Both the position numbers and the translations under genes were made by a program. A DNA stretch of 64,000 nucleotides from Flavobacteriales bacterium (GTDB lineage Bacteria; Bacteroidota; Bacteroidia; Flavobacteriales_D; Crocinitomicaceae). Location: positions 1 to 64,000 of the forward strand of contig JABXHO010000010.1 of NCBI GenBank assembly GCA_013373595.1. Reading direction: 5' to 3'. Positions 1 through 64,000 of this stretch are shown here, one piece after another. Numbering within the stretch: position 1 is the first letter of the stretch; each line of letters begins with the position of its first letter. A model generated the notes under the pieces. The model was given only the letters and a program-made list of their open reading frames with translations. It searched no databases and was not told the origin of the DNA.

Positions 1-41
1 GGCTTCGCAATTCCATAAACAACTACAACACCTGAGCCACC
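1..41 (-). pseudogene. 3'-end scrap of a duplicate of the NHL-propeller gene
   Basis: Positions 1-41 match 741-781 with one clear mismatch (g/t near position 36). On the minus strand both encode the C-terminal run GGSGVVVVYGIAKP. Beyond position 41, where the rest of the gene body should lie, the sequence switches straight into the repeat array. Only the last few dozen codons of this copy can therefore exist, part of them left of the window. I read it as a truncated duplicate created by recombination at the repeats. The alternative, a larger repeat unit that includes this gene tail, cannot be excluded without the left flank. Confidence 0.6.
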
Positions 42-42
42 A

Positions 43-680
43 CACGCTGCGCTGGATTTTTAATCCTGCGCTCTTCCTAATCAATTCATTTGAATTTAAA
101 AATTTACTTTGCTCTATGTATTGCTTGAAATGTATGCGAAGGATTGCAAATCCTTCGCAGCTGTTGTAATTGTTGATTTATGATTTACGCTATTTATGAA
201 TGCTTACACGCTGCGCTGGATTTCTAATCCTGCGTTCTTCCTACACAATTCATTTGAATTTAAAAATTCACGTTGCTCTATGTATTGCTTGAAATGTATG
301 CGAAGGATTGCAAATCCTTCGCAGCCGCTATAATCGTTAATTTATGTTTTAAGCTATTTACGAATACGTACACGCTGCGCTGGATTTTTAATCCTGCGTA
401 ATTGCTTGCAAGTCTTTCGCAGTCGCACTCGTTACTAGCATAGGCAAATATCCCATGAGCTGCGCTGGATTTTTAATCCTGCGCTCTTCTTCGCTCAATT
501 TATTTTTTTGAATTTAAAAATTCACGTTGCTCTACGTGTTGCTTGAAGTGTATGCGAAGGATTGCAAGTCCTTCGCAGCTGCTATAATTGTTGATTTTTG
601 CTTTACGCTATTTACGAATGCTTACACGCTGCACTAGATTTCTAATCCTGCGCAATTGCTTGCAAATCCTACACAGCAAC
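43..680. repeat. Array of ~164-bp repeats containing two palindromes each
   Basis: Five copies of a unit beginning CACGCTGCGCTGGATTT start near 43, 207, 371, 456 and 625. The spacings are 164, 164, 85 and 169 bp, so two copies are short or truncated. Full units carry a 23-nt near-palindrome (GCGC-T-GGATT, TTT loop, AATCC-T-GCGC), then an AT-rich spacer, then a 10-bp perfect inverted repeat GCGAAGGATT/AATCCTTCGC with loop GCA (136-158, 300-322, 554-576, the last with one change). No ORF of note runs through it. The architecture resembles REP/REPIN-type elements; no RAYT transposase is present in the window. Confidence 0.85.
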
Positions 681-701
681 GCTTGAATACTTCTAAACAA
701 A

Positions 702-2744
702 TCAAACTCCACTCACTGGCCCGACCAACGGCATTTTAGCGGGCTTCGCAATTCCATAAACAACTACAACACCTGATCCACCGCCCCAAGTGGAATATGG
801 AGGATTTGGCTTTGCCTGCATTACAGTTCCTGGATCATTCCAGTTGTTCGCGCACCAAAGGTTCCCTGCTTGATCAACAACTACATCCGTCAACATCTGA
901 ATGCTTCCAGAGTGAATGGTGTGGATCACGTCTCCAGTGTCAAAGGATTCGGTTCTTCCGCTCGGATTTGATCCCGCCATGAAGGAAACACCGCGTCCCA
1001 TGAAATGAGCTACCCAAACATCATCATTGCCATCAATAGAAACACCCCAAGGTGCATTGAGTTCACCATCTCCGTAAGGTGTCAAGTTTGATGTTTTGGT
1101 TTGTAGATCTATTTCTTCAAGTGGTTTGGCATCCGCAGGAATCATGTAAACCGAACCTGTGATGTTTTTATGACCTAAGGTTTGCTGAAGGTGTGGATAG
1201 CCAAGCGCAAATCCTTCGATGATCGAAACACCATCTGTTGGAGTGGTAGATGGGAAGTCTGGACTGGTGTTGCACGCAACCCAACAATTTCCCTGAGAAT
1301 CGAGCGCGACACCGCGTCCTCCGCCAGAGAGGAAAAAGTGCTCTACTTTTCCATTTTGACCGTTCTCATCGAAATCTGAGTAGCGGATCAGGGATTTTCC
1401 ATTTGTGTTGCTGATCCAAACGCGATTTTGGTTATCAATCGACGCTGCAAATGGTGCAGAAAGAATGTCTTTTTCATTTCCATCTTCAGGTGATTTGAAC
1501 GTAAATTCAACTTTGTGTCCATTGGTGAGGTCACCATTTGGGAAGTACAACATGGCATTGGACGAAGTTCCAACGCACCACATATCTCCATTTGGAGCGA
1601 CACCGATTCCTTGTATCCCTCCAATGTCTGTTAGTTTTTCAGCGAGTTCTTCAGGGACTTCATCGTAAACTGGTGAACCATCATCCAATCGGTAGGCACC
1701 AATCGCGCCATTGAAACTGGTTACCCAGCACGTGCCATTGTTGGTAACGGCCGTTCCCCAGCCTGCTCCGTCCACATTCATTCCTGTGTAGCCTGTAACG
1801 GGAGGAGAAATCAATTTTCCTGTTGAATCGAGCTTAACGAGTCCGCCGCCAATTCCCTGATAAACGCCATTTTGTGCGCCTGGCATCCAGTTTAGCCCTG
1901 TCCAGAGATTTCCTTCGGCATCGAGAGAGAGTTTCCCCGGAGCACAAATTCCACCTTGACCGAAGGCTAAAATCATGGCAAAATCGTCAGGAGCGAAACT
2001 TAAGTAAGGCACAAAAGGAGCATTTCTTCGACTCACTGGAACTTTGCTGTTTGGCTTGGCAGGAAAACCGTCTGCCGGCAGTGGGTATAATTTATCGAAT
2101 TGTTCGAATAATTCAGTGGGGTACAGCCATGGCGATTTTGCAATTCCAACAGCAGCTTCAGCGGTGTTCTGTGGCCGAGCACCTCCGAGCGGCGTCGTGT
2201 AGGTTAAAAAGTCATGTTGCCAATCGTCTCCATTCAAGGTTCCGTACGCTGCAATGAGTGCCGCTAATGTGTTTAATCGTGCAAGGGTTTCATTCTGAGT
2301 GATGTTGAATGGATCCATAAGCGCATGTCCCCACGATCCCGTAAATGGATTGACAAGATTCGGGGTGTTTTTTGCTGCAATGGTCAAACTATTCGCGTTT
2401 CCAGAGAGCTGCGTTCCGTTGAAAAATTGCGCACAGGTAAATGCTGATGCAACAGTTGTCAATTCATTAATAACAACATTTTCTGACGCGATTTCATTCA
2501 ATAAGCGAGGGGAAAGAACCGATAAGAGAACGACTCCCGTCTGACTTAATTCTGCCGTGAGGTAGAGAACAGATGTGTTTGATTGAGGTGTTGCTGACAG
2601 TGCAAATGCTCCGTGGTTATCTGATTCAACAATTACTTCACCAATAGGGTTACCTACATTGGCCTCCCACAGCTTTACGGTTGCTGTAATTTCATTGGAT
2701 TTGTTGTACGATACGCTTCCTTGAATAGTTATCTGATTGGACAT
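702..2744 (-). CDS. NHL/SMP-30-type beta-propeller protein
   Basis: A protein of about 680 residues. I start it at the ATG at 2744 (MSNQITIQGS); the longer ORF only adds an unlikely 19-residue leader. Residues 1 to ~110 look like an Ig/transthyretin-like beta domain (carboxypeptidase-regulatory type). From ~280 on there are repeated blade-like motifs such as 'SLDAEGNLWTGLN', 'AVTNNGTCWV', 'GVAPNGDMWCV', 'SIDNQNRVWIS' and 'VVDQAGNLWCA', typical of NHL/Vgb (streptogramin-lyase-like) six-bladed propellers. No signal peptide or T9SS tail is visible, so the location is uncertain. The family fold is clear; the ligand or enzymatic role is not. A scrap of its 3' end is duplicated at 1-41. Confidence 0.8.
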   Translation of the reverse strand: MSNQITIQGSVSYNKSNEITATVKLWEANVGNPIGEVIVESDNHGAFALSATPQSNTSVLYLTAELSQTGVVLLSVLSPRLLNEIASENVVINELTTVASAFTCAQFFNGTQLSGNANSLTIAAKNTPNLVNPFTGSWGHALMDPFNITQNETLARLNTLAALIAAYGTLNGDDWQHDFLTYTTPLGGARPQNTAEAAVGIAKSPWLYPTELFEQFDKLYPLPADGFPAKPNSKVPVSRRNAPFVPYLSFAPDDFAMILAFGQGGICAPGKLSLDAEGNLWTGLNWMPGAQNGVYQGIGGGLVKLDSTGKLISPPVTGYTGMNVDGAGWGTAVTNNGTCWVTSFNGAIGAYRLDDGSPVYDEVPEELAEKLTDIGGIQGIGVAPNGDMWCVGTSSNAMLYFPNGDLTNGHKVEFTFKSPEDGNEKDILSAPFAASIDNQNRVWISNTNGKSLIRYSDFDENGQNGKVEHFFLSGGGRGVALDSQGNCWVACNTSPDFPSTTPTDGVSIIEGFALGYPHLQQTLGHKNITGSVYMIPADAKPLEEIDLQTKTSNLTPYGDGELNAPWGVSIDGNDDVWVAHFMGRGVSFMAGSNPSGRTESFDTGDVIHTIHSGSIQMLTDVVVDQAGNLWCANNWNDPGTVMQAKPNPPYSTWGGGSGVVVVYGIAKPAKMPLVGPVSGV

Positions 2745-3125
2745 ATTTGTAATTTTCGTGGTTAATTTCTGGATGAAAATTACGTAATTCCATTCCCTCA
2801 AATGTGCATTGTTCGATGTAATTCTGAAAATCGGGTATTTCTACTGGTTTGACGAAAATCCGTAATTTCCGAAAAAGGCGCAGATAATACTATAGTATGT
2901 ATGAAGCGCCAATTTCTCGCTTCAATTTTTTTAGTCTGATTAAAAAGAAAGCATCAATTTTCCAGTTTTATTACCTTTTTCTCGATGATTTCGTTTTCTT
3001 GGACAGATAGATGCGAAGAAACTCAAGTTCAGAATCTTTTTCCAAATTTGGTCGTGCAATTCAATTCTGTATAATTTCCAGCACCATTTCCCTGACGAAT
3101 CATGATTAATCCCAAATTGGGAGAT
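2745..3125. other. Intergenic region without a recognisable gene
   Basis: This AT-rich stretch of about 380 bp separates two minus-strand genes. The only structure I see is a 12-bp perfect palindrome ATACTATAGTAT at 2887-2898, which could be a protein-binding site or chance. No ORF, tRNA-like fold or obvious terminator was recognised. Confidence 0.5.
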
Positions 3126-3680
3126 CTACCAAAACTTCCACCATGCTTTCTGCTCAGAAGTTTTTTCGTGAGGTGCTTCTGCTGTTACATTTTCAGGCTC
3201 TTTCAGCCAAAAGCGCGTACACGCTGCATCCATATCGATTTCGTAGAATTCTTCTCCTAATATTTCTCCAACAAGGTGAAGGATGACTTCTGACTTATCT
3301 TCTTCCGTTCGTTCGATTTCGAGCGGTGTTCCCTCGTCTTCCTGGATTTCATCGTCAGATTCAAAATAACTTCGAATGAGCTGACCGTTTTGGGTGTAGT
3401 TGAAACAGAACATCATGGTAGATTCTGATAATACAAAGGAAAAGGTATCTCGTCCATCAATACAAAACTCAAATCCGCCTTTTTCCATAGATAGAAACAC
3501 AAGTGTTCCGATATCTGAAAAGTAGACATCGCAATATTCGTCGCTTTTCCAGCTTTCGCAACCTTCACCGAAGGTAGTTTCTTCTTTTTTGTGGAATTCT
3601 TCTCCTAAAACGAGCGCAAGCTCTTCCAAATCGTTTTTATAATTGTGATTCAGGACGAGGCCGGAAATGTTAAGTCCCAT
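3126..3680 (-). CDS. Uncharacterised acidic protein
   Basis: A 184-residue protein, start ATG at 3680 (MGLNISGLVLNHNYKND). It is rich in Glu/Asp, with two beta-rich halves, no signal peptide and no membrane segment, so probably cytosolic. The C-terminus is basic/aromatic (KTSEQKAWWKFW). A Cys-containing stretch (CESWKSDEYCDVYF) lies around residues 40-53, but no metal-site pattern is convincing. I do not recognise the family. Such small proteins are often immunity- or Smi1-like in this phylum, but nothing here proves that. The frame is long and uses codons like its neighbours, so I believe it is expressed. Confidence 0.7.
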   Translation of the reverse strand: MGLNISGLVLNHNYKNDLEELALVLGEEFHKKEETTFGEGCESWKSDEYCDVYFSDIGTLVFLSMEKGGFEFCIDGRDTFSFVLSESTMMFCFNYTQNGQLIRSYFESDDEIQEDEGTPLEIERTEEDKSEVILHLVGEILGEEFYEIDMDAACTRFWLKEPENVTAEAPHEKTSEQKAWWKFW

Positions 3681-3698
3681 AGTCGTTGTTTTAACGTT

Positions 3699-3890
3699 TT
3701 ATGTTAGATGCATGGCGGCAAACCTTCCGAATAAAAAGTCATTCGATGGGCAAGAATATGTCTTTTCATTTCTATGGAATGAAAAGGACTTTGCCGTAGT
3801 TTTCAAAATCAATTCCTGTTCGATAGGATCGTCGTTTCTGAATTTAGCAATTTTTTTTCCGTATTTCATTTGCTCTGAAGAATCTTTCAT
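3699..3890 (-). CDS. Possible small protein of unknown function
   Basis: A possible 63-residue ORF from the ATG at 3890 (MKDSSEQMKYGKKIAKF), ending 18 bp before the 184-residue gene on the same strand. It is basic and has no signal peptide. Codon use (GGA, AGA, GAA, AAA) looks native. A plus-strand ORF overlaps it almost completely and I cannot exclude that one, but the minus strand gives a more protein-like composition and fits the direction of both flanking genes. Existence is uncertain. Confidence 0.3.
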   Translation of the reverse strand: MKDSSEQMKYGKKIAKFRNDDPIEQELILKTTAKSFSFHRNEKTYSCPSNDFLFGRFAAMHLT

Positions 3891-4011
3891 CGTTTTTGAT
3901 GATGGCCTAATTTTCTTCAAGCACGTGCAGGTCGCATTCAATGCAGAATTTACTGGAATTTCTTATGGCCTTACGTCGATTAACTTTTGACGCAATGAAA
4001 GAACCAGGTGG

Positions 4012-4257
4012 CTAATCCCTCAAGGTTAATTTTTGCGTTTTGATGTCGAAAGAACCTCTTTTTCCGTCTTTTACAACTCCGATCAATGTACTTCCTTTGT
4101 TGACAACACCTACAGAGTCGAATTCAAATTCTATAAGATCAGTAGATGGCGTGTTTTGTGTGTCCGTTGAATCACTTTGAGAATCGCCAGAACTGCAGCT
4201 AGCTATGAGCAAAGAGATTGAGATAAGCGTGAATATCGCTTTTTTTTTGGTGATCAG
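4012..4257 (-). CDS. Small lipoprotein with no ATG start
   Basis: The frame encodes a clear lipoprotein signal, KKKAIFTLISISLLIASC, followed by an acidic Ser/Thr-rich linker and a short beta-like domain ending at 4012. An ordinary start at TTG 4212 would cut the signal peptide in half. Extending upstream restores the basic n-region and hydrophobic core, but no ATG, GTG or TTG lies before it. CTG at 4257 or a neighbouring codon is the only visible option. A nine-A tract (4240-4248, T on the plus strand) sits in the n-region, yet shifting frame there does not reveal an ATG either. The function is unknown; it should be anchored in the envelope. Confidence 0.5.
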   Translation of the reverse strand: MITKKKAIFTLISISLLIASCSSGDSQSDSTDTQNTPSTDLIEFEFDSVGVVNKGSTLIGVVKDGKRGSFDIKTQKLTLRD

Positions 4258-4301
4258 TAAGAGTGGGGTTAGGTTTGATTTTCTACAAATAGTTGAGAGG
4301 A

Positions 4302-6197
4302 TTAATGGGCATCCAAAATCTCTTGAACAGTTGAACGAGTGACGTAGTGATAGTGTTCTTTCGCCTCATCAAAAACAGATCGAGCAAACTCCTGATCACT
4401 CGGATCGTCTGACTCCATGAGGGTCTCGTAAATTCCTTCAACCAACCAACGTCGACCAATTTTTACGAGATGTTCTCTCATGTATGGGCGAGCCGATTTA
4501 TATCCAGTACGTATGGCTAATTGGAACCATTCAAGTTTAATCACGCGGTTAGCACTTTGACTAAATGCTAATTTCTCGTCAAGTTCTGCCATTGTTTGCG
4601 GTGAAATGCTATCCGACAATCCACGGATAAATGCCACCCATTCTTGCGTGATGAAATCGTTGCGTTCTAAATTGGCACCTGATCCAATGAAAATCATTTC
4701 ACCTTCATTGACTTCTTTTGCCAACTCAGCCATGTATTCCAAACGTTTCGAGTGAACTTCTATGCAGTTATCAGGGATTCCTGGTTGGTAAATCCACTCC
4801 TCAACATTGAATTTGATATTATTCGGTTCGAGTAATTCTGTTCTCAAGTATTCGACGAAATCCTCCGTAGTGATAGTTTCAAAGGCATGTTTGGTGAAAT
4901 ATGCTTTCAAAAATGCATCAAACTTCTTTCTCCCAACTTTACTTTCGAGTGTTCTCAAGAAAAATGCTCCTTTTACATAGGCAATATCCGACATTCCTTC
5001 GTCTGGATCACGATCATCTAAATGAAGTTTCAGGTGTGTGTCCTCAGGATGATCGCCATTTTCCATATCTTCAACAGTCGCTGTCAAATCTTGGAACTCG
5101 ATGAATTTATGAATGTTTGCAATTTCTTCGCCGTAAAGCGCTTCCATGATGCGGTTCTCAAAATACACCGTAAATCCTTCATTCAGCCAGAAATCGTTCC
5201 AAGTAGCGTTTGTTACTAGGTTCCCAGACCATGAGTGCGCTAACTCATGCGCCACCACAGAAACCAAACTTTGGTCTCCTGCTAATAATGTTGGATTGGC
5301 AAAAGTCAAACGTGGATTCTCCATTCCACCAAATGGGAACGAGTAGGGGAGAATCACCATGTCAAACTGATCCCATTGATAGTCTCCGTATAATTTTTCA
5401 GCGGCATCCACCATTTTTGGAAGGTCTGCAAATTCGTATCCACAGGCTTCGGCCAATTCTGGTTCAGAATAAACACCAGAGCGATCACCCAGTTTGGTGT
5501 ACGTCAAGTCTCCTACAGCAATGGCAATTAAGTACGCAGGAATTGGTTGCTTCATTTCGAAGTGATATTCTCCTGTTGCACTTTTCTTCGTTGGATTCGA
5601 TGCACTCATTACTGCCATCAAGTCTTGAGGAACTTTTACGTCAGCAGAGTAGGTAATTCGATTCGTTGGTGAATCTTGAATCGGAATCCATGATCGAGTC
5701 AAAATTGCTTGACCTTGGGTGTACATGAACGGATGTTTTTTTCCTGTTGTGAGAATTGGATCTAACCAATCCAAGGCTTCCGTTTCGTCTGTCGTACTAT
5801 AATATATGTTGATATACTTCGTGTCTGGCTTAATCTTAACAGTAAGAGGACGACCTAAAATTTCGTCTTCGTCTCCAATTTCGAAGTCGGTACCAATTTC
5901 ATCGTCCTTTCCAAGCGTTACCTTTTGGATATTCAACGCCTTTACGTCAAAAATAGCGGTAGTTGTTTTGTGGTCCGACATTTCATGTCGCGCCACACCT
6001 TCAATTTTTTTTCGTTCGAAGTCCACTTCTAGGTCGAGATGCAAGTGCTCGGTACGAATATCCTCAATGTTTGCATAGGAGTGAACGTCTGCTACGGCCT
6101 TGAATCCGTCTTTTTGGTCGTCTTCGCTATCAGAATTAGCACAGCTTCCTATTGCAAATGAAATAATTGAAAAAAGAAAAAAATGTAATTTACCCAT
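4302..6197 (-). CDS. M1-family metallopeptidase lipoprotein (leukotriene A4 hydrolase-like)
   Basis: A zinc aminopeptidase of 631 residues. I start it at the ATG at 6197, because this places a lipoprotein signal (FFLFSIISFAIGSC, Cys19) at the N-terminus; the longer ORF adds a non-conserved 37-residue leader. The substrate-binding GGMEN motif is at residues 290-294. The zinc site HELAH is at 317-321, with the third ligand Glu340 in NEGFTVYFE. The C-terminal ~150 residues are helical, like the LTA4-hydrolase C-domain. It should trim N-terminal residues from peptides in the periplasm or on the outer membrane. The divergent neighbour is a peptide transporter, which suggests a peptide-utilisation role. 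Confidence 0.93.
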   Translation of the reverse strand: MGKLHFFLFSIISFAIGSCANSDSEDDQKDGFKAVADVHSYANIEDIRTEHLHLDLEVDFERKKIEGVARHEMSDHKTTTAIFDVKALNIQKVTLGKDDEIGTDFEIGDEDEILGRPLTVKIKPDTKYINIYYSTTDETEALDWLDPILTTGKKHPFMYTQGQAILTRSWIPIQDSPTNRITYSADVKVPQDLMAVMSASNPTKKSATGEYHFEMKQPIPAYLIAIAVGDLTYTKLGDRSGVYSEPELAEACGYEFADLPKMVDAAEKLYGDYQWDQFDMVILPYSFPFGGMENPRLTFANPTLLAGDQSLVSVVAHELAHSWSGNLVTNATWNDFWLNEGFTVYFENRIMEALYGEEIANIHKFIEFQDLTATVEDMENGDHPEDTHLKLHLDDRDPDEGMSDIAYVKGAFFLRTLESKVGRKKFDAFLKAYFTKHAFETITTEDFVEYLRTELLEPNNIKFNVEEWIYQPGIPDNCIEVHSKRLEYMAELAKEVNEGEMIFIGSGANLERNDFITQEWVAFIRGLSDSISPQTMAELDEKLAFSQSANRVIKLEWFQLAIRTGYKSARPYMREHLVKIGRRWLVEGIYETLMESDDPSDQEFARSVFDEAKEHYHYVTRSTVQEILDAH

Positions 6198-6222
6198 ACC
6201 TCCACGCTCAATTCTAGGGTCG

Positions 6223-6230
6223 CAAATATA
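6223..6230 (-). promoter_or_regulatory. Candidate -7 element for the M1 peptidase gene
   Basis: CAAATATA on the plus strand reads TATATTTG on the minus strand, matching the Bacteroidota TAnnTTTG -7 consensus, 25 bp upstream of the chosen start. No good TTTG -33 box is seen at the expected spacing, so this is a motif match only. Confidence 0.35.
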
Positions 6231-6366
6231 GTTGTTTCTCGTCGAAGATTTTTTGAATGCTAATGAATTTTCGACCAACCGCGGCTGATACTCGATAGAA
6301 ATGAACAAATGTAAATTCGTTTGCGTTAACTATTTTTACTATTTTCACCCACCAAATATTAGTTTT

Positions 6367-7788
6367 ATGAGTGATAATGTAATCGATGATTTTCCGAATC
6401 AAGACAAGAGCCGCGTAGCCGTAGGGAAGACTCTTTTTGGTCATCCTGCTGGATTATTCGTTCTCTTTTTTACAGAAATGTGGGAACGTTTCTCGTATTA
6501 TGGAATGAGAGCGATTTTGACATTATACCTGGTAGAGCAAACTGACGCTGTGAATCCTGGCTTGGGTTGGACAGATGGTGAAGCGCTTGCACTTTATGGT
6601 TGGTATACCATGATGGTATACGTAATGTCTATTCCGGGAGGGATCATTGCAGACAAGCTTCTCGGGCAGAAGAAATCCGTTTATGTAGGAGGAGTGCTCT
6701 TGCTTTTAGGACATAGTATTTTAGCAGTTGAAACACTCTGGGCATTCTACACTGGGCTTATTTTGATTGTTTTAGGAGTTGGAATGTTGAAGCCAAATAT
6801 CTCAACCATGGTTGGTGGATTATACAAGAAAGGCGATATTCGAAGAGATAAAGGATTCACAATTTTCTACATTGGAATTAACGTAGGTGCGTTTTTAGCA
6901 AGTATTATTGTTGGGTATGTAGGTGAAGTTCATGGATGGCACTACGGATTTGGACTAGCAGGTTTAGGAATGGCACTTGGATTGTTACAATACGCTCTTG
7001 GTCAAAAACATTTGCGACATGTTGGAAACTTCCTTGGAGCTTCGGAAAATGAAGAAGAAAAGGCTGCAATGAAAAAGCCTTTAACTAAAATTGAAAGAGA
7101 CAGAGTGGGGGTACTTTTCATCTCCTTCTTAATTGTAATTCTTTTTTGGGGGGCGTTTGAGCAAGCAGGAGGTTTAATGAATATCTATACCAAAACGAAA
7201 ACTGATCGAATGCTCTTTGGTATGGAAATTCCAGCTACTTGGTTTCAATCACTGAATGCAGCGTTTATCGTAATCTTTGGAACAGTTGTCGCTGGTTTTT
7301 GGGCTAGACGTAAAATGAAAGGTAAAGAGGCGTCCTCTCTGTTCAAGATGATTATCGGTTTGATTATCATGGGGACAGGATTCTTCTTTATGACAGGAGC
7401 AGTTGCTCAGTATAATGAAACTGGATCTTCAGCCATGTATTGGTTAGTATTAGCTTATCTATTTCACACTATTGGCGAACTATGTCTTTCACCAGTTGCT
7501 TTATCATTTATCACAAAATTAGCTCCATTGAAGTATGCATCGATCATGATGGGAGTCTACTTTGCAATGACTGGTTTCGGAAGTAAACTTGCGGGATTAC
7601 TAGGAGAGTGGTCTGAATCACTTGGTGAGTACACAATATTTACAGGAATTGCCGTAATAACAATTACTATCGGATTATTGGTGTTGCTTATTTTGAAGAG
7701 GCTAAAGGCGCTTACGCATGGTGCGGAAGACAAGGAAGGAACTGTCCATGAAGAAGCAGAGGGCTTCGAAATTTCAGATGGTAATTAA
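6367..7788 (+). CDS. POT/PTR-family proton-coupled peptide transporter
   Basis: A 473-residue inner-membrane MFS protein that imports di-/tripeptides with protons. I use the ATG at 6367 (MSDNVIDDF); the upstream in-frame ATG at 6301 lies in the divergent promoter region. The family signature ExxERFxYYG appears as EMWERFSYYGMRA near residue 40. The second PTR motif is in GVGMLKPNISTMVGGLY, followed by FTIFYIGINVGAF. About 12-14 hydrophobic segments run through to the C-terminus, and LAYLFHTIGELCLSPVAL is the typical late-helix motif. A second POT gene follows after 20 bp, so the two are probably co-transcribed. Confidence 0.93.
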   Translation: MSDNVIDDFPNQDKSRVAVGKTLFGHPAGLFVLFFTEMWERFSYYGMRAILTLYLVEQTDAVNPGLGWTDGEALALYGWYTMMVYVMSIPGGIIADKLLGQKKSVYVGGVLLLLGHSILAVETLWAFYTGLILIVLGVGMLKPNISTMVGGLYKKGDIRRDKGFTIFYIGINVGAFLASIIVGYVGEVHGWHYGFGLAGLGMALGLLQYALGQKHLRHVGNFLGASENEEEKAAMKKPLTKIERDRVGVLFISFLIVILFWGAFEQAGGLMNIYTKTKTDRMLFGMEIPATWFQSLNAAFIVIFGTVVAGFWARRKMKGKEASSLFKMIIGLIIMGTGFFFMTGAVAQYNETGSSAMYWLVLAYLFHTIGELCLSPVALSFITKLAPLKYASIMMGVYFAMTGFGSKLAGLLGEWSESLGEYTIFTGIAVITITIGLLVLLILKRLKALTHGAEDKEGTVHEEAEGFEISDGN

Positions 7789-7808
7789 AATCGAAAACTG
7801 ACAGAATA

Positions 7809-9968
7809 ATGCAAGGAAATACGTCAAGTAAATTTTTTGAGTCAAAAGTATTAGGACACCCAGCGGGGTTGTTTGTACTTTTCTTTACAGAGATGTGGGA
7901 ACGCTTCTCTTTCTATGGTATGAGAGTTCTATTAGTGAACTTCTTAACCATGGCACTCATTGGATATAATCCTGGTTGGGAGTGGACTGCGGCAAATGCT
8001 GGAGCTCTGTTCGGAACCTATGCAATGCTTTTATATATTACGCCAATTGTAGGTGGTATAATTGCCGATAAGTTTATTGGATACCGTTGGGCAGTTGTGC
8101 TAGGTGCTATTATTATGACACTTGGTCATGCTTCCATGGCACTGGAGACTGAGGCTTCTTTGTACATCGGTCTTGGGTTATTGGTTATTGGTACAGGTTT
8201 CTTTAAACCTACAATGACGTCTATTATCTCGGAGATGTATAAAGATCTTCCACAAAAGAAAGACGGAGCATACACGATTTTCTACATGGGAGTGAATGCA
8301 GGGGCATTTTTTGGAATGATGTTGTGTGGATATCTAGCTGAAAAGGTTGGATGGAGTTGGGGATTCGGTTTGGCCGGAATTTTCATGTTGTTAGGAACGC
8401 TTCAGTTCTGGCTGGCTAAACCATTGTTTGGAAACATTGGTGGAGTTCCTTCTAAGAAAGAGGCGCAAGAGGATCATCAAGTAGAAGGAGTTCAAGAGCC
8501 AAGCGGAGTTACAAATGATTTGTTAGACGCAGGAGTAAAAGAAGAGTCTAAGTCAAAGGAAAAGAGAAATCCATTTACCATGATCGATAAGGTCTTGATT
8601 TGGGTTTGTTCGATTATTGTTTTGGGATACGCAATTAATGATCCACTCCGCTCAATTGCGGACTTTGATTTATTTAAGTTCCTTCAGATTAAAGATTTCC
8701 TAGGGCAGTATGTAGGTGTACTTGTTGGTCTTGGATTGTTTATCTATTTGGTGGTGACGAGAATTGCACGATACGACAAAGTGACGCGTGATAGAATGAT
8801 TGCATTCGTTATCTTTGCTTTCTTCACGGTCTTCTTTTGGATGTCATTTGAGCAAGGAGCATCATCATTGGTGATTTTTGCAAGAGATTCTGTTCAAAGA
8901 GAATTAATAGGAAGTTCAGCAGTAATCTATAATGTTATCAATGGATTGCTTACAGTTATTCCTTTAATGATTATCACTTGGGTACTTTTCCTATTGGCTA
9001 AGCGAACAGGTAAAATTATCCCTGGATCTAATATTGTTTTGATCGTTTGTTTCCTTGGAATCTGGTCAATTGCTGGTTGGATGTTATATCGTGATTTCAA
9101 TACAACGGCTTACGAAGTTTCTTTTGATCGTGAACTAGTGGCTGTAATGGATGAAGAAACGGGAGAACAGGCCAAGGATGAAGAGGGAAATCTAATGTTT
9201 GATGAAATTCCTATTACGGAAGGAATGGATCGTTCTGCAATTTCGAACTCAATTGTAAGAGATACAGTAATTGTGGGAGAAGCGTTTGTGTCTATTAAAG
9301 CAGGAGATAATATTAATATTATCACAAAGAATAGTGACAATTCTGCCTTTGCATATTTGAACGATAAGCAACTAAATGATAAGCGCGAGTACGCAGAGAG
9401 AATTGAACGTGACAACGGAGTAATTAAAGCAGAAGTTGTTGCAGTTAAAAAGAACTGGGTGGAAATCACGGTTTCTTGGTTTAGTATCTTGAACTCGTTC
9501 TTTATTATTGCCTTTGCATCTCTCATCTCGAAATGGTGGGATAGTAAATACAATCCTTCTGCAGCCGTGAAATATGGATTAGGATTGATCATCATGGCAA
9601 TTGGATTTGGACTCTTAGCCTTTGGTTCTTACGGAGTAGTAGACGGTGTGAAAGTGAGTATGATATGGTTGATTCTGGCATATTTGTTCCATACCATCGG
9701 AGAGTTATGCTTGTCGCCTGTAGGATTGTCCTATGTAAGTAAGCTCGTTCCTGCTCGAATGATCGCCTTTATGTTTGGTATGTGGTACTTGGCTATTGCA
9801 ATTGGAAATAAATTGGCGGCAGTACTCGGTGGGCAGATTGAGAACATTACGAAGGAGTACTCGATGTCTACATTCTTCTTGATCTTTACAATTGTACCAG
9901 TTGTAGCAGGTGTTCTAGTGATTCTAGCAGGACCACTCTTGAAAAAACTCATGCACGGAGTAAAATAA
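7809..9968 (+). CDS. POT-family peptide transporter with a large soluble insert
   Basis: A 719-residue paralogue of the preceding transporter. It has ExxERFxYYG as EMWERFSFYGMRV near residue 28, GFFKPTMTSIISEMY, and the late motif LAYLFHTIGELCLSPVGL. It is about 245 residues longer. A charged cytoplasmic-type loop lies near residues 215-255. A hydrophilic, beta-like insert lies at about 430-552 (after the MLYRDFNTTAYEV segment), just before the helix starting SWFSILNSFFII. The second insert sits late in the fold, in a place reminiscent of the extracellular domain of animal PepT1/2; that comparison is inference. It is likely in an operon with the first POT gene and ends at a strong terminator. 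Confidence 0.92.
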   Translation: MQGNTSSKFFESKVLGHPAGLFVLFFTEMWERFSFYGMRVLLVNFLTMALIGYNPGWEWTAANAGALFGTYAMLLYITPIVGGIIADKFIGYRWAVVLGAIIMTLGHASMALETEASLYIGLGLLVIGTGFFKPTMTSIISEMYKDLPQKKDGAYTIFYMGVNAGAFFGMMLCGYLAEKVGWSWGFGLAGIFMLLGTLQFWLAKPLFGNIGGVPSKKEAQEDHQVEGVQEPSGVTNDLLDAGVKEESKSKEKRNPFTMIDKVLIWVCSIIVLGYAINDPLRSIADFDLFKFLQIKDFLGQYVGVLVGLGLFIYLVVTRIARYDKVTRDRMIAFVIFAFFTVFFWMSFEQGASSLVIFARDSVQRELIGSSAVIYNVINGLLTVIPLMIITWVLFLLAKRTGKIIPGSNIVLIVCFLGIWSIAGWMLYRDFNTTAYEVSFDRELVAVMDEETGEQAKDEEGNLMFDEIPITEGMDRSAISNSIVRDTVIVGEAFVSIKAGDNINIITKNSDNSAFAYLNDKQLNDKREYAERIERDNGVIKAEVVAVKKNWVEITVSWFSILNSFFIIAFASLISKWWDSKYNPSAAVKYGLGLIIMAIGFGLLAFGSYGVVDGVKVSMIWLILAYLFHTIGELCLSPVGLSYVSKLVPARMIAFMFGMWYLAIAIGNKLAAVLGGQIENITKEYSMSTFFLIFTIVPVVAGVLVILAGPLLKKLMHGVK

Positions 9969-9986
9969 CAACTTTATATAACCTTC

Positions 9987-10014
9987 AAAAAACAGCACTT
10001 CGGTGCTGTTTTTT
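9987..10014 (+). terminator. Rho-independent terminator after the POT genes
   Basis: A perfect hairpin AACAGCAC-TTCG-GTGCTGTT with a UUCG tetraloop is followed by a T run and flanked by a matching A run. It lies 18 bp after the second POT stop, so it separates that operon from the DUF819 gene, which starts 16 bp later. Confidence 0.9.
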
Positions 10015-10029
10015 GTTTCAACTATCATC

Positions 10030-11685
10030 ATGAAATATTTCTTTCTTTCTCTTATCGCTTTGTTGATCGGAAATGTGGCCATGGCGCAATCAAAGATCAA
10101 AGTTGAGCCCATGAATGCCGAAAAAACGGAACAATTGAAGTGGGGTGAGTTCTCGTATGTTGTCTTTGGAATGGAAGACAAGGTGGTAATTGAAGAGGAG
10201 AGAGATGTTTATTTCGATTTTAGTGCTGCAGAACTTGCTTCCAATGAAATAGATTCGGCTGAATTGATTTTGGGAACGTCAGAATCCACAGACACCGTTC
10301 GTTTTTCGTCGCTAACGCCTTTTCTGTTGAAAAAGATAGATGAGAACGTGGAGCTTTCGTTCCGTGCTTTTAGCAAGGGAGATACCTTAAAATTCAATAC
10401 GGCTGATTCGAAATTACTTTCGGCAAAAATCAAACGTTACGACCGTCCGATGTTTGTTAATGATACCATTGTATTTGGACTATTGGCAATCGTTTTGGCA
10501 TTGATTTTCTATACCTCAAGTAAGCAGACAAAGTTTTGGAAAACATTCTATATGATCGTTCCATCGCTGTTATTGTGTTACTTAGTTCCGGCAATTTTGG
10601 ATGCCTTCGGGTTGATTTCGAAAGATTACTCTGGTCTTTACACTATGGCGAAAAATTACATGTTGCCGGGCGCATTGATCTTAATGACACTTGGTATCGA
10701 TTTCAAAGGAATTTGGAATTTAGGACCGAAAGCACTCATCATGTTTGGTACGGCGACTGTTGGAATTATCATTGGTGGACCTATAGCCATTTTTGTGTAT
10801 TCATACATTGATCCAGAGGTTGTTGGAGGAGTTGGAAACGATGCCGCATGGCGTGGATTCTCGACCTTGGCAGGAAGTTGGATTGGGGGAGGAGCCAATC
10901 AAGCAGCGATGCTCGAAACGTACAGCTACAACCAAAGTTTGTACGGGAAAATGGTGACGGTGGATATCGTAGTGGCCAATCTTTGGATGGCATTTCTGTT
11001 GTGGGCTGCCGCTAGAGCGCACAAGTTTGATCGTTGGTTGAAAGCAGACAGTTCTTCCATTGAAGACTTAAAGAAGCGTGTAAGCGATTACCAATCGTCT
11101 ATTGCGAAGAAAGCAACACTTACAGATTACATGGTCATTATTGGAATTACATTCGGGGTGGTCGCTATCGGACATTTTGCTGGAAAATACTTAGCTGGAT
11201 TATTCAGTGAAGATTCACCATTTGGAAGTTCATTCTTCTGGTTGGTGGTGATCACAACAACAGGTGGACTTATTCTTTCAGCTACGAAACTTCGTAGATA
11301 TGAAGGAGCAGGAGCTTCAAAAATTGGAAGTGTCTTCATTTATATTCTCGTAGCTACAATTGGTATGAAAATGGAGCTTTCCGAAGCAATCAAAGAGCCT
11401 CAGCTAATTCTTGTAGGAATCATTTGGATGCTCGTTCACGTTGGTTTGTTATTCCTGGTTGGGAAAATTATCAAAGCACCATTCTTCTTTATTGCTGTTG
11501 GCTCGAAGGCCAACGTAGGAGGAGCGGCATCTGCACCAATTATTGCAGCGGCATTTCATCCGTCTTTGGCGAGTGTGGGAGCCATTTTGGCTGTTCTAGG
11601 ATATGCTGTTGGAACGTACGGAGCAATTGCCTGTGCGAAGATGATGGAGGCGGTAGCGCCAGTTGCTGATGTGGTCGTGAAGTAA
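10030..11685 (+). CDS. DUF819-family membrane protein with extra N-terminal periplasmic domain
   Basis: 551 residues from the ATG at 10030, which begins a signal peptide (MKYFFLSLIALLIGNVAMAQ). The longer ORF start at 10003 lies inside the preceding terminator. Residues ~20-150 form a soluble beta-rich domain I do not recognise. From ~155 on there are about ten hydrophobic helices typical of DUF819 (YjcL-like) proteins, with Gly-rich re-entrant-like motifs such as AGSWIGGGANQAAM and VGSKANVGGAASAPIIAAAFHP. The repeated helix halves resemble secondary transporters. The substrate is unknown. The neighbouring peptide transporters suggest, but do not show, a role in amino-acid or peptide handling. 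Confidence 0.85.
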   Translation: MKYFFLSLIALLIGNVAMAQSKIKVEPMNAEKTEQLKWGEFSYVVFGMEDKVVIEEERDVYFDFSAAELASNEIDSAELILGTSESTDTVRFSSLTPFLLKKIDENVELSFRAFSKGDTLKFNTADSKLLSAKIKRYDRPMFVNDTIVFGLLAIVLALIFYTSSKQTKFWKTFYMIVPSLLLCYLVPAILDAFGLISKDYSGLYTMAKNYMLPGALILMTLGIDFKGIWNLGPKALIMFGTATVGIIIGGPIAIFVYSYIDPEVVGGVGNDAAWRGFSTLAGSWIGGGANQAAMLETYSYNQSLYGKMVTVDIVVANLWMAFLLWAAARAHKFDRWLKADSSSIEDLKKRVSDYQSSIAKKATLTDYMVIIGITFGVVAIGHFAGKYLAGLFSEDSPFGSSFFWLVVITTTGGLILSATKLRRYEGAGASKIGSVFIYILVATIGMKMELSEAIKEPQLILVGIIWMLVHVGLLFLVGKIIKAPFFFIAVGSKANVGGAASAPIIAAAFHPSLASVGAILAVLGYAVGTYGAIACAKMMEAVAPVADVVVK

Positions 11686-11771
11686 GGATTTCGGTTCTTT
11701 ATCGAGATAGATTTCAAGTTCACCTTTCTGAAATAGGTATTTCTACTCATCACTTTTTTGATGCTAAATAG

Positions 11772-11779
11772 TAGTTTTG
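11772..11779 (+). promoter_or_regulatory. Candidate -7 element for the 82-residue gene
   Basis: TAGTTTTG matches TAnnTTTG, 54 bp before the ATG of the small gene at 11834. The nearest TTTG (11757-11760) is only 11 bp upstream, shorter than the usual spacing, so the -33 element is uncertain. Confidence 0.35.
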
Positions 11780-11833
11780 AATGGGTTCAACCACTAGAAC
11801 TCACATTCATTACAAACTGAAAAAGAAGAAGTC

Positions 11834-12082
11834 ATGAAAGAATCAGATTGGTTAAACAAAGCAAAAAGAATTCATAAAGATTGTGCGGACAATCAAAAAA
11901 TGGGAAATGGCAGCAAGAAGATTTCGATGTCGGAAGCGCATACCTTAAATGATTTACAGCACGCCATTGGATCTCATCATGGAATTCATAGAATAACGTA
12001 TAATGAAGCACGAACGAGTCTTGATGAAATGTTTAACATGGTGAAAAGCGGAAGAAAAACACCTCCTCTAACAAAGGGATAA
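11834..12082 (+). CDS. Small uncharacterised protein
   Basis: An 82-residue basic, His-rich soluble protein (MKESDWLNKAKRIHKDC) with no signal peptide or membrane segment. It has a purine-rich leader (AAAAGAAGAAGTC) just before the ATG and native codon use. It is probably helical. The middle holds IGSHHGIHRITYNEA. I do not recognise a family. It is a single-gene unit: its own -7-like element lies upstream and a strong hairpin downstream. Confidence 0.65.
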   Translation: MKESDWLNKAKRIHKDCADNQKMGNGSKKISMSEAHTLNDLQHAIGSHHGIHRITYNEARTSLDEMFNMVKSGRKTPPLTKG

Positions 12083-12099
12083 TACGATCCTTTTGCATT

Positions 12100-12134
12100 G
12101 CGACAACTACCGAGGGAAAACTCGTGGTTGTCGC
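12100..12134. terminator. Hairpin between convergent genes
   Basis: GCGACAAC pairs with GTTGTCGC, and the stem continues imperfectly to a GGAAAA loop (GACAACTACCGAG...CTCGTGGTTGTC). It lies between the small plus-strand gene and the convergent ABC exporter. Neither side has a good T run, so it may be a weak bidirectional terminator or an mRNA-end stabiliser. Confidence 0.5.
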
Positions 12135-12179
12135 AGAACTCCCACCTAAAGGAAGGCTATATTACTTGTTGTAATAGGA

Positions 12180-14000
12180 TTACGCTCCTTGCTCAACGGT
12201 TTGGAGTTGTACTAACTTCGAATAAACGCCTTCTTTACCAATCAATTCATCATGCGTTCCAGATTCTGCAATTTCTCCATCATCCATCACATAAATAGTG
12301 TCTGCCGATCGAATTGTCGATAATCGGTGCGCAATTACAATTGAAGTTCGACCTTGCATCAATGTTTGAAGCGCATCTTGAACCAATTTTTCTGATTCTG
12401 AATCCAAAGCTGAAGTGGCTTCGTCCAAAATAAGGATCGTTGGGTTTTTCAAAATGGCGCGCGCAATAGCAATTCGTTGTTTCTGTCCCCCAGACAATTG
12501 AACACCACGATCTCCAACCGCTGTTTCCAAACCTTCAGGGAAAGATTCAATAAATTTCCAAGCATTCGCTTGTTTCGCAGCAGCAATTACTTCTTCCTCG
12601 GTAGCGTTTTCTCTTCCGAATAGAATGTTTTCACGAATACTTCCTGCAAATAGGAGGACTTCTTGCGGAACAATTGCCATGTGCTCACGGAGGTGCTTAA
12701 CATCAATGCTCTCAATCGATGTATCATCAAAAAGAATTGATCCTCCCGTAATCGGGTAATAGTTCAATAGGAGAGAGGCAATCGTTGATTTACCGGCTCC
12801 TGAAGATCCAACAAGGGCAATCGTTTGATTTTCCTTCACGTCGAGATTGATTCCTTTCAACACCGCTACGTCACTTCGCTGAGGGTACGAAAAGCGAACA
12901 TTCTCAAATCGAATTCTTCCCGTGATCGAAGGTTTCAATTCTCCTACCATTAATTCTTCTTCGCTATCCTCCTGAATAATTGACATCAAGTTTTCCGTGG
13001 CTCCAATCGCTTTTTGAATGCTCGCATACATGTCTGGAATCGCACTAATGGATGCTCCCATGAAAATGGTATACATAATAAAGGAGAAGAAATCCTTAGA
13101 GTTCAAGCTTGGATCTGGACCTTGCGTCATCAAAATCCCTTGCCAAATCACTAAGACAATGGCTCCGAAAACACAGAAAATAATGAAAGAAACGAAGGCT
13201 CCTCGCCAAAGTCCACTTCTTACATTTAATCTGCGGATGCTGTCAATCGCCTTAATGAAACGTCCAACAAGCATAGATTCATTGGTAAATGCTTTCACAT
13301 TCGAAATGCCCATTAATGATTCTTCCAATATTGCATTTGAGTTAGCCGATTCTGTTTGTGCTTCTTTGGATAATTTTCGAATAAATCGACCAAAGAAAAC
13401 AGCTACGATTGCCACAACGGGAACGGAAGCAAGCATGATTAAGGCCAACTTCCAAGAAATTAGCGCCAAAACAACAATACCAAAGATGATGGTAAATACT
13501 TGTCTGAAAAATTCGGCAATCGTTGTTCTTAATGTATCCTGAACTTGTGTAATATCAGAAGAAATACGACTCGTTAATTCACCTACTTTATTTCGGTTGA
13601 AGAAATCCATTGGCATGTGAACCAATCGAGAAAAGGCATCCTTTCGAATATCACGAAGGGTATTTTCGGTTACGTTGGTGAAAATCACCACTCGGAAGAA
13701 GGAAAAAACAGATTGGGCAGCAAACAATATAAATAATGCCGTTACCACCGTACTCACATTGTTGAGGTCAATTGCTTTAATGCTATCGGCCATGGAGGGA
13801 GTAGAAGATGATCCCGTTCCCAGTAATTGTCCCATCAAAAAAGGGAAAACCATTCCAGCTGAAGCAGATAATACCAAGAAAATCCAGCCGATTAGGAACT
13901 TTCCACGATATGGACGCATGTACCTAAAAATCCCCTTTGCTTTCTGAATCGATTCCTTACTTGGACGTTCAACACGCTCTGAGTTCCGTTTTTTTGCCAT
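12180..14000 (-). CDS. MsbA-like ABC exporter (fused permease/ATPase)
   Basis: A 606-residue half-transporter with six hydrophobic helices (residues ~35-320) followed by a nucleotide-binding domain. Walker A is GSSGAGKST near residue 397. The ABC signature is LSGGQKQR near 500. Walker B with the D-loop is ILILDEATSALD, and the H-loop is IVIAHRLSTI. It should act as a homodimer in the inner membrane, exporting a lipid or other hydrophobic substrate. MsbA (lipid A flippase) relatives and multidrug exporters cannot be told apart here. The start at ATG 14000 gives the basic N-terminus MAKKRNSERV. The gene is monocistronic as far as can be seen. Confidence 0.92.
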   Translation of the reverse strand: MAKKRNSERVERPSKESIQKAKGIFRYMRPYRGKFLIGWIFLVLSASAGMVFPFLMGQLLGTGSSSTPSMADSIKAIDLNNVSTVVTALFILFAAQSVFSFFRVVIFTNVTENTLRDIRKDAFSRLVHMPMDFFNRNKVGELTSRISSDITQVQDTLRTTIAEFFRQVFTIIFGIVVLALISWKLALIMLASVPVVAIVAVFFGRFIRKLSKEAQTESANSNAILEESLMGISNVKAFTNESMLVGRFIKAIDSIRRLNVRSGLWRGAFVSFIIFCVFGAIVLVIWQGILMTQGPDPSLNSKDFFSFIMYTIFMGASISAIPDMYASIQKAIGATENLMSIIQEDSEEELMVGELKPSITGRIRFENVRFSYPQRSDVAVLKGINLDVKENQTIALVGSSGAGKSTIASLLLNYYPITGGSILFDDTSIESIDVKHLREHMAIVPQEVLLFAGSIRENILFGRENATEEEVIAAAKQANAWKFIESFPEGLETAVGDRGVQLSGGQKQRIAIARAILKNPTILILDEATSALDSESEKLVQDALQTLMQGRTSIVIAHRLSTIRSADTIYVMDDGEIAESGTHDELIGKEGVYSKLVQLQTVEQGA

Positions 14001-14020
14001 TTTCTTTCTTTCTGAGACGA

Positions 14021-14028
14021 CAAAAATA
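14021..14028 (-). promoter_or_regulatory. Candidate -7 element for the ABC exporter
   Basis: CAAAAATA on the plus strand is TATTTTTG on the minus strand, a TAnnTTTG match 20 bp upstream of the ABC exporter start. The -33 region is weak (a GAAA near 14043). Confidence 0.35.
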
Positions 14029-14089
14029 AGCCTATCCCTTGGAAAATCGGATGAAATGATAATTTTTGTGCAAACTTTGTTCGAAACAT

Positions 14090-14119
14090 TTTGGAGAATG
14101 GAAAATATACTTATCTTTG
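14090..14119 (+). promoter_or_regulatory. rpmH promoter, Bacteroidota type
   Basis: A -33 TTTG at 14090-14093 and a -7 TATCTTTG at 14112-14119 are separated by 18 bp, an excellent match to the Bacteroidota sigma consensus TTTG-N(17-23)-TAnnTTTG. Transcription would start near 14125, leaving a leader of about 35 nt before the rpmH ATG. Confidence 0.75.
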
Positions 14120-14158
14120 CATTCCAATTTTGACTTAGAGCATTAATAAAGATATATC

Positions 14159-14320
14159 ATGAGCAAAAGAACGTTTCAGCCATCGCAAAGAAAGAGAAGA
14201 AATAAACACGGATTCCGTAGTCGTATGGCAACTAAAAATGGAAGACGCGTATTAGCAGCACGACGTCGTAAAGGTAGAAAGAGAATTTCTGTTTCTAGCG
14301 ATAAATTACACAAACGTTAG
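14159..14320 (+). CDS. rpmH: 50S ribosomal protein L34
   Basis: A 53-residue, very basic protein beginning [19 protein letters not shown] and continuing [20 protein letters not shown], the near-invariant L34 sequence. The C-terminal tail ([11 protein letters not shown]) is a few residues longer than the E. coli protein. It belongs to the large ribosomal subunit. A consensus promoter sits upstream and a terminator directly downstream, so it is transcribed alone. The usual partners rnpA and yidC are not next to it. Confidence 0.97.
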
Positions 14321-14341
14321 TTCGTTCGTTAAAAAATATTC

Positions 14342-14376
14342 GAACCGATATCTTTTTAGGTATCGGTTTTTTTATT
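14342..14376 (+). terminator. rpmH terminator
   Basis: AACCGATA pairs with TATCGGTT around the loop TCTTTTTAGG and is followed by a run of seven or more T, about 22 bp after the rpmH stop. Confidence 0.88.
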
Positions 14377-14429
14377 TTTCATATCTTTCCTGTACGACTG
14401 AATATTTATTATTAACTAAATCAAAATTC

Positions 14430-16268
14430 ATGAAAAGAATTTTACTGTTTGGAGCTGTTTTGTTGTCCTATGGAACAATGGCTCAGAACACTGCTGCCCA
14501 GCAGGATTGCATAGCAAAAGAGGTTTCAAAACCTGCTGCTAAACCAATGACGGCGAATAATTCGAATCGAGCAACACCATTTTGGCAAGAAGACTTTGCA
14601 GGAGGATTCCCTTCAACATGGGGAGTAATTGATAGCTCTGGAATTTGTCCGTGGGTTTACTCAACAGATGGATCTTGGGGGAACTTTAGTACGGGAGGAA
14701 CAAGTGCCGCTGCTCCAGGGATTTCATCAACTACAGGAGGAAATGGATTCCTTATTTGTGATGCAGATTCTGCCAATCACTTTACATACGGTCAGCCGTC
14801 TGGATCGAACTACCAATACTTAAGTTCGTACTTCGGAACAGATGCCATCGACTGTTCAACACACTCGTCTGTAATCCTTTCCTTTGAACAATTCTTCCGC
14901 TACAACAACGGAATCACATTGAACGTACAGGTAAGTAATGATAGTATCAACTGGACAACGTATGATGTTTCAGGTGGACAAGGAAATAACTTGGCTTCAC
15001 CAGATCCTCAATTGGTAACTTTGAATATCTCAGGAATTGCGGCATCACAACCAACGGTTTACATCCGTTTCGGATGGAGTGCTCGTGTGTACTTTTGGAT
15101 GATCGATGATATCGCTTTGAGTGAAGCAGATCCTTTCGATATTGCAATGAATGATACATGGTGGGGAATGGGTAACTTCGGATACCAATACTACAAAATT
15201 CCACTTTCGCATGCGGCACCTGTAACGTTCTTCTCTGAAATGACAAACAATTCTGGAGCACAATTGGATGGATGTGATGCGTCAATTGACGTTTCTGGAT
15301 CGGCAGGTTCTGTCTTCTCTGGATCGGCAACACCAATCTCAATTGCGAGTGCTGCAACAGATACAGTAACATCTACAACGAGCTGGACACCTTCAGTAGT
15401 TGGTATGTATGATATCACGGCAGATGCTTCTTCAACTTCTGGTACTGACGGAAACATGAGCAATAACTCGTTTGCTGATAGTATCGAAATCACGAACTCT
15501 GTTTTAGGATTGGATAATTTGACGGATGGAAGTCAATCAACTGGTTCAATTTCAAACTTTTCTTCGAATACAGGACAACCGTTTAAAATTGGTAACATTT
15601 ACGAAGTAACCAATGATGATGTTGTTGAATGTGTTCAGATTGGAGTAGCCGATCAATCTCAGAATACAGGGAAAGATATTTTCGCAGAAGTGTACGCATA
15701 TGATCCTGTAGCAGGTGAGTTTATATTGCGAGGAGCAACAGATTCTTATACGGTTCAAGCATCAGACTTGGGTAAAATTGTTTCTGTTGAAATGCTTCTT
15801 CCTGCAGATGTTTTCTCAGGTGAAGAGATTTTGGTTGTAGCTGGACACTACGGTGGAGCTACTTCTGGAGCAGATGACGTAGCATTTATGTATGGTCAGT
15901 CGGTTCCTGAGCAAACAGTTTATGGATACAACGGAACCGGAGATTTATTCTTCTTGGCTTCTCCAAGAGCAATTGTAGTTCGTCCTGATTTCGATTGTTC
16001 ATTAGGATTGAATGAAGAAGCAGTATTGGATGCAACAGTATTCCCTAACCCAGCAAACGATAAGTTTACTGTGAGATTGGCAAAAGAAATTACTTCAGGT
16101 ACAGTTACATTGACAGATTTGAATGGTCGTGTAGTACGTACGCAAGAAGTAACAACAAATGCGTCAGAGCTTTCAGTTGATGTTGCTGGAGTAGCGGAAG
16201 GAATGTACACATTATACATCCAAAGCGAAAAAGGAACGAATGCAATTCAAGTAGAGGTGATGCACTAG
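14430..16268 (+). CDS. Secreted T9SS cargo with MAM/choice-of-anchor-J-like domain
   Basis: A 612-residue protein with signal peptide MKRILLFGAVLLSYGTMAQ. Residues ~50-230 look like a jelly-roll 'choice-of-anchor J'/MAM domain (FWQEDFAGGFPSTWGV at its start, YFWMIDDIAL at its end), often adhesive. Beta-sandwich regions follow. The last ~75 residues form a type A T9SS sorting domain, VFPNPANDKFTVRL ... GRVVRTQEV ... GMYTLYIQSEKG. It should be exported by Sec, then carried across the outer membrane by T9SS and attached to the surface or released. The biological target is unknown. It is transcribed alone and has its own terminator. Confidence 0.9.
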   Translation: MKRILLFGAVLLSYGTMAQNTAAQQDCIAKEVSKPAAKPMTANNSNRATPFWQEDFAGGFPSTWGVIDSSGICPWVYSTDGSWGNFSTGGTSAAAPGISSTTGGNGFLICDADSANHFTYGQPSGSNYQYLSSYFGTDAIDCSTHSSVILSFEQFFRYNNGITLNVQVSNDSINWTTYDVSGGQGNNLASPDPQLVTLNISGIAASQPTVYIRFGWSARVYFWMIDDIALSEADPFDIAMNDTWWGMGNFGYQYYKIPLSHAAPVTFFSEMTNNSGAQLDGCDASIDVSGSAGSVFSGSATPISIASAATDTVTSTTSWTPSVVGMYDITADASSTSGTDGNMSNNSFADSIEITNSVLGLDNLTDGSQSTGSISNFSSNTGQPFKIGNIYEVTNDDVVECVQIGVADQSQNTGKDIFAEVYAYDPVAGEFILRGATDSYTVQASDLGKIVSVEMLLPADVFSGEEILVVAGHYGGATSGADDVAFMYGQSVPEQTVYGYNGTGDLFFLASPRAIVVRPDFDCSLGLNEEAVLDATVFPNPANDKFTVRLAKEITSGTVTLTDLNGRVVRTQEVTTNASELSVDVAGVAEGMYTLYIQSEKGTNAIQVEVMH

Positions 16269-16293
16269 GCATACTTCAACGATATTTTTAAAG

Positions 16294-16328
16294 TCACCTC
16301 GGCAAATTTGTCGGGGTGATTTTTTTTG
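16294..16328 (+). terminator. Terminator after the T9SS cargo gene
   Basis: TCACC pairs with GGTGA around a GC-containing inner stem (GGCAAATTTGTCG) and is followed by a run of eight or nine T, about 25 bp after the stop codon. Confidence 0.85.
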
Positions 16329-16410
16329 CCCTTTTTTGAGTGATCAGCTGGTGGTCAATCTAAACTTTTTGACTAACTTAATTAGAACATAACCTACAAA
16401 TACCACTAAA

Positions 16411-18036
16411 ATGCTAGTCAAAACCTATGGCGCAGCCCTATTCGGGGTAGATGCCAAAACCATTACGATTGAAGTAAACATTGCTCAAGGAATTAATTTC
16501 TTCCTTGTTGGATTGCCTGATACAGCAGTGAAAGAATCGCAGCAACGGATCAAGGCGGCGCTCACAAATATTGACTTGAAATATCCTTCTGGAAGAGAGT
16601 TAACCATCAATATGGCTCCCGCCGATTTAAGGAAAGAGGGAGCTACCTTTGATCTTCCCATTGCATTGGGAATTCTCGCTGTCAGCGACCAAGTTGAGTC
16701 AGAAAAATTGGGAAAATATATGATTGTCGGTGAGCTGTCACTTGATGGAAATGTAAAACCGATGAAAGGAATTTTACCCATTGCAATTCGAGCAAAAGAG
16801 GAGGGCTTCGAAGGAATTATCTTACCCAAAGAACATGCACAAGAGGCGGCAATGGTCGAAGAATTGGATGTAATTCCTGTCGAGACGCTAAGGGAAGCTG
16901 TTGATTTTTTCAATGGAACAATCGAAATCGAACCCGTTCAGAAAGTAGAGCGAAATTTGAGTTTAAATGCGGCTCTCTCTTCAATTGATTTCTGCGATGT
17001 GAAGGGGCAAGAGAATTGTAAGCGTGCGTTTGAAATTGCGGCAGCTGGTGGACATAATGTTATTCTGATTGGACCTCCAGGAGCGGGCAAGTCGATGTTG
17101 GCGAAGCGTTTACCAACAATTTTGCCTCCAATGACGCTCGATGAAGCACTCGAAACAACGAAAATTCACTCTGTTGTGGGGAAATTGGGAAAGAATCAAG
17201 GTTTGGTAGAAGAACGTCCGTTTCGTAAACCACATCATACGATTTCTGATGTTGCATTGGTCGGAGGCGGAGGCTATCCTCAACCTGGTGAAATTTCACT
17301 AGCTCATAATGGCGTGTTGTTCTTGGATGAATTGCCCGAATACAAACGTCAAGTTTTGGAAGTCATGCGCCAACCGATGGAAGACCAAATGGTCACGATT
17401 TCCCGTGCGCGCTTCACGATTGATTTCCCCGCAAACTTCGTTTTAATTGCCGCGATGAATCCTTGTCCCTGCGGTTACTACAATCATCCCGACCGTGAAT
17501 GTACGTGTCCAACAGGAACAGTCGAGCGCTACCTGAATAAAGTCTCTGGGCCACTTTTGGATCGTATCGATATCCACATTGAAGTAACGCCTGTTTCGTA
17601 CACAGAGCTTCGGGAAGAACGCTCAGGAGAAACCAGTGAAGTCATTCGAAATCGCGTCAATAGGGCTCGCGAAATCCAACGAAAACGCTTTCAGAGTGAA
17701 TCTGTTGCTCTCGACTCCGCTCGATCAACGGAGGGAACATCAAAAAAATCCGAAACTTGCGGGGTGAGCGGAGTCGAACCCCAAATCCAAAGCACAGCAT
17801 CCAACGCCGACATGTCCTCCAAACAAATCCGCAACTACTGTCAGCTCGATCAAGCTAGTGCCGATATTCTCAAACGTGCGATGGAGAAATTTGGTTTTTC
17901 TGCACGAGCGTATGATCGCATTTTGAAGGTTGCACGAACGATTGCTGATTTAGACGGAGCGAAAGATATAGGAACACGTCACATTGCGGAAGCGGTTCAG
18001 TATCGCAGTTTGGATCGGAAGGAATGGGGTGGGTGA
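16411..18036 (+). CDS. yifB: YifB/ComM-family Mg-chelatase-like AAA+ ATPase with palindromic insertion
   Basis: 541 residues. It has an N-terminal ChlI-like domain (YGAALFGVDAKTITIEV), then an AAA+ module with Walker A GPPGAGKSM near residue 222, Walker B-like VLFLDELPE, and the family Cys motif [16 protein letters not shown]. The C-terminal domain carries FSARAYDRILKVARTIADL. Homologues such as ComM are hexameric helicases that promote branch migration during integration of natural-transformation DNA. Between KRFQS and NADMSSKQ there are about 33 extra residues, encoded by a segment bounded by 12-bp inverted repeats (17711-17722 and 17766-17777) that keeps the frame open. A scrambled yifB fragment lies at 22416-22580. 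Confidence 0.94.
   Translation: MLVKTYGAALFGVDAKTITIEVNIAQGINFFLVGLPDTAVKESQQRIKAALTNIDLKYPSGRELTINMAPADLRKEGATFDLPIALGILAVSDQVESEKLGKYMIVGELSLDGNVKPMKGILPIAIRAKEEGFEGIILPKEHAQEAAMVEELDVIPVETLREAVDFFNGTIEIEPVQKVERNLSLNAALSSIDFCDVKGQENCKRAFEIAAAGGHNVILIGPPGAGKSMLAKRLPTILPPMTLDEALETTKIHSVVGKLGKNQGLVEERPFRKPHHTISDVALVGGGGYPQPGEISLAHNGVLFLDELPEYKRQVLEVMRQPMEDQMVTISRARFTIDFPANFVLIAAMNPCPCGYYNHPDRECTCPTGTVERYLNKVSGPLLDRIDIHIEVTPVSYTELREERSGETSEVIRNRVNRAREIQRKRFQSESVALDSARSTEGTSKKSETCGVSGVEPQIQSTASNADMSSKQIRNYCQLDQASADILKRAMEKFGFSARAYDRILKVARTIADLDGAKDIGTRHIAEAVQYRSLDRKEWGG
17701..17800. repeat. Palindromic element inserted in-frame in yifB
   Basis: TCGACTCCGCTC (17711-17722) and its exact complement GAGCGGAGTCGA (17766-17777) flank a 43-nt loop. 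The block is a multiple of three and adds a low-complexity Ser/Thr-rich stretch where other YifB proteins are short. It looks like a small mobile palindrome tolerated in a surface loop. Confidence 0.65.
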
Positions 18037-18095
18037 ATGATCATTTTTTTACTACAACTGGAAATGTATATCTTCGTAAACAAATTTTCTGAGTT

Positions 18096-21000
18096 ATGCG
18101 TATTTTCTGCTTCTTTGCTTTATTCTTTTTTTTCATTCCATCTGCTTTCACTCAGTTTGGTACGTTCAAGGATATTTCTGGAATAGTCGGATATGCCACT
18201 AATATTGAAGCTTTTGATTTTGACAATGATGGTGATGAGGATGTTTTTGTTACGTTCGTTAAAGAAAAAAAAGTTGTCTACTTTGAGAATAACAATGGAA
18301 CTATTGATACTAATATAAATGTTGTTGGTGAAAATCTTGAAGGACTAAACTCATTAATTTCCACTGACTTGAATAATGATGGTTGGTTGGATATTGTTGT
18401 TGGTCTTAATGGTGATTTCACTTGGTATTCAAATGAATTTGGTATGAATTTCGTTCAACAAGCAATTACTTCAACGGGTAGCGGCTCAGTAGAATTATCT
18501 TCGGTTGATATGGATAATGATGGGGACCAGGATATCTTATTATCTTCTGGTTCGCTTGCTTGGTCTGAAAATAATGGACAAGGAATATTTACTCATCATG
18601 TAATAGATATTAACAGTTACCCAACAGAGTCAGTCTCATTAGATTTTGATTTAGACGGTGACAATGACGTGGTCTCATGTCTTCAAAGTGGAGTTAAAGT
18701 ATACTCGAATGCGGGTAATCAGTCGTTTAGTGTAGTAAGTCAGCCGAATATTCCACCTTCTTATGGTTGGGTAGGTTCTTGTTTTAGTGGTGATGTAGAT
18801 GGTGACGGATTAGTAGATATTATCACGTCAGGTTTAAATGGAATCAGTTGGTTTAGAAACTTGGGGAATTTAGTCTTTGGTGCTCAACAAGTGATTTTAT
18901 CCGCTCCGGGAATTTGGCAAATTAGTGTGGGGGACATTAACGATGATGGAGAAATTGATGTTATCGGGATAGATGATGAGAGTATTTATGTATATACAAA
19001 TAGTTCTGGAACTTTCTCACTTAGCCAAACGTTTCAGTCGAATTCGAAGTGGTTAAGATGTCTTACTCTCTCAGATATTAACAACGATGGCGACTTAGAT
19101 ATTTACCTCGGAGATGCAGTCGACACTAGGATGTCTTGGGTCGAAAATAACGCCAATCTATTGATTCTGGAAAACCAGTTTTGGTCGCAGGAATTTGGTG
19201 TAGTATCGCCTACGGTGGTTAAGACGTGCGATGTTGATAACGATGGTGATTTAGATGTAATCTCGTCTTCTGGATACAACAAGGAATTGGCGTGGTATGA
19301 AAATCAGGGGAATGGGACTTTTAGCGATCAGCAAATAATAAGTGATACAATTTATTCTTTTGACTTATTAGTTGCAGATGTCAACAACGATGGGTATTGC
19401 GATATTATCTGTGAGCATAACGGTTTGACTGTAGTTTGGTTTGAAAACAATGCTGGAATTTCTTTTAATAGCCCTTCGGTAATTGCGCAAAATTTTGATA
19501 ACCTAGTTTCGATGGATATAGGTGACATTGATAATGATGGTGATGTTGATGTACTTTTTGTTAATAACAATTGGTCACCTTCTAATCCGACCTCAGACGT
19601 TGTATGGTATGAAAATTTGGGAGGGGGAACTTGGAGTAGTGAAAATGTTATACTTCAAAACTATTTTACACAAGTGAAAGACGCTGCATTTAGTGATACC
19701 GATCAAGATTCCGATTTGGATGTCATTGTTGCGATTAATGGAATACGATTGTATAAGAATGACTTAGGAGTATTTTCTGCTGATCAATGGCTGGTACCTG
19801 AAGTTACCGATTACATTCATATAATGGATGTTGACGCGGATGGCGCGGACGATATCGTTTTTAGATTAGACGGCAACCCTATGGATTTATTGTGGTCAAG
19901 GAATACAGGTAGTAACGTTTATTCATTACCAATAATCATAACTGATAGTGCTCAAAACAGTTATTCCTCGAAATTACATAGTACAGATATTGATGGTGAT
20001 GGAGATTTAGACTTATTTCTCAGTAGAGAGATAGTAGGCATGATATCATGGTTTGAGAATGAAGGTGGTTCATTTATAAGTGAACATATTGTATGTAGTA
20101 ACCTACCATTTATAACAAATATTGATTCTGGTGATTTAGATGGTGATGGTGATCCAGATCTTGTTGCTGCAAGAAGCGGATTGGAAAGAATTGTCTGGCA
20201 TGAGAATTATTTTAATAGTTCGTTCCAGTTAAAAGGTACATTTTATTTTGATGAAAATCAGAATGCCATTCGAGATAGTTCAGATATGAGTATAGCAGTT
20301 GGCAGCACAACAATTCAACCATTAGGAATCAGTTCTTTTTCATCTAATGGAAACTACATCCATTCAGCCGATTCGGCTACGTACGTTGTATCGTACAGTT
20401 TGATCGACTCGCTATGGGGCTTAACCACCGATTCGCTTACCTACACAAGAACTCTAAATTCTTATACTCCTTTGCATGATAGCTTGGATTTCGGGTTTTA
20501 TCCTGATTCAACTCTTACAGAGGTCTCCGCGGACCTTACTGCGGGTTTTCCAAGATGTAATCAGCTTGTAAATTTCTGGATGTCTGTTACGAACAATGGG
20601 ACGACTTTACCTAGTGGGTTAATGAAACTAGAGCTGGATCCATCTATCAACTATATATCTGCACAGGTTCCGCTTGATTCAATTGTTGGAAATTCTCTTT
20701 ATTGGAGTTTTGATAGTCTGTTCTTCTACTCGTCACAGGTAAATAATATAGTTGTAGAAATGCCAAACTTCCAGAGTGTTAATGATACGTTGATATCTGC
20801 TTTGACCATTTATCATATAGATTCGTTAGGAGCCCTTGTAGAGTCTTCAACAGATACATTGTCACAAATCCTGGTATGTGCTTATGATCCAAATGATAAA
20901 ACTGTAACTCCCGAAGGTAGTGGAGAAGAAGGGTTTATTTCAATAAATGGGGATTTGGAATATTTAATTCGATTTCAAAATACTGGAACAGATACTGCCT

Positions 21001-22010
21001 TCAATGTGAAGATTCAAGATAATATTGATTTAAATTTAGATATCAATACTATTACATCAATTTCAGCAAGTCACCCTTTCATTTTACAGATTGAACCTGA
21101 TAGAGATGTGATTTTTAATTTTGATAATATTCAACTTCCTGATAGCACAACGAACGAACTCGGAAGTCAAGGGTTTATTAAGTTTAAAGTGAGCCAGTTG
21201 GATAATTTAGTTCCTCTTACTGAAATTAGGAATTTTGCGGAGATTTATTTCGACTATAATCCGCCCATCATTACAAACGATGTTCTCAACACCATAGAGT
21301 GTAATGATATTCTATTACCTGAAGTATTTTTATTAGATACAGTTTTGACATCTACGTATGCAGATTCTTCGTATTTGTTTCATTGGTTTCGAAACGATAC
21401 CATATTGTTAGGTGGTAGTGAAGAGTTTTATCATCCTATTCAAAATGGAAATTACTCTATCCAAATCGAGGATGCTTACGGTTGTTTGTACGATTCTGAG
21501 GATTACTATTTTGGGTGTGTAGGAGTAACTTCACCCTTGGTGAGTTTTATAAACGATTCGATTTTTATTGAATTACCTGGAAGTTATGGATATCAGTGGT
21601 TCTTGAATGATACTGCTATCATTGGCGCAACTGATTTTTACCATCTTCCTAATATCAATGGATCTTACAGTGCCACTCTTATGGATTCGAACAACTGTGT
21701 TTTGCAGTCTGATTACCATATCTATAATTCGGCTTCCTTAGTTGCGGATGAAAGTCTATTTGTACAAGCTAACATTTACCCAAATCCATTCGATGAGGTA
21801 GTGTATATTCAACTTATGTCGCAACAACTAGAGGAAAAGGTTGATCTAATTGTTCTAGATAATCTGGGAAAAGAGGTGAAAACTTTGTTTGATATTTCTG
21901 ATTCATTAATAAAAATTCGAAAATCTGATATTGGTACAGGGGTTTTTCATATTTATTTGCGCGAAAGTTCAGGAGTACTTAATCCATTGGGGAAATTGGT
22001 CTCATATTAA
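18096..22010 (+). CDS. Large FG-GAP/VCBS-repeat surface protein with T9SS tail
   Basis: A 1304-residue protein with signal peptide MRIFCFFALFFFFIPSAFTQ. Residues ~25-700 contain about a dozen FG-GAP/VCBS repeats with Ca-binding loops (FDFDNDGDEDVFV, DVDNDGDLDVIS, DLDGDGDPDLVA), forming a beta-propeller. Then comes a ~130-residue beta domain, followed by a domain of the type found before T9SS tails (AYDPNDKTVTPEG ... YLIRFQNTGTDTAFNVKI ... AEIYFDYNPPIITN). The sorting domain begins at ANIYPNPFDEVVYI. It is probably displayed on the cell surface or secreted, binding Ca2+ and possibly glycans. No catalytic domain is evident. A TATCTTCG element upstream is a weak -7 candidate. Confidence 0.92.
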   Translation: MRIFCFFALFFFFIPSAFTQFGTFKDISGIVGYATNIEAFDFDNDGDEDVFVTFVKEKKVVYFENNNGTIDTNINVVGENLEGLNSLISTDLNNDGWLDIVVGLNGDFTWYSNEFGMNFVQQAITSTGSGSVELSSVDMDNDGDQDILLSSGSLAWSENNGQGIFTHHVIDINSYPTESVSLDFDLDGDNDVVSCLQSGVKVYSNAGNQSFSVVSQPNIPPSYGWVGSCFSGDVDGDGLVDIITSGLNGISWFRNLGNLVFGAQQVILSAPGIWQISVGDINDDGEIDVIGIDDESIYVYTNSSGTFSLSQTFQSNSKWLRCLTLSDINNDGDLDIYLGDAVDTRMSWVENNANLLILENQFWSQEFGVVSPTVVKTCDVDNDGDLDVISSSGYNKELAWYENQGNGTFSDQQIISDTIYSFDLLVADVNNDGYCDIICEHNGLTVVWFENNAGISFNSPSVIAQNFDNLVSMDIGDIDNDGDVDVLFVNNNWSPSNPTSDVVWYENLGGGTWSSENVILQNYFTQVKDAAFSDTDQDSDLDVIVAINGIRLYKNDLGVFSADQWLVPEVTDYIHIMDVDADGADDIVFRLDGNPMDLLWSRNTGSNVYSLPIIITDSAQNSYSSKLHSTDIDGDGDLDLFLSREIVGMISWFENEGGSFISEHIVCSNLPFITNIDSGDLDGDGDPDLVAARSGLERIVWHENYFNSSFQLKGTFYFDENQNAIRDSSDMSIAVGSTTIQPLGISSFSSNGNYIHSADSATYVVSYSLIDSLWGLTTDSLTYTRTLNSYTPLHDSLDFGFYPDSTLTEVSADLTAGFPRCNQLVNFWMSVTNNGTTLPSGLMKLELDPSINYISAQVPLDSIVGNSLYWSFDSLFFYSSQVNNIVVEMPNFQSVNDTLISALTIYHIDSLGALVESSTDTLSQILVCAYDPNDKTVTPEGSGEEGFISINGDLEYLIRFQNTGTDTAFNVKIQDNIDLNLDINTITSISASHPFILQIEPDRDVIFNFDNIQLPDSTTNELGSQGFIKFKVSQLDNLVPLTEIRNFAEIYFDYNPPIITNDVLNTIECNDILLPEVFLLDTVLTSTYADSSYLFHWFRNDTILLGGSEEFYHPIQNGNYSIQIEDAYGCLYDSEDYYFGCVGVTSPLVSFINDSIFIELPGSYGYQWFLNDTAIIGATDFYHLPNINGSYSATLMDSNNCVLQSDYHIYNSASLVADESLFVQANIYPNPFDEVVYIQLMSQQLEEKVDLIVLDNLGKEVKTLFDISDSLIKIRKSDIGTGVFHIYLRESSGVLNPLGKLVSY

Positions 22011-22123
22011 CTTGTTTTACGTGTAAATCATTCATAGATATAAATAATAGTATTGAATTACTCTTTTTTATTCTTCCCATCTATGAGTTTTCTTAGCTAG
22101 TTCTTTCCTCGAACAGCTATTCA

Positions 22124-22382
22124 CTAATAAATGTTGTTAATCCGTTTAGAAAGTGTTGTCCCTGCCGAATCATAAAGTGGAGTATATCCTAAGTACTCAA
22201 TTATTTTCGGATTAAATCTTGCCTGAGGTTGAAAGCGATTCAACTCCCAATTGATCAAAGAATCAGTTCTCGTTAGCCCTAACAAATGGGTGACGCATGG
22301 TTGGGATTCGTTGCGGTCAATCTTAGCTTTTCGCAAATGCTCTTCCAAAGTGTTACATTCCTCAATTGTCCTTTTTTTAGGC
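22124..22382 (-). pseudogene. Decayed XRE-type HTH gene remnant
   Basis: The minus-strand frame reads [20 protein letters not shown] and then IDRNESQP...TNWELNR-like residues ([14 protein letters not shown]) and KIIEYLGYTPL. This matches the small HTH proteins of Bacteroidota whose consensus is TLGEHIRKxRxDxxxxQxxVA...WExxRxxPxxxxxPxIIxFLGYxP. A stop sits directly before PPKKRT and no ATG or normal N-terminus remains. The helix-turn-helix core is altered ([14 protein letters not shown]), and the C-terminus ends early. I take it as a broken gene. Confidence 0.6.
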
Positions 22383-22415
22383 GGTCAAGGGGCTTTTAGG
22401 GGGAGTGAAAGGGTC

Positions 22416-22580
22416 ATGAATCCTTGTCCATGCGGCTACTACAATCACCCTGATCGAGAATGCACTTGTCCAACAGGAACCGTTGAACGAACGATTGCTG
22501 ATTTGGATAAGGCTGCGAATATTGAGACACGTCACATTGCGGAAGCGGTTCAGTATCGCAGTTTGGATCGACTTCTCTAA
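22416..22580 (+). pseudogene. Chimeric internal-deletion fragment of yifB
   Basis: It encodes [25 protein letters not shown] joined directly to [27 protein letters not shown]. These are two stretches of YifB that lie about 135 residues apart in the intact gene. The 5' part differs from the intact gene almost only at synonymous third positions. The last 44 nt (22527-22570) are identical to 17974-18017. The deletion junction falls at similar CGAACG/CGAGCG sequence. The AAA+ core is missing, so it cannot be functional. Confidence 0.85.
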
Positions 22581-22588
22581 AAAAAGAC

Positions 22589-25159
22589 TTAAAAAAACGT
22601 GGACAACTCTTCAATCATCGTCAAATCACTCGAAATAATGTGATCGTAATAATTCAGATTACTCCCACTCAACTGACGCGATAAAACGGGTTCATAAGAA
22701 TCCCAATCTTGGAAAAATCCTTTCTTACCTTCGGTCTTTTTAAGAATCTGGGTATTATGTTTATCGAGAAAGGCCATGAGCTCTGCGCGGAAGTTTCCTT
22801 GTGGAAGATCACAAAACTTTCCGTCGATCACCTGCTCGACGTCGGCAATGGATATTTTGTGCGGTAACACAATGCGATTGTAGTTCAAGTGGTCATACTT
22901 CGAGGTGTAATTGCATAGAAAATCGTCCAGGTATCCTGGAATTTTATTCAAACTCAAACCTGTTTGAAGATTTGCTCCTATTGAAGACTTTTCATTCTCA
23001 TCAATAAAGAAGTCTTTCCTTCCAGTAGACTCAAGAAATTCTTCAAATAGCAATTCGGCATATCCACTTTTACTGTTGTCAATATCGAGGAACACGATGG
23101 TTTTGCCCTTGAGTAGTTTGAGGTCGTTTAGATAAAGGAACATGTCCCAGCATCCCAATATTCCACTATTGTCGATGGCGCCCGCATCGATAAAATGGCC
23201 AGAACCTTTGATCTTCGCTACAGGACTAAAAATAGGAAAGCGGTTCGTAGTCGAAACTGCTTGCAGGAAAGAGATGGAGCCATCTTTCCCGTTTTCCATT
23301 GTGAGATCCGATAAGTTTTGTGCGTATGGAAAAATTGAATCGAATGCAGGGGTGTTGATGGAGCAGAAAATTCCCCTTCGCCCATTGGTAGCAGCGGTGT
23401 TCATAATCAATGCGGGTAGCGGACGGTTTTCGGTGCTCAGTGTTTCCCAATATTTTCGATAGGTCAAATCTTGAAGGGATAGTGTGCCTTTTGCCTTCAT
23501 GTTTTCCTGATACTTCTTCATTCCGAAATAGGATCGATCACTCGAAGAGGAAAGTTGATTGAAGGGATAAAAAATACGAGCCAAGTCTAATCCAAAAAGC
23601 AAGGAGATATCCACGGAAGCATAGTTGTCATTACGAACCGTGCTGATCACGTTATTCATTTTTCTGGGGCTGTTCCCGAATTCACCGTAAATAGACCCAA
23701 ATAGAGCCAGTCCGAGTGACCCTCCCGATGCTCCAGACATGGCCACGGTTTGATTCATCAGCTTGTTATTCGACATCTCCTGTAACTTATTCAAAACCAT
23801 TAATGTCCACGTATTCGCTTTCAATCCACCTCCATGAGAAGAGATAAAGAAGACGGTATCAGGCATTTCCTGAATGCGTTGTGTGAATTCGGTTAACGAA
23901 ACGCCGTCATTTTTCATATCATCCACTTCGATCACAGCCAATTCGTTCAAATGCGACTCCGTATTCATTCCAACTATAAAGGAAATGGCTAGAACAACCA
24001 TAATGGATGTCGTGAGTTTGAAGCTGAATGAATTCAAGTGTGTCATTTCAATCCCTGCTTCTTTTTGCTTTTGCGAGATGGAATACTTTACGAAATAGTA
24101 CTTAGCCAAGTAGCTAATAATGAAAAAGTAGAAGTAGAGATAAATCATTACGATGACGATACCGTTCGGTAGCAACCAACCGTAAATGCTAGCTAAATTA
24201 AAGTAGAGAATACATACTGCACAAAAGCAGAAAGCAATCGCAAATGCTACCAAATAGTTAGATGATTTCTCAATGTTTCGAATCAGTTTGAGGAAGAAAG
24301 TGGAGTTGCGAAGTCCTTCGTTTTTTAAGGTGCGTAGAACGTGTCTCAATCGTGGACGTACCAGACGAAAGAAAGCAAAATTCAACATCATAGTGAAAAT
24401 GGTCAATAGAAGAAGGATCAGTCCACCAGGGTTGAATAAGTTGTCTTTGAAGATCACCATAATCATTAGTACGAAGGACAGAGAAGAGGAGAAGAAGTAG
24501 TAAACTCCAACACGTCTGTATATCATAGATCGGTCAGCGATACTTGAGTGTAATGGACTCAATTTACGCTTGAAGTAGGCATATGATAAAAGTGCGAATC
24601 CAGCGAAAAAAATAGAACTCCAACGAATGACTTCAATCCAAACAGGATCAAGCGAGTACTGCAGATTGGGGTAATAGGTAGAGAAGATGAAAATCGCCCA
24701 AATCATGTAAACCGAAAGTCCAAGGTATTGGCGAAGAATATTGGCGTATATATCCTTTACGTACCGCTTATCACTGATTGGTTTGTAGGTGTACACGGTC
24801 ACCCATCTCAACCATTTTTGCTTAAACGGATGCTCTTTTCTCCACGATACAAACTTACGACTGTTGTTCAGATTTCCCGCGTAATACGTATAAATGGGGT
24901 AGTGGGAAAGGCTGATTGCAAGTAAGTTGATGAGGACAAAACAAAGGAAAAGTGAAATTCTTCCTGTTTCAATCATTCTCAAAAGCATGGTAAAAGCCTG
25001 CTCCATTTGTGTAAGCAGCAGCAGAATAACCAGCAAAATAATTATGCTGAGAACAGACGCTTTGGTAAAGTTGGTAATGGAATAAAGTGCACGTAGGACG
25101 TAACGAACTCCTCCCTTCGAAGGCAGGAGTACTGGAAGTTGTCTCTTATTAGTGGTCAT
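22589..25159 (-). CDS. Membrane-anchored patatin-like phospholipase
   Basis: An 856-residue protein. The N-terminal half (~30-400) has about nine or ten hydrophobic segments in an unfamiliar membrane domain. The C-terminal half is a patatin-type hydrolase: the oxyanion loop appears in SSHGGGLKANTWT (~440), the nucleophile elbow GASGG with Ser follows about 35 residues later, and FIDAGAIDNSG supplies the catalytic Asp (D-G/A-x). It should hydrolyse phospholipid or other acyl esters at the inner membrane. Soluble patatins such as CapV are CBASS effectors, but no CD-NTase is present and the membrane domain differs. It lies 33 bp downstream of a 304-residue unknown, so the two are probably co-transcribed. 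Confidence 0.85.
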   Translation of the reverse strand: MTTNKRQLPVLLPSKGGVRYVLRALYSITNFTKASVLSIIILLVILLLLTQMEQAFTMLLRMIETGRISLFLCFVLINLLAISLSHYPIYTYYAGNLNNSRKFVSWRKEHPFKQKWLRWVTVYTYKPISDKRYVKDIYANILRQYLGLSVYMIWAIFIFSTYYPNLQYSLDPVWIEVIRWSSIFFAGFALLSYAYFKRKLSPLHSSIADRSMIYRRVGVYYFFSSSLSFVLMIMVIFKDNLFNPGGLILLLLTIFTMMLNFAFFRLVRPRLRHVLRTLKNEGLRNSTFFLKLIRNIEKSSNYLVAFAIAFCFCAVCILYFNLASIYGWLLPNGIVIVMIYLYFYFFIISYLAKYYFVKYSISQKQKEAGIEMTHLNSFSFKLTTSIMVVLAISFIVGMNTESHLNELAVIEVDDMKNDGVSLTEFTQRIQEMPDTVFFISSHGGGLKANTWTLMVLNKLQEMSNNKLMNQTVAMSGASGGSLGLALFGSIYGEFGNSPRKMNNVISTVRNDNYASVDISLLFGLDLARIFYPFNQLSSSSDRSYFGMKKYQENMKAKGTLSLQDLTYRKYWETLSTENRPLPALIMNTAATNGRRGIFCSINTPAFDSIFPYAQNLSDLTMENGKDGSISFLQAVSTTNRFPIFSPVAKIKGSGHFIDAGAIDNSGILGCWDMFLYLNDLKLLKGKTIVFLDIDNSKSGYAELLFEEFLESTGRKDFFIDENEKSSIGANLQTGLSLNKIPGYLDDFLCNYTSKYDHLNYNRIVLPHKISIADVEQVIDGKFCDLPQGNFRAELMAFLDKHNTQILKKTEGKKGFFQDWDSYEPVLSRQLSGSNLNYYDHIISSDLTMIEELSTFF

Positions 25160-25192
25160 TTCGGAATAGTTGGCTACATGTGTTTGTGAGGA

Positions 25193-26107
25193 TCAATCGT
25201 TCTCCTCTTCGTGTTTCGATACAACAAAAGTAATATGATTATACGGAAGTCGATCCAATGAATCGTCGTAAGGTTGAATGAGAGAGCTATCCATGTCATA
25301 GTACCAATCGGACCAACTTAGCATTTGTCGCGGCGCCTGAGCAGCAACGTATGTTCCATTTTTTAGACTAGCAACTTCTGTATTTCCAGCGAAGTCAAAG
25401 CCGAGTCCAATTTCCTGAATGATCTTGCTCTTTTTCTCGTCAATGAGGTATTGCGTAATTCCAGATGCATACCCCGTAACTTGCTTCAACACTGGATTTG
25501 CTCCAGGAATGAGTTCCAACCCTGAGGTGAAAATGCCATTTTCTAGAAAGCGTAGAAATTTTTCTTCGTTTTCATTACTGAGGTAAATTGTATTCAGATA
25601 GAAATCAATTCCGTTATTAGGAACGCGTAAGCCTTTCATGATGGATAATCCACTTTTTCCACCGCCACCTTTGTTTCGAAGGGTGTACTTTTGGGTGTAT
25701 TGAATCGTTTCGTCTTCGGCACTTCCTTCGGGAGCATGTTTTGCTTTAAATTCAAATAGAATCTCATGTTCTCCACCAAAAAATCCAGGGTAGCGCTCAA
25801 CGTAGATATTTCCAATTCGAATATTGATACGTTCACCTTTTAAACTTTTGTCGGCATCCATCGTGAGGGCATTTACAATTGGAATTTTACCGTCCTTTTC
25901 GTTTTCGACATCCAAAAAGCCGTAGGCATGCTCTTTGATTTTCCACACTTGATTGAATTGTCTATCCATTGTTTCGGAAACCAACATCTCCGCTTTTTCT
26001 GGATCTTCTTTTATGATTTGTTTGATTTCTCGGGCTCCTTCTTTATCGCCAATTTTTTTCAAGAATTTCTTCGCTTCGTTTAGGGTTAGATCTGAAATGT
26101 TATTCAT
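25193..26107 (-). CDS. Uncharacterised protein paired with the membrane patatin
   Basis: A 304-residue soluble protein (MNNISDLTLNEAKKFLKKIG) with no signal peptide. Residues 1-55 are helical and charged. The middle (~85-150) is beta-rich with a Gly stretch, NKGGGGKSG. The C-terminal part includes SWSDWYYDMDSSLIQPYDDSLD and ends acidic. I do not recognise a family; the beta region might be C2-like, but that is only an impression. It is the first gene of a likely two-gene operon with the membrane patatin, so it could regulate, activate or present substrate to that lipase. Confidence 0.75.
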   Translation of the reverse strand: MNNISDLTLNEAKKFLKKIGDKEGAREIKQIIKEDPEKAEMLVSETMDRQFNQVWKIKEHAYGFLDVENEKDGKIPIVNALTMDADKSLKGERINIRIGNIYVERYPGFFGGEHEILFEFKAKHAPEGSAEDETIQYTQKYTLRNKGGGGKSGLSIMKGLRVPNNGIDFYLNTIYLSNENEEKFLRFLENGIFTSGLELIPGANPVLKQVTGYASGITQYLIDEKKSKIIQEIGLGFDFAGNTEVASLKNGTYVAAQAPRQMLSWSDWYYDMDSSLIQPYDDSLDRLPYNHITFVVSKHEEEND

Positions 26108-26187
26108 TTTTTCGTTTTAAGTGGGTGTTCATGAATACGACGAACAATATAGGTATTCGCCGCGGAAAATTCCAGTTGAACCTTTCT

Positions 26188-26195
26188 CAAAATTA
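26188..26195 (-). promoter_or_regulatory. Candidate -7 element for the patatin operon
   Basis: CAAAATTA on the plus strand is TAATTTTG on the minus strand, a TAnnTTTG match about 80 bp upstream of the 304-residue gene. It is a motif match only. Confidence 0.3.
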
Positions 26196-26361
26196 CGCGA
26201 TTCCGTCTTGGAATTAAACGATTATCCTAACGTTCAACTAAGACTAAAAATACAACAACAGACCATAAACTATTTACGATTAACTTGATTTCAGGTTTAT
26301 TTTCTTGGATGTGCTGAGCTTTAGCACGTTCGATGTGTCAAATAAATTGTATCTTCACATT

Positions 26362-27303
26362 ATGAGCCTGACCAAAGCATTACCACATCGACTAGGTGTC
26401 TATTTCACAGAGCGTTTTCCTGCGCTAGTTTACGCACCATTTTCCGTTATTTTATACGTCTGTTTGTCGTATCTCGTTCAGTTAATTTCGAAGGTAGAAC
26501 CTGTTTTTGATCGGTATAGTATCGCAGGGATGATTACAGCATTCTTCTTTATGCTGTTGATTCGGACGTTTGATGATATCAAGGACGTAGATTTGGATCA
26601 CGATATCTTTCCAGATCGTCCAGTGTCACGTGGAGCAGTGCTGATTCAAGATGTTTATGGCTTGGCGATTTTCAGCTTCAGTGTTTTGGTGATTGTTAAT
26701 GTTTGGTTAGCTCCAGCGAGTATTTGGGTCTTTGTTGGGGTGATGATTTACGCGCTAGGAACCTTCAAGTATTTCTTTTTTGAAGAATTGCACATTCGCA
26801 AACCGTGGGTCGCGATGATCACGCATCAACCTTTGCCATTGTCCATCATTTTTTTGTTGATCCATATTTCTTTGGCTTCGGGAGGTACGTACGAATCATT
26901 TGAAATCAACCATTTGTATCTATTATTGAGTTTTGCCTTGCCCGTTACGGCTTGGGAAGTCTCACGAAAAATTAAAGCGCCCAGTCAAGAGATTGATCGC
27001 TATGCTACATTCTCTCGTATTCTTGGACCAAAAGGTGCTTCAGCAATTCCGCTAATTCTCTATCTGATTTCGGCTGGGGCAAGCGCATTTTTAGCGCATT
27101 CACTCGATCTTCATATTGGGTATTACATTTTATTAGGGTGTTATTTGGTATTTGTCATCTTTGCATATGGACGCTTTATCGCCAAACCTATTCCGGAAAG
27201 AAATATTCTTAAAAACGTGGCAATGGCATATACCGCATTGTTCTTTTTGACTCTTTTGGTATTTGTTTTCTTAGCGTATTCTGACGTTATTTTAGGGTTA
27301 TGA
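26362..27303 (+). CDS. UbiA-family prenyltransferase-like membrane protein
   Basis: 313 residues from the ATG at 26362 (MSLTKALPHRLG); the longer ORF adds 19 unlikely residues. It has about eight or nine hydrophobic helices. The first Asp-rich motif is RTFDDIKDVDLDHDIFPDRP, which corresponds to the UbiA NDxxDxxxD motif that binds Mg-prenyl diphosphate. The second motif is weaker (APSQEIDRYATFSRILG). UbiA enzymes attach prenyl chains to aromatic rings, to haem or, in archaea (DGGGP synthase), to a glycerol-phosphate ether. The acceptor here is unknown. The stop overlaps the start of the next gene (ATGA), so the two are translationally coupled. Confidence 0.8.
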   Translation: MSLTKALPHRLGVYFTERFPALVYAPFSVILYVCLSYLVQLISKVEPVFDRYSIAGMITAFFFMLLIRTFDDIKDVDLDHDIFPDRPVSRGAVLIQDVYGLAIFSFSVLVIVNVWLAPASIWVFVGVMIYALGTFKYFFFEELHIRKPWVAMITHQPLPLSIIFLLIHISLASGGTYESFEINHLYLLLSFALPVTAWEVSRKIKAPSQEIDRYATFSRILGPKGASAIPLILYLISAGASAFLAHSLDLHIGYYILLGCYLVFVIFAYGRFIAKPIPERNILKNVAMAYTALFFLTLLVFVFLAYSDVILGL

Positions 27304-29918
27304 ATACCATTCTTTCAAACGATGAGCATATTCATCGAATGAGCCGCATTGAACTTGGGGGGAAAGGAGCTTACCTTGCTGAGTTGATCAAGTCTGGATT
27401 TAATGTTCCTCCTTTTTTTGTGATTACCAGTGAATTGTTTCACAAGATGACGAAACATTTGTCGTCGCAGATCTCGGAACTGATGGAGTCGGGAGCGTCT
27501 GAACAGGTGTCGCTTTTGGAGAAAATTCAGGAATCGATAGTGTCGTATTCGTTCAGCAAAGAAGATGAAAACGAAATTTTGGCCCAACTCGATCAAATTC
27601 TTGAAAATGATGGAGCTCATGTATCAGTGCGTTCGTCGGGAGGAGCAGAAGATGGTGAATCGACTTCGTTTGCAGGACAGCACGAAACATTTCTATACGT
27701 TTCTCGGGGTGAACTACTGGATAAAATCAAGCATTGCATGGCATCGGCATGGAGTCCGAGTGTGGTGGCGTATCGAATGAAGCAAGGAGTTGGCTTGTAC
27801 AACATGAATTTTGCTGTCATTGTGCAGAGAATGATTCACGCAAAAACTGCGGGGATTGCGTTTTCAATGAACCCATCAGGGAATTTAGCAGATGCAATTA
27901 TCGTTGCGGGATATGGAGCTGGAGAGGGAATTGTTTCCGATAAGGTGGAGTCGGATGCATATGTGGTCAACCGTCAGAGTCAAATTGTTTCGAAAGAAAT
28001 TCAGACTAAAAACCATCGCATGATGTTTCACCCATCAGAAGGATTGGTACGAGAGAAGGTTCCGAAGGAATTGGTGGATCTTTCGGCTTTATCTGATGAG
28101 CAAATTCGAGAGGTATACGAAGAGGTGATGAAAGCGGAGAGTTTACTCGAAGATATTGCGGATATTGAGTTTTGTTTTGATGAGGAAGGCTGCTGGATTT
28201 TGCAAATGCGTCCTGTTACGACGATCAACTTGAAGAAAATTGCTATCCTCGACAATACGAATATTGTAGAAAGCTATCCGGGAATCAGTTTGCCTTTAAC
28301 GTTCTCATTTGCGCGTTATGCGTATGAACATGCGTTCAAAGGAGCGGCAAAAGCATTTTGGATGCCCAAACGAGAACAGGAATTGGCGTCGTCGATGTTT
28401 GAACACCTGCTGGGCTATCATCAAAACCGAATTTTCTATCGACTCGACAATTGGTACAAAATGATTTCCCTCGTATTCAGCTCCAAAAAGTCGATGGAAT
28501 CGTGGGAGAAAGCAGTGGGCTTGAAACGTCCGCCAGGCAATGAGTTGTCTCTTTCCTTTGGAAACAAACTAAAAGTATATGCGTCAACGCTTTGGCGAGT
28601 TTTGAACTACAAGCGGGGGAACCGAATGTTTTTTCAATTGTTTGGGAAGCATTACGGTGAACTTCGGGCAATTGATTTAACGGAATTAAACTTGATTCAA
28701 TTGAGTACAACGCTCGATCAATACGCAGCGACATTTTTTCAGTTTTGGTACTTAACGCTCATCAATGATTTGATGACCTTTAAAAGCTTTGACTGGGTGC
28801 AAAAAGGGATTGAGCGAAGAAAGATAGAATCGAAGGATTTAGCCAATGATCTCATTGCTGGAATGTATCAATCTGAATCGGAATTGGCCATTGTAGAGGT
28901 GCTCAAGTTGAAGGATGAAATTGCTCAGAGTGATGAATTATCGGCTCTTTTCAAAAGAAATACGGACGAAGTGTGGGAAGCTTTGCTTTCGGATGAATTC
29001 AAGGATTTCTCGGAAAGCGTTCGGAAATACATTGATCGTTTTGGGGACCGAACCTTGGCTGAGTTGAAGTTAGAAAAGGCATCTTTTCGTCATGAACCAC
29101 ATGGATTTATCGAGTTGCTCAAAGGACAGTTGCGCTCCGAAGAATCCTACGGCATGTACCAAGAAAAACAAAAAATACGACGTTTAGCATCGGATGGTTT
29201 GATGAAGAAAGCATTTCAATGGTGGAATCCACGATCGTACTTTTTTCGTTATTCAGTTCGAATGGCGGCGTACGGAACCTACAGTCGCGAGAATATGCGT
29301 TTCTGTCGCACCCGAATCTACGGAGCGGTAAAAGATATTTATTGGGAAATCGGAAAACGATTGACAGAAAAGCAATTGATTGCTGCACCTGAGGATATTT
29401 TCTACTTAACGAGTGATGAGGTCAGAGCGGTGTGCGGAAAGCCAATCAATTCGTTGCAGGAAATCGTACAAAGCAGGAAGGAGGAGTGTGAAGTGAATGC
29501 AAAAGCAAAGCTTCCTGATCGGATTATTTATGAACGAACTCCGCCCGTTTTTCGATCCAAACAGTCGTTAAGAGAAGAAAGTACATCGACATTAACGGGA
29601 ATTCCCGTTTCCAAAGGAATCATTCAGGCGGAGGCAATGGTGATTACCGAACCAAGCTACGACCTGAATGTGAAGGGCAAAATACTGATCACCGAAATTA
29701 CCGATCCCGGTTGGGTATTTTTGATGTCGCAAGCGAGTGGTTTGGTGAGCGAAAAGGGATCACTTTTGTCGCATACGGCCATTGTTGGGCGCGAAATGGG
29801 CATTCCAGTCGTGGTGAGCGTCGCAGAAATAACTTCACGCATCCAATCAGGTGATATCATCAAAATTGACGGGCAGCAAGGTACTGTCGAAATTATCCAA
29901 CGGAAAGACGCAATTTAA
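27300..29918 (+). CDS. PEP-synthase-like ATP-grasp/phosphohistidine-domain protein (copy 1)
   Basis: An 872-residue protein. It has an N-terminal PPDK-type ATP-grasp domain (GGKGAYLAELIKSGFNVPPFF near residue 20; VSVRSSGGAEDGESTSFAGQ near 105; LQMRPVTT near 300), a long helical linker, and a C-terminal swivelling domain with the phosphorylatable His825 in GSLLSHTAIVGREMGIP. A PEP/pyruvate-binding TIM barrel is absent, so it is not a true PEP synthase. The layout matches rifampin phosphotransferase and the prodiginine/tambjamine condensing enzymes PigC/TamQ, which use ATP for a phosphoryl-dependent reaction. It is coupled to the UbiA gene. Its stop overlaps the stop of a convergent paralogue. 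Confidence 0.87.
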   Translation: MNTILSNDEHIHRMSRIELGGKGAYLAELIKSGFNVPPFFVITSELFHKMTKHLSSQISELMESGASEQVSLLEKIQESIVSYSFSKEDENEILAQLDQILENDGAHVSVRSSGGAEDGESTSFAGQHETFLYVSRGELLDKIKHCMASAWSPSVVAYRMKQGVGLYNMNFAVIVQRMIHAKTAGIAFSMNPSGNLADAIIVAGYGAGEGIVSDKVESDAYVVNRQSQIVSKEIQTKNHRMMFHPSEGLVREKVPKELVDLSALSDEQIREVYEEVMKAESLLEDIADIEFCFDEEGCWILQMRPVTTINLKKIAILDNTNIVESYPGISLPLTFSFARYAYEHAFKGAAKAFWMPKREQELASSMFEHLLGYHQNRIFYRLDNWYKMISLVFSSKKSMESWEKAVGLKRPPGNELSLSFGNKLKVYASTLWRVLNYKRGNRMFFQLFGKHYGELRAIDLTELNLIQLSTTLDQYAATFFQFWYLTLINDLMTFKSFDWVQKGIERRKIESKDLANDLIAGMYQSESELAIVEVLKLKDEIAQSDELSALFKRNTDEVWEALLSDEFKDFSESVRKYIDRFGDRTLAELKLEKASFRHEPHGFIELLKGQLRSEESYGMYQEKQKIRRLASDGLMKKAFQWWNPRSYFFRYSVRMAAYGTYSRENMRFCRTRIYGAVKDIYWEIGKRLTEKQLIAAPEDIFYLTSDEVRAVCGKPINSLQEIVQSRKEECEVNAKAKLPDRIIYERTPPVFRSKQSLREESTSTLTGIPVSKGIIQAEAMVITEPSYDLNVKGKILITEITDPGWVFLMSQASGLVSEKGSLLSHTAIVGREMGIPVVVSVAEITSRIQSGDIIKIDGQQGTVEIIQRKDAI

Positions 29919-32377
29919 TTGAGTAATTCAATAGAACCGTCCGATCCGTTCATCCGTAAGCGATCTCCCGTTTTTATGAGTTCAAGTGCATCTGGAACAG
30001 CCAAAATTGCAGGGATTCCATATTCTCGCGAAATGATGGCGCCGTGGGATAACATGCCTCCCGTTTCGGTAATCAGTCCATTGATTTTAGCAAAGTAAAC
30101 TGTCCATGCTGGATCGGTAAACTTCGTGACCATGATCATTCCTTCCGGCATTTTCTCAGCATCACTTACTGATCGTGCCACGTAGGCTTCTCCTTCAATT
30201 TGTCCACTGGAGCAGGCAATTCCATGAAGTAATTTACTTGATTTGAAAGATTTTTTCGAAACCATTCCTTGTTCCACCCAAATCTCGTTCGGACGGTCAA
30301 AATTTCGGAAACTGGTATGAATAATTTTGTTCTTTCGAATCGTTTCCAAATGAGCGGTTTTTCCTTCAAACAATTCCAAAATTTCCTCAGGAAAGAGAAA
30401 GAAGATATCTTCCACTTCGCTTACCGTATTTTCGCGCTGCATGCGCAAGCCAATTTCCCAAAAGATGTTGCGTATGATTCCATACATTTGGCTCGATCGA
30501 TCACGAAACTCTTCTCGTAACCATAGCAATTTTCGGTGATTGGTGATTTCTTTTTGCAAGCGTTTGGAGTGAACTTTTGACATTTCATTCTGAAATACCT
30601 TGTGCTGTTCTTCGTTTTGTCGAATGATGCTTTCGTCGTCCTCCTTAGTTAAAAAGTTGCAGAGCGTAGCGAAGGCCTGCATGGGTTGTTGGTCCCAGTT
30701 GGGAACCAGAATTTGGAGTTCCTTCTCACTTTTGTAGCTGTACGTTTGCAAAATCTCGAAAATCTCTTTTCTAAAAGGCATTTCCTGTTCACTTTGATAG
30801 AAATCACACAATTCTGCAGCCGATTTTTCCAGAAAGAAGGTTCGATCATTCGAATTACGAATTGCTCGACTCAAATTCCACAAAGCATAACTCGGACGGA
30901 GGTGCGAAATGTTTTGAAGTCCTGTGATGAGGTTCAAATATTTGATGGAACCTGATCGGTTTTTCTTCTCCAAGTATTCTTTGAAAAGAGTCGTATTGTT
31001 CGAATTCGTGTAAATGATTTCAAAATACGTTCCTTCCACACGAATAAAGTCTTCCTCAATCAGTTTTCGGGCGGTTACAATCAGTTCATTCTTCGATAGT
31101 TCCTTGGGTGCTAAACGTCGATAATGCGCCAATATTTCTTCCAATCGATTCAGCTCGGCATTCGCATTTTTAAGTTTTTGCTTGATCGACTTTTTCAGTG
31201 CCAAAAGCACTTGCAAACCATTTACGATACTTTTCAGGTTGGTTTTTGTGACATGTCCTTTTCCTTCATATTGAGGACGTACACCCAAATCATTATCAAA
31301 TTCGCGCTCTACGAAACCAGGGATTTTCTTCACACCGTCTTTCACCGCACTTAGATTCCAGTAGGAGTACAGCATAAACTGCGTAAACCATTTTTCGGGC
31401 ATATAATTCGGGTGAATATTCACAGATTTCAAGTAAGGTGACATTGTATTTTCAAATGCACGCTCGTAGAGCGAATACATAAATGGCGTAGCAATTTCGG
31501 AGGAAATCCCTCCATCTTTCAAATCAGCATTTGTCCAATCATACTTCGTATTGAAACGAATAGCAGTCATCGGACGGGCTTGTAAAATGTATAATTTGTG
31601 ATCTTTCAGCGCCCATTCAATATCAACAGGATAACCATAAAGTTGTTGTATGTCGAGCGCTTGTCTCACGATTTCTTGAATCGAAGTTTCGTCTAAAGAA
31701 GAGATATCAATCTGGTTCAACTGTGTAATGACATCGTTGTACCAATTCACGCGGTATGAACTCGGTGTAGCCGTTCCTTGTACCAAATTTTCGCCCAAGC
31801 CATTGATACTTTCGATTAAGATTTCTTTTTCATTTCCTGTAAGCGGATTTACCGTAAAACAAACACCAGCATGCTCAGGATTCACCATTTCCTGCACGAT
31901 TAAATTGACGCGTAGGAGATTACAATCGATGTGGTGGTTGTGGCAATAGGTTAGTGCTGTTTCGTCATAGGTCGAAAGAATGCATTCGAGAATTGCTCCC
32001 GCAAATTCATCAAAATTACTTACGTTCAGAATGGTTGTGAATTGCCCTGCGAAAGATAGAACTGATCCATCTTCTAAATTCACCGAACTTCGAACAGCAA
32101 CTTTGGTATTGCTTGGAAAAAAATCTTTGTAGTACGACCATGCATTCTCGATGAGCGGCGTAAACTGCTCGCTGCATGTCTCCACAAAAACGCGCTTTTC
32201 CGTGGCGGGCATTTCTACATTCTGCGTGAAGGAAATAAAGACGTTCTCAACCTCGGGTGAGGGAATAACGAAACCATTGGGGACGTTAAGGCCTGCTTTG
32301 AACAAGGTCGCAAGACTGTTTGCTTTTCCGCCGTAATTTCCTTCTGGTAATTGATCAAATGAATAAATTCTGGACAT
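29915..32377 (-). CDS. PEP-synthase-like ATP-grasp/phosphohistidine-domain protein (copy 2)
   Basis: An 820-residue paralogue of the facing gene with the same order: ATP-grasp (GGKANSLATLFKAGLNVPNGF near residue 16; VAVRSSVNLEDGSVLSFAGQ near 105; LQARPMTA near 275), helical linker with a shared WEIGLRMQRE region, and C-terminal domain with His778 in GGMLSHGAIISREYGIP. The two copies share motifs but are clearly diverged, so they probably act on different substrates or steps. It is the last gene of a four-gene operon (methyltransferase, aminotransferase-reductase, CarS-like, this gene), 10 bp after the CarS-like gene. Confidence 0.87.
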   Translation of the reverse strand: MSRIYSFDQLPEGNYGGKANSLATLFKAGLNVPNGFVIPSPEVENVFISFTQNVEMPATEKRVFVETCSEQFTPLIENAWSYYKDFFPSNTKVAVRSSVNLEDGSVLSFAGQFTTILNVSNFDEFAGAILECILSTYDETALTYCHNHHIDCNLLRVNLIVQEMVNPEHAGVCFTVNPLTGNEKEILIESINGLGENLVQGTATPSSYRVNWYNDVITQLNQIDISSLDETSIQEIVRQALDIQQLYGYPVDIEWALKDHKLYILQARPMTAIRFNTKYDWTNADLKDGGISSEIATPFMYSLYERAFENTMSPYLKSVNIHPNYMPEKWFTQFMLYSYWNLSAVKDGVKKIPGFVEREFDNDLGVRPQYEGKGHVTKTNLKSIVNGLQVLLALKKSIKQKLKNANAELNRLEEILAHYRRLAPKELSKNELIVTARKLIEEDFIRVEGTYFEIIYTNSNNTTLFKEYLEKKNRSGSIKYLNLITGLQNISHLRPSYALWNLSRAIRNSNDRTFFLEKSAAELCDFYQSEQEMPFRKEIFEILQTYSYKSEKELQILVPNWDQQPMQAFATLCNFLTKEDDESIIRQNEEQHKVFQNEMSKVHSKRLQKEITNHRKLLWLREEFRDRSSQMYGIIRNIFWEIGLRMQRENTVSEVEDIFFLFPEEILELFEGKTAHLETIRKNKIIHTSFRNFDRPNEIWVEQGMVSKKSFKSSKLLHGIACSSGQIEGEAYVARSVSDAEKMPEGMIMVTKFTDPAWTVYFAKINGLITETGGMLSHGAIISREYGIPAILAVPDALELIKTGDRLRMNGSDGSIELLN

Positions 32378-32387
32378 GTGTGCTTGG

Positions 32388-32954
32388 TTAAAATGGTTCT
32401 TTGCGTAGGCGTAGTAAGTACAAGAGATAGTTTATCCCAAGGTGAAGAAAACCGTAGAAAAGAATTCCAAACCAGAAATGTTTTAATGTGAAATTTGAAA
32501 ATAAGAGAAGTAGAAGTGTAAGGGTAATAACCGAATCGAGTTGGTCAATCATTCGCTGAATAAAGGAGGTTGATTTCCCTTCGGAAATGCCCATTTGCCG
32601 CTTAAAAAAGCTATTCGGGAGCTCTCCAATAACGTAACCGACTCCGTATAAAACACCATAAAACACAGGTGAGAAACGGTTAAAATCGAGGAGGTTTAAG
32701 TTGGATAGAGCCGAAACTTGTTCAATGATCCACTTGTAGAGATATGTGAAAGCAATGGAAGCGATAATCATCACGATGATGCCACGGTAGGTTTTGTTGT
32801 CACCGAAAATCCGATGCGACCGAAACGTAGCGTAATGATCGAGCGGGTAGGTCGCAAATTTGAGCCAATTGTATCGAACCACCACCATGTGGAAGATGGC
32901 CGCCAAAATAACAGGCGAGGCAACCAGGAGCAATTCTAGTATGAGTTCGATCAT
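32388..32954 (-). CDS. CDP-archaeol synthase (CarS)-like membrane protein
   Basis: A 188-residue protein with about five hydrophobic helices. It carries the three conserved CarS blocks: GDNKTYRGI (residues ~51-59; the archaeal form is GDxKTWRG), GELPNSFFKRQMGISEGKST (~110-130; archaeal GDLxxSFxKRR) and DQLDSVI (~137). Archaeal CarS uses CTP to activate an unsaturated archaetidic acid. In this bacterium the substrate could be a phosphatidic, ether or prenyl phosphate. The protein starts 9 bp after the fusion enzyme and is followed 10 bp later by the ATP-grasp gene. A CDP-alcohol phosphatidyltransferase that could use its product lies about 3.5 kb away. Confidence 0.8.
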   Translation of the reverse strand: MIELILELLLVASPVILAAIFHMVVVRYNWLKFATYPLDHYATFRSHRIFGDNKTYRGIIVMIIASIAFTYLYKWIIEQVSALSNLNLLDFNRFSPVFYGVLYGVGYVIGELPNSFFKRQMGISEGKSTSFIQRMIDQLDSVITLTLLLLLFSNFTLKHFWFGILFYGFLHLGINYLLYLLRLRKEPF

Positions 32955-32963
32955 TATGAGCGT

Positions 32964-35825
32964 TTAAAATATCGTTTCAAGTTTATTTTTTTTGAGTTTG
33001 AAACCGTGTTTCGCTCCCAGTTGATTCATATAGTGGACCTGAGAAGGATGCAAGTTTCCGAAGGAAAAGTTACACAGCTTTTCTTCAAGTCCTAGTAAAA
33101 TGGTTTCGGAAATGCAGGCAAAGGCTTCTCCTTTTCCAAGCGGGTAGGCACGCATGGTAATGGTTTGTTCGTAGGGAAGTTCAACCACTCCACCCATGAT
33201 TACTTTGATGTTTCGCTTGTTCTGAATCAATTCGTCCGTACTATTGATGGGAACGGAAATGTCGTAAACAATCGAATTGTCTGCAAAATAGGGACTGTAC
33301 AAGAATGGATCAGGGTGATTGGTTGCTACCACAGTCACATCGCACTGCACCAATTCCTCCAGAGAGTCGATTACTTGAAATGGAAAGCGGTCACCAAGTT
33401 CATTCGTGAGTTGTTCAGAAAGAGACAGATCGCTTAGGGCGAGTTCTCCCGATTTTAACCGTTTATATGTCTTCGAATTCGCAAAAAGATCATACGCTTT
33501 TGCATGAATCGCAGAAGATCTTGCGTTCGGGTTCGTGATCATTTCAGAAAAAATATAACTAATCAGTTCTCGAAGAAATCGAAGTGTTTTCAATTTGCCA
33601 CCTTTTGAATCGCTTCCTTTCAAGACCATGTTCGAAAAGTAGGGTAGAAAGCACTTCACGTAGGTAGAACAAATGTTTCCTGCCGCACCGAGTACGCCCA
33701 AGGTGAGTGATGCTCCCGACTTAATCGTTGCGGAAATCTCTTCTTTGATTGCTTGAACGCCAATACCTACGGTATAACTGTTTCCTGTTGTTATGAATAC
33801 GTTGGGATTTCGAATCGATTTCCCATTTTTAGTGATCACGGATGAATATTGCCCCAACCCAACTAGTGGACAGCCAAATTCCTCGTGAAGGAAATCAACC
33901 GCGTCATTGCAAAGATCCGCATAATGCGTGTACAGATTCTTGTTCATCATTTCGCGTGCCATCGAAGCAGTAAAGAGCATTCCTGCGAAGTAGGTATTTA
34001 CAGATTTTCCTGAACTTCCTTCCATTTTTCGGGCATGCACTAGAATGGGCGTCGCTATTTCAAGAACAGATTCAAGTAGTGCGTTGATGGTTTCATCGGA
34101 CAATACTTCCATGCTTGGATCGCCATCTTTTGCGCCGTTCTCATTGATGTAGTGCGAAATAAATCCAACCGACTGATTTATATTTTCATCGATTTCGATA
34201 ATCACATTGTTTTGACCGAAATCCGTTACGGCACGGAGGTTTTGTTCTGCTTTTGGCAACAAGTGTTCGATCAATTTGTAGAAATCACGGCAGTAGATAA
34301 TATGCGCAAGTGCTTTCAATGCCGTTTGAAAATGAGTCAACTCTTCCTCCGAGACAAAAATACATGGAAGTACACGCAATGTGTTTGGATCAGAGAGTGT
34401 TGGGGCAATCCGAATGTTCCATTGATTCAACAAGTAAGAACAATACAGATAATTCAAATAGCCGGAACGAGAGAACATCTGAAAACTGTAATTCTCACTA
34501 AAGTTGAGGTCGAAAAATTCAATTCCCCATAGTAATCCTGCACCGCGGACTTCTTTCACAACTTGCGGGTAATCACGCTGAACACGTTGCAAACAAGACT
34601 CAATTTGTTTTCCTTTTGAACGTATTGTTTCCCTTTCGGCCTTCGAAATTTGGAGTGCTTTCAATGAAATTTCTGCAGAATAGGAATCGTCCGAATAAGT
34701 GGACGTATGTACCACTCCAAATCCTTCGTGATAGTGCTTTTCGTCAATCACGAGTGCTGCATTTTTCACCATTCCTCCGCCAAATGATTTACTGAAGAGA
34801 TAATAGTCAGCGTAAATTTCAGCTTGGAGTGAATGCGCGAAAGTTCCTGTTCGAAACGATCCACATTGAATTTCATCGAAGATGAGTGGGATGTTTACGT
34901 TTCGTGTTCGTTCTCGCAAAAATGTAAGCAGTTCGTTTGAAACAGGACGAATTCCACCTTCTCCTTGAATCGGCTCAACAATTACGCCCAAACACATCAA
35001 AACCGATGATTCTTCGAATGAAATGGTTCCGTTTGTCAACTTTGGAAAGCGTACAGTTCGAAACAAGGAAAGTAAGGTCGATTCGAATGGGGCCGTGTTT
35101 GGTTCCACAAAAACGACGTGTGATTTTTCCCGATCATTCGTTTGAAATCCATCCCGAAATTGAGGATTGGATGTTAAATTCAGCGCCCCCGTTGTTTTTC
35201 CATGAAACGAATGTTCGAGCGCCAGTAGCACTGGAGAAGTTTCGTTGAATACTGCGTGAAAGTGTTCAATGCAGAAATTTTTGAAGGAGATGAAATCATC
35301 AAATGTCTGATCGTTCGCTTGAGCAACGAAGGGCTGTTCACTTGTGGCAAAAAAATGATTGATTGCGTGCAATTCTCGATGCAATCGATCCAATAATTTG
35401 TCCTTGTTTTTACTAAAGTTGAGTCGAGCATGTTTGATGGCCGCTTCAACTGCTTCTGCACCCGAATTAGCGAAGGTTGTGATGTAGTTTTTGCTGGAAT
35501 GGTGTCCAATTTCCCCTGAAATAAATCGAGCCAGAGCTTCCACTGAAGGCTTCGAAGCCAGTTGAGTGTGGTTGGGAACCTGATTGCTGATCAGTTCAAT
35601 GGCTTTTTGCTTCAGTTCTGGATGATGATGTCCGAGTAGCAAAGATCCATATCCTCCGATATAATCACTTACGCGAATTTCTTTCCCTTCTTCATCTAAA
35701 TAAAACAGTCCACCGCCTTCTCCACGGATAAAATCTTTGTCGAGTAACAGCGTGCGTAGCAAGCGATCCAGTTTTGGACGAGTATGAGTGCCTGACGCTT
35801 GATATGTGTTCAACTGTTCCTTCAA
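32964..35825 (-). CDS. Fusion of class III aminotransferase with acyl-ACP reductase-like domain
   Basis: A 953-residue protein. Residues ~30-510 are a PLP fold-type I class III aminotransferase: SGAEAVEAAIKHAR (121-134), VEPIQGEGG (283-291), FDEIQCG (316-322), and the PLP lysine Lys346 in FSKSFGGGM. Residues ~530-953 resemble cyanobacterial long-chain acyl-ACP reductase: TTGNSYTVGI (679-688), Rossmann loop VLGAAGNICS (711-720), FACISETILLGLE with Cys904 at the position I recall as the acyl-thioester Cys, and the terminal NFSFG...LGAKHGF. The second half should reduce a fatty acyl thioester to the aldehyde and the first should aminate it, giving a long-chain amine. It lies 3 bp after the methyltransferase gene. 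Confidence 0.85.
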   Translation of the reverse strand: MKEQLNTYQASGTHTRPKLDRLLRTLLLDKDFIRGEGGGLFYLDEEGKEIRVSDYIGGYGSLLLGHHHPELKQKAIELISNQVPNHTQLASKPSVEALARFISGEIGHHSSKNYITTFANSGAEAVEAAIKHARLNFSKNKDKLLDRLHRELHAINHFFATSEQPFVAQANDQTFDDFISFKNFCIEHFHAVFNETSPVLLALEHSFHGKTTGALNLTSNPQFRDGFQTNDREKSHVVFVEPNTAPFESTLLSLFRTVRFPKLTNGTISFEESSVLMCLGVIVEPIQGEGGIRPVSNELLTFLRERTRNVNIPLIFDEIQCGSFRTGTFAHSLQAEIYADYYLFSKSFGGGMVKNAALVIDEKHYHEGFGVVHTSTYSDDSYSAEISLKALQISKAERETIRSKGKQIESCLQRVQRDYPQVVKEVRGAGLLWGIEFFDLNFSENYSFQMFSRSGYLNYLYCSYLLNQWNIRIAPTLSDPNTLRVLPCIFVSEEELTHFQTALKALAHIIYCRDFYKLIEHLLPKAEQNLRAVTDFGQNNVIIEIDENINQSVGFISHYINENGAKDGDPSMEVLSDETINALLESVLEIATPILVHARKMEGSSGKSVNTYFAGMLFTASMAREMMNKNLYTHYADLCNDAVDFLHEEFGCPLVGLGQYSSVITKNGKSIRNPNVFITTGNSYTVGIGVQAIKEEISATIKSGASLTLGVLGAAGNICSTYVKCFLPYFSNMVLKGSDSKGGKLKTLRFLRELISYIFSEMITNPNARSSAIHAKAYDLFANSKTYKRLKSGELALSDLSLSEQLTNELGDRFPFQVIDSLEELVQCDVTVVATNHPDPFLYSPYFADNSIVYDISVPINSTDELIQNKRNIKVIMGGVVELPYEQTITMRAYPLGKGEAFACISETILLGLEEKLCNFSFGNLHPSQVHYMNQLGAKHGFKLKKNKLETIF

Positions 35826-35828
35826 AGC

Positions 35829-36497
35829 TTAATATATAAATGGAATTAAGCGGCGCGATGACTTGCAATAATCGAGGTATTCCTTCCCAAAGTGATCGGC
35901 CAAAAATGATTCCTCCTTTGGAATCCGCATGGCAACAGCAAAGAGTGGTCCTACAATCAAAATGAGCAAACTGATATAATTGTGCATCACCAATCCCAAT
36001 CCAACATAGTAGAGTAGAAGTCCCGAATAACTGGGATGCCGCACCCATTTGTAGATGCCTTCTTTCATTAATTGTTGGTCCTTCATAATTGTTACATTCA
36101 CCTGAAATGAGCGCCCTAAACTGTAAATGGCATACCATCGCGTGATTAATCCTACAGCCACGAGCGTGTATCCAACGTAGATTCCTCGATTGAGACCTAG
36201 ATCTCCCCAGTGTAAAAAGTAGACGAGTACGCTTGCAATTAAAGACAAGGGCACAGCCACACGGAAAATTAATAAGGTTTTGTCCGTAGCGACTTTTAAC
36301 TTGTCGTGGTCGTCCGATTTTCGTTGAAAGTTTACATAAACTCCTGAGAGAATGATCGTAAGACTAATCGCAAGAATTGAAAAATCAATATAATTCATCA
36401 GTGATAGGACAAAAAAATGAGTATTCAGCAAGTTAGCAGCAAGTAGAATGAAAACCCATCGTAGACTTAAATTTAGTATTTTTAGATTGAAAACCAT
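35829..36497 (-). CDS. ICMT/PEMT-type membrane methyltransferase
   Basis: 222 residues from ATG 36497; a start at 36398 (MNYIDFSILAIS) is also possible and would leave room for a divergent promoter. It has about five or six helices and the conserved C-terminal block: EGIYKWVRHPSYSGLLL, then RIPKEESFLADHFGKEYLDYC, ending RLIPFIY. This is the SAM-binding core of isoprenylcysteine carboxyl methyltransferases and phospholipid methyltransferases. It could methylate an isoprenoid acid, a phospholipid amine or, given the next gene, a long-chain amine. It is the first gene of the four-gene operon. Only 9 bp separate this start from the divergent CDP-alcohol transferase start. Confidence 0.85.
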   Translation of the reverse strand: MVFNLKILNLSLRWVFILLAANLLNTHFFVLSLMNYIDFSILAISLTIILSGVYVNFQRKSDDHDKLKVATDKTLLIFRVAVPLSLIASVLVYFLHWGDLGLNRGIYVGYTLVAVGLITRWYAIYSLGRSFQVNVTIMKDQQLMKEGIYKWVRHPSYSGLLLYYVGLGLVMHNYISLLILIVGPLFAVAMRIPKEESFLADHFGKEYLDYCKSSRRLIPFIY

Positions 36498-36506
36498 GAA
36501 AAAAGA

Positions 36507-37076
36507 ATGTCCATACCACTAAATATTCCAAACATTCTATCGATTTATCGTTTGCTCATGTTTCCCGTGATCGCGTGGATTGCCATTCAAGGTGAAGAAC
36601 GTCTCTTTTTTTGGTTGCTTTTGGTCAATTTTATTACGGATATTTTGGATGGTTTAATTGCCCGAACTTTCAACCTTCAAACCAAAATTGGAGCAAAAAT
36701 TGACTCCATTGCTGATTTTGGAACCTATTTACTTGTGTTCTTAGGAATTTACCTCTTCAAAACAGCAGATTTCGTGCCGCACATTGTTTCCTTTTCGATT
36801 TTCATTGGATTATTTCTGTTTGCGCATGTCCTAGCTTTACTAAAGTTCGGTCGAATGCCCAGTTTTCATCTGTATTCGTGGAAAATTGGCGGTTACATTC
36901 AGGGCATTTTCTTCATCGTGTTGTTTTCCTATGGATTCATCACCGCGTTCTATTATTTCATGTTGATTTGGGGAATTCTGGCCTTTCTTGAGCACATCAC
37001 AATCCAATTGATGATTTCTGAAATGATTTCCAATGCGAAAGGCTTGTATTGGGTGATGAAAGCGCGGAAAAACTAA
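36507..37076 (+). CDS. CDP-alcohol phosphatidyltransferase
   Basis: A 189-residue protein with about six helices and the complete family motif D-x2-DG-x2-AR-x8-G-x3-D-x3-D, seen as DILDGLIARTFNLQTKIGAKIDSIAD (from residue ~44; quoted in part for the two halves DILDGLIAR and GAKIDSIAD). Enzymes of this family replace CMP in a CDP-activated lipid with an alcohol such as glycerol phosphate, serine or inositol phosphate. Which alcohol is used cannot be told. It sits alone on the plus strand between the divergent methyltransferase operon and the convergent amidase, with whose stop its own stop overlaps (CTAA). It may act after the CarS-like enzyme. Confidence 0.88.
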   Translation: MSIPLNIPNILSIYRLLMFPVIAWIAIQGEERLFFWLLLVNFITDILDGLIARTFNLQTKIGAKIDSIADFGTYLLVFLGIYLFKTADFVPHIVSFSIFIGLFLFAHVLALLKFGRMPSFHLYSWKIGGYIQGIFFIVLFSYGFITAFYYFMLIWGILAFLEHITIQLMISEMISNAKGLYWVMKARKN

Positions 37077-38524
37077 ATCTCTGGTGCTCCAATCGATGGA
37101 ATAAGCTTATCCAATTGCGAGGCAAGTTCTAATAAATCGAAATCACGGTGTTTTTTTCCTACAAGTTGAACTCCAATAGGGAGCTGCTTTTTCGAAAGTG
37201 CGATGGGTAAAGTGAGCACAGGAGATTCCAACACGTTGAAAGGAAGCGCATAACTTTGCGTAGCAATGGCATAATGAATCTCCTTCTCATTGACGTTGAG
37301 AGGAGTGGTGTAGATCCCAAGGTGTCCAAGACTTCGATCTGGCGATTGATGCGGAAAGGCCAACACGGAAGACGTAGGAAGAATGAGTGCATCGTATTCG
37401 TTCATGAGCTTTTCAAATTGTTGCTTCACTTCTTCGTGCCTGTGTCGAACGCGTCGGTATTTTTCTCGACTGATCGGTTTCAACAAATCCGTGTACATTG
37501 GAATTTTGGCATACTTCGGCTTCATGATGAGGTTTCCTGCATACCGAGCAATAACAGGAAGTTCCTTGCCTGTTTCATAATTGGAAAGATGTCCCCACAG
37601 TCGAAGGGTTTCGTTGAAGTCAAATTGCTCTTCGGAATAATCATCAATTCGGATTCCTGATTCCGCGAGCTTTTCTCTGAGTTGAGTCATTGCCGTTTTG
37701 ATTGCACGATCGACTTCCAATCCCTTGAGTTCACTAATCCACAGCAGTTTGATCGGGGAAGAGGAAGGGGGACTTTTTGAAGGTGGAAGAAGCTTTTTTG
37801 TTCCAATGATGTTCAGCGCTGCGTGTACATCCTCCACTGAATTCCCGAGTATTCCTGCCGATAGCAGTGTTCGCATACTCAAGGGGTGTGCTTTCTTTTG
37901 GAGTTGCGTCACGATTCCATTTGTGCTGATTCCATCGAGTGATGCTTTGAAACCGTAGACTCCGCAAAAGTGGGCAGGAATTCGGATCGATCCACCAGAA
38001 TCGTTGCCAAAGGATAAAATGGAAATTCTTGCGGCCACGGATGCTGCACAACCACCGCTACTTCCTCCGGGTGTGTGATCAATATTCCACGGATTATTGG
38101 TGCGTCCAAAGAGTTTATTGTTCGTTTGCAGGTCGTAAGTAAGTGCTGGAAGGTTGGTTTTTCCAATGATGATTGCTCCAGCTTTTTTCAGTTGCTCAAC
38201 GATTTCAGCATCGACCTCAGAAATGTTGTTTCGAAACGGCTGGAATCCCGCTGTTGTGGGCAGTCCTTTTACTTCGATATTGTCCTTGATCGTTACAGGA
38301 ATTCCGTGCAATAATCCGCGTATTTTCCCTTTTGAAATGTCAGAATCGGCCTGTTTCGCTGCGTTTAGGGCATTTTCCGTGTTCACCAATACTAGTGCAT
38401 TGAGTATAGGGTTGAGTTCTTCCAATCGGCTAAGCGCGGCTTCCACAAGTTCAAGAGAAGTGAGTTCTCCTTTTGTTAGAAGCGCGTGAAGTTCACGAAG
38501 GGAATAGGAACAGTAATTTGACAT
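37073..38524 (-). CDS. Amidase-signature family hydrolase
   Basis: 483 residues from the ATG at 38524 (MSNYCSYSLRELHALL); the longer ORF only adds a poor leader. The Ser-cisSer-Lys triad is present: Lys in HGIPVTIKDNIEVKG, cis-Ser in PGGSSGGCAASVAA, nucleophile Ser in GNDSGGSIRIPAHFCG. No signal peptide or membrane anchor is seen. The family includes fatty-acid amide hydrolases, 6-aminohexanoate-dimer hydrolase and GatA; no GatB/C lies nearby and substrate-loop residues differ, so GatA is unlikely. Next to a long-chain-amine enzyme, an amide of such an amine is a plausible substrate, but this is inference. Confidence 0.88.
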   Translation of the reverse strand: MSNYCSYSLRELHALLTKGELTSLELVEAALSRLEELNPILNALVLVNTENALNAAKQADSDISKGKIRGLLHGIPVTIKDNIEVKGLPTTAGFQPFRNNISEVDAEIVEQLKKAGAIIIGKTNLPALTYDLQTNNKLFGRTNNPWNIDHTPGGSSGGCAASVAARISILSFGNDSGGSIRIPAHFCGVYGFKASLDGISTNGIVTQLQKKAHPLSMRTLLSAGILGNSVEDVHAALNIIGTKKLLPPSKSPPSSSPIKLLWISELKGLEVDRAIKTAMTQLREKLAESGIRIDDYSEEQFDFNETLRLWGHLSNYETGKELPVIARYAGNLIMKPKYAKIPMYTDLLKPISREKYRRVRHRHEEVKQQFEKLMNEYDALILPTSSVLAFPHQSPDRSLGHLGIYTTPLNVNEKEIHYAIATQSYALPFNVLESPVLTLPIALSKKQLPIGVQLVGKKHRDFDLLELASQLDKLIPSIGAPEI

Positions 38525-38601
38525 GATGCAGTGAATATCACTCGGTAATTCTGGACAAAAGGTAAGAAATCTATCTATTCTGAGGTGGTTATTCGTGAGA
38601 A

Positions 38602-39687
38602 TCAATCCAAATGAAACACTTTTTCTGTTGTTCCATCGCTGTACACATAGATAAGTACCTCATTCGCTTTAATGGGCGTTTCTCGTCCCAAAAGATCGAC
38701 TACCTTGACCAATTTCTTGTCTTGTCCTTCGATAGTTAAGTCTTGAGTGAAGAGGGAAGGGTGGTATTTCCATACTTCCGTCAAACGTTGATCAGATTCG
38801 TCGATTCCCGTTGCGTAATACATACCGTTGTCGGTCGTGACGATCATTCCGCCTCGTCGACCGACTGAAGGCAAGCCCGGAAGCGATTGCCATGTAGTGT
38901 TCGCAAGGTCATATTGCCACAAATCGTTGTGGGAGTTGCTTAAACTGTCCAAACCAAATGCTGCGTATATTTTGGCGTTAAAGGTAAACAAAGCAGCGTG
39001 CGATCTCCCTAGTGAGGGAAAGGTGGAAATCTGTGTCCAACTATCTTGAGTCGGGTCGTATTCGAATAATTCATTGCGAAAATTCTCGTTTTCATCTTTA
39101 CCGAAAAGCAAATATCCAAAATCGTTGAGTGTTGTTGCTGACGATCGCCATCTACCGCCAAAAGGCAAGTTGTTCTTTTGAATCCACGTATCTGACTGAA
39201 TGCTGTACGCCCACACTTCATCAATGGCTTGGTTCAACTCCGTTTTCCCTCCGATGATGTAGGCTGTGTCGTTGAAAACCCAACAAGCCGCTCCGCTTCT
39301 CCCTTCGGCTGGAATCGGTGATCGCTCGGTCCAGATGTTGGTCGCTGGATCAAACTGCCAAACATCATTCAAAAAGTTGTTTCCATCATGTCCTCCCACG
39401 ATAAATGCCATGTTGGACGACGTGAATGACGCAGCGTATTGTCTTTCTTCTCCACTTGGAAGGGAAGCTATAGAAAACCATGTCTCATTCGTGAGGTCAA
39501 ATCCATAAAAATCACTCGTTGGCGCCCACCACGGTGTAAGTCCTGTACCAAAATAGGCGGTGTCTTCAATTACGAATGCTGTACCGTCATCGCGCGCAAC
39601 GCCAGGGAAATCGGGGAGTTCTTGCCAGTTTTGCGCAACGCTTTCGAATGCAGATAGCAAGAATAGTACGATAAAAATAGATTTCAT
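38602..39687 (-). CDS. Secreted Kelch-repeat protein
   Basis: A 361-residue protein with signal peptide MKSIFIVLFLLSAFESVAQ, followed by five or six Kelch blades (VGGHDGNNFLNDVWQFDPATN, IGGKTELNQAIDEVWAYS, FGKDENENFRNELFEYDPTQ). The last ~40 residues (KKLVKVVDLLGRETPIKANE ... VYSDGTTEKVFHLD) form the short C-terminal module common on exported flavobacterial proteins and probably act as a T9SS sorting signal. It ends 77 bp before the amidase start on the same strand and may be transcribed with it. The ligand is unknown. Confidence 0.87.
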   Translation of the reverse strand: MKSIFIVLFLLSAFESVAQNWQELPDFPGVARDDGTAFVIEDTAYFGTGLTPWWAPTSDFYGFDLTNETWFSIASLPSGEERQYAASFTSSNMAFIVGGHDGNNFLNDVWQFDPATNIWTERSPIPAEGRSGAACWVFNDTAYIIGGKTELNQAIDEVWAYSIQSDTWIQKNNLPFGGRWRSSATTLNDFGYLLFGKDENENFRNELFEYDPTQDSWTQISTFPSLGRSHAALFTFNAKIYAAFGLDSLSNSHNDLWQYDLANTTWQSLPGLPSVGRRGGMIVTTDNGMYYATGIDESDQRLTEVWKYHPSLFTQDLTIEGQDKKLVKVVDLLGRETPIKANEVLIYVYSDGTTEKVFHLD

Positions 39688-39768
39688 GAAAGTTGCGCGT
39701 TCTTACGGAGTTGATATCGTTTTAACTGCTTCATGGTCTGTTTATTGTGTCTGATAGGATCAGTTTGA

Positions 39769-40185
39769 TTATTTCTTCTGATTGAATTCTGTATCACATT
39801 TTTTGCATCGATACACCGTTTTGAAATAGATAGGGAAAACAGAAAAAACAAAGGAAGTGATTGCAGCCACTATGCCAGCAGGATTTTTCATCGATTTAAA
39901 GCCCGAGTACAACTCAGTTGAATGACAGTTTGGACACTTAATTATTTCTTCTTGTTCATTCGTGAGGGGTGTTTCATCAATGCTCCGAAGAATCGTCAGG
40001 GCTCTTTCTCTGTCTTCTTCGTTGATTTTAAGTTTAACTCCACCAACGGCAATATTGTATAACGGGTTTAAGGTTACGATATTCTCATCGTATACAAAAC
40101 ATTGAATCCCTTCACTTTCCAACCGTGCTTTTACGATATGAGAAGAAATTCCGTCATTAAATGTTTTAATTGTGATCAGGTTCAT
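39769..40185 (-). CDS. DUF2007 protein with zinc-ribbon tail
   Basis: 138 residues from the ATG at 40185 (MNLITIKTFNDGISS). Residues 1-70 match the DUF2007 ('putative signal transducing') fold: HIVKARLESEGIQCFVYDEN followed by GGVKLKINEEDRERALTIL. Then come CPNCHST, one hydrophobic helix (GIVAAITSFVFSVFPIYF) and YRCKKCDTEF, giving two CxxC pairs that could bind zinc on either side of the helix. The function is not established for this family. It is probably a small membrane-associated protein transcribed alone. Confidence 0.82.
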   Translation of the reverse strand: MNLITIKTFNDGISSHIVKARLESEGIQCFVYDENIVTLNPLYNIAVGGVKLKINEEDRERALTILRSIDETPLTNEQEEIIKCPNCHSTELYSGFKSMKNPAGIVAAITSFVFSVFPIYFKTVYRCKKCDTEFNQKK

Positions 40186-40285
40186 TGTAAAAGAGGGATA
40201 AAATTGATCTAAAAAGTATTGATACAGTTGAATCAACAGGTGCATGTAAAATACGACTTATTCGTTGATCTGTGAATAAGAAAAG

Positions 40286-40843
40286 TCATCTCATCCAATC
40301 TGAATTTTTGAGTTCAAATATTCTATTTGCTTCGTTCCCTTCATCTTTTCTGTCTTTTAAATGTTGGAATCCATGTTTTTCGAGCAGGTGAATCGATCGG
40401 TTATTTTCGAAATGGGTGTAGGCTTCAATTTTGGAAAGCTGCAATTCCTTAAATCCGAAATGAATAACGGTTTGTAGGGATTCACTCATGATTCCTTTTC
40501 CTTGAAATTCTGGATGTAAATCGTATCCAATTTCAGCAATGGTGTTCTTCTCAGAAAAATTCCATAAACAGATTGTCCCGATGATGTCAGGTTCTCCCTT
40601 CAAAGCAATTCCCCATACAATGCATGTATTTTGTTTTAAATCCTCTTGCCGTTCTCGAATGAAATTGAGCACATCTGCTTGGTTCTTCGTTTTTCTATTT
40701 TCAGGACGATGGATGAATGCAGTTACGGTAGGATCAGAACGCAAGAAGAGAATGATTTCCCAGTCGGATTCTTCAACGGCTCGAAGCGTGAGGTTTTCAG
40801 TAGTTATGGTGGGAAATGGAGTGAAGTTCATGTTATTTGCCAA
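40286..40843 (-). CDS. GNAT-family N-acetyltransferase (RimJ/RimL-like)
   Basis: 185 residues starting at 40843, or possibly at the second ATG 40831 (MNFTPFPTITTENLTLR). The family pattern is clear: TENLTLRAVEESDWEIILFLRSD, IGTICLWNFSEKNTIAEIGYDLHPEFQGKGIMSE (acetyl-CoA loop Q-G-K-G), and ENNRSIHLLEKHGFQ. It acetylates an amine, often the N-terminus of a ribosomal protein or a small molecule. The 11-bp overlap with the membrane gene upstream suggests co-transcription. Confidence 0.9.
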   Translation of the reverse strand: MANNMNFTPFPTITTENLTLRAVEESDWEIILFLRSDPTVTAFIHRPENRKTKNQADVLNFIRERQEDLKQNTCIVWGIALKGEPDIIGTICLWNFSEKNTIAEIGYDLHPEFQGKGIMSESLQTVIHFGFKELQLSKIEAYTHFENNRSIHLLEKHGFQHLKDRKDEGNEANRIFELKNSDWMR

Positions 40844-41444
40844 TTAAAACATGGTAGTCCTCTGGAATTTCGACTCCCGAAAAACCATCGGTTAAACCAT
40901 ATATCAAACTCAAAGTAAGTACAATTCCTGTGATAAGGAGGAGGTTGGATTGCCGTTTGACGGAAAATCTTCCAAATTCCTTCTTCACTTTTGTATGGTG
41001 AATAGATGAAACGTGACCAAAAAAAGAGAAAACGGCTAAAGCGTAGTAAGGAATAAAAAACAAGTTCAACGGAAAGGTGTTGAGCCCAGCTACGCCAAAG
41101 TAATAATTGGTGTCAAGATGAAGCACATAACGACCTGTCAACACGGCGCCGACATGAATGAGCAAGAAAAAAGCGAGGTAGAGTCCCGTCCACAGTTGAA
41201 GTTTCTCATAAAAACCATTGGCTGATTTTCGCTTGGAACGAAGCAGACGTATTCCTGAAATGATCTGTACTCCAACCGCAAGTAGGAGAAGCGTTTCAAT
41301 AACGGCATTTCGATAAATCGGTCTAAACGTGTCCATGAATTCGATGTGTGCTTGTGCTCCCCAAAGGCTAACAAAATGATTGACCAAGTGGATCCCGATA
41401 AAAAGCGTCAATGTTAAACCGCTGAAGTAATGGATTTGTTTCAT
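40833..41444 (-). CDS. Cytochrome-b-like four-/five-helix membrane protein
   Basis: 203 residues from ATG 41444 (MKQIHYFSGLTLTLF); a start at 41471 is also possible. About five helices, with His residues placed in helices: HYFSGLTL, GIHLVNHFVSLWG, LLIHVGAVLTGRYV, FFGHVSSIHHT. The arrangement resembles the haem-b-binding membrane anchors of succinate dehydrogenase-type complexes, but no soluble partner gene is adjacent. Haem binding is therefore inference. It is flanked by a Crp/Fnr regulator upstream and overlaps the acetyltransferase gene downstream. Confidence 0.65.
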   Translation of the reverse strand: MKQIHYFSGLTLTLFIGIHLVNHFVSLWGAQAHIEFMDTFRPIYRNAVIETLLLLAVGVQIISGIRLLRSKRKSANGFYEKLQLWTGLYLAFFLLIHVGAVLTGRYVLHLDTNYYFGVAGLNTFPLNLFFIPYYALAVFSFFGHVSSIHHTKVKKEFGRFSVKRQSNLLLITGIVLTLSLIYGLTDGFSGVEIPEDYHVLIGK

Positions 41445-41495
41445 CTTTTTTTGTGCAAAGGTCGAACTCATCCCAAAGTTTTCATTTGATCTAAA

Positions 41496-42077
41496 TCAAA
41501 TTCGTTTTTTGAGCCCTCGAATCCGACTCAATGTTTCCAGCGTGATGCCCAAATAGGAGGCAAGATGGGTAAGTGGAACTCGTTGGGTAATCGTCGGGTG
41601 CGCCTTGAGTAGATTCGTGTACTTCTGCTCGGCACTTTCAAATTGAGAAGAAGCTATTCGTTCATATTGTTTCAACATCGTTTTTGTCACGATGACTCGA
41701 ATCAATCGCTCAAAATCGTGATACTTGGCTGCAAGTTGTTCAATTTCATCTCGGGAGAATTCCACTAAAATTGAGTCTTCAAGTAATTCTATCGCGTGCG
41801 GACTAGGTTCATTCTTGAAGAAACTCACAATGGAACTGATGAACTCGTTTTCGAAGGCAAACCAATCCGAAACATCTTTGCCATCTTTCAAGTAATAGGC
41901 GCGGGCACATCCGCGGATGATGTAGAATGTTTTATCTGAAAACTGACCTTCACGAACCAGTGTCGAATTTTTTTTAAGAGACAAAATTTTTGTTGAAGCC
42001 AATACCGCCTGCTGACAATCTGCAGTGAGAGGAGAGTAGGTTTCACTGATGTGTTCTATGATTGTTTCTGGTTTCAT
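41496..42077 (-). CDS. Crp/Fnr-family transcriptional regulator
   Basis: A 193-residue protein. Residues ~30-120 form a cyclic-nucleotide-binding-type beta barrel (LVREGQFSDKTFYIIRGCARAYYLKDGKDVSDWFAFENEF), followed by a long dimerisation helix and a C-terminal helix-turn-helix (VPLTHLASYLGITLETLSRIRGL). No Fnr-type Cys cluster is seen, so a small-molecule effector is more likely than an FeS cluster. It is 51 bp upstream of the chosen start of the cytochrome-b-like gene on the same strand and divergent from the SDR gene. It may control the membrane protein. Confidence 0.9.
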   Translation of the reverse strand: MKPETIIEHISETYSPLTADCQQAVLASTKILSLKKNSTLVREGQFSDKTFYIIRGCARAYYLKDGKDVSDWFAFENEFISSIVSFFKNEPSPHAIELLEDSILVEFSRDEIEQLAAKYHDFERLIRVIVTKTMLKQYERIASSQFESAEQKYTNLLKAHPTITQRVPLTHLASYLGITLETLSRIRGLKKRI

Positions 42078-42163
42078 CTTCGATTATGGGTGTGGAAATA
42101 TAAAGATTAAAATTAAAATTTAGGTGTGTAGTCGAATGCTTAGATGAGCTGTTTGAAATTTTA

Positions 42164-42216
42164 TTTGGAATAATCGTTCCAATATTGTTATGTTTGCAAA
42201 CAGAACGAACGTTCCA
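42164..42216 (+). promoter_or_regulatory. SDR promoter with two TetR-type operators
   Basis: A -33 TTTG (42164-42167) and a -7 TATGTTTG (42189-42196) with a 21-bp spacer form a Bacteroidota promoter. Operator 1, TGGAATAATCGTTCCA (42166-42181), lies between the two boxes. A second, partial copy, CAGAACGAACGTTCCA (42201-42216), lies on the expected start site. The same pattern recurs before the tetR gene. Binding would block transcription of the SDR gene. Confidence 0.68.
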
Positions 42217-42238
42217 AATAGAAAACTTTAGAAAAAAT

Positions 42239-42994
42239 ATGAGCGAATTAAAAAACAAAGTAGCCGTTATTACGGGAGGTAATAGTGGTATTGGTTATGC
42301 AACTGCTGAAGAATTGAAGAGTCGAGGGGCAATAGTGGTGATTACTGGGAGGAATTCAGAAAAGGTAGCAGCTGCGGCCTCAAACCTTCAGGTGAAAGGA
42401 GTTGTTGCCGATGTAAGTAATGTATCAGCAATCGATCATATGGTTGAGCAGGTGAAATCGGATTTTGGTAAGGTCGATATCCTGTTTGTTAATGCCGGTA
42501 TATTTCAACCAGCACCAGTTGGTCAAATCACTGAAGAAATGTTCGACCATCAAATGGGAATTAATTTCAAAGGAGCTGTTTTCACCACGGAGAAGTTTCT
42601 TCCGATCCTGAATGAGGGAGCTTCTATCATTAATTTGTCTTCGGTGAATGCTTACGCAGGAATGGCAAATACGGCGGTTTATGCTGCGTCGAAAGCTGCT
42701 TTAAATGCGTATACTCGAACAGCAGCTACCGAGTTAGCGCCACGAAAAATCCGTATCAATGCGGTTAATCCAGGACCAGTGAATACTCCCATCTTCGAGA
42801 AAACAGGTATGGAAGAAGAGCAATTAAATGGTTTTGCTGAGGCAATGAAAAATCGTGTGCCACTTAAACGTTTTGGTCGACCTGAAGACATTGCCAAACT
42901 TGTAGCATTTCTCGCTTCAGATGACGCTTCCTTTATTACTGGAAGTGAGTACAATATTGATGGAGGGATAAATGTGAATCCATTGCTTTCCTAA
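42239..42994 (+). CDS. SDR-family NAD(P)-dependent oxidoreductase
   Basis: 251 residues from ATG 42239 (MSELKNKVAVITGGNSGIG). The cofactor loop TGGNSGIG, the NAG motif (VNAGIFQPAP), the catalytic Ser (NLSSVNAYAG) and Tyr148/Lys152 in YAASK are all present. The C-terminus ends with TGSEYNIDGGINVNP, typical of classical SDRs. The Arg after the NAD loop (ITGRNSEK) favours NADP. The substrate is unknown. It is followed by its likely repressor gene and preceded by that regulator's operators, a layout typical of a stress- or xenobiotic-inducible reductase. Confidence 0.93.
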   Translation: MSELKNKVAVITGGNSGIGYATAEELKSRGAIVVITGRNSEKVAAAASNLQVKGVVADVSNVSAIDHMVEQVKSDFGKVDILFVNAGIFQPAPVGQITEEMFDHQMGINFKGAVFTTEKFLPILNEGASIINLSSVNAYAGMANTAVYAASKAALNAYTRTAATELAPRKIRINAVNPGPVNTPIFEKTGMEEEQLNGFAEAMKNRVPLKRFGRPEDIAKLVAFLASDDASFITGSEYNIDGGINVNPLLS

Positions 42995-43010
42995 TTTTTT
43001 TACGCAATAA

Positions 43011-43040
43011 TGGAATTATCATTCCAATTGGATAACTTTG
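43011..43040 (+). promoter_or_regulatory. tetR promoter with autoregulatory operator
   Basis: TGGAATTATCATTCCA (43011-43026) is a palindrome matching the SDR operators (TGGAAT-nATC-rTTCCA). A -7 TAACTTTG follows at 43033-43040, so a bound repressor would cover the -33 region. The tetR ATG is at 43074. Confidence 0.65.
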
Positions 43041-43073
43041 TGGAAGCGGTTTTGCCGCTTTCACATTTTTTGT

Positions 43074-43655
43074 ATGCCAAGAGTTAAATTATTTGATGAA
43101 AATGAGGTCCTGTGCAAGGCAATGAATTTGTTTTGGAAACAGGGATACTCGGCTACGTCAATTCAAGATTTGGTAGATCACCTAGGTATCAATAGAGCGA
43201 GTATATACGATACTTTTGGAGGAAAAGAAGCGTTGTTCTTGAAGGCTTTTGAGAATTACAAAACGTCTAGTACGGATGCCACCAGTGGTTTTCTTAAGGG
43301 ACAGCCAAACGTGAAAGAAGGGTTTCGTAAACTATTTGAGATGGCAATCGACGACTCGCTCAACGATCCTGAGAAGAAGGGATGTTTTGTGGTTAATACA
43401 ACAACGGAGTTGATTCCTGGCGATGAGAAAATAGAATCCTTGGTTGAGGAGAATAGAAAAACGGTAGAACGGATTTTCTATGATTATTTGAAAGAAGGAG
43501 AGGAGAGTGGACAGTTTGAAAAGGGAAAGGACTTATCTGCAATTGCCTTGCTATTGTTTACTCATTACAGCGGACTCAAAGTTGTTGCCAAGGTAAACGC
43601 CGACAGACAACTTTTGGTAAAGTCGGTAGATCAGATTCTGACATTGCTTGATTAA
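43074..43655 (+). CDS. TetR/AcrR-family repressor
   Basis: 193 residues from ATG 43074 (MPRVKLFDENEVLCKAMNLF); the longer ORF runs through the promoter. The N-terminal helix-turn-helix is clear (YSATSIQDLVDHLGINRASIYDTFGGKEALF). The C-terminal ligand domain includes DPEKKGCFVVNTTTEL, a motif seen in the AcrR-like subgroup that often controls an adjacent oxidoreductase. Matching palindromes before this gene and before the SDR gene indicate that it represses both. The inducer is unknown. Confidence 0.92.
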   Translation: MPRVKLFDENEVLCKAMNLFWKQGYSATSIQDLVDHLGINRASIYDTFGGKEALFLKAFENYKTSSTDATSGFLKGQPNVKEGFRKLFEMAIDDSLNDPEKKGCFVVNTTTELIPGDEKIESLVEENRKTVERIFYDYLKEGEESGQFEKGKDLSAIALLLFTHYSGLKVVAKVNADRQLLVKSVDQILTLLD

Positions 43656-43662
43656 GGTTGCA

Positions 43663-43695
43663 CAAAAAAATCCCTCACCAAAAGGCAAGGGATTT
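43663..43695 (-). terminator. Terminator for the S74-domain gene (minus strand)
   Basis: AAATCCCT (43668-43675) pairs with AGGGATTT (43688-43695). The A run at 43663-43670 becomes the T run on the minus strand, 28 bp after the stop of the surface-protein gene. It also sits after the tetR stop. Confidence 0.85.
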
Positions 43696-43722
43696 ACGTA
43701 TTATGAATTCAAGTGCAGTGAA

Positions 43723-45186
43723 TTACTCTTTTTCAAGTGCATTCAATCGTTCTTCCAATTCGATCAATTTTTGTTTCAAGTAATCATTTTCTTCTTTCTG
43801 AGCATCGATGATCTCTTGTTGATCTTTTGTTGCTTCAATAAGGTACGGAATGAATTCCGTGTAAGAAACGTAGTGTGATCCATCTTCCGCTACTTCAACC
43901 ACTTCTGGGATGATTTCTCTAACTTCTTGCGCCAAAACACCAATCGATTCTTGTGCAACATCTCCTTTTTCAATCTCTTCTTGAACCAATTTGAACTTGT
44001 AAGAATAACCGTTGATTGCTAGAATTTTCTCAAGTGAGCCTTCCAATGGTTTGATTTCTTCCTTACGGTTCTTATCGGATGCAGCTACCCAGTTTCCGGC
44101 AGTGTTTAAGTACGCATAGATAGAGTTGTTGTTGTGTGGGTTGTTATCCACAGCTCCGTCAAAACGATCTTCATCACACACATAAATAAATGCCGATGGC
44201 TGTCCGTTGTTAGAGTCACCCGGCGACCACAGTGTAATCACGTTTCCATCTCCGTACAAACCTGCTGATTCGTAATCTGTTTCTTTGGAAGCCATGATAA
44301 AATGTGCTCCACCAACACCAAAGTCTTGAGCACCTGAACCGTGATTCCAAACATTATCATTGATAATCACCATCTCGTCTCCAACCGATTCCGTCAAAGA
44401 GATTTTTCCGTTCACATCGAGTTTATTGTCCGGTGTGCTCGTTCCAATTCCTACGTTATCCGTTACGGCAGAAGACATGTTCGTTCCACTTACTGTCCAA
44501 TCGTTATCTGAAGGTACAGTTACGGTGTTCCCGCCAGATATCGAAATATCAGACCCCGCAATGCTCAATGTTTGAAGCTCGTTCGTTGGATCACCATCTA
44601 GCTCAGTTGTTAAAAAACCAGCTGCAGCTACTTCTGAATCGGTAGCGAATGTTCCGTCCAAATCTTGCGAAAGCGTTCCTGCGGCATCCGTGATTTCGAT
44701 GGAAGTTCCGTTCAATGTCAATCCTGTGTTCGATTCGTTGTTTGGATCGTTATCGGCATCGTCAACGTTATCAACGAGGGCCGTTCCTGCTGTAGTTGCG
44801 TGTAATGCATATGGTACACTCACCAATTGCGATGTTCCCATCACACTGTATGCTGTTCCTCCATTTAAATCAATGGATGTTTCGATGAAGTAAGGTCCGT
44901 TTGCCCAATCAATTGCAGAAAAGTTGTCGGATGTAATACCGTTTCCAATCTCGATATTCACCAAACCGTACGCGTTCGTTGTTGTAGCGAATTCCTCTGT
45001 GTATACCGCAGTTCCTGTTGGACTTCCTTGTAAAATGGCTAACTGCATGCCTACCGCTTGACCGTTCACAATGGTATTGCTGGCATCGCGCACAACAGCT
45101 TGGTATTTAAATGCTTCGGGAGATTGTGCTTGTGCCGTTGCTGCAAGCAATAATACGGCTGAAAAAGTTAAAAATATGCGTTTCAT
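43723..45186 (-). CDS. Exported tail-fibre-like protein with S74 chaperone domain
   Basis: A 487-residue protein with signal peptide MKRIFLTFSAVLLLAATAQAQ. The N-terminal module (PEAFKYQAVVRDASNTIV ... YFIETSIDLNGG ... VSVPYALHA) is a repeated flavobacterial surface domain. The middle is Asp/Asn/Thr-rich. The C-terminal part contains the intramolecular chaperone (peptidase S74-like) motif SDKNRKEEIKPLEGSLEKIL ... GVLAQEVREIIPEVV, then a coiled coil (DAQKEENDYLKQKLIELEERL). Such proteins trimerise at the cell surface; true phage origin is unlikely here. Its start is 1 bp after the stop of the T9SS gene upstream, so the pair is one operon. Confidence 0.88.
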   Translation of the reverse strand: MKRIFLTFSAVLLLAATAQAQSPEAFKYQAVVRDASNTIVNGQAVGMQLAILQGSPTGTAVYTEEFATTTNAYGLVNIEIGNGITSDNFSAIDWANGPYFIETSIDLNGGTAYSVMGTSQLVSVPYALHATTAGTALVDNVDDADNDPNNESNTGLTLNGTSIEITDAAGTLSQDLDGTFATDSEVAAAGFLTTELDGDPTNELQTLSIAGSDISISGGNTVTVPSDNDWTVSGTNMSSAVTDNVGIGTSTPDNKLDVNGKISLTESVGDEMVIINDNVWNHGSGAQDFGVGGAHFIMASKETDYESAGLYGDGNVITLWSPGDSNNGQPSAFIYVCDEDRFDGAVDNNPHNNNSIYAYLNTAGNWVAASDKNRKEEIKPLEGSLEKILAINGYSYKFKLVQEEIEKGDVAQESIGVLAQEVREIIPEVVEVAEDGSHYVSYTEFIPYLIEATKDQQEIIDAQKEENDYLKQKLIELEERLNALEKE

Positions 45187-45187
45187 T

Positions 45188-45655
45188 CTAGTAGTTTTTG
45201 ATAAGTTTAAATGTTTTTAATCGTTCGTTTTGCTCGTCAGAAAGTTCCAGTTGATAACTTCCAGACTCTAGGTTTTGGACATCGATCTGAGTGATCAAAT
45301 CAGATAAATCGCCCATCGCTACAATGCGTCCGGTTGCATCGTACATGGCGTAGCTGACGTTTTCAAATTTGATGACTTCGACATTTAAGATGTCTGATGT
45401 AGGATTTGGATAGATGTTCGCCACGTAATCGACGTCGTGATCATCGAGTCCAATAAAATTCCAGTTCGTTTGATGAAAGCCTTGGGTAAGATTAGTACTT
45501 CCATCTGTTCCAGTGTCAATTACCACTTCTCCAATTGTAAACGATACAGAACCTGTTGCTGTCTCATAGGAATCTCCCTGAGTCGAAACAACTGTTTGTC
45601 CCACGCTTGTGAAAGAAGCTAAAATCGAACACACTACAATTGATTGTTTAATCAT
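45188..45655 (-). CDS. Small exported protein with T9SS sorting domain
   Basis: A 155-residue protein with signal peptide MIKQSIVVCSILASFTSVGQ, a short region (SVSFTIGEVVIDTGTDGSTNLTQGFHQ), and then a type A sorting domain beginning VANIYPNPTSDILNVEV and ending GSYQLELSDEQNERLKTFKL. Nearly half the protein is the sorting domain. Small proteins of this form usually precede the tail-fibre-like gene in related bacteria, as here, and the two may form one surface structure. Confidence 0.88.
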   Translation of the reverse strand: MIKQSIVVCSILASFTSVGQTVVSTQGDSYETATGSVSFTIGEVVIDTGTDGSTNLTQGFHQTNWNFIGLDDHDVDYVANIYPNPTSDILNVEVIKFENVSYAMYDATGRIVAMGDLSDLITQIDVQNLESGSYQLELSDEQNERLKTFKLIKNY

Positions 45656-45710
45656 AAGCAGATGATTTTAAGGGTGCGTAATAGGTGCTTTTTAGAGCAT
45701 TAACTACTCC

Positions 45711-45718
45711 AAAATTAC
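45711..45718 (-). promoter_or_regulatory. Candidate -7 element for the T9SS/S74 operon
   Basis: CAAAATTA on the plus strand is TAATTTTG on the minus strand, a TAnnTTTG match about 55 bp before the start of the small T9SS gene. The -33 element is not clear. Confidence 0.35.
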
Positions 45719-45797
45719 ACAAAAAAATGGCTTTTTTGTTGCTGAATTTCAAAGAGTTTGTCGACTAAGTCCTTCATTCGTTGCTATGTAAGCGTTT

Positions 45798-46502
45798 TTA
45801 GTCAAAAGCCACTTTGATAATCTCTTCCTTTGATGGATCTTGAAGTAATTTCAACTCCTTCGTTTCAGCATCCACAATTAAAAAGTATGATGCAAAATCT
45901 AGACACAGGTCGATGTCATGAGCGGAAAGGATGATGCATTTATCCAATTGTTCGGCTGTTTGTTTTAGAATTCCGAGGACCTTTTTCTTGTTTGAGTAAT
46001 CGAGAAAAGCGGTGGGTTCATCGAGGAGAATGATCGAAGTTTTTTGTGCTACTGCTTTGGCGATAGCAACAAGTTGTCGTTCACCATCGCTAAGTTCAGA
46101 CGTGAAACGATCCGACAAGTGTTCAACTCCCAAGGTCGAAATAGCGGATTGAATTTCGTTCTCGTCGATTTCATTCAGTCGACCGAGTGCATTGGTGTAG
46201 GGCGCACGTCCTGCCGAGATAAATTCACGCGACCGCACGTAATCCATGTGGGGAAAGTGGACAGGAACATAGGACATTTCCTTCGGAAGTTCCCGGGCTG
46301 TAATGTTGCCAATTGATGTTCCGTTGATGTCTATCTCACCAGATAACACGGGAATTTGTTTTGAAAGTGTCTTGAGAAAAGTTGATTTTCCTGCGCCATT
46401 CTTGCCAACCAAAATGTAAACAGTTCCACTTTTCAGTTCGATGTTTTCCGCATGAAGTAATCCATCCGAATAACCAATTCGTATGTTTTTTAACGCGATC
46501 AT
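45798..46502 (-). CDS. ABC importer ATPase (iron-complex/cobalamin type)
   Basis: A 234-residue ATPase with Walker A VGKNGAGKST near residue 33, ABC signature LSDGERQ, Walker B IILLDEPTAFLD, and the H-loop in IILSAHDIDLCLDFA. The FecE/BtuD/HmuV type is indicated by the neighbouring FecCD-like permease. It powers uptake of a ferric siderophore, haem or cobalamin. Its ATG overlaps the stop of the permease (ATGA). Confidence 0.92.
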   Translation of the reverse strand: MIALKNIRIGYSDGLLHAENIELKSGTVYILVGKNGAGKSTFLKTLSKQIPVLSGEIDINGTSIGNITARELPKEMSYVPVHFPHMDYVRSREFISAGRAPYTNALGRLNEIDENEIQSAISTLGVEHLSDRFTSELSDGERQLVAIAKAVAQKTSIILLDEPTAFLDYSNKKKVLGILKQTAEQLDKCIILSAHDIDLCLDFASYFLIVDAETKELKLLQDPSKEEIIKVAFD

Positions 46503-47497
46503 CTGAGTTTTCGAAGAATAAGAAGTACAACAATAGGAGCACCAATGATGGAGGTAAGTACGTTGATAGGAATCACCATGTAGTTCTCCAAGGATTGAAT
46601 CAGGGCATCACAGAGCAAGACGAAGATCCCGCCGATAAATGCACTCGAAACGATCAATAGTCCGTGGTGCTGCGATTTGAGAAGGATTCGCACCAAATTG
46701 GGAACGGCCAATCCAACAAAGGCAATCGGACCGCAAAATGCTGTAATCAAGCCTGTAAGAATTGCTGTAATTGCGATAATCACAAAACGCGTTCGTTTGT
46801 AGTTCAGTCCTAGCAATCGCGCTTGATTTTGTCCTAATACAAGGAGGTTCAATGGTTTGATGAGAAAGAGTGATCCCACAATTCCGAGAATGAATACAAC
46901 AGAAATGAGCGGGATTTGATCAAATTCGATGCGAGACAGGGAGCCGAGTGCCCAGAGCGTAAAGACTTTCAATTCGGAGGCATCGCTACTCACTTCAAGT
47001 AAGGAAACAATGGCGCTGGTGAAGCTTCCAAGCATAATTCCGATGAGCAACAAGGAAATTTGGGAACGGACAAGCTCCGAAAAAAGTGAAATGATCAATC
47101 CGAAAATGAGCGCCCCGATGAGCGCGTTGGTGATAATTCCAAGGTCCGACGAAAGGAATGGAATTCCCGTCATGATGCTAAATGCAACGAATAAGCTTGC
47201 TCCTGAGTTGATCCCCAAAACGTATGGACCGGCCAGTGGATTATTGAATAAGGTTTGCATTAAGAGTCCGGCTACGGAAAGCCCTGCTCCTGCAATTAAT
47301 GCGGTAAACATGCGTGGAATGCGCACTTCCCGAGCAATCAGTTGCTGGGTATTGGTTTCATCAAAGTTGAATAGGGAATTCACGAGGTCACCAAACCCAA
47401 TATCCAAATGTCCCGACATAAAATGAACAACGCCTGCAACGGGAAGGAGCAGAAGAAAGATGAGAAGCATCCATTTATGTCGTTGGGAAATGATCAC
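46499..47497 (-). CDS. FecCD-family ABC permease
   Basis: A 332-residue permease with about nine or ten helices. The family signature is present: REVRIPRMFTALIAGAGLSVAGLLMQTLFNNPLAGPYVLGINSGAS, plus FCGPIAFVGLAVPNLVR with the ATPase-coupling helix. It starts at GTG 47497, which shares one base with the TAG stop of the substrate-binding gene; a later ATG (MLLIFLL) is less likely. It imports an iron complex or cobalamin across the inner membrane. Confidence 0.92.
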   Translation of the reverse strand: MIISQRHKWMLLIFLLLLPVAGVVHFMSGHLDIGFGDLVNSLFNFDETNTQQLIAREVRIPRMFTALIAGAGLSVAGLLMQTLFNNPLAGPYVLGINSGASLFVAFSIMTGIPFLSSDLGIITNALIGALIFGLIISLFSELVRSQISLLLIGIMLGSFTSAIVSLLEVSSDASELKVFTLWALGSLSRIEFDQIPLISVVFILGIVGSLFLIKPLNLLVLGQNQARLLGLNYKRTRFVIIAITAILTGLITAFCGPIAFVGLAVPNLVRILLKSQHHGLLIVSSAFIGGIFVLLCDALIQSLENYMVIPINVLTSIIGAPIVVLLILRKLR

Positions 47498-48624
47498 TAT
47501 TTCAATTTTTTGTAGAAATGAAGCGTGCTGTTCGGCTCTAATTTAGGGTGAAAGATATGAATGAAATCGGCCAATAGAAAATCGGGTTCGATGGCACTCA
47601 TTTCCCAAAATTGATTCATTTCGTGGGAGTAACAGTAAATTCCATCTGCATACGCACCAATGAATTGTGCTTTGGGATTCATTTCTGAAAGTGTCGCCTT
47701 GTTGGAAACTCCAGGATTCAGCCAAAATTGCGTCGAACGATTATCGGCCACCACTTTTTCAATCGGGAGGAAAATACTTCCCGTTCCCTTGCTCGATTCG
47801 TAAACGTAGTTGGCGCCAGCATCTCGGAATAAAATCGCCATGTAGCTTTCTCCCGCAGGTGCCGTCCATTGATCGCTGTAAAAGTTTCCACTGATCACGC
47901 TCGGTTGATCGTTCAGGTCACGAACTTTCCATTTCAAATCTTCATAATTTGTTTTGATTTCGTTGAAGACCTTTTCTGCTTTTTCCGATTTATCGATGAG
48001 AATTCCAAGTAATTTGATCCATTCTGCACGACCCAAGGGATGTGTTTCGCGCCACTCATAATTTGGAATGCTTTGGATACCGAGCTTCCGCAATTTTCCT
48101 TCTCCATCGAATTCAGAACCGAATCCACTGTAAATGATGAGCTTCGTTGAAGATTCTACGATTTTTTCAATCGGAACATTGGATTCATCGCCAAATTGCC
48201 TGATTTTTTTGTTTTTAAATCGCTCTTTGATTATTGGCGAGTACACGTAATCGATGTTGGAAATTCCAGTAATCACATCTAAGGCATCCAACTTCGATAG
48301 CATTCCCACGGATGTTTGCGAGAGAACGGCTAAGTTTTTCATTGGTAGATGAATGACATTTTCTCCTTTTTTCGTTTGATCGTACGTCAATTCATAGGTC
48401 GATTCTACTTCATGTGAGTTCGGATCGATTAATTCTAGACGATATCCTCCTTTGATTGACTCAATGAGAAAATTATCGGCAAATTCGATAGAAACCTTGC
48501 TAGGCGTTTCGTCTTTTTTTGAAATGAGCTCTTGCTGAGACAATTCATCTTGTTTCGGTTGTTGTTTATCCTGACAGGAACTCATCAACAGCGCGCATGC
48601 AAAAAGAAAAAGCATTTGTTTCAT
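47497..48624 (-). CDS. Substrate-binding lipoprotein of the iron/cobalamin ABC importer
   Basis: 375 residues with lipoprotein signal MKQMLFLFACALLMSSC, then a low-complexity Gln/Lys/Glu linker and a two-lobed FecB/BtuF-type binding domain (LAVLSQTSVGMLSKLDALDVITGIS, SSTKLIIYSGFG, LLADFIHIFHPKL). It captures the complex and delivers it to the permease. It is the first gene of the three-gene operon. Which metal complex it binds cannot be said; no TonB receptor is adjacent. Confidence 0.9.
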   Translation of the reverse strand: MKQMLFLFACALLMSSCQDKQQPKQDELSQQELISKKDETPSKVSIEFADNFLIESIKGGYRLELIDPNSHEVESTYELTYDQTKKGENVIHLPMKNLAVLSQTSVGMLSKLDALDVITGISNIDYVYSPIIKERFKNKKIRQFGDESNVPIEKIVESSTKLIIYSGFGSEFDGEGKLRKLGIQSIPNYEWRETHPLGRAEWIKLLGILIDKSEKAEKVFNEIKTNYEDLKWKVRDLNDQPSVISGNFYSDQWTAPAGESYMAILFRDAGANYVYESSKGTGSIFLPIEKVVADNRSTQFWLNPGVSNKATLSEMNPKAQFIGAYADGIYCYSHEMNQFWEMSAIEPDFLLADFIHIFHPKLEPNSTLHFYKKLK

Positions 48625-48994
48625 GGAACAAAGATAACAACCATGCCTTATTTTGTGGGGTATTCTTCGTCGATGAGTTCAGAATGTTCGGTTTGAGCAT
48701 TTCTTTTGTCTTTTCTCACCTCAAAAAGATGTAGGGAAGGGCTTTGGTAGCTAGAAAGTCGCACGGTTCTCAAAAACCAGTTTTATATTCTCGTTATGAA
48801 TGATTTTTTAACCGAGTTTGAGTTTCTGAAGCATAAGTTCCAAATGCTTTCACGTGTAAAATAATGTTTATCCCCACAAAGATATTATCAGCTCTCTTTG
48901 TATTCACACCGATCCATTTCTACCCTGGAACTCCACACACTATCAATCAAAAAGCCCCCGAAATCGGAGGCTTTTAGTTCATTTGTCAGAAATT
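48625..48994. other. Intergenic region with a TAnnTTTG motif against a start codon
   Basis: This region of about 370 bp holds CAAAGATA (48629-48636; TATCTTTG on the minus strand), a -7-type motif only 4 bp before the ATG of the importer lipoprotein. It also holds a terminator near 48950. A 22-codon ORF at 48796-48864 (MNDFLTEFEFLKHKFQ) has no other support. Nothing else was recognised. Confidence 0.45.
48950..48976 (-). terminator. Terminator of the AsmA-like gene (minus strand)
   Basis: AAAAGCC (48950-48956) pairs with GGCTTTT (48969-48975), with extra C-G pairs and loop GAAATC. The T run is on the minus strand, 19 bp after the stop of the AsmA-like gene. Confidence 0.88.
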
Positions 48995-51865
48995 CTAATT
49001 TCCAACTTTATCTGCCTGCTCTTGCGCCTTTTTCATAATCGCATCGGCTTTCGTGTTTCCTTCTTGTTCAATTTTCTGTGCTTTTTTCTCAGCTTCGTCC
49101 TTCAATTTTTTCGCGGCTATTTCAGCTGCTTTTTTCTTGAGCGGATTATTTCCTGCTTCAGCAATTAGATCTGCTGCTTGCTTATCTGCTTCGGAACGAA
49201 CGGCATCTGCCGCTTTCTTCGCCTGCGCTTTCACCTTGTTGGCTTCAACTTGCGCTTTGTCCATGATTTCCTTTTTCTTCGCTGCGAAATCTTCCTTGAC
49301 TTCATCCACTTTATCATTAATAATTGTTGTGACGCTGTCCTTCACTGTTTCTTTCACACTGTTGATCAAATCTTCTTTGAAATCTCCCGTTGCTTTCAAG
49401 ATTTGCTCCTTGAAATCAGTAGTGATTTTTGGGTTCTTGTAGAATCCTTCCACTTTTACGTTGACTGGAATCATATCAGGTAAAGAACCAACATCCAGTT
49501 TCGGGCTGAGTGCTTGTAGCTTTGACATTGCATCCTCAACCACTTTGATCATTTCAGCGGGAATTTGTTCTTTCGGAACATTGAGCGCCATGTCGTAGTT
49601 CAAGTTGCGGTCGAGTGTGCTGTACCCTGAAACTTTCGACGGAATAGAGCCCAATTTCAAATCAAATGGATCTAACTCCACCTTACCATCTTTCACCTTG
49701 AAGTTGGTGTAGAAGTTTTTCAAGGTTTGATTGTCGAATGATTTCAATTTCGTTTTGTCCGCAATCTTGTTGAAGAGGTCAAATCCTTCCAATGATATAC
49801 TGCTTGAGCTGATATCTCCAATACAAGAGATAGAGGAGAGGATCGGTGCGAAGTCTGGAGTAATTCCCGTTTTCATATCGAAATCCGAAGAGATTTGTCC
49901 TTGCGCGTACTTCGTAATCGGTGCCAATTTCTCTACCGTGATGAAGTTTTGCGCCAATTCTTGAATGTCAATTTTCTTTAAGCTATACGCGAAATCTACA
50001 ACAGGTTTGGTGTGGTTTTGCGTGTTGTAGCTCCCTTTGAGTCCAATAGTTCCGCCCATCGCATTCAAACTGAGATTGTCGAGTGTTGCGATTTCATTTT
50101 TTAAGCCAACGCCACCGCTGATGTTGCTTACATCGATTCCGTTGTAGCGTGCTTTTTTGATATCCGTGTTGAGTACGAAGTCAACGTTTTCTGGAATTAA
50201 AATGTACTCGGTAGCTGTGGCACTTGCAGACGTTTCTGGCGCAGGTGTTGTAGCTTCTGTTGATTCACTGGTTTCACTCGCAGGCATCAATGCATCCAAA
50301 TCGAGGTAAGAACTTGAGAAGTTAAAAGCACCTTCCAATTTGTCATCGCGGAGCAAGTAGCCGAGGTAGTTTTCAATTTTTCCATCAGCTTGGAAGTCAG
50401 ATTTTCCAACTTTTGCATTCATTTCTGTTAATGCTAAGTGCTCTGGAGAAAAATCGAAGCCCATCTTTTTGATGTTGACATCATCTGGAACATCTTTCGA
50501 TGCATAGAGCATGTCTGAAATCGTCAAGTTTCCTTTTGCAGTAAACGCTTCATAGTCTTCTTTATCGAGATCGCTCATTTTCCCTTTTACCTCCACATCA
50601 GCATCGAGAATTCCGTCGTATTTCTCTCCTTCCGACATCGGAACAAACTCTTCCAACGTGCTCAAATCTACGTTGGCAACTATTTTAGACTGAATAAAAG
50701 GATCGCTCATCAAAGTGCGCAATGCCAAATTCCCATCGATGGTGTTTTTCCCAAAATTGGCATGAAACGATTTAACGTCTGCCGTCATTTTATTCAAATC
50801 TTCACCACCCACAAATTTAGAACCTGCATCCACTTGGATGTTACTGATGCTTCCGGGTAAGTCCGGATATTTTACTGATCCATTTTTCACGATCAATCCG
50901 AAATCCCAACCTGGCATACGTTTGTCATCCATTTGTCCTTTCACCAATCCATTGATGGTTAATTTTCCTTTGGAAACCATGCTTTCGTAACCTGATTGAT
51001 AGAAGGTAGGAATCAATGAGAGTAAATCTTTGAAGCTTGTTTCTTTTGCATTTAGATTGAGGTCCATGTCATCATAGCCTTGTAACATGTTGTAGAATCC
51101 GTCCACGGAGAAACTGAAAGCATTCAGATCGATCTTATTTTCTTTGAGCGTGAATTTGGATGATTTATCCGAGAACTCCATCAACAGGTTTACATCAGCA
51201 TTGGTTTTAACTTCACTTAAGTAGTCAATTCCATCATAATCAACCGACAAAGAGTCAATCGATGTTTGGGTGACAAAATCAATGACATCTGCTGTTAAAT
51301 CTCCTTTTCCTGAGTGATTCAGGTTGACAAGATTCGCGTGCATGTTGTAAGAGTCATCGCTGTATTTGATTTGTCCATTTTTGATGGAGTAATCTTGTAA
51401 TGACAATTTGAAATTAGAAGGTTCTTCCAATTCTTCTTCCGTTTTTACGGAGTCTGGTTTCATGATATCGTAATTGGCTTTGCCATCTTGCAAGACACGG
51501 ACATCGATAATAGGTTGATCTACCTCAATGCTCTTGATCGATATTTGATCTCCAGAAACAACATCCCAGAACCCGACATGTGCTTTCAGTTCTTTGATAT
51601 CCATCAAGGTAACATCCTTGAAATCATCCTTCCCTTGAAGTTTGGCACCATTCAAAACCACCGTCATTCGTGGAAAAGTACTGATAAACGTTAGGTCGAA
51701 ATCTTCCAACGATAATTCAGCATTTAAGGTCTTGTTGACTTCGTCGATAACGATTTCTTTGATTTGATCTTTGAAGAAAATCGGAATAACGATCAACGCA
51801 ATGATGATCAGAATGAGGGAAATTCCTGTCCATTTCAAGAATTTTTTGAGAAACTTTTTAGCCAT
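48995..51865 (-). CDS. AsmA-like envelope protein with coiled-coil tail
   Basis: 956 residues from ATG 51865 (MAKKFLKKFLKW); a second ATG two codons upstream is possible. One N-terminal membrane helix (ISLILIIIALIVIPIFF) is followed by the AsmA start (IDEVNKTLNAELSLEDFDLTFISTFPRMTVVLNGAKL). A long beta-rich groove domain is followed by the AsmA C-terminal region (near LDAMGGTIGLKGSYN and VDFAYSLKKIDIQEL). AsmA proteins are tube- or bridge-like and help move lipids between membranes. The last ~120 residues are unusual: a charged Ala/Lys/Glu heptad-rich helix (KAQVEANKVKAQAKKAADAV) that would form a coiled coil in the periplasm. Confidence 0.88.
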   Translation of the reverse strand: MAKKFLKKFLKWTGISLILIIIALIVIPIFFKDQIKEIVIDEVNKTLNAELSLEDFDLTFISTFPRMTVVLNGAKLQGKDDFKDVTLMDIKELKAHVGFWDVVSGDQISIKSIEVDQPIIDVRVLQDGKANYDIMKPDSVKTEEELEEPSNFKLSLQDYSIKNGQIKYSDDSYNMHANLVNLNHSGKGDLTADVIDFVTQTSIDSLSVDYDGIDYLSEVKTNADVNLLMEFSDKSSKFTLKENKIDLNAFSFSVDGFYNMLQGYDDMDLNLNAKETSFKDLLSLIPTFYQSGYESMVSKGKLTINGLVKGQMDDKRMPGWDFGLIVKNGSVKYPDLPGSISNIQVDAGSKFVGGEDLNKMTADVKSFHANFGKNTIDGNLALRTLMSDPFIQSKIVANVDLSTLEEFVPMSEGEKYDGILDADVEVKGKMSDLDKEDYEAFTAKGNLTISDMLYASKDVPDDVNIKKMGFDFSPEHLALTEMNAKVGKSDFQADGKIENYLGYLLRDDKLEGAFNFSSSYLDLDALMPASETSESTEATTPAPETSASATATEYILIPENVDFVLNTDIKKARYNGIDVSNISGGVGLKNEIATLDNLSLNAMGGTIGLKGSYNTQNHTKPVVDFAYSLKKIDIQELAQNFITVEKLAPITKYAQGQISSDFDMKTGITPDFAPILSSISCIGDISSSSISLEGFDLFNKIADKTKLKSFDNQTLKNFYTNFKVKDGKVELDPFDLKLGSIPSKVSGYSTLDRNLNYDMALNVPKEQIPAEMIKVVEDAMSKLQALSPKLDVGSLPDMIPVNVKVEGFYKNPKITTDFKEQILKATGDFKEDLINSVKETVKDSVTTIINDKVDEVKEDFAAKKKEIMDKAQVEANKVKAQAKKAADAVRSEADKQAADLIAEAGNNPLKKKAAEIAAKKLKDEAEKKAQKIEQEGNTKADAIMKKAQEQADKVGN

Positions 51866-51887
51866 GTGCACAATTGATTAAGTAGTA

Positions 51888-51895
51888 CAAATTTA
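51888..51895 (-). promoter_or_regulatory. Candidate -7 element for the AsmA-like gene
   Basis: CAAATTTA on the plus strand is TAAATTTG on the minus strand, a TAnnTTTG match 22 bp before the start of the AsmA-like gene. No clear -33 TTTG is visible. Confidence 0.35.
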
Positions 51896-52139
51896 ATCGA
51901 TAAGCGATACGAGCGAACTATTTTTTGTTAAATATCCTGATATTGATTCAGCTTGAAACGTGAAACTCACTTTTTCGGCTCATCTAACAAAAATCGAGTA
52001 TCGGAATCAGCTTAAATATAAAGAGTTTATTGAAAAAAAGAACACCTGAACTTCGATGTAATTCGATTTCAGGTGCTCATATTCAATTTTGCATATCATT
52101 CAATCAGTAAATCCATTGAATGATGTGCTTGAGTGATCA

Positions 52140-53630
52140 TTACTTTCTTATTTGAAGTACTCTTAAGATTTCTTCATTTCCTTTGGATGAACAGTGTAAA
52201 AAATACATTCCGCCAGATAGGTGACTAATATCAATCGAGTATTGATTGTCATTTTTCGAAATGGTATTAACCTCCACAATTCTACCCGCATTGTCCAAAA
52301 GTTGGAATGTTGCAGGAGCATCCGTTTCCGAAATCACTTCGATCGTTTGATCAACAGGACTCGTTGCTAAAGAAAAGTTGTCTTCACGTTGGAACGTTGG
52401 GTCTCCTTGATCTAACCAGTTTGCACTCGTGCTGTAGCGTCCTTTCCAAAGAAGATCTCCTGGATCATTGAAAACAATTCCTTCATGCCAATTCGAATTA
52501 GTCACTACATAATTTCCATCATATTCGGCAGAAATGGATGTGCGAGACTTCCCTGCAAAGGCACTTTGAAGAGTATTCACCTCTTCGTACATTCCAACGG
52601 GTGTTCCTCCAGCATTGTACGTTTTCAAAAGAATATCATCTTCAGGGTTAGGCATTGTTTGCCATAAACCAGAGCATCCTCCCATGTAGAATTGACTCCA
52701 AGCAATATGAACGTTCTCACGCTCATAAGTAACAACTGGACGAGGATCGTCAGTAGGGCAAGCCATGAAGTTGTTGTTTACCAATACCATTGGATTTACA
52801 ATTCCACCACCCATTGCAAAGAATGCACGGACTTCGGCCGTTCCGCTATTGTAATCCTGTGCAACTACGGTAAAGTCATCAGGGGCACCGAACCCTGCAT
52901 TTGTGTTTCGTTGTCCTGCAATTCGAGGGTATTCGAATTGAGTTGCAGGGTTGAATTGCCATTGTCCCCATGGAACATGTACTCCACTTGTAATCGCTCC
53001 ATATGACATTGTTTCAATCATAAGAGAACCTGATGGGTCAATGTACGTTAAGGCAACTGTTACTCCATCATCGAGAAGTACGACATCGGGTTGCGTTCCA
53101 AGAGCTATGGAAACGGCTGGTCCTGCTGCGAAACCTCCAATATTGAAAGAACATACACGAATTTTTCCACTTTGTTCCCAACACAGGATACCTTTTCCTT
53201 GACTGTTCATATCTACGTTAGGGTAGACACCTTTAGAAACATACGTAGTTGTATTTAAGTTATAGTCTGGAGCAGGGAAGAGAGTTGACAAGTAGTAATC
53301 ATCAACGTAAATCTGGCCTCCATTTTCGTAGGCTACAACAAGAGCGTCTGCATTTGCATAGTAAGCCACGTCTGGGTCATTTCCTTGATTCCCGTCGGAA
53401 TCGACAATTGTTGACGTAGCGCTTTCGATCCATACAATCTTGTATCCTCCAAAGCCGTCGTCGAAGGTAGCAGCTTGAACATCTACACCAGGAGCAATGG
53501 CAATCCCCGTATTTACAGGTGCCGGTGCAAAACCCATAATCGGTTTGGTTGCATTTTGAATTTGTGAGTTCCCTGAAAAGCTAAGGCCTAAAGAGAGACA
53601 TCCGATAAGTAAAAGTTTTTTCACTTCCAT
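52140..53630 (-). CDS. Secreted T9SS-sorted protein of unknown function
   Basis: A 496-residue protein with signal peptide MEVKKLLLIGCLSLGLSFSGNSQ. The body (~25-410) is beta-rich with repeated motifs of the form DVAYYANADALVVAYENGG, PNVDMNSQGKGILCWEQSG and QPDVVLLDDGVTVALTYID, suggesting a propeller of sialidase/exo-alpha-like blades. The C-terminal ~80 residues form a T9SS sorting domain (FQLLDNAGRIVEVNTIS ... GGMYFLHCSSKGNEEI). No catalytic residues were recognised. It is probably a surface or secreted binding protein, transcribed alone. Confidence 0.85.
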   Translation of the reverse strand: MEVKKLLLIGCLSLGLSFSGNSQIQNATKPIMGFAPAPVNTGIAIAPGVDVQAATFDDGFGGYKIVWIESATSTIVDSDGNQGNDPDVAYYANADALVVAYENGGQIYVDDYYLSTLFPAPDYNLNTTTYVSKGVYPNVDMNSQGKGILCWEQSGKIRVCSFNIGGFAAGPAVSIALGTQPDVVLLDDGVTVALTYIDPSGSLMIETMSYGAITSGVHVPWGQWQFNPATQFEYPRIAGQRNTNAGFGAPDDFTVVAQDYNSGTAEVRAFFAMGGGIVNPMVLVNNNFMACPTDDPRPVVTYERENVHIAWSQFYMGGCSGLWQTMPNPEDDILLKTYNAGGTPVGMYEEVNTLQSAFAGKSRTSISAEYDGNYVVTNSNWHEGIVFNDPGDLLWKGRYSTSANWLDQGDPTFQREDNFSLATSPVDQTIEVISETDAPATFQLLDNAGRIVEVNTISKNDNQYSIDISHLSGGMYFLHCSSKGNEEILRVLQIRK

Positions 53631-53942
53631 ATTGTTTGTTTTTAGGTATTACTGACATTGTATGCACAATAGCTTAAAGTCAGACATACGCGGAGAGTAG
53701 TGGGAGTGAAACTGAAATAACAATAGTCTAAATGAGCAGAGCAATTGCGTAACACGTGATTAAGTTGCGATTAAGATAATAATTCATTTTGTTTTTAGCA
53801 TGTTACAGATCAGTATACTAATAATGATTAACAGTTTTAATGAATGAAGTATTCAATTTTAACAATTACTAGAATGGAACGTTTGGACAAAAAAATCCCC
53901 CAACTCATTGAGCTGGGGGATTCCAAAAAGTGTTATGCGATC
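53631..53942. other. Intergenic region, AT-rich
   Basis: About 310 bp between the T9SS gene start and the rplI stop. Apart from the rplI terminator at its right end I see no ORF, RNA gene or repeat. The left part should contain the promoter of the T9SS gene, but no convincing TAnnTTTG match was found. Confidence 0.5.
53889..53922 (-). terminator. Terminator of the rpsF-rpsR-rplI operon (minus strand)
   Basis: AATCCCCCAACT pairs with AGCTGGGGGATT with one mismatch around loop CATTG. An A run at 53889-53895 on the plus strand becomes the T run on the minus strand. It lies about 20 bp after the rplI stop. Confidence 0.9.
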
Positions 53943-54389
53943 TTACTCACCAACTACTTCAAAAGAGAATGTTGATTTCACATCCTTGTGAAGGTTAGCA
54001 GTCGCTTCGTATGTACCAACCTCACGGATTGGTTCATCTTTAATTTTCAATGATTTACGGTCTACATCAATTCCTTCTGCTTTCAAAGCTTCAGACAATT
54101 GAAGAGTGTTCACAGAACCAAAGATTTTTCCTTTTTCACCAACTTTAGTAACGATCTTAACAGATGTTCCTTCAAGTTTAGTTCCAAGCTCTTGCGCTTC
54201 AGCAAGAATTTTAGAGTCTTTGTGTGATTTTTGCTTCATGATTTCTTCGTGAGCTTTCTTTGCTGAGGCAGTTGCCAAAACAGCATACCCTTGAGGAATC
54301 AAGAAGTTACGACCGTATCCTGGTTTTACAGTTACCACATCGTTGGTATATCCCAGGTTGTCTACGTTTTTCTTTAAAATTACTTCCAT
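53943..54389 (-). CDS. rplI: 50S ribosomal protein L9
   Basis: A 148-residue protein. The N-terminal rRNA-binding domain MEVILKKNVDNLGYTNDVVTVKPGYGRNFLIPQGYA is the L9 signature (quoted in part: LGYTNDVVTVKPGYGRNFLI). The long connecting helix and C-terminal domain (GSVNTLQLSEALKAEGI) follow. It is the last gene of the rpsF-rpsR-rplI operon, 34 bp after rpsR. Confidence 0.97.
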   Translation of the reverse strand: MEVILKKNVDNLGYTNDVVTVKPGYGRNFLIPQGYAVLATASAKKAHEEIMKQKSHKDSKILAEAQELGTKLEGTSVKIVTKVGEKGKIFGSVNTLQLSEALKAEGIDVDRKSLKIKDEPIREVGTYEATANLHKDVKSTFSFEVVGE

Positions 54390-54423
54390 TTTCTTTGAAA
54401 TTTCGTGTTAAACTTTGGAATGA

Positions 54424-54687
54424 TTACTTCAACATGTCAGCAACGTAAGGAAGAACAGCAATGTGACGTGCACGTTTGATTGCTTTGTTCACTTTCTTCT
54501 GGTATTTCGCAGAAGTTCCTGTGATGCGACGTGGTAAAATTTTCCCTTGTTCGTTGATTAACTTCAATAAGAAATCAGCGTCTTTGTAATCAACATATTT
54601 GATACCGCTTTTCTTGAAACGGCAGTATTTATTCTTTTTGATCTCGATGTTAATCGGATTCAAGTATCGAACATCATTTTGAGCCAT
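54424..54687 (-). CDS. rpsR: 30S ribosomal protein S18
   Basis: An 87-residue basic protein. [20 protein letters not shown] followed by [19 protein letters not shown] is the S18 signature. It pairs with S6 on the small-subunit platform. It is the middle gene of rpsF-rpsR-rplI. Confidence 0.97.
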
Positions 54688-54712
54688 GATTGTCTAATTT
54701 TGTGATTAATAA

Positions 54713-55069
54713 TTAAGCTTCTGCTTCAGCGGATTTTTTTGATCCCATTTTTGCTCTGCGCTTTTCAGCGAATGCAAGGTGATCTTTATCCATTTTAACA
54801 GTTAAGAATCGCATAACGCGCTCATCACGACGGAATGTAACTTCCAAATCAGCAATTACAGTGCTCGGTCCTTCAAAGTTCAACATGAAGTAAAATCCTG
54901 TTGATTTTTTCTGGATAGGGTAGGCCAACTTGCGAAGTCCCCAAGATTCAGAGTGTGTTACCTTACCTCCTAATTTCTTGATTTCACCCTCGAATTTCTG
55001 CACTGCTTCCTTTGTCTGTTCATCAGACAAAACGGGAGTCAAAATGAAAACAGTTTCGTAAGAATTCAT
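54713..55069 (-). CDS. rpsF: 30S ribosomal protein S6
   Basis: 118 residues from ATG 55069 ([18 protein letters not shown]); the longer ORF adds a spurious 20-residue leader. The ferredoxin-like S6 fold is evident ([37 protein letters not shown]), with a charged C-terminal tail [17 protein letters not shown]. It is the first gene of the operon. Confidence 0.97.
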
Positions 55070-55126
55070 AAAAAAGTGTTTTTTTGTTATATATATTAAT
55101 GTCCCAACTCTATTTAGATGGGGCGG

Positions 55127-55134
55127 CAAAGGTA
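55127..55134 (-). promoter_or_regulatory. Candidate -7 element of the rpsF operon
   Basis: CAAAGGTA on the plus strand is TACCTTTG on the minus strand, a full TAnnTTTG match about 57 bp before the rpsF start. The -33 region is AT-rich without a clear TTTG. Confidence 0.45.
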
Positions 55135-55226
55135 ACTAATTAATTTAAAATTCCGAATAATCGATTGAATTATTCAGTGTTAGTGCTCTTTTTCAGTCCT
55201 GCGGAATATCCAATATCGCGCATAAA

Positions 55227-58055
55227 CTATTCCTTCACAAAAAATACCGCTTCAGCTTTAGCGTGGTTTAATTGAATGGAATATTGACCTTTCACCAGTT
55301 TTTCAACATTGATCGTTCCTTCGAGAGATAACTCACCCGAAAGGATAACTCTACCCAAAACATCCATAATTACATATTCCGTTCCAGGTTGAATATTATC
55401 TCCTTCAATAGATAATAGTGTATGAACGGGGTTCGGGAAAATAGAAATGGCAGATAGTTCACTCGTGTAAAGTCCTAAACCTGAAATTTCAACGCACGAA
55501 GTCGTATCCGTGCATCCATTTAAATTGATCGCGACCGCATAACTTCCATTAGCTGTTGGAGTGTACGATTGTCCCGTTTCATTAGTGATCGGTGAATGAG
55601 TCGTACAATCGATCCATTGATAATCGGCTGCAGCCTGATTCACTATAATTGTACCCGAAACCTCATTAATCGTAACGTCTGGCATTGGATTAACCATGAC
55701 GGTTGAAGATGCCGAGTTTGCCGAACACCCGTTCAGCGTGTAGGATAAAGAATAGGAAGTTGTTGTGGGCGGAGATACGTTAATCGAACTAGTTGTTTCT
55801 CCTCCGGGATCCCAAAAATAATCACCTCCTGTAATCGAAGGAGTGGCTATTAATGTTGCTGATTCTCCTTCACAAATCGTCTCAGAATTAACCGTAACCA
55901 CCGGAATCGGATTTACGTTTAAGGTTGACACAATAATGCTGTCGCATCCACTACTAGATATAAGAGTGGAGGTGTGCGATTCATTTACACTAATATTCGT
56001 TGAAACAGTTCCATCAGGATAGGTGTAATCATCACCACTACAGATGTTAATTGTCTCAGGGACTGAGTACGAAGGAAGCAGAGTGACATTTGTAATAATG
56101 ATGGAGTCACAACCCAAGTTGGACGTAAGTGTACTCGTGTGTGAAGTAGTCGAATTGATGATTTCTGTTGTTCCGTCGGGATATGTTATTGATTCGCCGT
56201 TGCACAACTCGATGCTTTCACTTAGATAAAATGTTGGGTTTACAGTTACATTACTGATCGCAGGGCTACTCGTACAGCCGTCTAGGGAATAAGTAACAGA
56301 ATAGGTTGTTGAAGACGTAGGTGAAACGTTGATACTCGAGGAACTATTCCCGCCAGGTGTCCACGTATATATTCCTCCTGATGAAGAAGGAGTAGCTGTG
56401 AGCGTGGTGCTTTCACCTGCACAAATGGTTGAGTTGTTCACCGAAACGGTTGGAAAAGGTGTTACGGTTACTGTACTCGTAGCGGTATTGCTACTGCACC
56501 CATTCAACGAATAATCTAGGGTGTACGAAGTTGTTGTAGATGGAGATACGACGATGGAACTACTTGTTTCTCCTCCTGGTCCCCAGATGTAATCGCCTCC
56601 TCCAATGGAAGGAGAAGCAGTTAATGTTACGTTATCTCCTTCACAAATCGTTGGATTATTTATCGTAACGGTTGGTAGTAATCCGATGGTTACATCGATG
56701 GTGCTCGTGTCACAACCAAAAGTATTACAAGCGATTAATTCGATGGTGTGTGTTCCAGCTGAAGCGAAGCAAACACTACCAGGATTTTGATTTGTAGAGC
56801 TTGCAGGACTCCCACCGGGGAACGACCACGTCCATGAAGTCGGGGAGTCTGTGCTGCTATCACTAAAGTCGATACAATCACCTGCACATGCTCCAGTTGC
56901 CGTTGAGCTAATGATAGATATAGGTGTTGACGTAGGTGCTTCGTACCATTGCGCGATGTAATTCATTGGTCCACCTTCGGCTTGAGTATAGGCACCTCCA
57001 GCGAAAAAAGTTCCATTCCACGACATGGCCGACTTCACGTATTCATCAATACCTACACCGTCAAAGCCACCGCCCATAGCACTCCATGATGTTCCGTCCC
57101 ATTTGGCAATTTTATTGGCAGGAACCCCTCCAGCAGTGGTGAAATATCCTCCCGCGATTAGTTTACCATTGTATTCGTGTATCGCACGGCAGTATTCGTT
57201 TAACCCTGTTCCAAGCGGTGTCCAACTCGATCCATCATACATGGCAATCCCAGACATGTTATAATCAACTACTCCTGCATTTCCATCGATTAATTCAGGA
57301 AATTCTCCGCCCATGTAGAGGTTTCCGTCATTGGGATTCACATAAAGCACCCGAACCGTTTCGTTCACGCCTCCAACAAGATCCACCCCGAAGTTTCCTC
57401 CAATCCATGAACTCGTTGCGTCGTCCCATTTTACTAATCCATCGCTCGGTGGATTACCATCTACATTGTTAAAATCTCCTCCAACCCATAATTCGCCTTG
57501 AAAACTGGTCATGCAGCGGACATCGTTGTCAAAAGTTGATGGGCTTCCTAGTGAGACAAATTCATTTGCTGTATCATCCCATCGTACTACTCTCGAACAA
57601 GGAACGCCGTCGGCTTGGGTAAAATCTCCGCCGATGTATAAATCGCCATTGTGAACGGTACAGGTTAAGACGTCATTATTGAATCCGTTGTCTAATGCAG
57701 TCCAAGATGTTCCGTCCCAAACAGCCACGCCATTGCATCCAACACACGGTTGAAAGTTATTCCAGAAATCACCGACAACAACGAGGTTTCCATTCCAAAC
57801 ACAACCAGCGCGTGCAACAATTCCAACACCTCCTCCAAGATCCGACCAAGAAGTTCCATCCCATGCAGCTACACGATTGAAAGGACTGTTAAAACTTCCT
57901 AGGTTAATGAGTTTGTTATCCCATACAACCATTCCATGACTGCTATTGTTCGTGCCACCGCCAACGGATTGCCATGTTTGCGCACAAACTTGATTTGATG
58001 TCAAAGAAATAAGGGATAAAATGAGAATTGCAAGGCTATTTCGGAAGGCTTTCAT
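55227..58055 (-). CDS. Multi-domain T9SS surface protein with PKD and repeated Ig-like domains
   Basis: 942 residues from ATG 58055 (MKAFRNSLAILILS), giving a signal peptide ending VCAQ. The first ~360 residues have propeller-like blades each ending in WDGTSW (AAWDGTSWSDLGGGV, VVRWDDTANEFVSLG). A PKD domain follows (DFSDSSTDSPTSWTWSFPGG). Then come at least three near-identical Ig-like repeats, each with CEGE/CAGE, TLTATPS-like, and YxWxPGG followed by SSSI-VSP residues, alternating with a distinct gliding-motility-type repeat (SYSVPETINICSGDDYTYPDGT). The sorting domain starts at ISIFPNPVHTLLSIEG. It is probably an adhesin or surface display protein. Confidence 0.9.
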   Translation of the reverse strand: MKAFRNSLAILILSLISLTSNQVCAQTWQSVGGGTNNSSHGMVVWDNKLINLGSFNSPFNRVAAWDGTSWSDLGGGVGIVARAGCVWNGNLVVVGDFWNNFQPCVGCNGVAVWDGTSWTALDNGFNNDVLTCTVHNGDLYIGGDFTQADGVPCSRVVRWDDTANEFVSLGSPSTFDNDVRCMTSFQGELWVGGDFNNVDGNPPSDGLVKWDDATSSWIGGNFGVDLVGGVNETVRVLYVNPNDGNLYMGGEFPELIDGNAGVVDYNMSGIAMYDGSSWTPLGTGLNEYCRAIHEYNGKLIAGGYFTTAGGVPANKIAKWDGTSWSAMGGGFDGVGIDEYVKSAMSWNGTFFAGGAYTQAEGGPMNYIAQWYEAPTSTPISIISSTATGACAGDCIDFSDSSTDSPTSWTWSFPGGSPASSTNQNPGSVCFASAGTHTIELIACNTFGCDTSTIDVTIGLLPTVTINNPTICEGDNVTLTASPSIGGGDYIWGPGGETSSSIVVSPSTTTSYTLDYSLNGCSSNTATSTVTVTPFPTVSVNNSTICAGESTTLTATPSSSGGIYTWTPGGNSSSSINVSPTSSTTYSVTYSLDGCTSSPAISNVTVNPTFYLSESIELCNGESITYPDGTTEIINSTTSHTSTLTSNLGCDSIIITNVTLLPSYSVPETINICSGDDYTYPDGTVSTNISVNESHTSTLISSSGCDSIIVSTLNVNPIPVVTVNSETICEGESATLIATPSITGGDYFWDPGGETTSSINVSPPTTTSYSLSYTLNGCSANSASSTVMVNPMPDVTINEVSGTIIVNQAAADYQWIDCTTHSPITNETGQSYTPTANGSYAVAINLNGCTDTTSCVEISGLGLYTSELSAISIFPNPVHTLLSIEGDNIQPGTEYVIMDVLGRVILSGELSLEGTINVEKLVKGQYSIQLNHAKAEAVFFVKE

Positions 58056-58397
58056 TGGGAGTTTTTTGATGTAGTAGTAAACCAAAGTTAAGCAATTGAC
58101 AACGAAAACTCTAACAACTTTGCATTTTAAAGTTGCGGTTAGATGGGAATTCTAAATGACTGAAGGAGGAAGTGTCTAAGGAAAAGTTGAAGAGTTCTTA
58201 TTTCGCTTCTTGTAGATATCTTTTTCACATCTCAAGCTATCAATTCTCAAAGTTAGCTTGTTTAAGTTTAGGTGATTGAGAATACTTAGAAGTCACTTAG
58301 TTTGATTTTTTGAATAATGCATTTTCTTCTTCCTTAAGATTTTCGTAAATTCGCGAGACTTTCAGAAACGAAATTAATCTTAAAAAAAACAATACGC
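58056..58397. other. Divergent promoter region between the T9SS gene and aconitase
   Basis: About 340 bp between divergent genes. CAAAGTTA at 58083-58090 reads TAACTTTG on the minus strand (-7 type) for the T9SS gene. TAAATTCG near 58346 is a poor plus-strand -7 candidate for aconitase. No ORF or RNA gene was recognised. Confidence 0.4.
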
Positions 58398-60665
58398 ATG
58401 GTATTTGATTTAGACATGATCAAGGAAGTGTATGCTAAGTATCCTGAGCGGATAGAAGCAGCACGAAAAGCAGTAGGTAAACCACTTACGCTAGCAGAGA
58501 AAATTTTATATACTCACCTTTGGGATGGTGCTGCAACAACAGCACACGAGCGTGGGAATTCGTATGTAGACTTTGCTCCGGATCGTGTTGCTATGCAGGA
58601 TGCAACAGCACAAATGGCTTTGCTTCAGTTCATGCAAGCAGGAAAAGCTCAAGTGGCAGTTCCTTCTACAGCCCACGCGGATCACTTGATTCAAGCGAGA
58701 GTGGGAGCGGACAAAGATTTGCAAGAAGGAATCAACAAGAACAACGAAGTGTTTAACTTCTTGAGTTCTGTGTGTGATAAATACGGAATTGGATTCTGGA
58801 AACCAGGAGCAGGAATTATTCACCAAGTAGTTTTAGAAAACTATGCATTCCCAGGAGGAATGATGATCGGAACGGATTCACACACAGTAAATGCTGGTGG
58901 ACTCGGAATGGTTGCGATTGGTGTTGGTGGTGCTGATGCTGTTGATGTAATGGCCGGAATGCCTTGGGAATTGAAAATGCCGAAATTGATTGGTGTTAAG
59001 TTGACAGGGAAATTGAACGGATGGACGGCTCCAAAGGATGTTATTTTGAAGGTAGCTGGAATTCTGACTGTGAAAGGTGGAACTGGAGCAATCGTTGAGT
59101 ACTTCGGAGAAGGAGCAGAAAGTATGTCTGCAACTGGAAAAGGAACGATCTGTAACATGGGAGCTGAAATTGGAGCTACCACTTCAACTTTCGGTTACGA
59201 TGATTCAATGAGAAGATATTTGTCTGCAACAGGACGTCAAGAAGTAGTGGATGCTGCTGATAAAATCGCTGAGCACTTAACAGGTGATGCTGAAGTTTAC
59301 GCGAACCCTGAAGCTTACTTCGATCAAGTAATTGAAATCAACTTAAGCGAGTTGACTCCTCACTTGAACGGACCATTTACGCCAGATTTGGCTACGCCAG
59401 TTGCTGAAATGAAAGAAAAAGCGAAAGAAAACGGTTGGCCAATTGAAATCGAATGGGCATTGATCGGTTCGTGTACAAACTCTTCATACGAAGATTTAAC
59501 TCGCGCGGCTTCTATTGTTGACGATGCGATTAGCAAAGGAGTAAAAGCAAAAGCAATTTTGGGAATCAACCCGGGATCGGAGCAAGTACGTTTCACTGCA
59601 GAGCGTGATGGTTTGTTGGATACGTTTGAAAAACTTGGATCAACGAGAATCTTTACGAATGCTTGTGGACCATGTATCGGTCAATGGGACCGTGAAGGTG
59701 CTGAGAAAGAAGAGAAAAACTCAATCGTTCACTCATTTAATAGAAACTTTGCGAAACGTGCAGATGGAAACCCAAATACACATGCATTCGTAGCGTCACC
59801 AGAAATGGTTGCAGCAGTTGCATTGGCTGGGCGATTGGACTTCAATCCAATTACGGATAAGTTGACAACTGACGGTGGAGAAGAAGTATTGTTGAAAGAA
59901 CCAACAGGATTCGAACTTCCTCCAAAAGGATTTGATGTTGAAGATAACGGATACCAAGCACCAGCAGAAGATGGTTCTAATGTAGAAGTAGTTGTTGCAC
60001 CAGATTCACAACGTCTACAATTGTTGACACCTTTCGAGCCTTGGGATGGAAAGAACATCACTGGAGCGAAGTTGTTGATCAAAGCATTCGGAAAATGTAC
60101 AACGGATCACATTTCTATGGCTGGACCATGGTTGCGTTACCGTGGACACCTAGATAACATTTCAAACAACTGTTTGATTGGAGCAGTAAATGCATTCGGA
60201 AAAGAAACGAACAGCGTTGTGAATCAATTGACAGGAGAAAGAGGTGAGGTGCCAGCTACGGCAAGAGCATACAAAGCGGCTGGAATCCCTTCAGTTGTTG
60301 TGGGAGATCACAACTACGGAGAAGGATCTTCTCGTGAGCACGCGGCAATGGAGCCACGTCACCTTGGAGTTGTTGCAGTAATCGTTAAATCATTTGCGCG
60401 TATCCACGAAACAAACTTGAAGAAACAAGGAATGCTCGGGTTGACGTTCGCAAACGAGGCAGATTACGATAAAATCAAAGAAGATGATACATTCAACTTC
60501 ATCGATTTGGAAGATTTCGCTCCGAAAAAGCAATTGACACTAGAAGTAGTTCATGCAGATGGATCGAAAGATACAGTTATGTTGAATCATACGTACAACG
60601 AAGCACAAATTGAGTGGTTCAAAGAAGGTTCAGCATTGAACTTGATCAAGAAAGAAAACGCGTAA
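58398..60665 (+). CDS. Aconitate hydratase (mitochondrial-type)
   Basis: 755 residues, close to the size of mitochondrial aconitase and shorter than E. coli AcnA/AcnB. It interconverts citrate and isocitrate in the TCA cycle through a [4Fe-4S] cluster. The cluster Cys lie in IGSCTNSS (near residue 358) and [10 protein letters not shown] (near 421 and 424). Other signatures are [24 protein letters not shown] and, in the C-terminal swivel domain, [22 protein letters not shown]. It is monocistronic with its own terminator. The start [16 protein letters not shown] is standard for the family. Confidence 0.97.
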
Positions 60666-60686
60666 GCGAAGAAGATCATACATGTT

Positions 60687-60721
60687 AAAAACGCTCGGTT
60701 CTGTTGAATCGAGCGTTTTTT
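60687..60721. terminator. Bidirectional terminator between aconitase and the kinase-like gene
   Basis: AAAACGCTCG pairs with CGAGCGTTTT around a loop ending in GAATC, with A and T runs on the two sides. It lies between the convergent aconitase and kinase-like genes and can serve both. Confidence 0.9.
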
Positions 60722-60749
60722 GTTGATATACTGTTTGCTGGCTTTGTAG

Positions 60750-61784
60750 CTACTTAATAATCTCTACGCCAATTTGAAGTTCTAGATGTAAGGCGAGAAT
60801 CTGCCCCATCTTTTTGAATTCCAAAAACCGATCATTTTTGTGGAATACGGCAAGTTCACGCGCGAGTTGTTGTACGTTTTCTGGAGTAGAAATCGTATCA
60901 TTTCTCATGCGTCGCAATAAACTCTTGGTTTTTTGTTTGGTGGCCAAGAAACGCTTTCGCATCGCTACGCGTTCTTGACGTTTGTATTGATCCGCAGTTT
61001 CAGCAGACATTAATTCTTGTGCCAGATTCACCATAGAGATGTTATCTGTATAGAACTGAGGAAGGTAGATGTTTTTTCGTCCTTCGAATGATTGCTGATC
61101 GAAGTCCATAGCACGCAATCGATATTGAATGTTGTCGAAGTCTTGTGTAATCTCCACAACGAAGTTGTAAGCGCGCATATCACCCAATAATCGGGTAAAA
61201 CAGCGTTCGTTGAACTTTACAAATTCCTTGGCGAAACGCATACGGTTTTCAATCTTCACACCTTCATGCTTTTTTAGGAATTCATCGCATGGAACACCCA
61301 CAATGTGGTCCTCAATCAAGGTATCTTTGTCTACGAGAAAGGAAATTTTATCCGGAGAAAAAATATCTTCCAACTCCAAACCATACACACGAGAAGCATC
61401 TGCTTTTTTGATGTAATAGAAGTCGTAGTTGTCGTTGAGTTCATTCACAACCTTAATGCGAAAGGGTTTTGAGTTCCCGAACGTACAGAAATCAATGTTT
61501 TCAATTTTCAGGAATGGAATTTTATCTCCATCTGCCACCAACATTTCATAGATTTCAATCAATTTTTCATTCAGTCCTTCTCGATCACTCGAATTGTAGA
61601 TCACTCCACGCCAAAGCGTATCATTATCATTTTTATCGAGAATAGGAATAAGATCACGGTAGCGCGTCAAATCATCGTAGGTAATCGGTAAACGAACGAG
61701 ACGATCGTATTTACTAAGATGTTCCTTTAGCTGTCCATTGATCTTGTAAAATGGTTTTCGGTATTCGATGTGATTAAATTCCAT
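60750..61784 (-). CDS. Uncharacterised protein with protein-kinase-like features
   Basis: A 344-residue soluble protein. I do not recognise a named family, but its C-terminal half shows a kinase-fold pattern in order: lysines in FYYIKKADASRVYGLE (122-137), a hinge-like EDHIVGVPCDEFL (158-170), a catalytic-loop-like GDMRAYN (201-207, Asp202/Asn207) and a DFG-like MDFDQ (226-230, Asp227). The spacing resembles HipA- or LPS-kinase-type atypical kinases. There is no obvious Gly-rich loop. The function is therefore inference. It is followed by the aconitase terminator and lies 65 bp after the methyltransferase gene on the same strand. Confidence 0.75.
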   Translation of the reverse strand: MEFNHIEYRKPFYKINGQLKEHLSKYDRLVRLPITYDDLTRYRDLIPILDKNDNDTLWRGVIYNSSDREGLNEKLIEIYEMLVADGDKIPFLKIENIDFCTFGNSKPFRIKVVNELNDNYDFYYIKKADASRVYGLELEDIFSPDKISFLVDKDTLIEDHIVGVPCDEFLKKHEGVKIENRMRFAKEFVKFNERCFTRLLGDMRAYNFVVEITQDFDNIQYRLRAMDFDQQSFEGRKNIYLPQFYTDNISMVNLAQELMSAETADQYKRQERVAMRKRFLATKQKTKSLLRRMRNDTISTPENVQQLARELAVFHKNDRFLEFKKMGQILALHLELQIGVEIIK

Positions 61785-61849
61785 GTTTTTCCTTCTAAAC
61801 GTGATTTTATCAGAACAAATAACAGCATTCTATGTCTGAATTCATAATC

Positions 61850-63349
61850 TCACGTGTCAACAAACAGAAACAGTCGGCTAATTTTCCCGGGTTGTGCCCA
61901 GTTCATGGTGCCATCCATTTTTAAAGAATGTAAATAATTTTCGATGGCAGGATTTCGAAGTGCTTTTTGTACCCGCTTCGCTTCTTTTAAGTTGCTCAGT
62001 GGAATGTACGCCTGTAGAGATTGATTTACCTGCCAATTACCAGAAAAAATGGTAGGCTCGAATGTCTTCTTTCCAAATGCTTGCCAAACAACCTTGTGTT
62101 TCGAAAAACTGTACTTCCCCACGCCAAGTAATGCCCACCAATACCCACGATCTCGCCAAGTCTGAATCAATTTGCCTTTGCGCGCTTTTAGTTCAGACAT
62201 GTTTTGTTCCAAATACGACCAAAGTAATGGGTTTTTCTGGATGGTTTGTAGTTTCAAAGGTTTTCCAGTTTTGGCGTACGGAAGAAGTACCCATTTTTTG
62301 GGAGAAGTATCCTTCGAATTAAAATTGTCAGACACGATCAAAGGAAATACAAATTCTTTAGGCAATAAATGCTTGTTGTTGAGTAAACAAGTCGTTGGGC
62401 TGACATCCTCGTAGGAATTGAAAAAGAAAATGTTGTTCGCACCACAAGTGTTGATGCCTTGTCGCGGTTTGTGTTTTCTATTTAATTGAATGGGCTTGAA
62501 ACCAAAAAGTGGGGAAGTAGACTGTTTACTGAAAACGCTCAATGGTCCATTCACTGAAAGAATAGGTGATGCACGCATTTCAACCCATTCGTTTTTGATC
62601 CGACGCCAATAGGTCACGGGAAATCGTGTTTTCTTGTTTTTCTGATAATGCACAAGACCGTGACGTGTAGCAACGTTCGGGTAAACAATCGCTCCTTCGA
62701 AATCATACACTTCTTCCAATGAGAAATCAATTCCTTTTGCGCGGTAGCGTCGAAACGTATCATGGGCACCATCATTTAATAGCAAAGAAAGTGGCTGGAA
62801 AAAATAGGCGTTCCCATGTGGTTTTAGAAAGTCGGAAATGGTTTTTTGAATTACAAGTGCAGCGATGTCAACTCTAGAATTCCCCAAAAGAATCTTCTGG
62901 GTGCTTTCCACAAGCTCATATTCTATAAAAAGTGGCTTGAGCTGTTCTTTATATGTATTAGGAAGCTTGGTAAAATTCATCCAAGGTGGATTCCCGAACA
63001 GAATATCGTATTGTTTTGATGGAAGTTCGAATATGTCGCTGCAGGTAAAATTCGATTGCATATCTACCGAATAATCATCCTTGAATCGCGAAAGTGACTC
63101 GTGATATAGCTCTGTGTTGAGCTCGTTTCCAAATAAATTATGAAGAGGTAACTCGTTGATTTTCTTGCCCTGTTCAAGCCCAATTTCGACAAGCGCTGAT
63201 AAGATGTTTCCATTGCCCATGGTTGGATCGAAAATGGTGGCTCCGCCGATCCATTTCTTATAAATGCCAAATGACTTGCTAGCAAAAATTGCCCAATCCT
63301 TGGGTGTGAAAATCACCCCAATTCGATAAGAGTTGGCACTGTCGGTCAT
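61850..63349 (-). CDS. N6-adenine DNA methyltransferase (orphan, Eco57I/type IIG-like)
   Basis: A 499-residue class I SAM-dependent methyltransferase. Motif I is FDPTMGNGNILSAL near residue 40, and the catalytic motif IV is LFGNPPWMNF near 117. The rest (~240-499) is a target-recognition-like region with RQGINTCGANNIFFF. It should methylate adenine in DNA. No restriction nuclease, specificity subunit or helicase lies nearby in this window, so it may be an orphan epigenetic or defence methyltransferase. An RNA or other NPP(Y/W) methyltransferase role cannot be excluded. Confidence 0.85.
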   Translation of the reverse strand: MTDSANSYRIGVIFTPKDWAIFASKSFGIYKKWIGGATIFDPTMGNGNILSALVEIGLEQGKKINELPLHNLFGNELNTELYHESLSRFKDDYSVDMQSNFTCSDIFELPSKQYDILFGNPPWMNFTKLPNTYKEQLKPLFIEYELVESTQKILLGNSRVDIAALVIQKTISDFLKPHGNAYFFQPLSLLLNDGAHDTFRRYRAKGIDFSLEEVYDFEGAIVYPNVATRHGLVHYQKNKKTRFPVTYWRRIKNEWVEMRASPILSVNGPLSVFSKQSTSPLFGFKPIQLNRKHKPRQGINTCGANNIFFFNSYEDVSPTTCLLNNKHLLPKEFVFPLIVSDNFNSKDTSPKKWVLLPYAKTGKPLKLQTIQKNPLLWSYLEQNMSELKARKGKLIQTWRDRGYWWALLGVGKYSFSKHKVVWQAFGKKTFEPTIFSGNWQVNQSLQAYIPLSNLKEAKRVQKALRNPAIENYLHSLKMDGTMNWAQPGKISRLFLFVDT

Positions 63350-63387
63350 TATTAGCAGAGTATGATGATCCTGCTCTTAAGATACGA

Positions 63388-64000
63388 CTATTTATTTGTT
63401 TCTATCTGGTTTATAAGCTTTTTCAACTCTTTGGGTGTGTAGTAGATGGTTTTCTTGTAGGCTTTATAGTTCACCTTTGCTTTGGATTTGTTCAAAACAT
63501 AATCTTCCCAGTCATACAATTGCCAGCCTAATCCTTTCTGAATGGTCATTCGATCGATTTCGGCTTCGAATTTTCGCTTTCCTTTTTTACTTCCATAGTT
63601 AAAGAGTCGACCTAGAATACCCCAAAAGTTCCGTTTGGAGTAATCAACTACATGATTTAATTCGTGTCCAAGAACACCAACCGCTCCGTTAAATCCTACT
63701 TGATCAATGGTGGTAACGCTGTCTCGCGTATTCGGTTTGATTCGAATCACATATTTTCGTTTCGATCTTCTTCTGAAAAGCGATCCTACCGTTGGACGTG
63801 CGTTGAGTGAGGTTTTGATATTGGCGTAGCGGAATTCAATCTTCGTGCTATCCAATTCGGGGAAGTATGAAAGCGCGGTGTAAATTTCAGTTTGAAAGGT
63901 GGGAATCACTGTTTTTTGATAGCCCATTTCTCTTTGTATGGAATCAATTCGGGAGACGCAAGTCAAACTGTCGAGTGTACGAACTTGTTCTACTTGTCCG
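63388..64000 (-). CDS. Partial HExxH metallopeptidase-like protein
   Basis: The frame is open to the right edge of the window (reading GQVEQVRTLDSLTCVSRIDS at the edge), so the N-terminus lies outside. The visible ~204 residues include a zinc-binding HELNH in VGVLGHELNHVVDYSKRNFWG and a downstream EAEIDRMTIQKG that may hold the third ligand (Glu). This arrangement fits a gluzincin-type peptidase of unknown substrate. The C-terminus is basic. It is immediately upstream of the methyltransferase gene on the same strand (38 bp). Confidence 0.8.
   Translation of the reverse strand, partial: GQVEQVRTLDSLTCVSRIDSIQREMGYQKTVIPTFQTEIYTALSYFPELDSTKIEFRYANIKTSLNARPTVGSLFRRRSKRKYVIRIKPNTRDSVTTIDQVGFNGAVGVLGHELNHVVDYSKRNFWGILGRLFNYGSKKGKRKFEAEIDRMTIQKGLGWQLYDWEDYVLNKSKAKVNYKAYKKTIYYTPKELKKLINQIETNK

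What the first reader, a model, noticed from the sequence alone, without database searches (positions are those of the whole stretch)
26362..38524. Compact eight-gene cluster for an unrecognised lipid or alkylamine pathway
Seen: UbiA-like, ATP-grasp/His-domain protein 1, ATP-grasp/His-domain protein 2, CarS-like, aminotransferase-acyl reductase fusion, ICMT/PEMT methyltransferase, CDP-alcohol phosphatidyltransferase and amidase. Junctions are -4, -4, 10, 9, 3, 9 and -4 bp, so there is virtually no spacer although the strand changes three times. Known: the families cover prenyl transfer, CTP activation of a lipid phosphate, head-group exchange, acyl reduction/amination and methylation. UbiA, CarS and CDP-alcohol transferase are also the last steps of archaeal ether-lipid synthesis. 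PigC/TamQ-type enzymes with the ATP-grasp/His architecture condense aldehydes with pyrroles or fatty amines. Inference: the cluster makes an unusual amine-containing or ether-type membrane lipid, or a fatty-amine conjugate. No GGGP synthase or prenyl reductase is in the window.
Basis: partly seen in the sequence, partly recalled or inferred. Interest (0 to 1): 0.9.

Follow-up and report, generated by a model that had tools for sequence, protein, structure and literature searches.

The report
Fatty-amine lipid pathway gene cluster
Eight tightly packed genes in an uncultured Fluviicola-like bacterium form one unit, conserved in two relatives and deleted in a third, that probably makes an unknown fatty-amine-containing lipid, and its core pair of enzymes recurs in dozens of other bacteria beside lipid-making genes, pointing to an undescribed family of lipid pathways.

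Summary
The eight genes are real and intact. Order and strands are as described; the one error is the ICMT start, so the divergent spacer is about 108 bp, not 9. The exact eight-gene order occurs in two other Fluviicola genomes at 62-92% identity. A fourth carries only a deletion scar: a UbiA fragment abutting an amidase fragment. That marks the cluster as one unit. The aminotransferase-reductase is a TamH-type fusion (transaminase, then acyl-ACP-reductase-like domain) with its catalytic residues kept, so it probably makes alkylamines.

The UbiA-like protein belongs to a distinct subfamily whose second Asp motif is replaced by ExxRK...E. Its partner PPDK-like gene lies beside it, or within 2 kb on the same strand, in 34 of 34 readable loci. 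Most of those loci are a different cluster: HMGR-like, UbiA, PPDK, BtaA-like, kinase-like, GNAT, AMP ligase. In several of them the same CDP-alcohol transferase and CarS- or CdsA-like genes join in.

The window is a rare variant of this apparently undescribed lipid-cluster family. The lipid-pathway idea is supported, the archaeal-ether-lipid and PigC readings are not, and the product is unknown.

The parts
26362..27303 (+). UbiA-like membrane transferase of a distinct subfamily (motif 1 RTFDDIKDVDLD kept; motif 2 EVSRKIKAPSQE in place of DxxxD)
27300..29918 (+). PPDKa: ATP-grasp + swivelling-His (PEP-synthase-like) enzyme, the constant partner of this UbiA subfamily; VRSS and SHTAIVGRE motifs intact
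29915..32377 (-). PPDKb: second, deeply divergent ATP-grasp/His enzyme; Rph/PpsA-like swivel signature (TETGGMLSHGAIISRE), own branch in the tree
32388..32954 (-). CarS-like CTP:lipid-phosphate cytidylyltransferase (NKTYRG and DQLD motifs kept)
32964..35825 (-). TamH-type fusion: class III aminotransferase (N; PLP Lys346) + acyl-ACP-reductase-like thioester reductase (C; GAAGNIC, Cys904)
   Evidence: PMC9594044
35829..36398 (-). ICMT/PEMT-family membrane methyltransferase (start corrected from 36497 to about 36398)
36399..36506 (.). divergent intergenic region, 108 bp, probable shared promoter; equivalent 105-107 bp spacers in both relatives with a conserved CTTAAATTTA(C/G)TATTTTTA block
36507..37076 (+). 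CDP-alcohol phosphatidyltransferase, full D..DG..AR-8-G...D...D motif; best-conserved protein of the cluster (90-91% in relatives)
37073..38524 (-). amidase-signature hydrolase (TIKDN, GGSSGG, DSGGSIR motifs kept)

Best explanation
The eight genes are one biosynthetic unit for an amine-bearing amphiphilic lipid. It is a rare variant of a wider, apparently undescribed family of lipid clusters built on a non-canonical UbiA-like transferase plus a dedicated PPDK-type phosphotransferase. Proposed route: (1) the TamH-type fusion reduces an acyl thioester to the aldehyde and transaminates it to an alkylamine (shown at family, architecture and catalytic-residue level; substrate inferred). (2) PPDKa and PPDKb use ATP through a phospho-His to activate a hydroxyl or phosphate of a second building block (inferred from the family and from the constant UbiA pairing). 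(3) The UbiA-like protein joins the activated chain to its acceptor in the membrane, as an O- or N-alkyl/prenyl bond (inferred). (4) The CarS-like enzyme makes a CDP-lipid and the CDP-alcohol transferase exchanges CMP for a polar alcohol (family-level; the pairing of a CDP-alcohol transferase with a cytidylyltransferase recurs in sister clusters). (5) The ICMT/PEMT protein methylates the amine or an acid group, and the amidase trims or recycles an amide (both inferred, weakest).
For: Same eight-gene order in two congeners at 62-92% identity. Deletion scar in a third with UbiA and amidase fragments abutting, between patatin-like and ABC-transporter neighbours that also flank the intact cluster in relatives. 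CDP-alcohol transferase orthologue absent from congeners without the cluster. UbiA subfamily: 36 intact copies all keep R..D[DE].[KR]D...D and E..RK......E. The PPDK gene adjoins or nearly adjoins UbiA on the same strand in 34 of 34 readable loci. Window PPDKa lies in the UbiA-linked clade. All 28 loci with a complete neighbourhood carry a thioester reductase (HMGR-like, FAR or the TamH-type fusion), a second candidate phosphotransferase (K, DAGK or PPDKb) and an amine-introducing enzyme (BtaA-like or the transaminase). A CDP-alcohol transferase sits beside a CdsA-like or CarS gene inside five such clusters, CarS 52% identical to the window's in one. Fusion architecture and catalytic Lys/Cys as in PtTamH, shown to make C7-C14 amines (PMC9594044).
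Against: No product is known for any of these clusters. The role of PPDKb, ICMT and amidase is guesswork. The K protein of the sister clusters is only a weak cytidylyltransferase/dolichol-kinase-like match (17 bits, below cut-off), so the 'second phosphotransferase' rule is soft. An alkylamine cannot itself be the UbiA donor, so the meeting point of the two branches is unproven. A non-lipid natural product is not excluded.
Confidence: 0.55

Rival explanations
1. The cluster makes a diffusible natural product or signal (tambjamine/prodiginine-like fatty-amine conjugate, or an autoregulator), not a membrane lipid.
For: A TamH-type or PigE-type fusion and a PPDK enzyme co-occur in tambjamine/prodiginine clusters (PMC9594044). 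PPDKs of the window's clade sit with AfsA and ICMT in Streptomyces clusters. Distribution is patchy (2 of 33 congeners) and the cluster can be lost, as for accessory metabolites.
Against: No bipyrrole, PKS, NRPS, exporter or regulator gene in the cluster. PPDKs are outside the PigC clade. CarS-like and CDP-alcohol transferase families act on lipid phosphates, and sister clusters carry BtaA-like, PSD or DAGK genes.
Confidence: 0.25
2. A bacterial archaeal-type ether phospholipid pathway: GGGP synthase (elsewhere in the genome), UbiA as DGGGP synthase, CarS, CDP-alcohol transferase.
For: PcrB/GGGPS homologue at G000:C174:58872-59522. DGGGPS is among the closest solved relatives by profile and by fold. 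CarS-like and CDP-alcohol transferase present. Bacteroidetes GGGPS homologues have in vitro activity (stated in PMC7852524).
Against: PcrB is core in the order, 51 of 60, with or without the cluster. The UbiA second Asp motif is replaced by K and E in all 36 copies. CarS and UbiA score far below equivalog cut-offs. It leaves the fusion, two PPDKs, ICMT and amidase unexplained.
Confidence: 0.12
3. Several independent operons that happen to be packed together (UbiA-PPDKa; PPDKb-CarS-fusion-ICMT; CDP-alcohol transferase; amidase), with no common product.
For: Three strand changes; amidase has no counterpart in sister clusters.
Against: Whole block conserved in order and strand in three species and removed as one block in G022. 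UbiA, PPDK and CDP-alcohol transferase recur together in other cluster types, with ICMT (L134) or CarS (L132).
Confidence: 0.05

Closest known systems
Tambjamine YP1 tail enzymes of Pseudoalteromonas tunicata (PtTamH; PMC9594044)
   Same: Same di-domain order (N transaminase, C AAR-like thioester reductase), near-equal length (953 against 941 aa), PLP Lys and catalytic Cys kept; an ATP-grasp/His enzyme (TamQ, from general knowledge) belongs to the same kind of cluster.
   Different: No TamA (adenylation-ACP) and no bipyrrole genes; PPDKs not in the PigC clade; lipid cytidylyltransferase, CDP-alcohol transferase and UbiA added.
Prodigiosin PigE / PigC (PMC8341465; reference clusters L076, L079, L080)
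   Same: Reductase + transaminase chemistry; ATP-grasp/His enzyme.
   Different: PigE has the reverse domain order; the tree separates both window PPDKs from PigC.
Archaeal ether phospholipid pathway (GGGPS, DGGGPS, CarS, archaetidyl transferases)
   Same: UbiA, CarS-like and CDP-alcohol transferase families.
   Different: Non-canonical UbiA motif 2, GGGPS unlinked and core, extra amine-forming and phosphotransferase genes.
HMGR-like / UbiA / PPDK / BtaA-like / K / GNAT / AMP-ligase clusters of Bacteroidota and Roseinatronobacter sp. S2 (found here; no description found in the papers searched)
   Same: UbiA subfamily, PPDKa clade, and in several loci the CDP-alcohol transferase with CarS- or CdsA-like gene.
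   Different: Window lacks HMGR-like, BtaA-like, K, GNAT and ligase; has TamH-type fusion, PPDKb, ICMT and amidase instead.

Membership tests
TamH-type transaminase-thioester reductase | N-terminal class III aminotransferase with PLP Lys, C-terminal AAR-like domain | tested here: met
   Aminotran_3 36-503, AAR/PigE match in the C-terminal 419 aa, Lys346
TamH-type transaminase-thioester reductase | nucleotide motif and catalytic Cys of AAR | tested here: met
   GAAGNIC at 713 (PigE also has Cys at the third position), FACISE Cys904 aligned with AAR FACFAE
TamH-type transaminase-thioester reductase | converts acyl-ACP to alkylamine | not testable with these tools
   needs enzyme assay
PigC/TamQ condensing enzymes | phylogenetic grouping with PigC | tested here: not met
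   PPDKa in UbiA-linked clade (100/98), PPDKb separate long branch; PigC apart; TamQ itself not available
PPDK/PEP-synthase superfamily | ATP-grasp motif and swivelling catalytic His | tested here: met
   VRSS...ED, Q.RP and SH.A...RE.GIP in both
UbiA superfamily | first Asp-rich motif | tested here: met
   RTFDDIKDVDLD aligns with NDIFDIEID of DGGGPS
UbiA superfamily | second Asp-rich motif DxxxD | tested here: not met
   E..RK......E in 36 of 36 subfamily members
UbiA superfamily | UbiA fold | tested here: inconclusive
   model pLDDT 54; top PDB fold matches are UbiA 4od4 and DGGGPS 6m31/7bpu, TM 0.41-0.56
Archaeal ether-lipid pathway | GGGP synthase linked to or co-distributed with UbiA/CarS | tested here: not met
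   PcrB in 51 of 60 relatives regardless of the cluster
CarS (CDP-archaeol synthase) | family membership PF01864 | tested here: met
   61 bits against cut-off 22
CarS (CDP-archaeol synthase) | equivalog-level score | tested here: not met
   79.8 bits against cut-off 148
CDP-alcohol phosphatidyltransferases | D..DG..AR-8-G...D...D motif | tested here: met
   DILDGLIARTFNLQTKIGAKIDSIAD at residue 45
ICMT/PEMT methyltransferases | RHPxYxG motif and Pfam score over cut-off | tested here: met
Amidase signature family | Ser-cisSer-Lys motif blocks | tested here: met
   TIKDN, GGSSGG, DSGGSIR

The most novel reading that the evidence does not exclude
The UbiA-PPDK pair defines a new way of building membrane lipids: a PPDK-type enzyme makes the activated alkyl (not necessarily isoprenoid) phosphate or diphosphate from a reduced acyl chain, and a UbiA with a re-wired second metal motif transfers it, giving a new class of ether- or N-alkyl-linked aminolipids. 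The window cluster makes an alkylamine phospholipid member.
Probability: 0.3. Interest if true: 0.92.

Novelty: new variant of a known kind. Interest (0 to 1): 0.75.

Why it matters
If right, an unseen class of bacterial aminolipids is encoded in about one in twelve of the Flavobacteriales-order genomes sampled and in other bacteria, with an unexplored chemistry (a UbiA-type transferase coupled to a PEP-synthase-like kinase). It gives concrete genes for orphan aminolipids or ether lipids in Bacteroidota, and a defined set for heterologous expression.

Tried and rejected
PigC/TamQ membership of the PPDKs: rejected by two trees. Archaeal ether-lipid pathway: weakened. Patatin-like gene 22589-25159 and the 304-aa gene 25193-26107 as cluster members: rejected for the patatin-like gene, which occurs in relatives without the cluster (G022, G005, G009, G025); the 304-aa gene is missing beside the cluster in G032. 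Homology of CarS with the K membrane protein of sister clusters: not supported by profile comparison. Horizontal island by composition: G+C of cluster 0.422 against window 0.410, no signal. Plasmid copies of the UbiA or CarS: none at protein level with the window queries. AlphaFold model of UbiA: low confidence, used only as weak support. Literature for a UbiA-PPDK-BtaA cluster: nothing found in the open library. Requests that failed: laying the genome in the box, an out-of-frame PDB query, a search centred on a non-genome handle.

Full report
WHAT IS THERE. The window lies in G000:C103, a 4.69-Mb genome of a Fluviicola-like flavobacterium; relatives carrying the same genes are records named Fluviicola sp. 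NORP8 and an uncultured Flavobacteriales bacterium. The eight ORFs are intact at the stated coordinates and their family assignments hold, with two refinements. The UbiA protein is recognised only remotely (no Pfam match; NF010118 at 98 bits against a cut-off of 443). The ICMT gene starts near 36398 rather than 36497, because homology to both relatives begins at about Met34. The supposed 9-bp divergent junction is therefore a 108-bp promoter-sized region; it is 105-107 bp in the relatives and shares a conserved AT-rich block.

IT IS ONE UNIT. Two of 33 congeneric genomes (G028, G032) have the same eight genes in the same order and orientation at 62-92% protein identity. The reductase domain is otherwise absent from the 395 other Bacteroidota genomes sampled, and a scan of named species genomes found only the same two. 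In a fourth congener, G022, the place between the patatin-like and 304-aa genes and an ABC-transporter gene holds only the first half of UbiA abutting the first 66 residues of the amidase. The ABC neighbour is of the kind found beside the amidase in G028 and G032. The cluster was thus present and was deleted as a block whose ends are the two terminal genes. Base composition is that of the surroundings.

THE FUSION. Residues 36-503 are a class III aminotransferase, with CrmG as best solved relative. The C-terminal 419 residues match the reductase part of PigE and the cyanobacterial acyl-ACP reductase. PLP Lys346, GAAGNIC and Cys904 are kept. The domain order equals PtTamH, whose transaminase makes C7-C14 amines and which with PtTamA turns C12 acid into C12 amine through the acyl-ACP (PMC9594044), and is the reverse of PigE (PMC8341465). 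Distant fusions of this order occur in Photobacterium, Rhodobacterales and Paraburkholderia without the other genes of this cluster, apart from a distant ICMT and amidase match in Paraburkholderia.

THE UbiA-PPDK CORE. Searching Bacteroidota and then the order with the UbiA profile found 36 intact subfamily members in all, the window and one Roseinatronobacter plasmid included. All keep a first motif R..D[DE].[KR]D...D. In all, the second Asp-rich motif of UbiA enzymes is replaced by E..RK......E. In all 34 loci whose contig extends far enough, a PPDK-type gene lies beside it or within 2 kb on the same strand. The window's PPDKa falls in the clade of these partners, with two Streptomyces PPDKs that sit beside AfsA and ICMT, and apart from PigC, Rph and PpsA. 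PPDKb forms its own long branch.

SISTER CLUSTERS. The usual setting is HMGR-like > UbiA > PPDK > BtaA-like (DUF3419) > a membrane protein K > GNAT > (SRPBCC) > AMP ligase. The HMGR-like protein scores 307 bits against an equivalog cut-off of 442. Fluviicola genomes without a standard cluster mostly lack any HMGR, and those tested that have it carry only the cluster copy, which argues against a housekeeping mevalonate role. Five such clusters contain a CDP-alcohol transferase 45-58% identical to the window's. It stands beside a CdsA-like gene in four and beside a CarS 52% identical to the window's in one, L132. L134, from the same family, has UbiA, PPDK, a desaturase, ICMT and CDP-alcohol transferase, with the closest UbiA and PPDK to the window's outside its own species group (41% and 43%). 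All 28 loci with a complete neighbourhood carry a thioester reductase (HMGR-like, FAR or the TamH-type fusion), a second candidate phosphotransferase (K, DAGK or PPDKb) and an amine-introducing enzyme (BtaA-like or the transaminase); the other eight lie on contigs that end inside the cluster. The K assignment is weak and this rule should be read with that caution.

MECHANISM. Shown at family and residue level: acyl thioester to alkylamine capacity, two intact ATP/His phosphotransferases, a CDP-lipid synthase-like enzyme, a CDP-alcohol transferase with full motif, a membrane methyltransferase, an amidase. Inferred: PPDKa (and PPDKb) activate a building block that the UbiA-like protein transfers, and the lipid phosphate so formed is charged with CMP and given a polar head. 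Where the alkylamine joins is open: as the nucleophile for UbiA, or as an amide or head group. The amine cannot be the UbiA donor itself.

ALTERNATIVES. A tambjamine-like or autoregulator-like metabolite remains possible (TamH logic; AfsA-ICMT-PPDK clusters). The archaeal ether-lipid reading loses support. The GGGP-synthase homologue is elsewhere in the genome and is core in the order, 51 of 60, the UbiA lacks the second Asp motif, and CarS is below its equivalog cut-off. Chance packing is excluded by conservation and by the block deletion.

LIMITS.

Noticed in passing
L116-L133, L056-L061 (e.g. L057:2118-11668): Widespread HMGR-like/UbiA/PPDK/BtaA-like/K/GNAT/AMP-ligase cluster, apparently undescribed; in the Fluviicola genomes tested the cluster HMGR is the only HMGR of the genome.
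   Followed up: partly
L061 and L062 (Roseinatronobacter sp. S2 plasmid unnamed3): The same standard cluster on an alphaproteobacterial plasmid; its HMGR-like gene runs across the record start and is missing from the PLSDB gene table.
   Followed up: yes
L077:4669-9423 and L078:7345-11742: Streptomyces plasmids with AfsA-like, ICMT and a PPDK of the UbiA-linked clade next to each other, possibly autoregulator synthesis.
   Followed up: partly
L039:9850-23954 and L042:13603-21011: TamH-order transaminase-reductase fusions beside LolA-like and MMPL genes (with ACP and ketosynthases in Photobacterium), probably amine-ended fatty or polyketide products.
   Followed up: no
L040:14440-21103: Paraburkholderia phymatum megaplasmid: ACP-like domain fused in front of a transaminase-reductase, with P450 and ICMT genes nearby.
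   Followed up: no
L135:9748-10601: Deletion scar of the cluster in Fluviicola G022: UbiA 5' half abutting an amidase 5' fragment, between intact neighbours.
   Followed up: yes
G000:C174:58872-59522 (L065): PcrB/GGGP-synthase homologue, core in the order (51 of 60 genomes), with no linked UbiA partner seen here.
   Followed up: partly
G032:C220:2141-3217 and G589:C29:10369-11451: A second, more distant type of HMGR in much longer open frames (645 and 773 aa) in genomes lacking the standard cluster.
   Followed up: no
window 22589-25159: Patatin-like membrane protein (GGGLKAN...GASGGS and DAGA blocks, by eye) with no Pfam or NCBIfam match; strain-variable in Fluviicola.
   Followed up: partly
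window 36399-36506: Divergent promoter region with an AT-rich block conserved in three species; the upstream ATG used by the CDP-alcohol transferase in relatives is out of frame in the window.
   Followed up: partly
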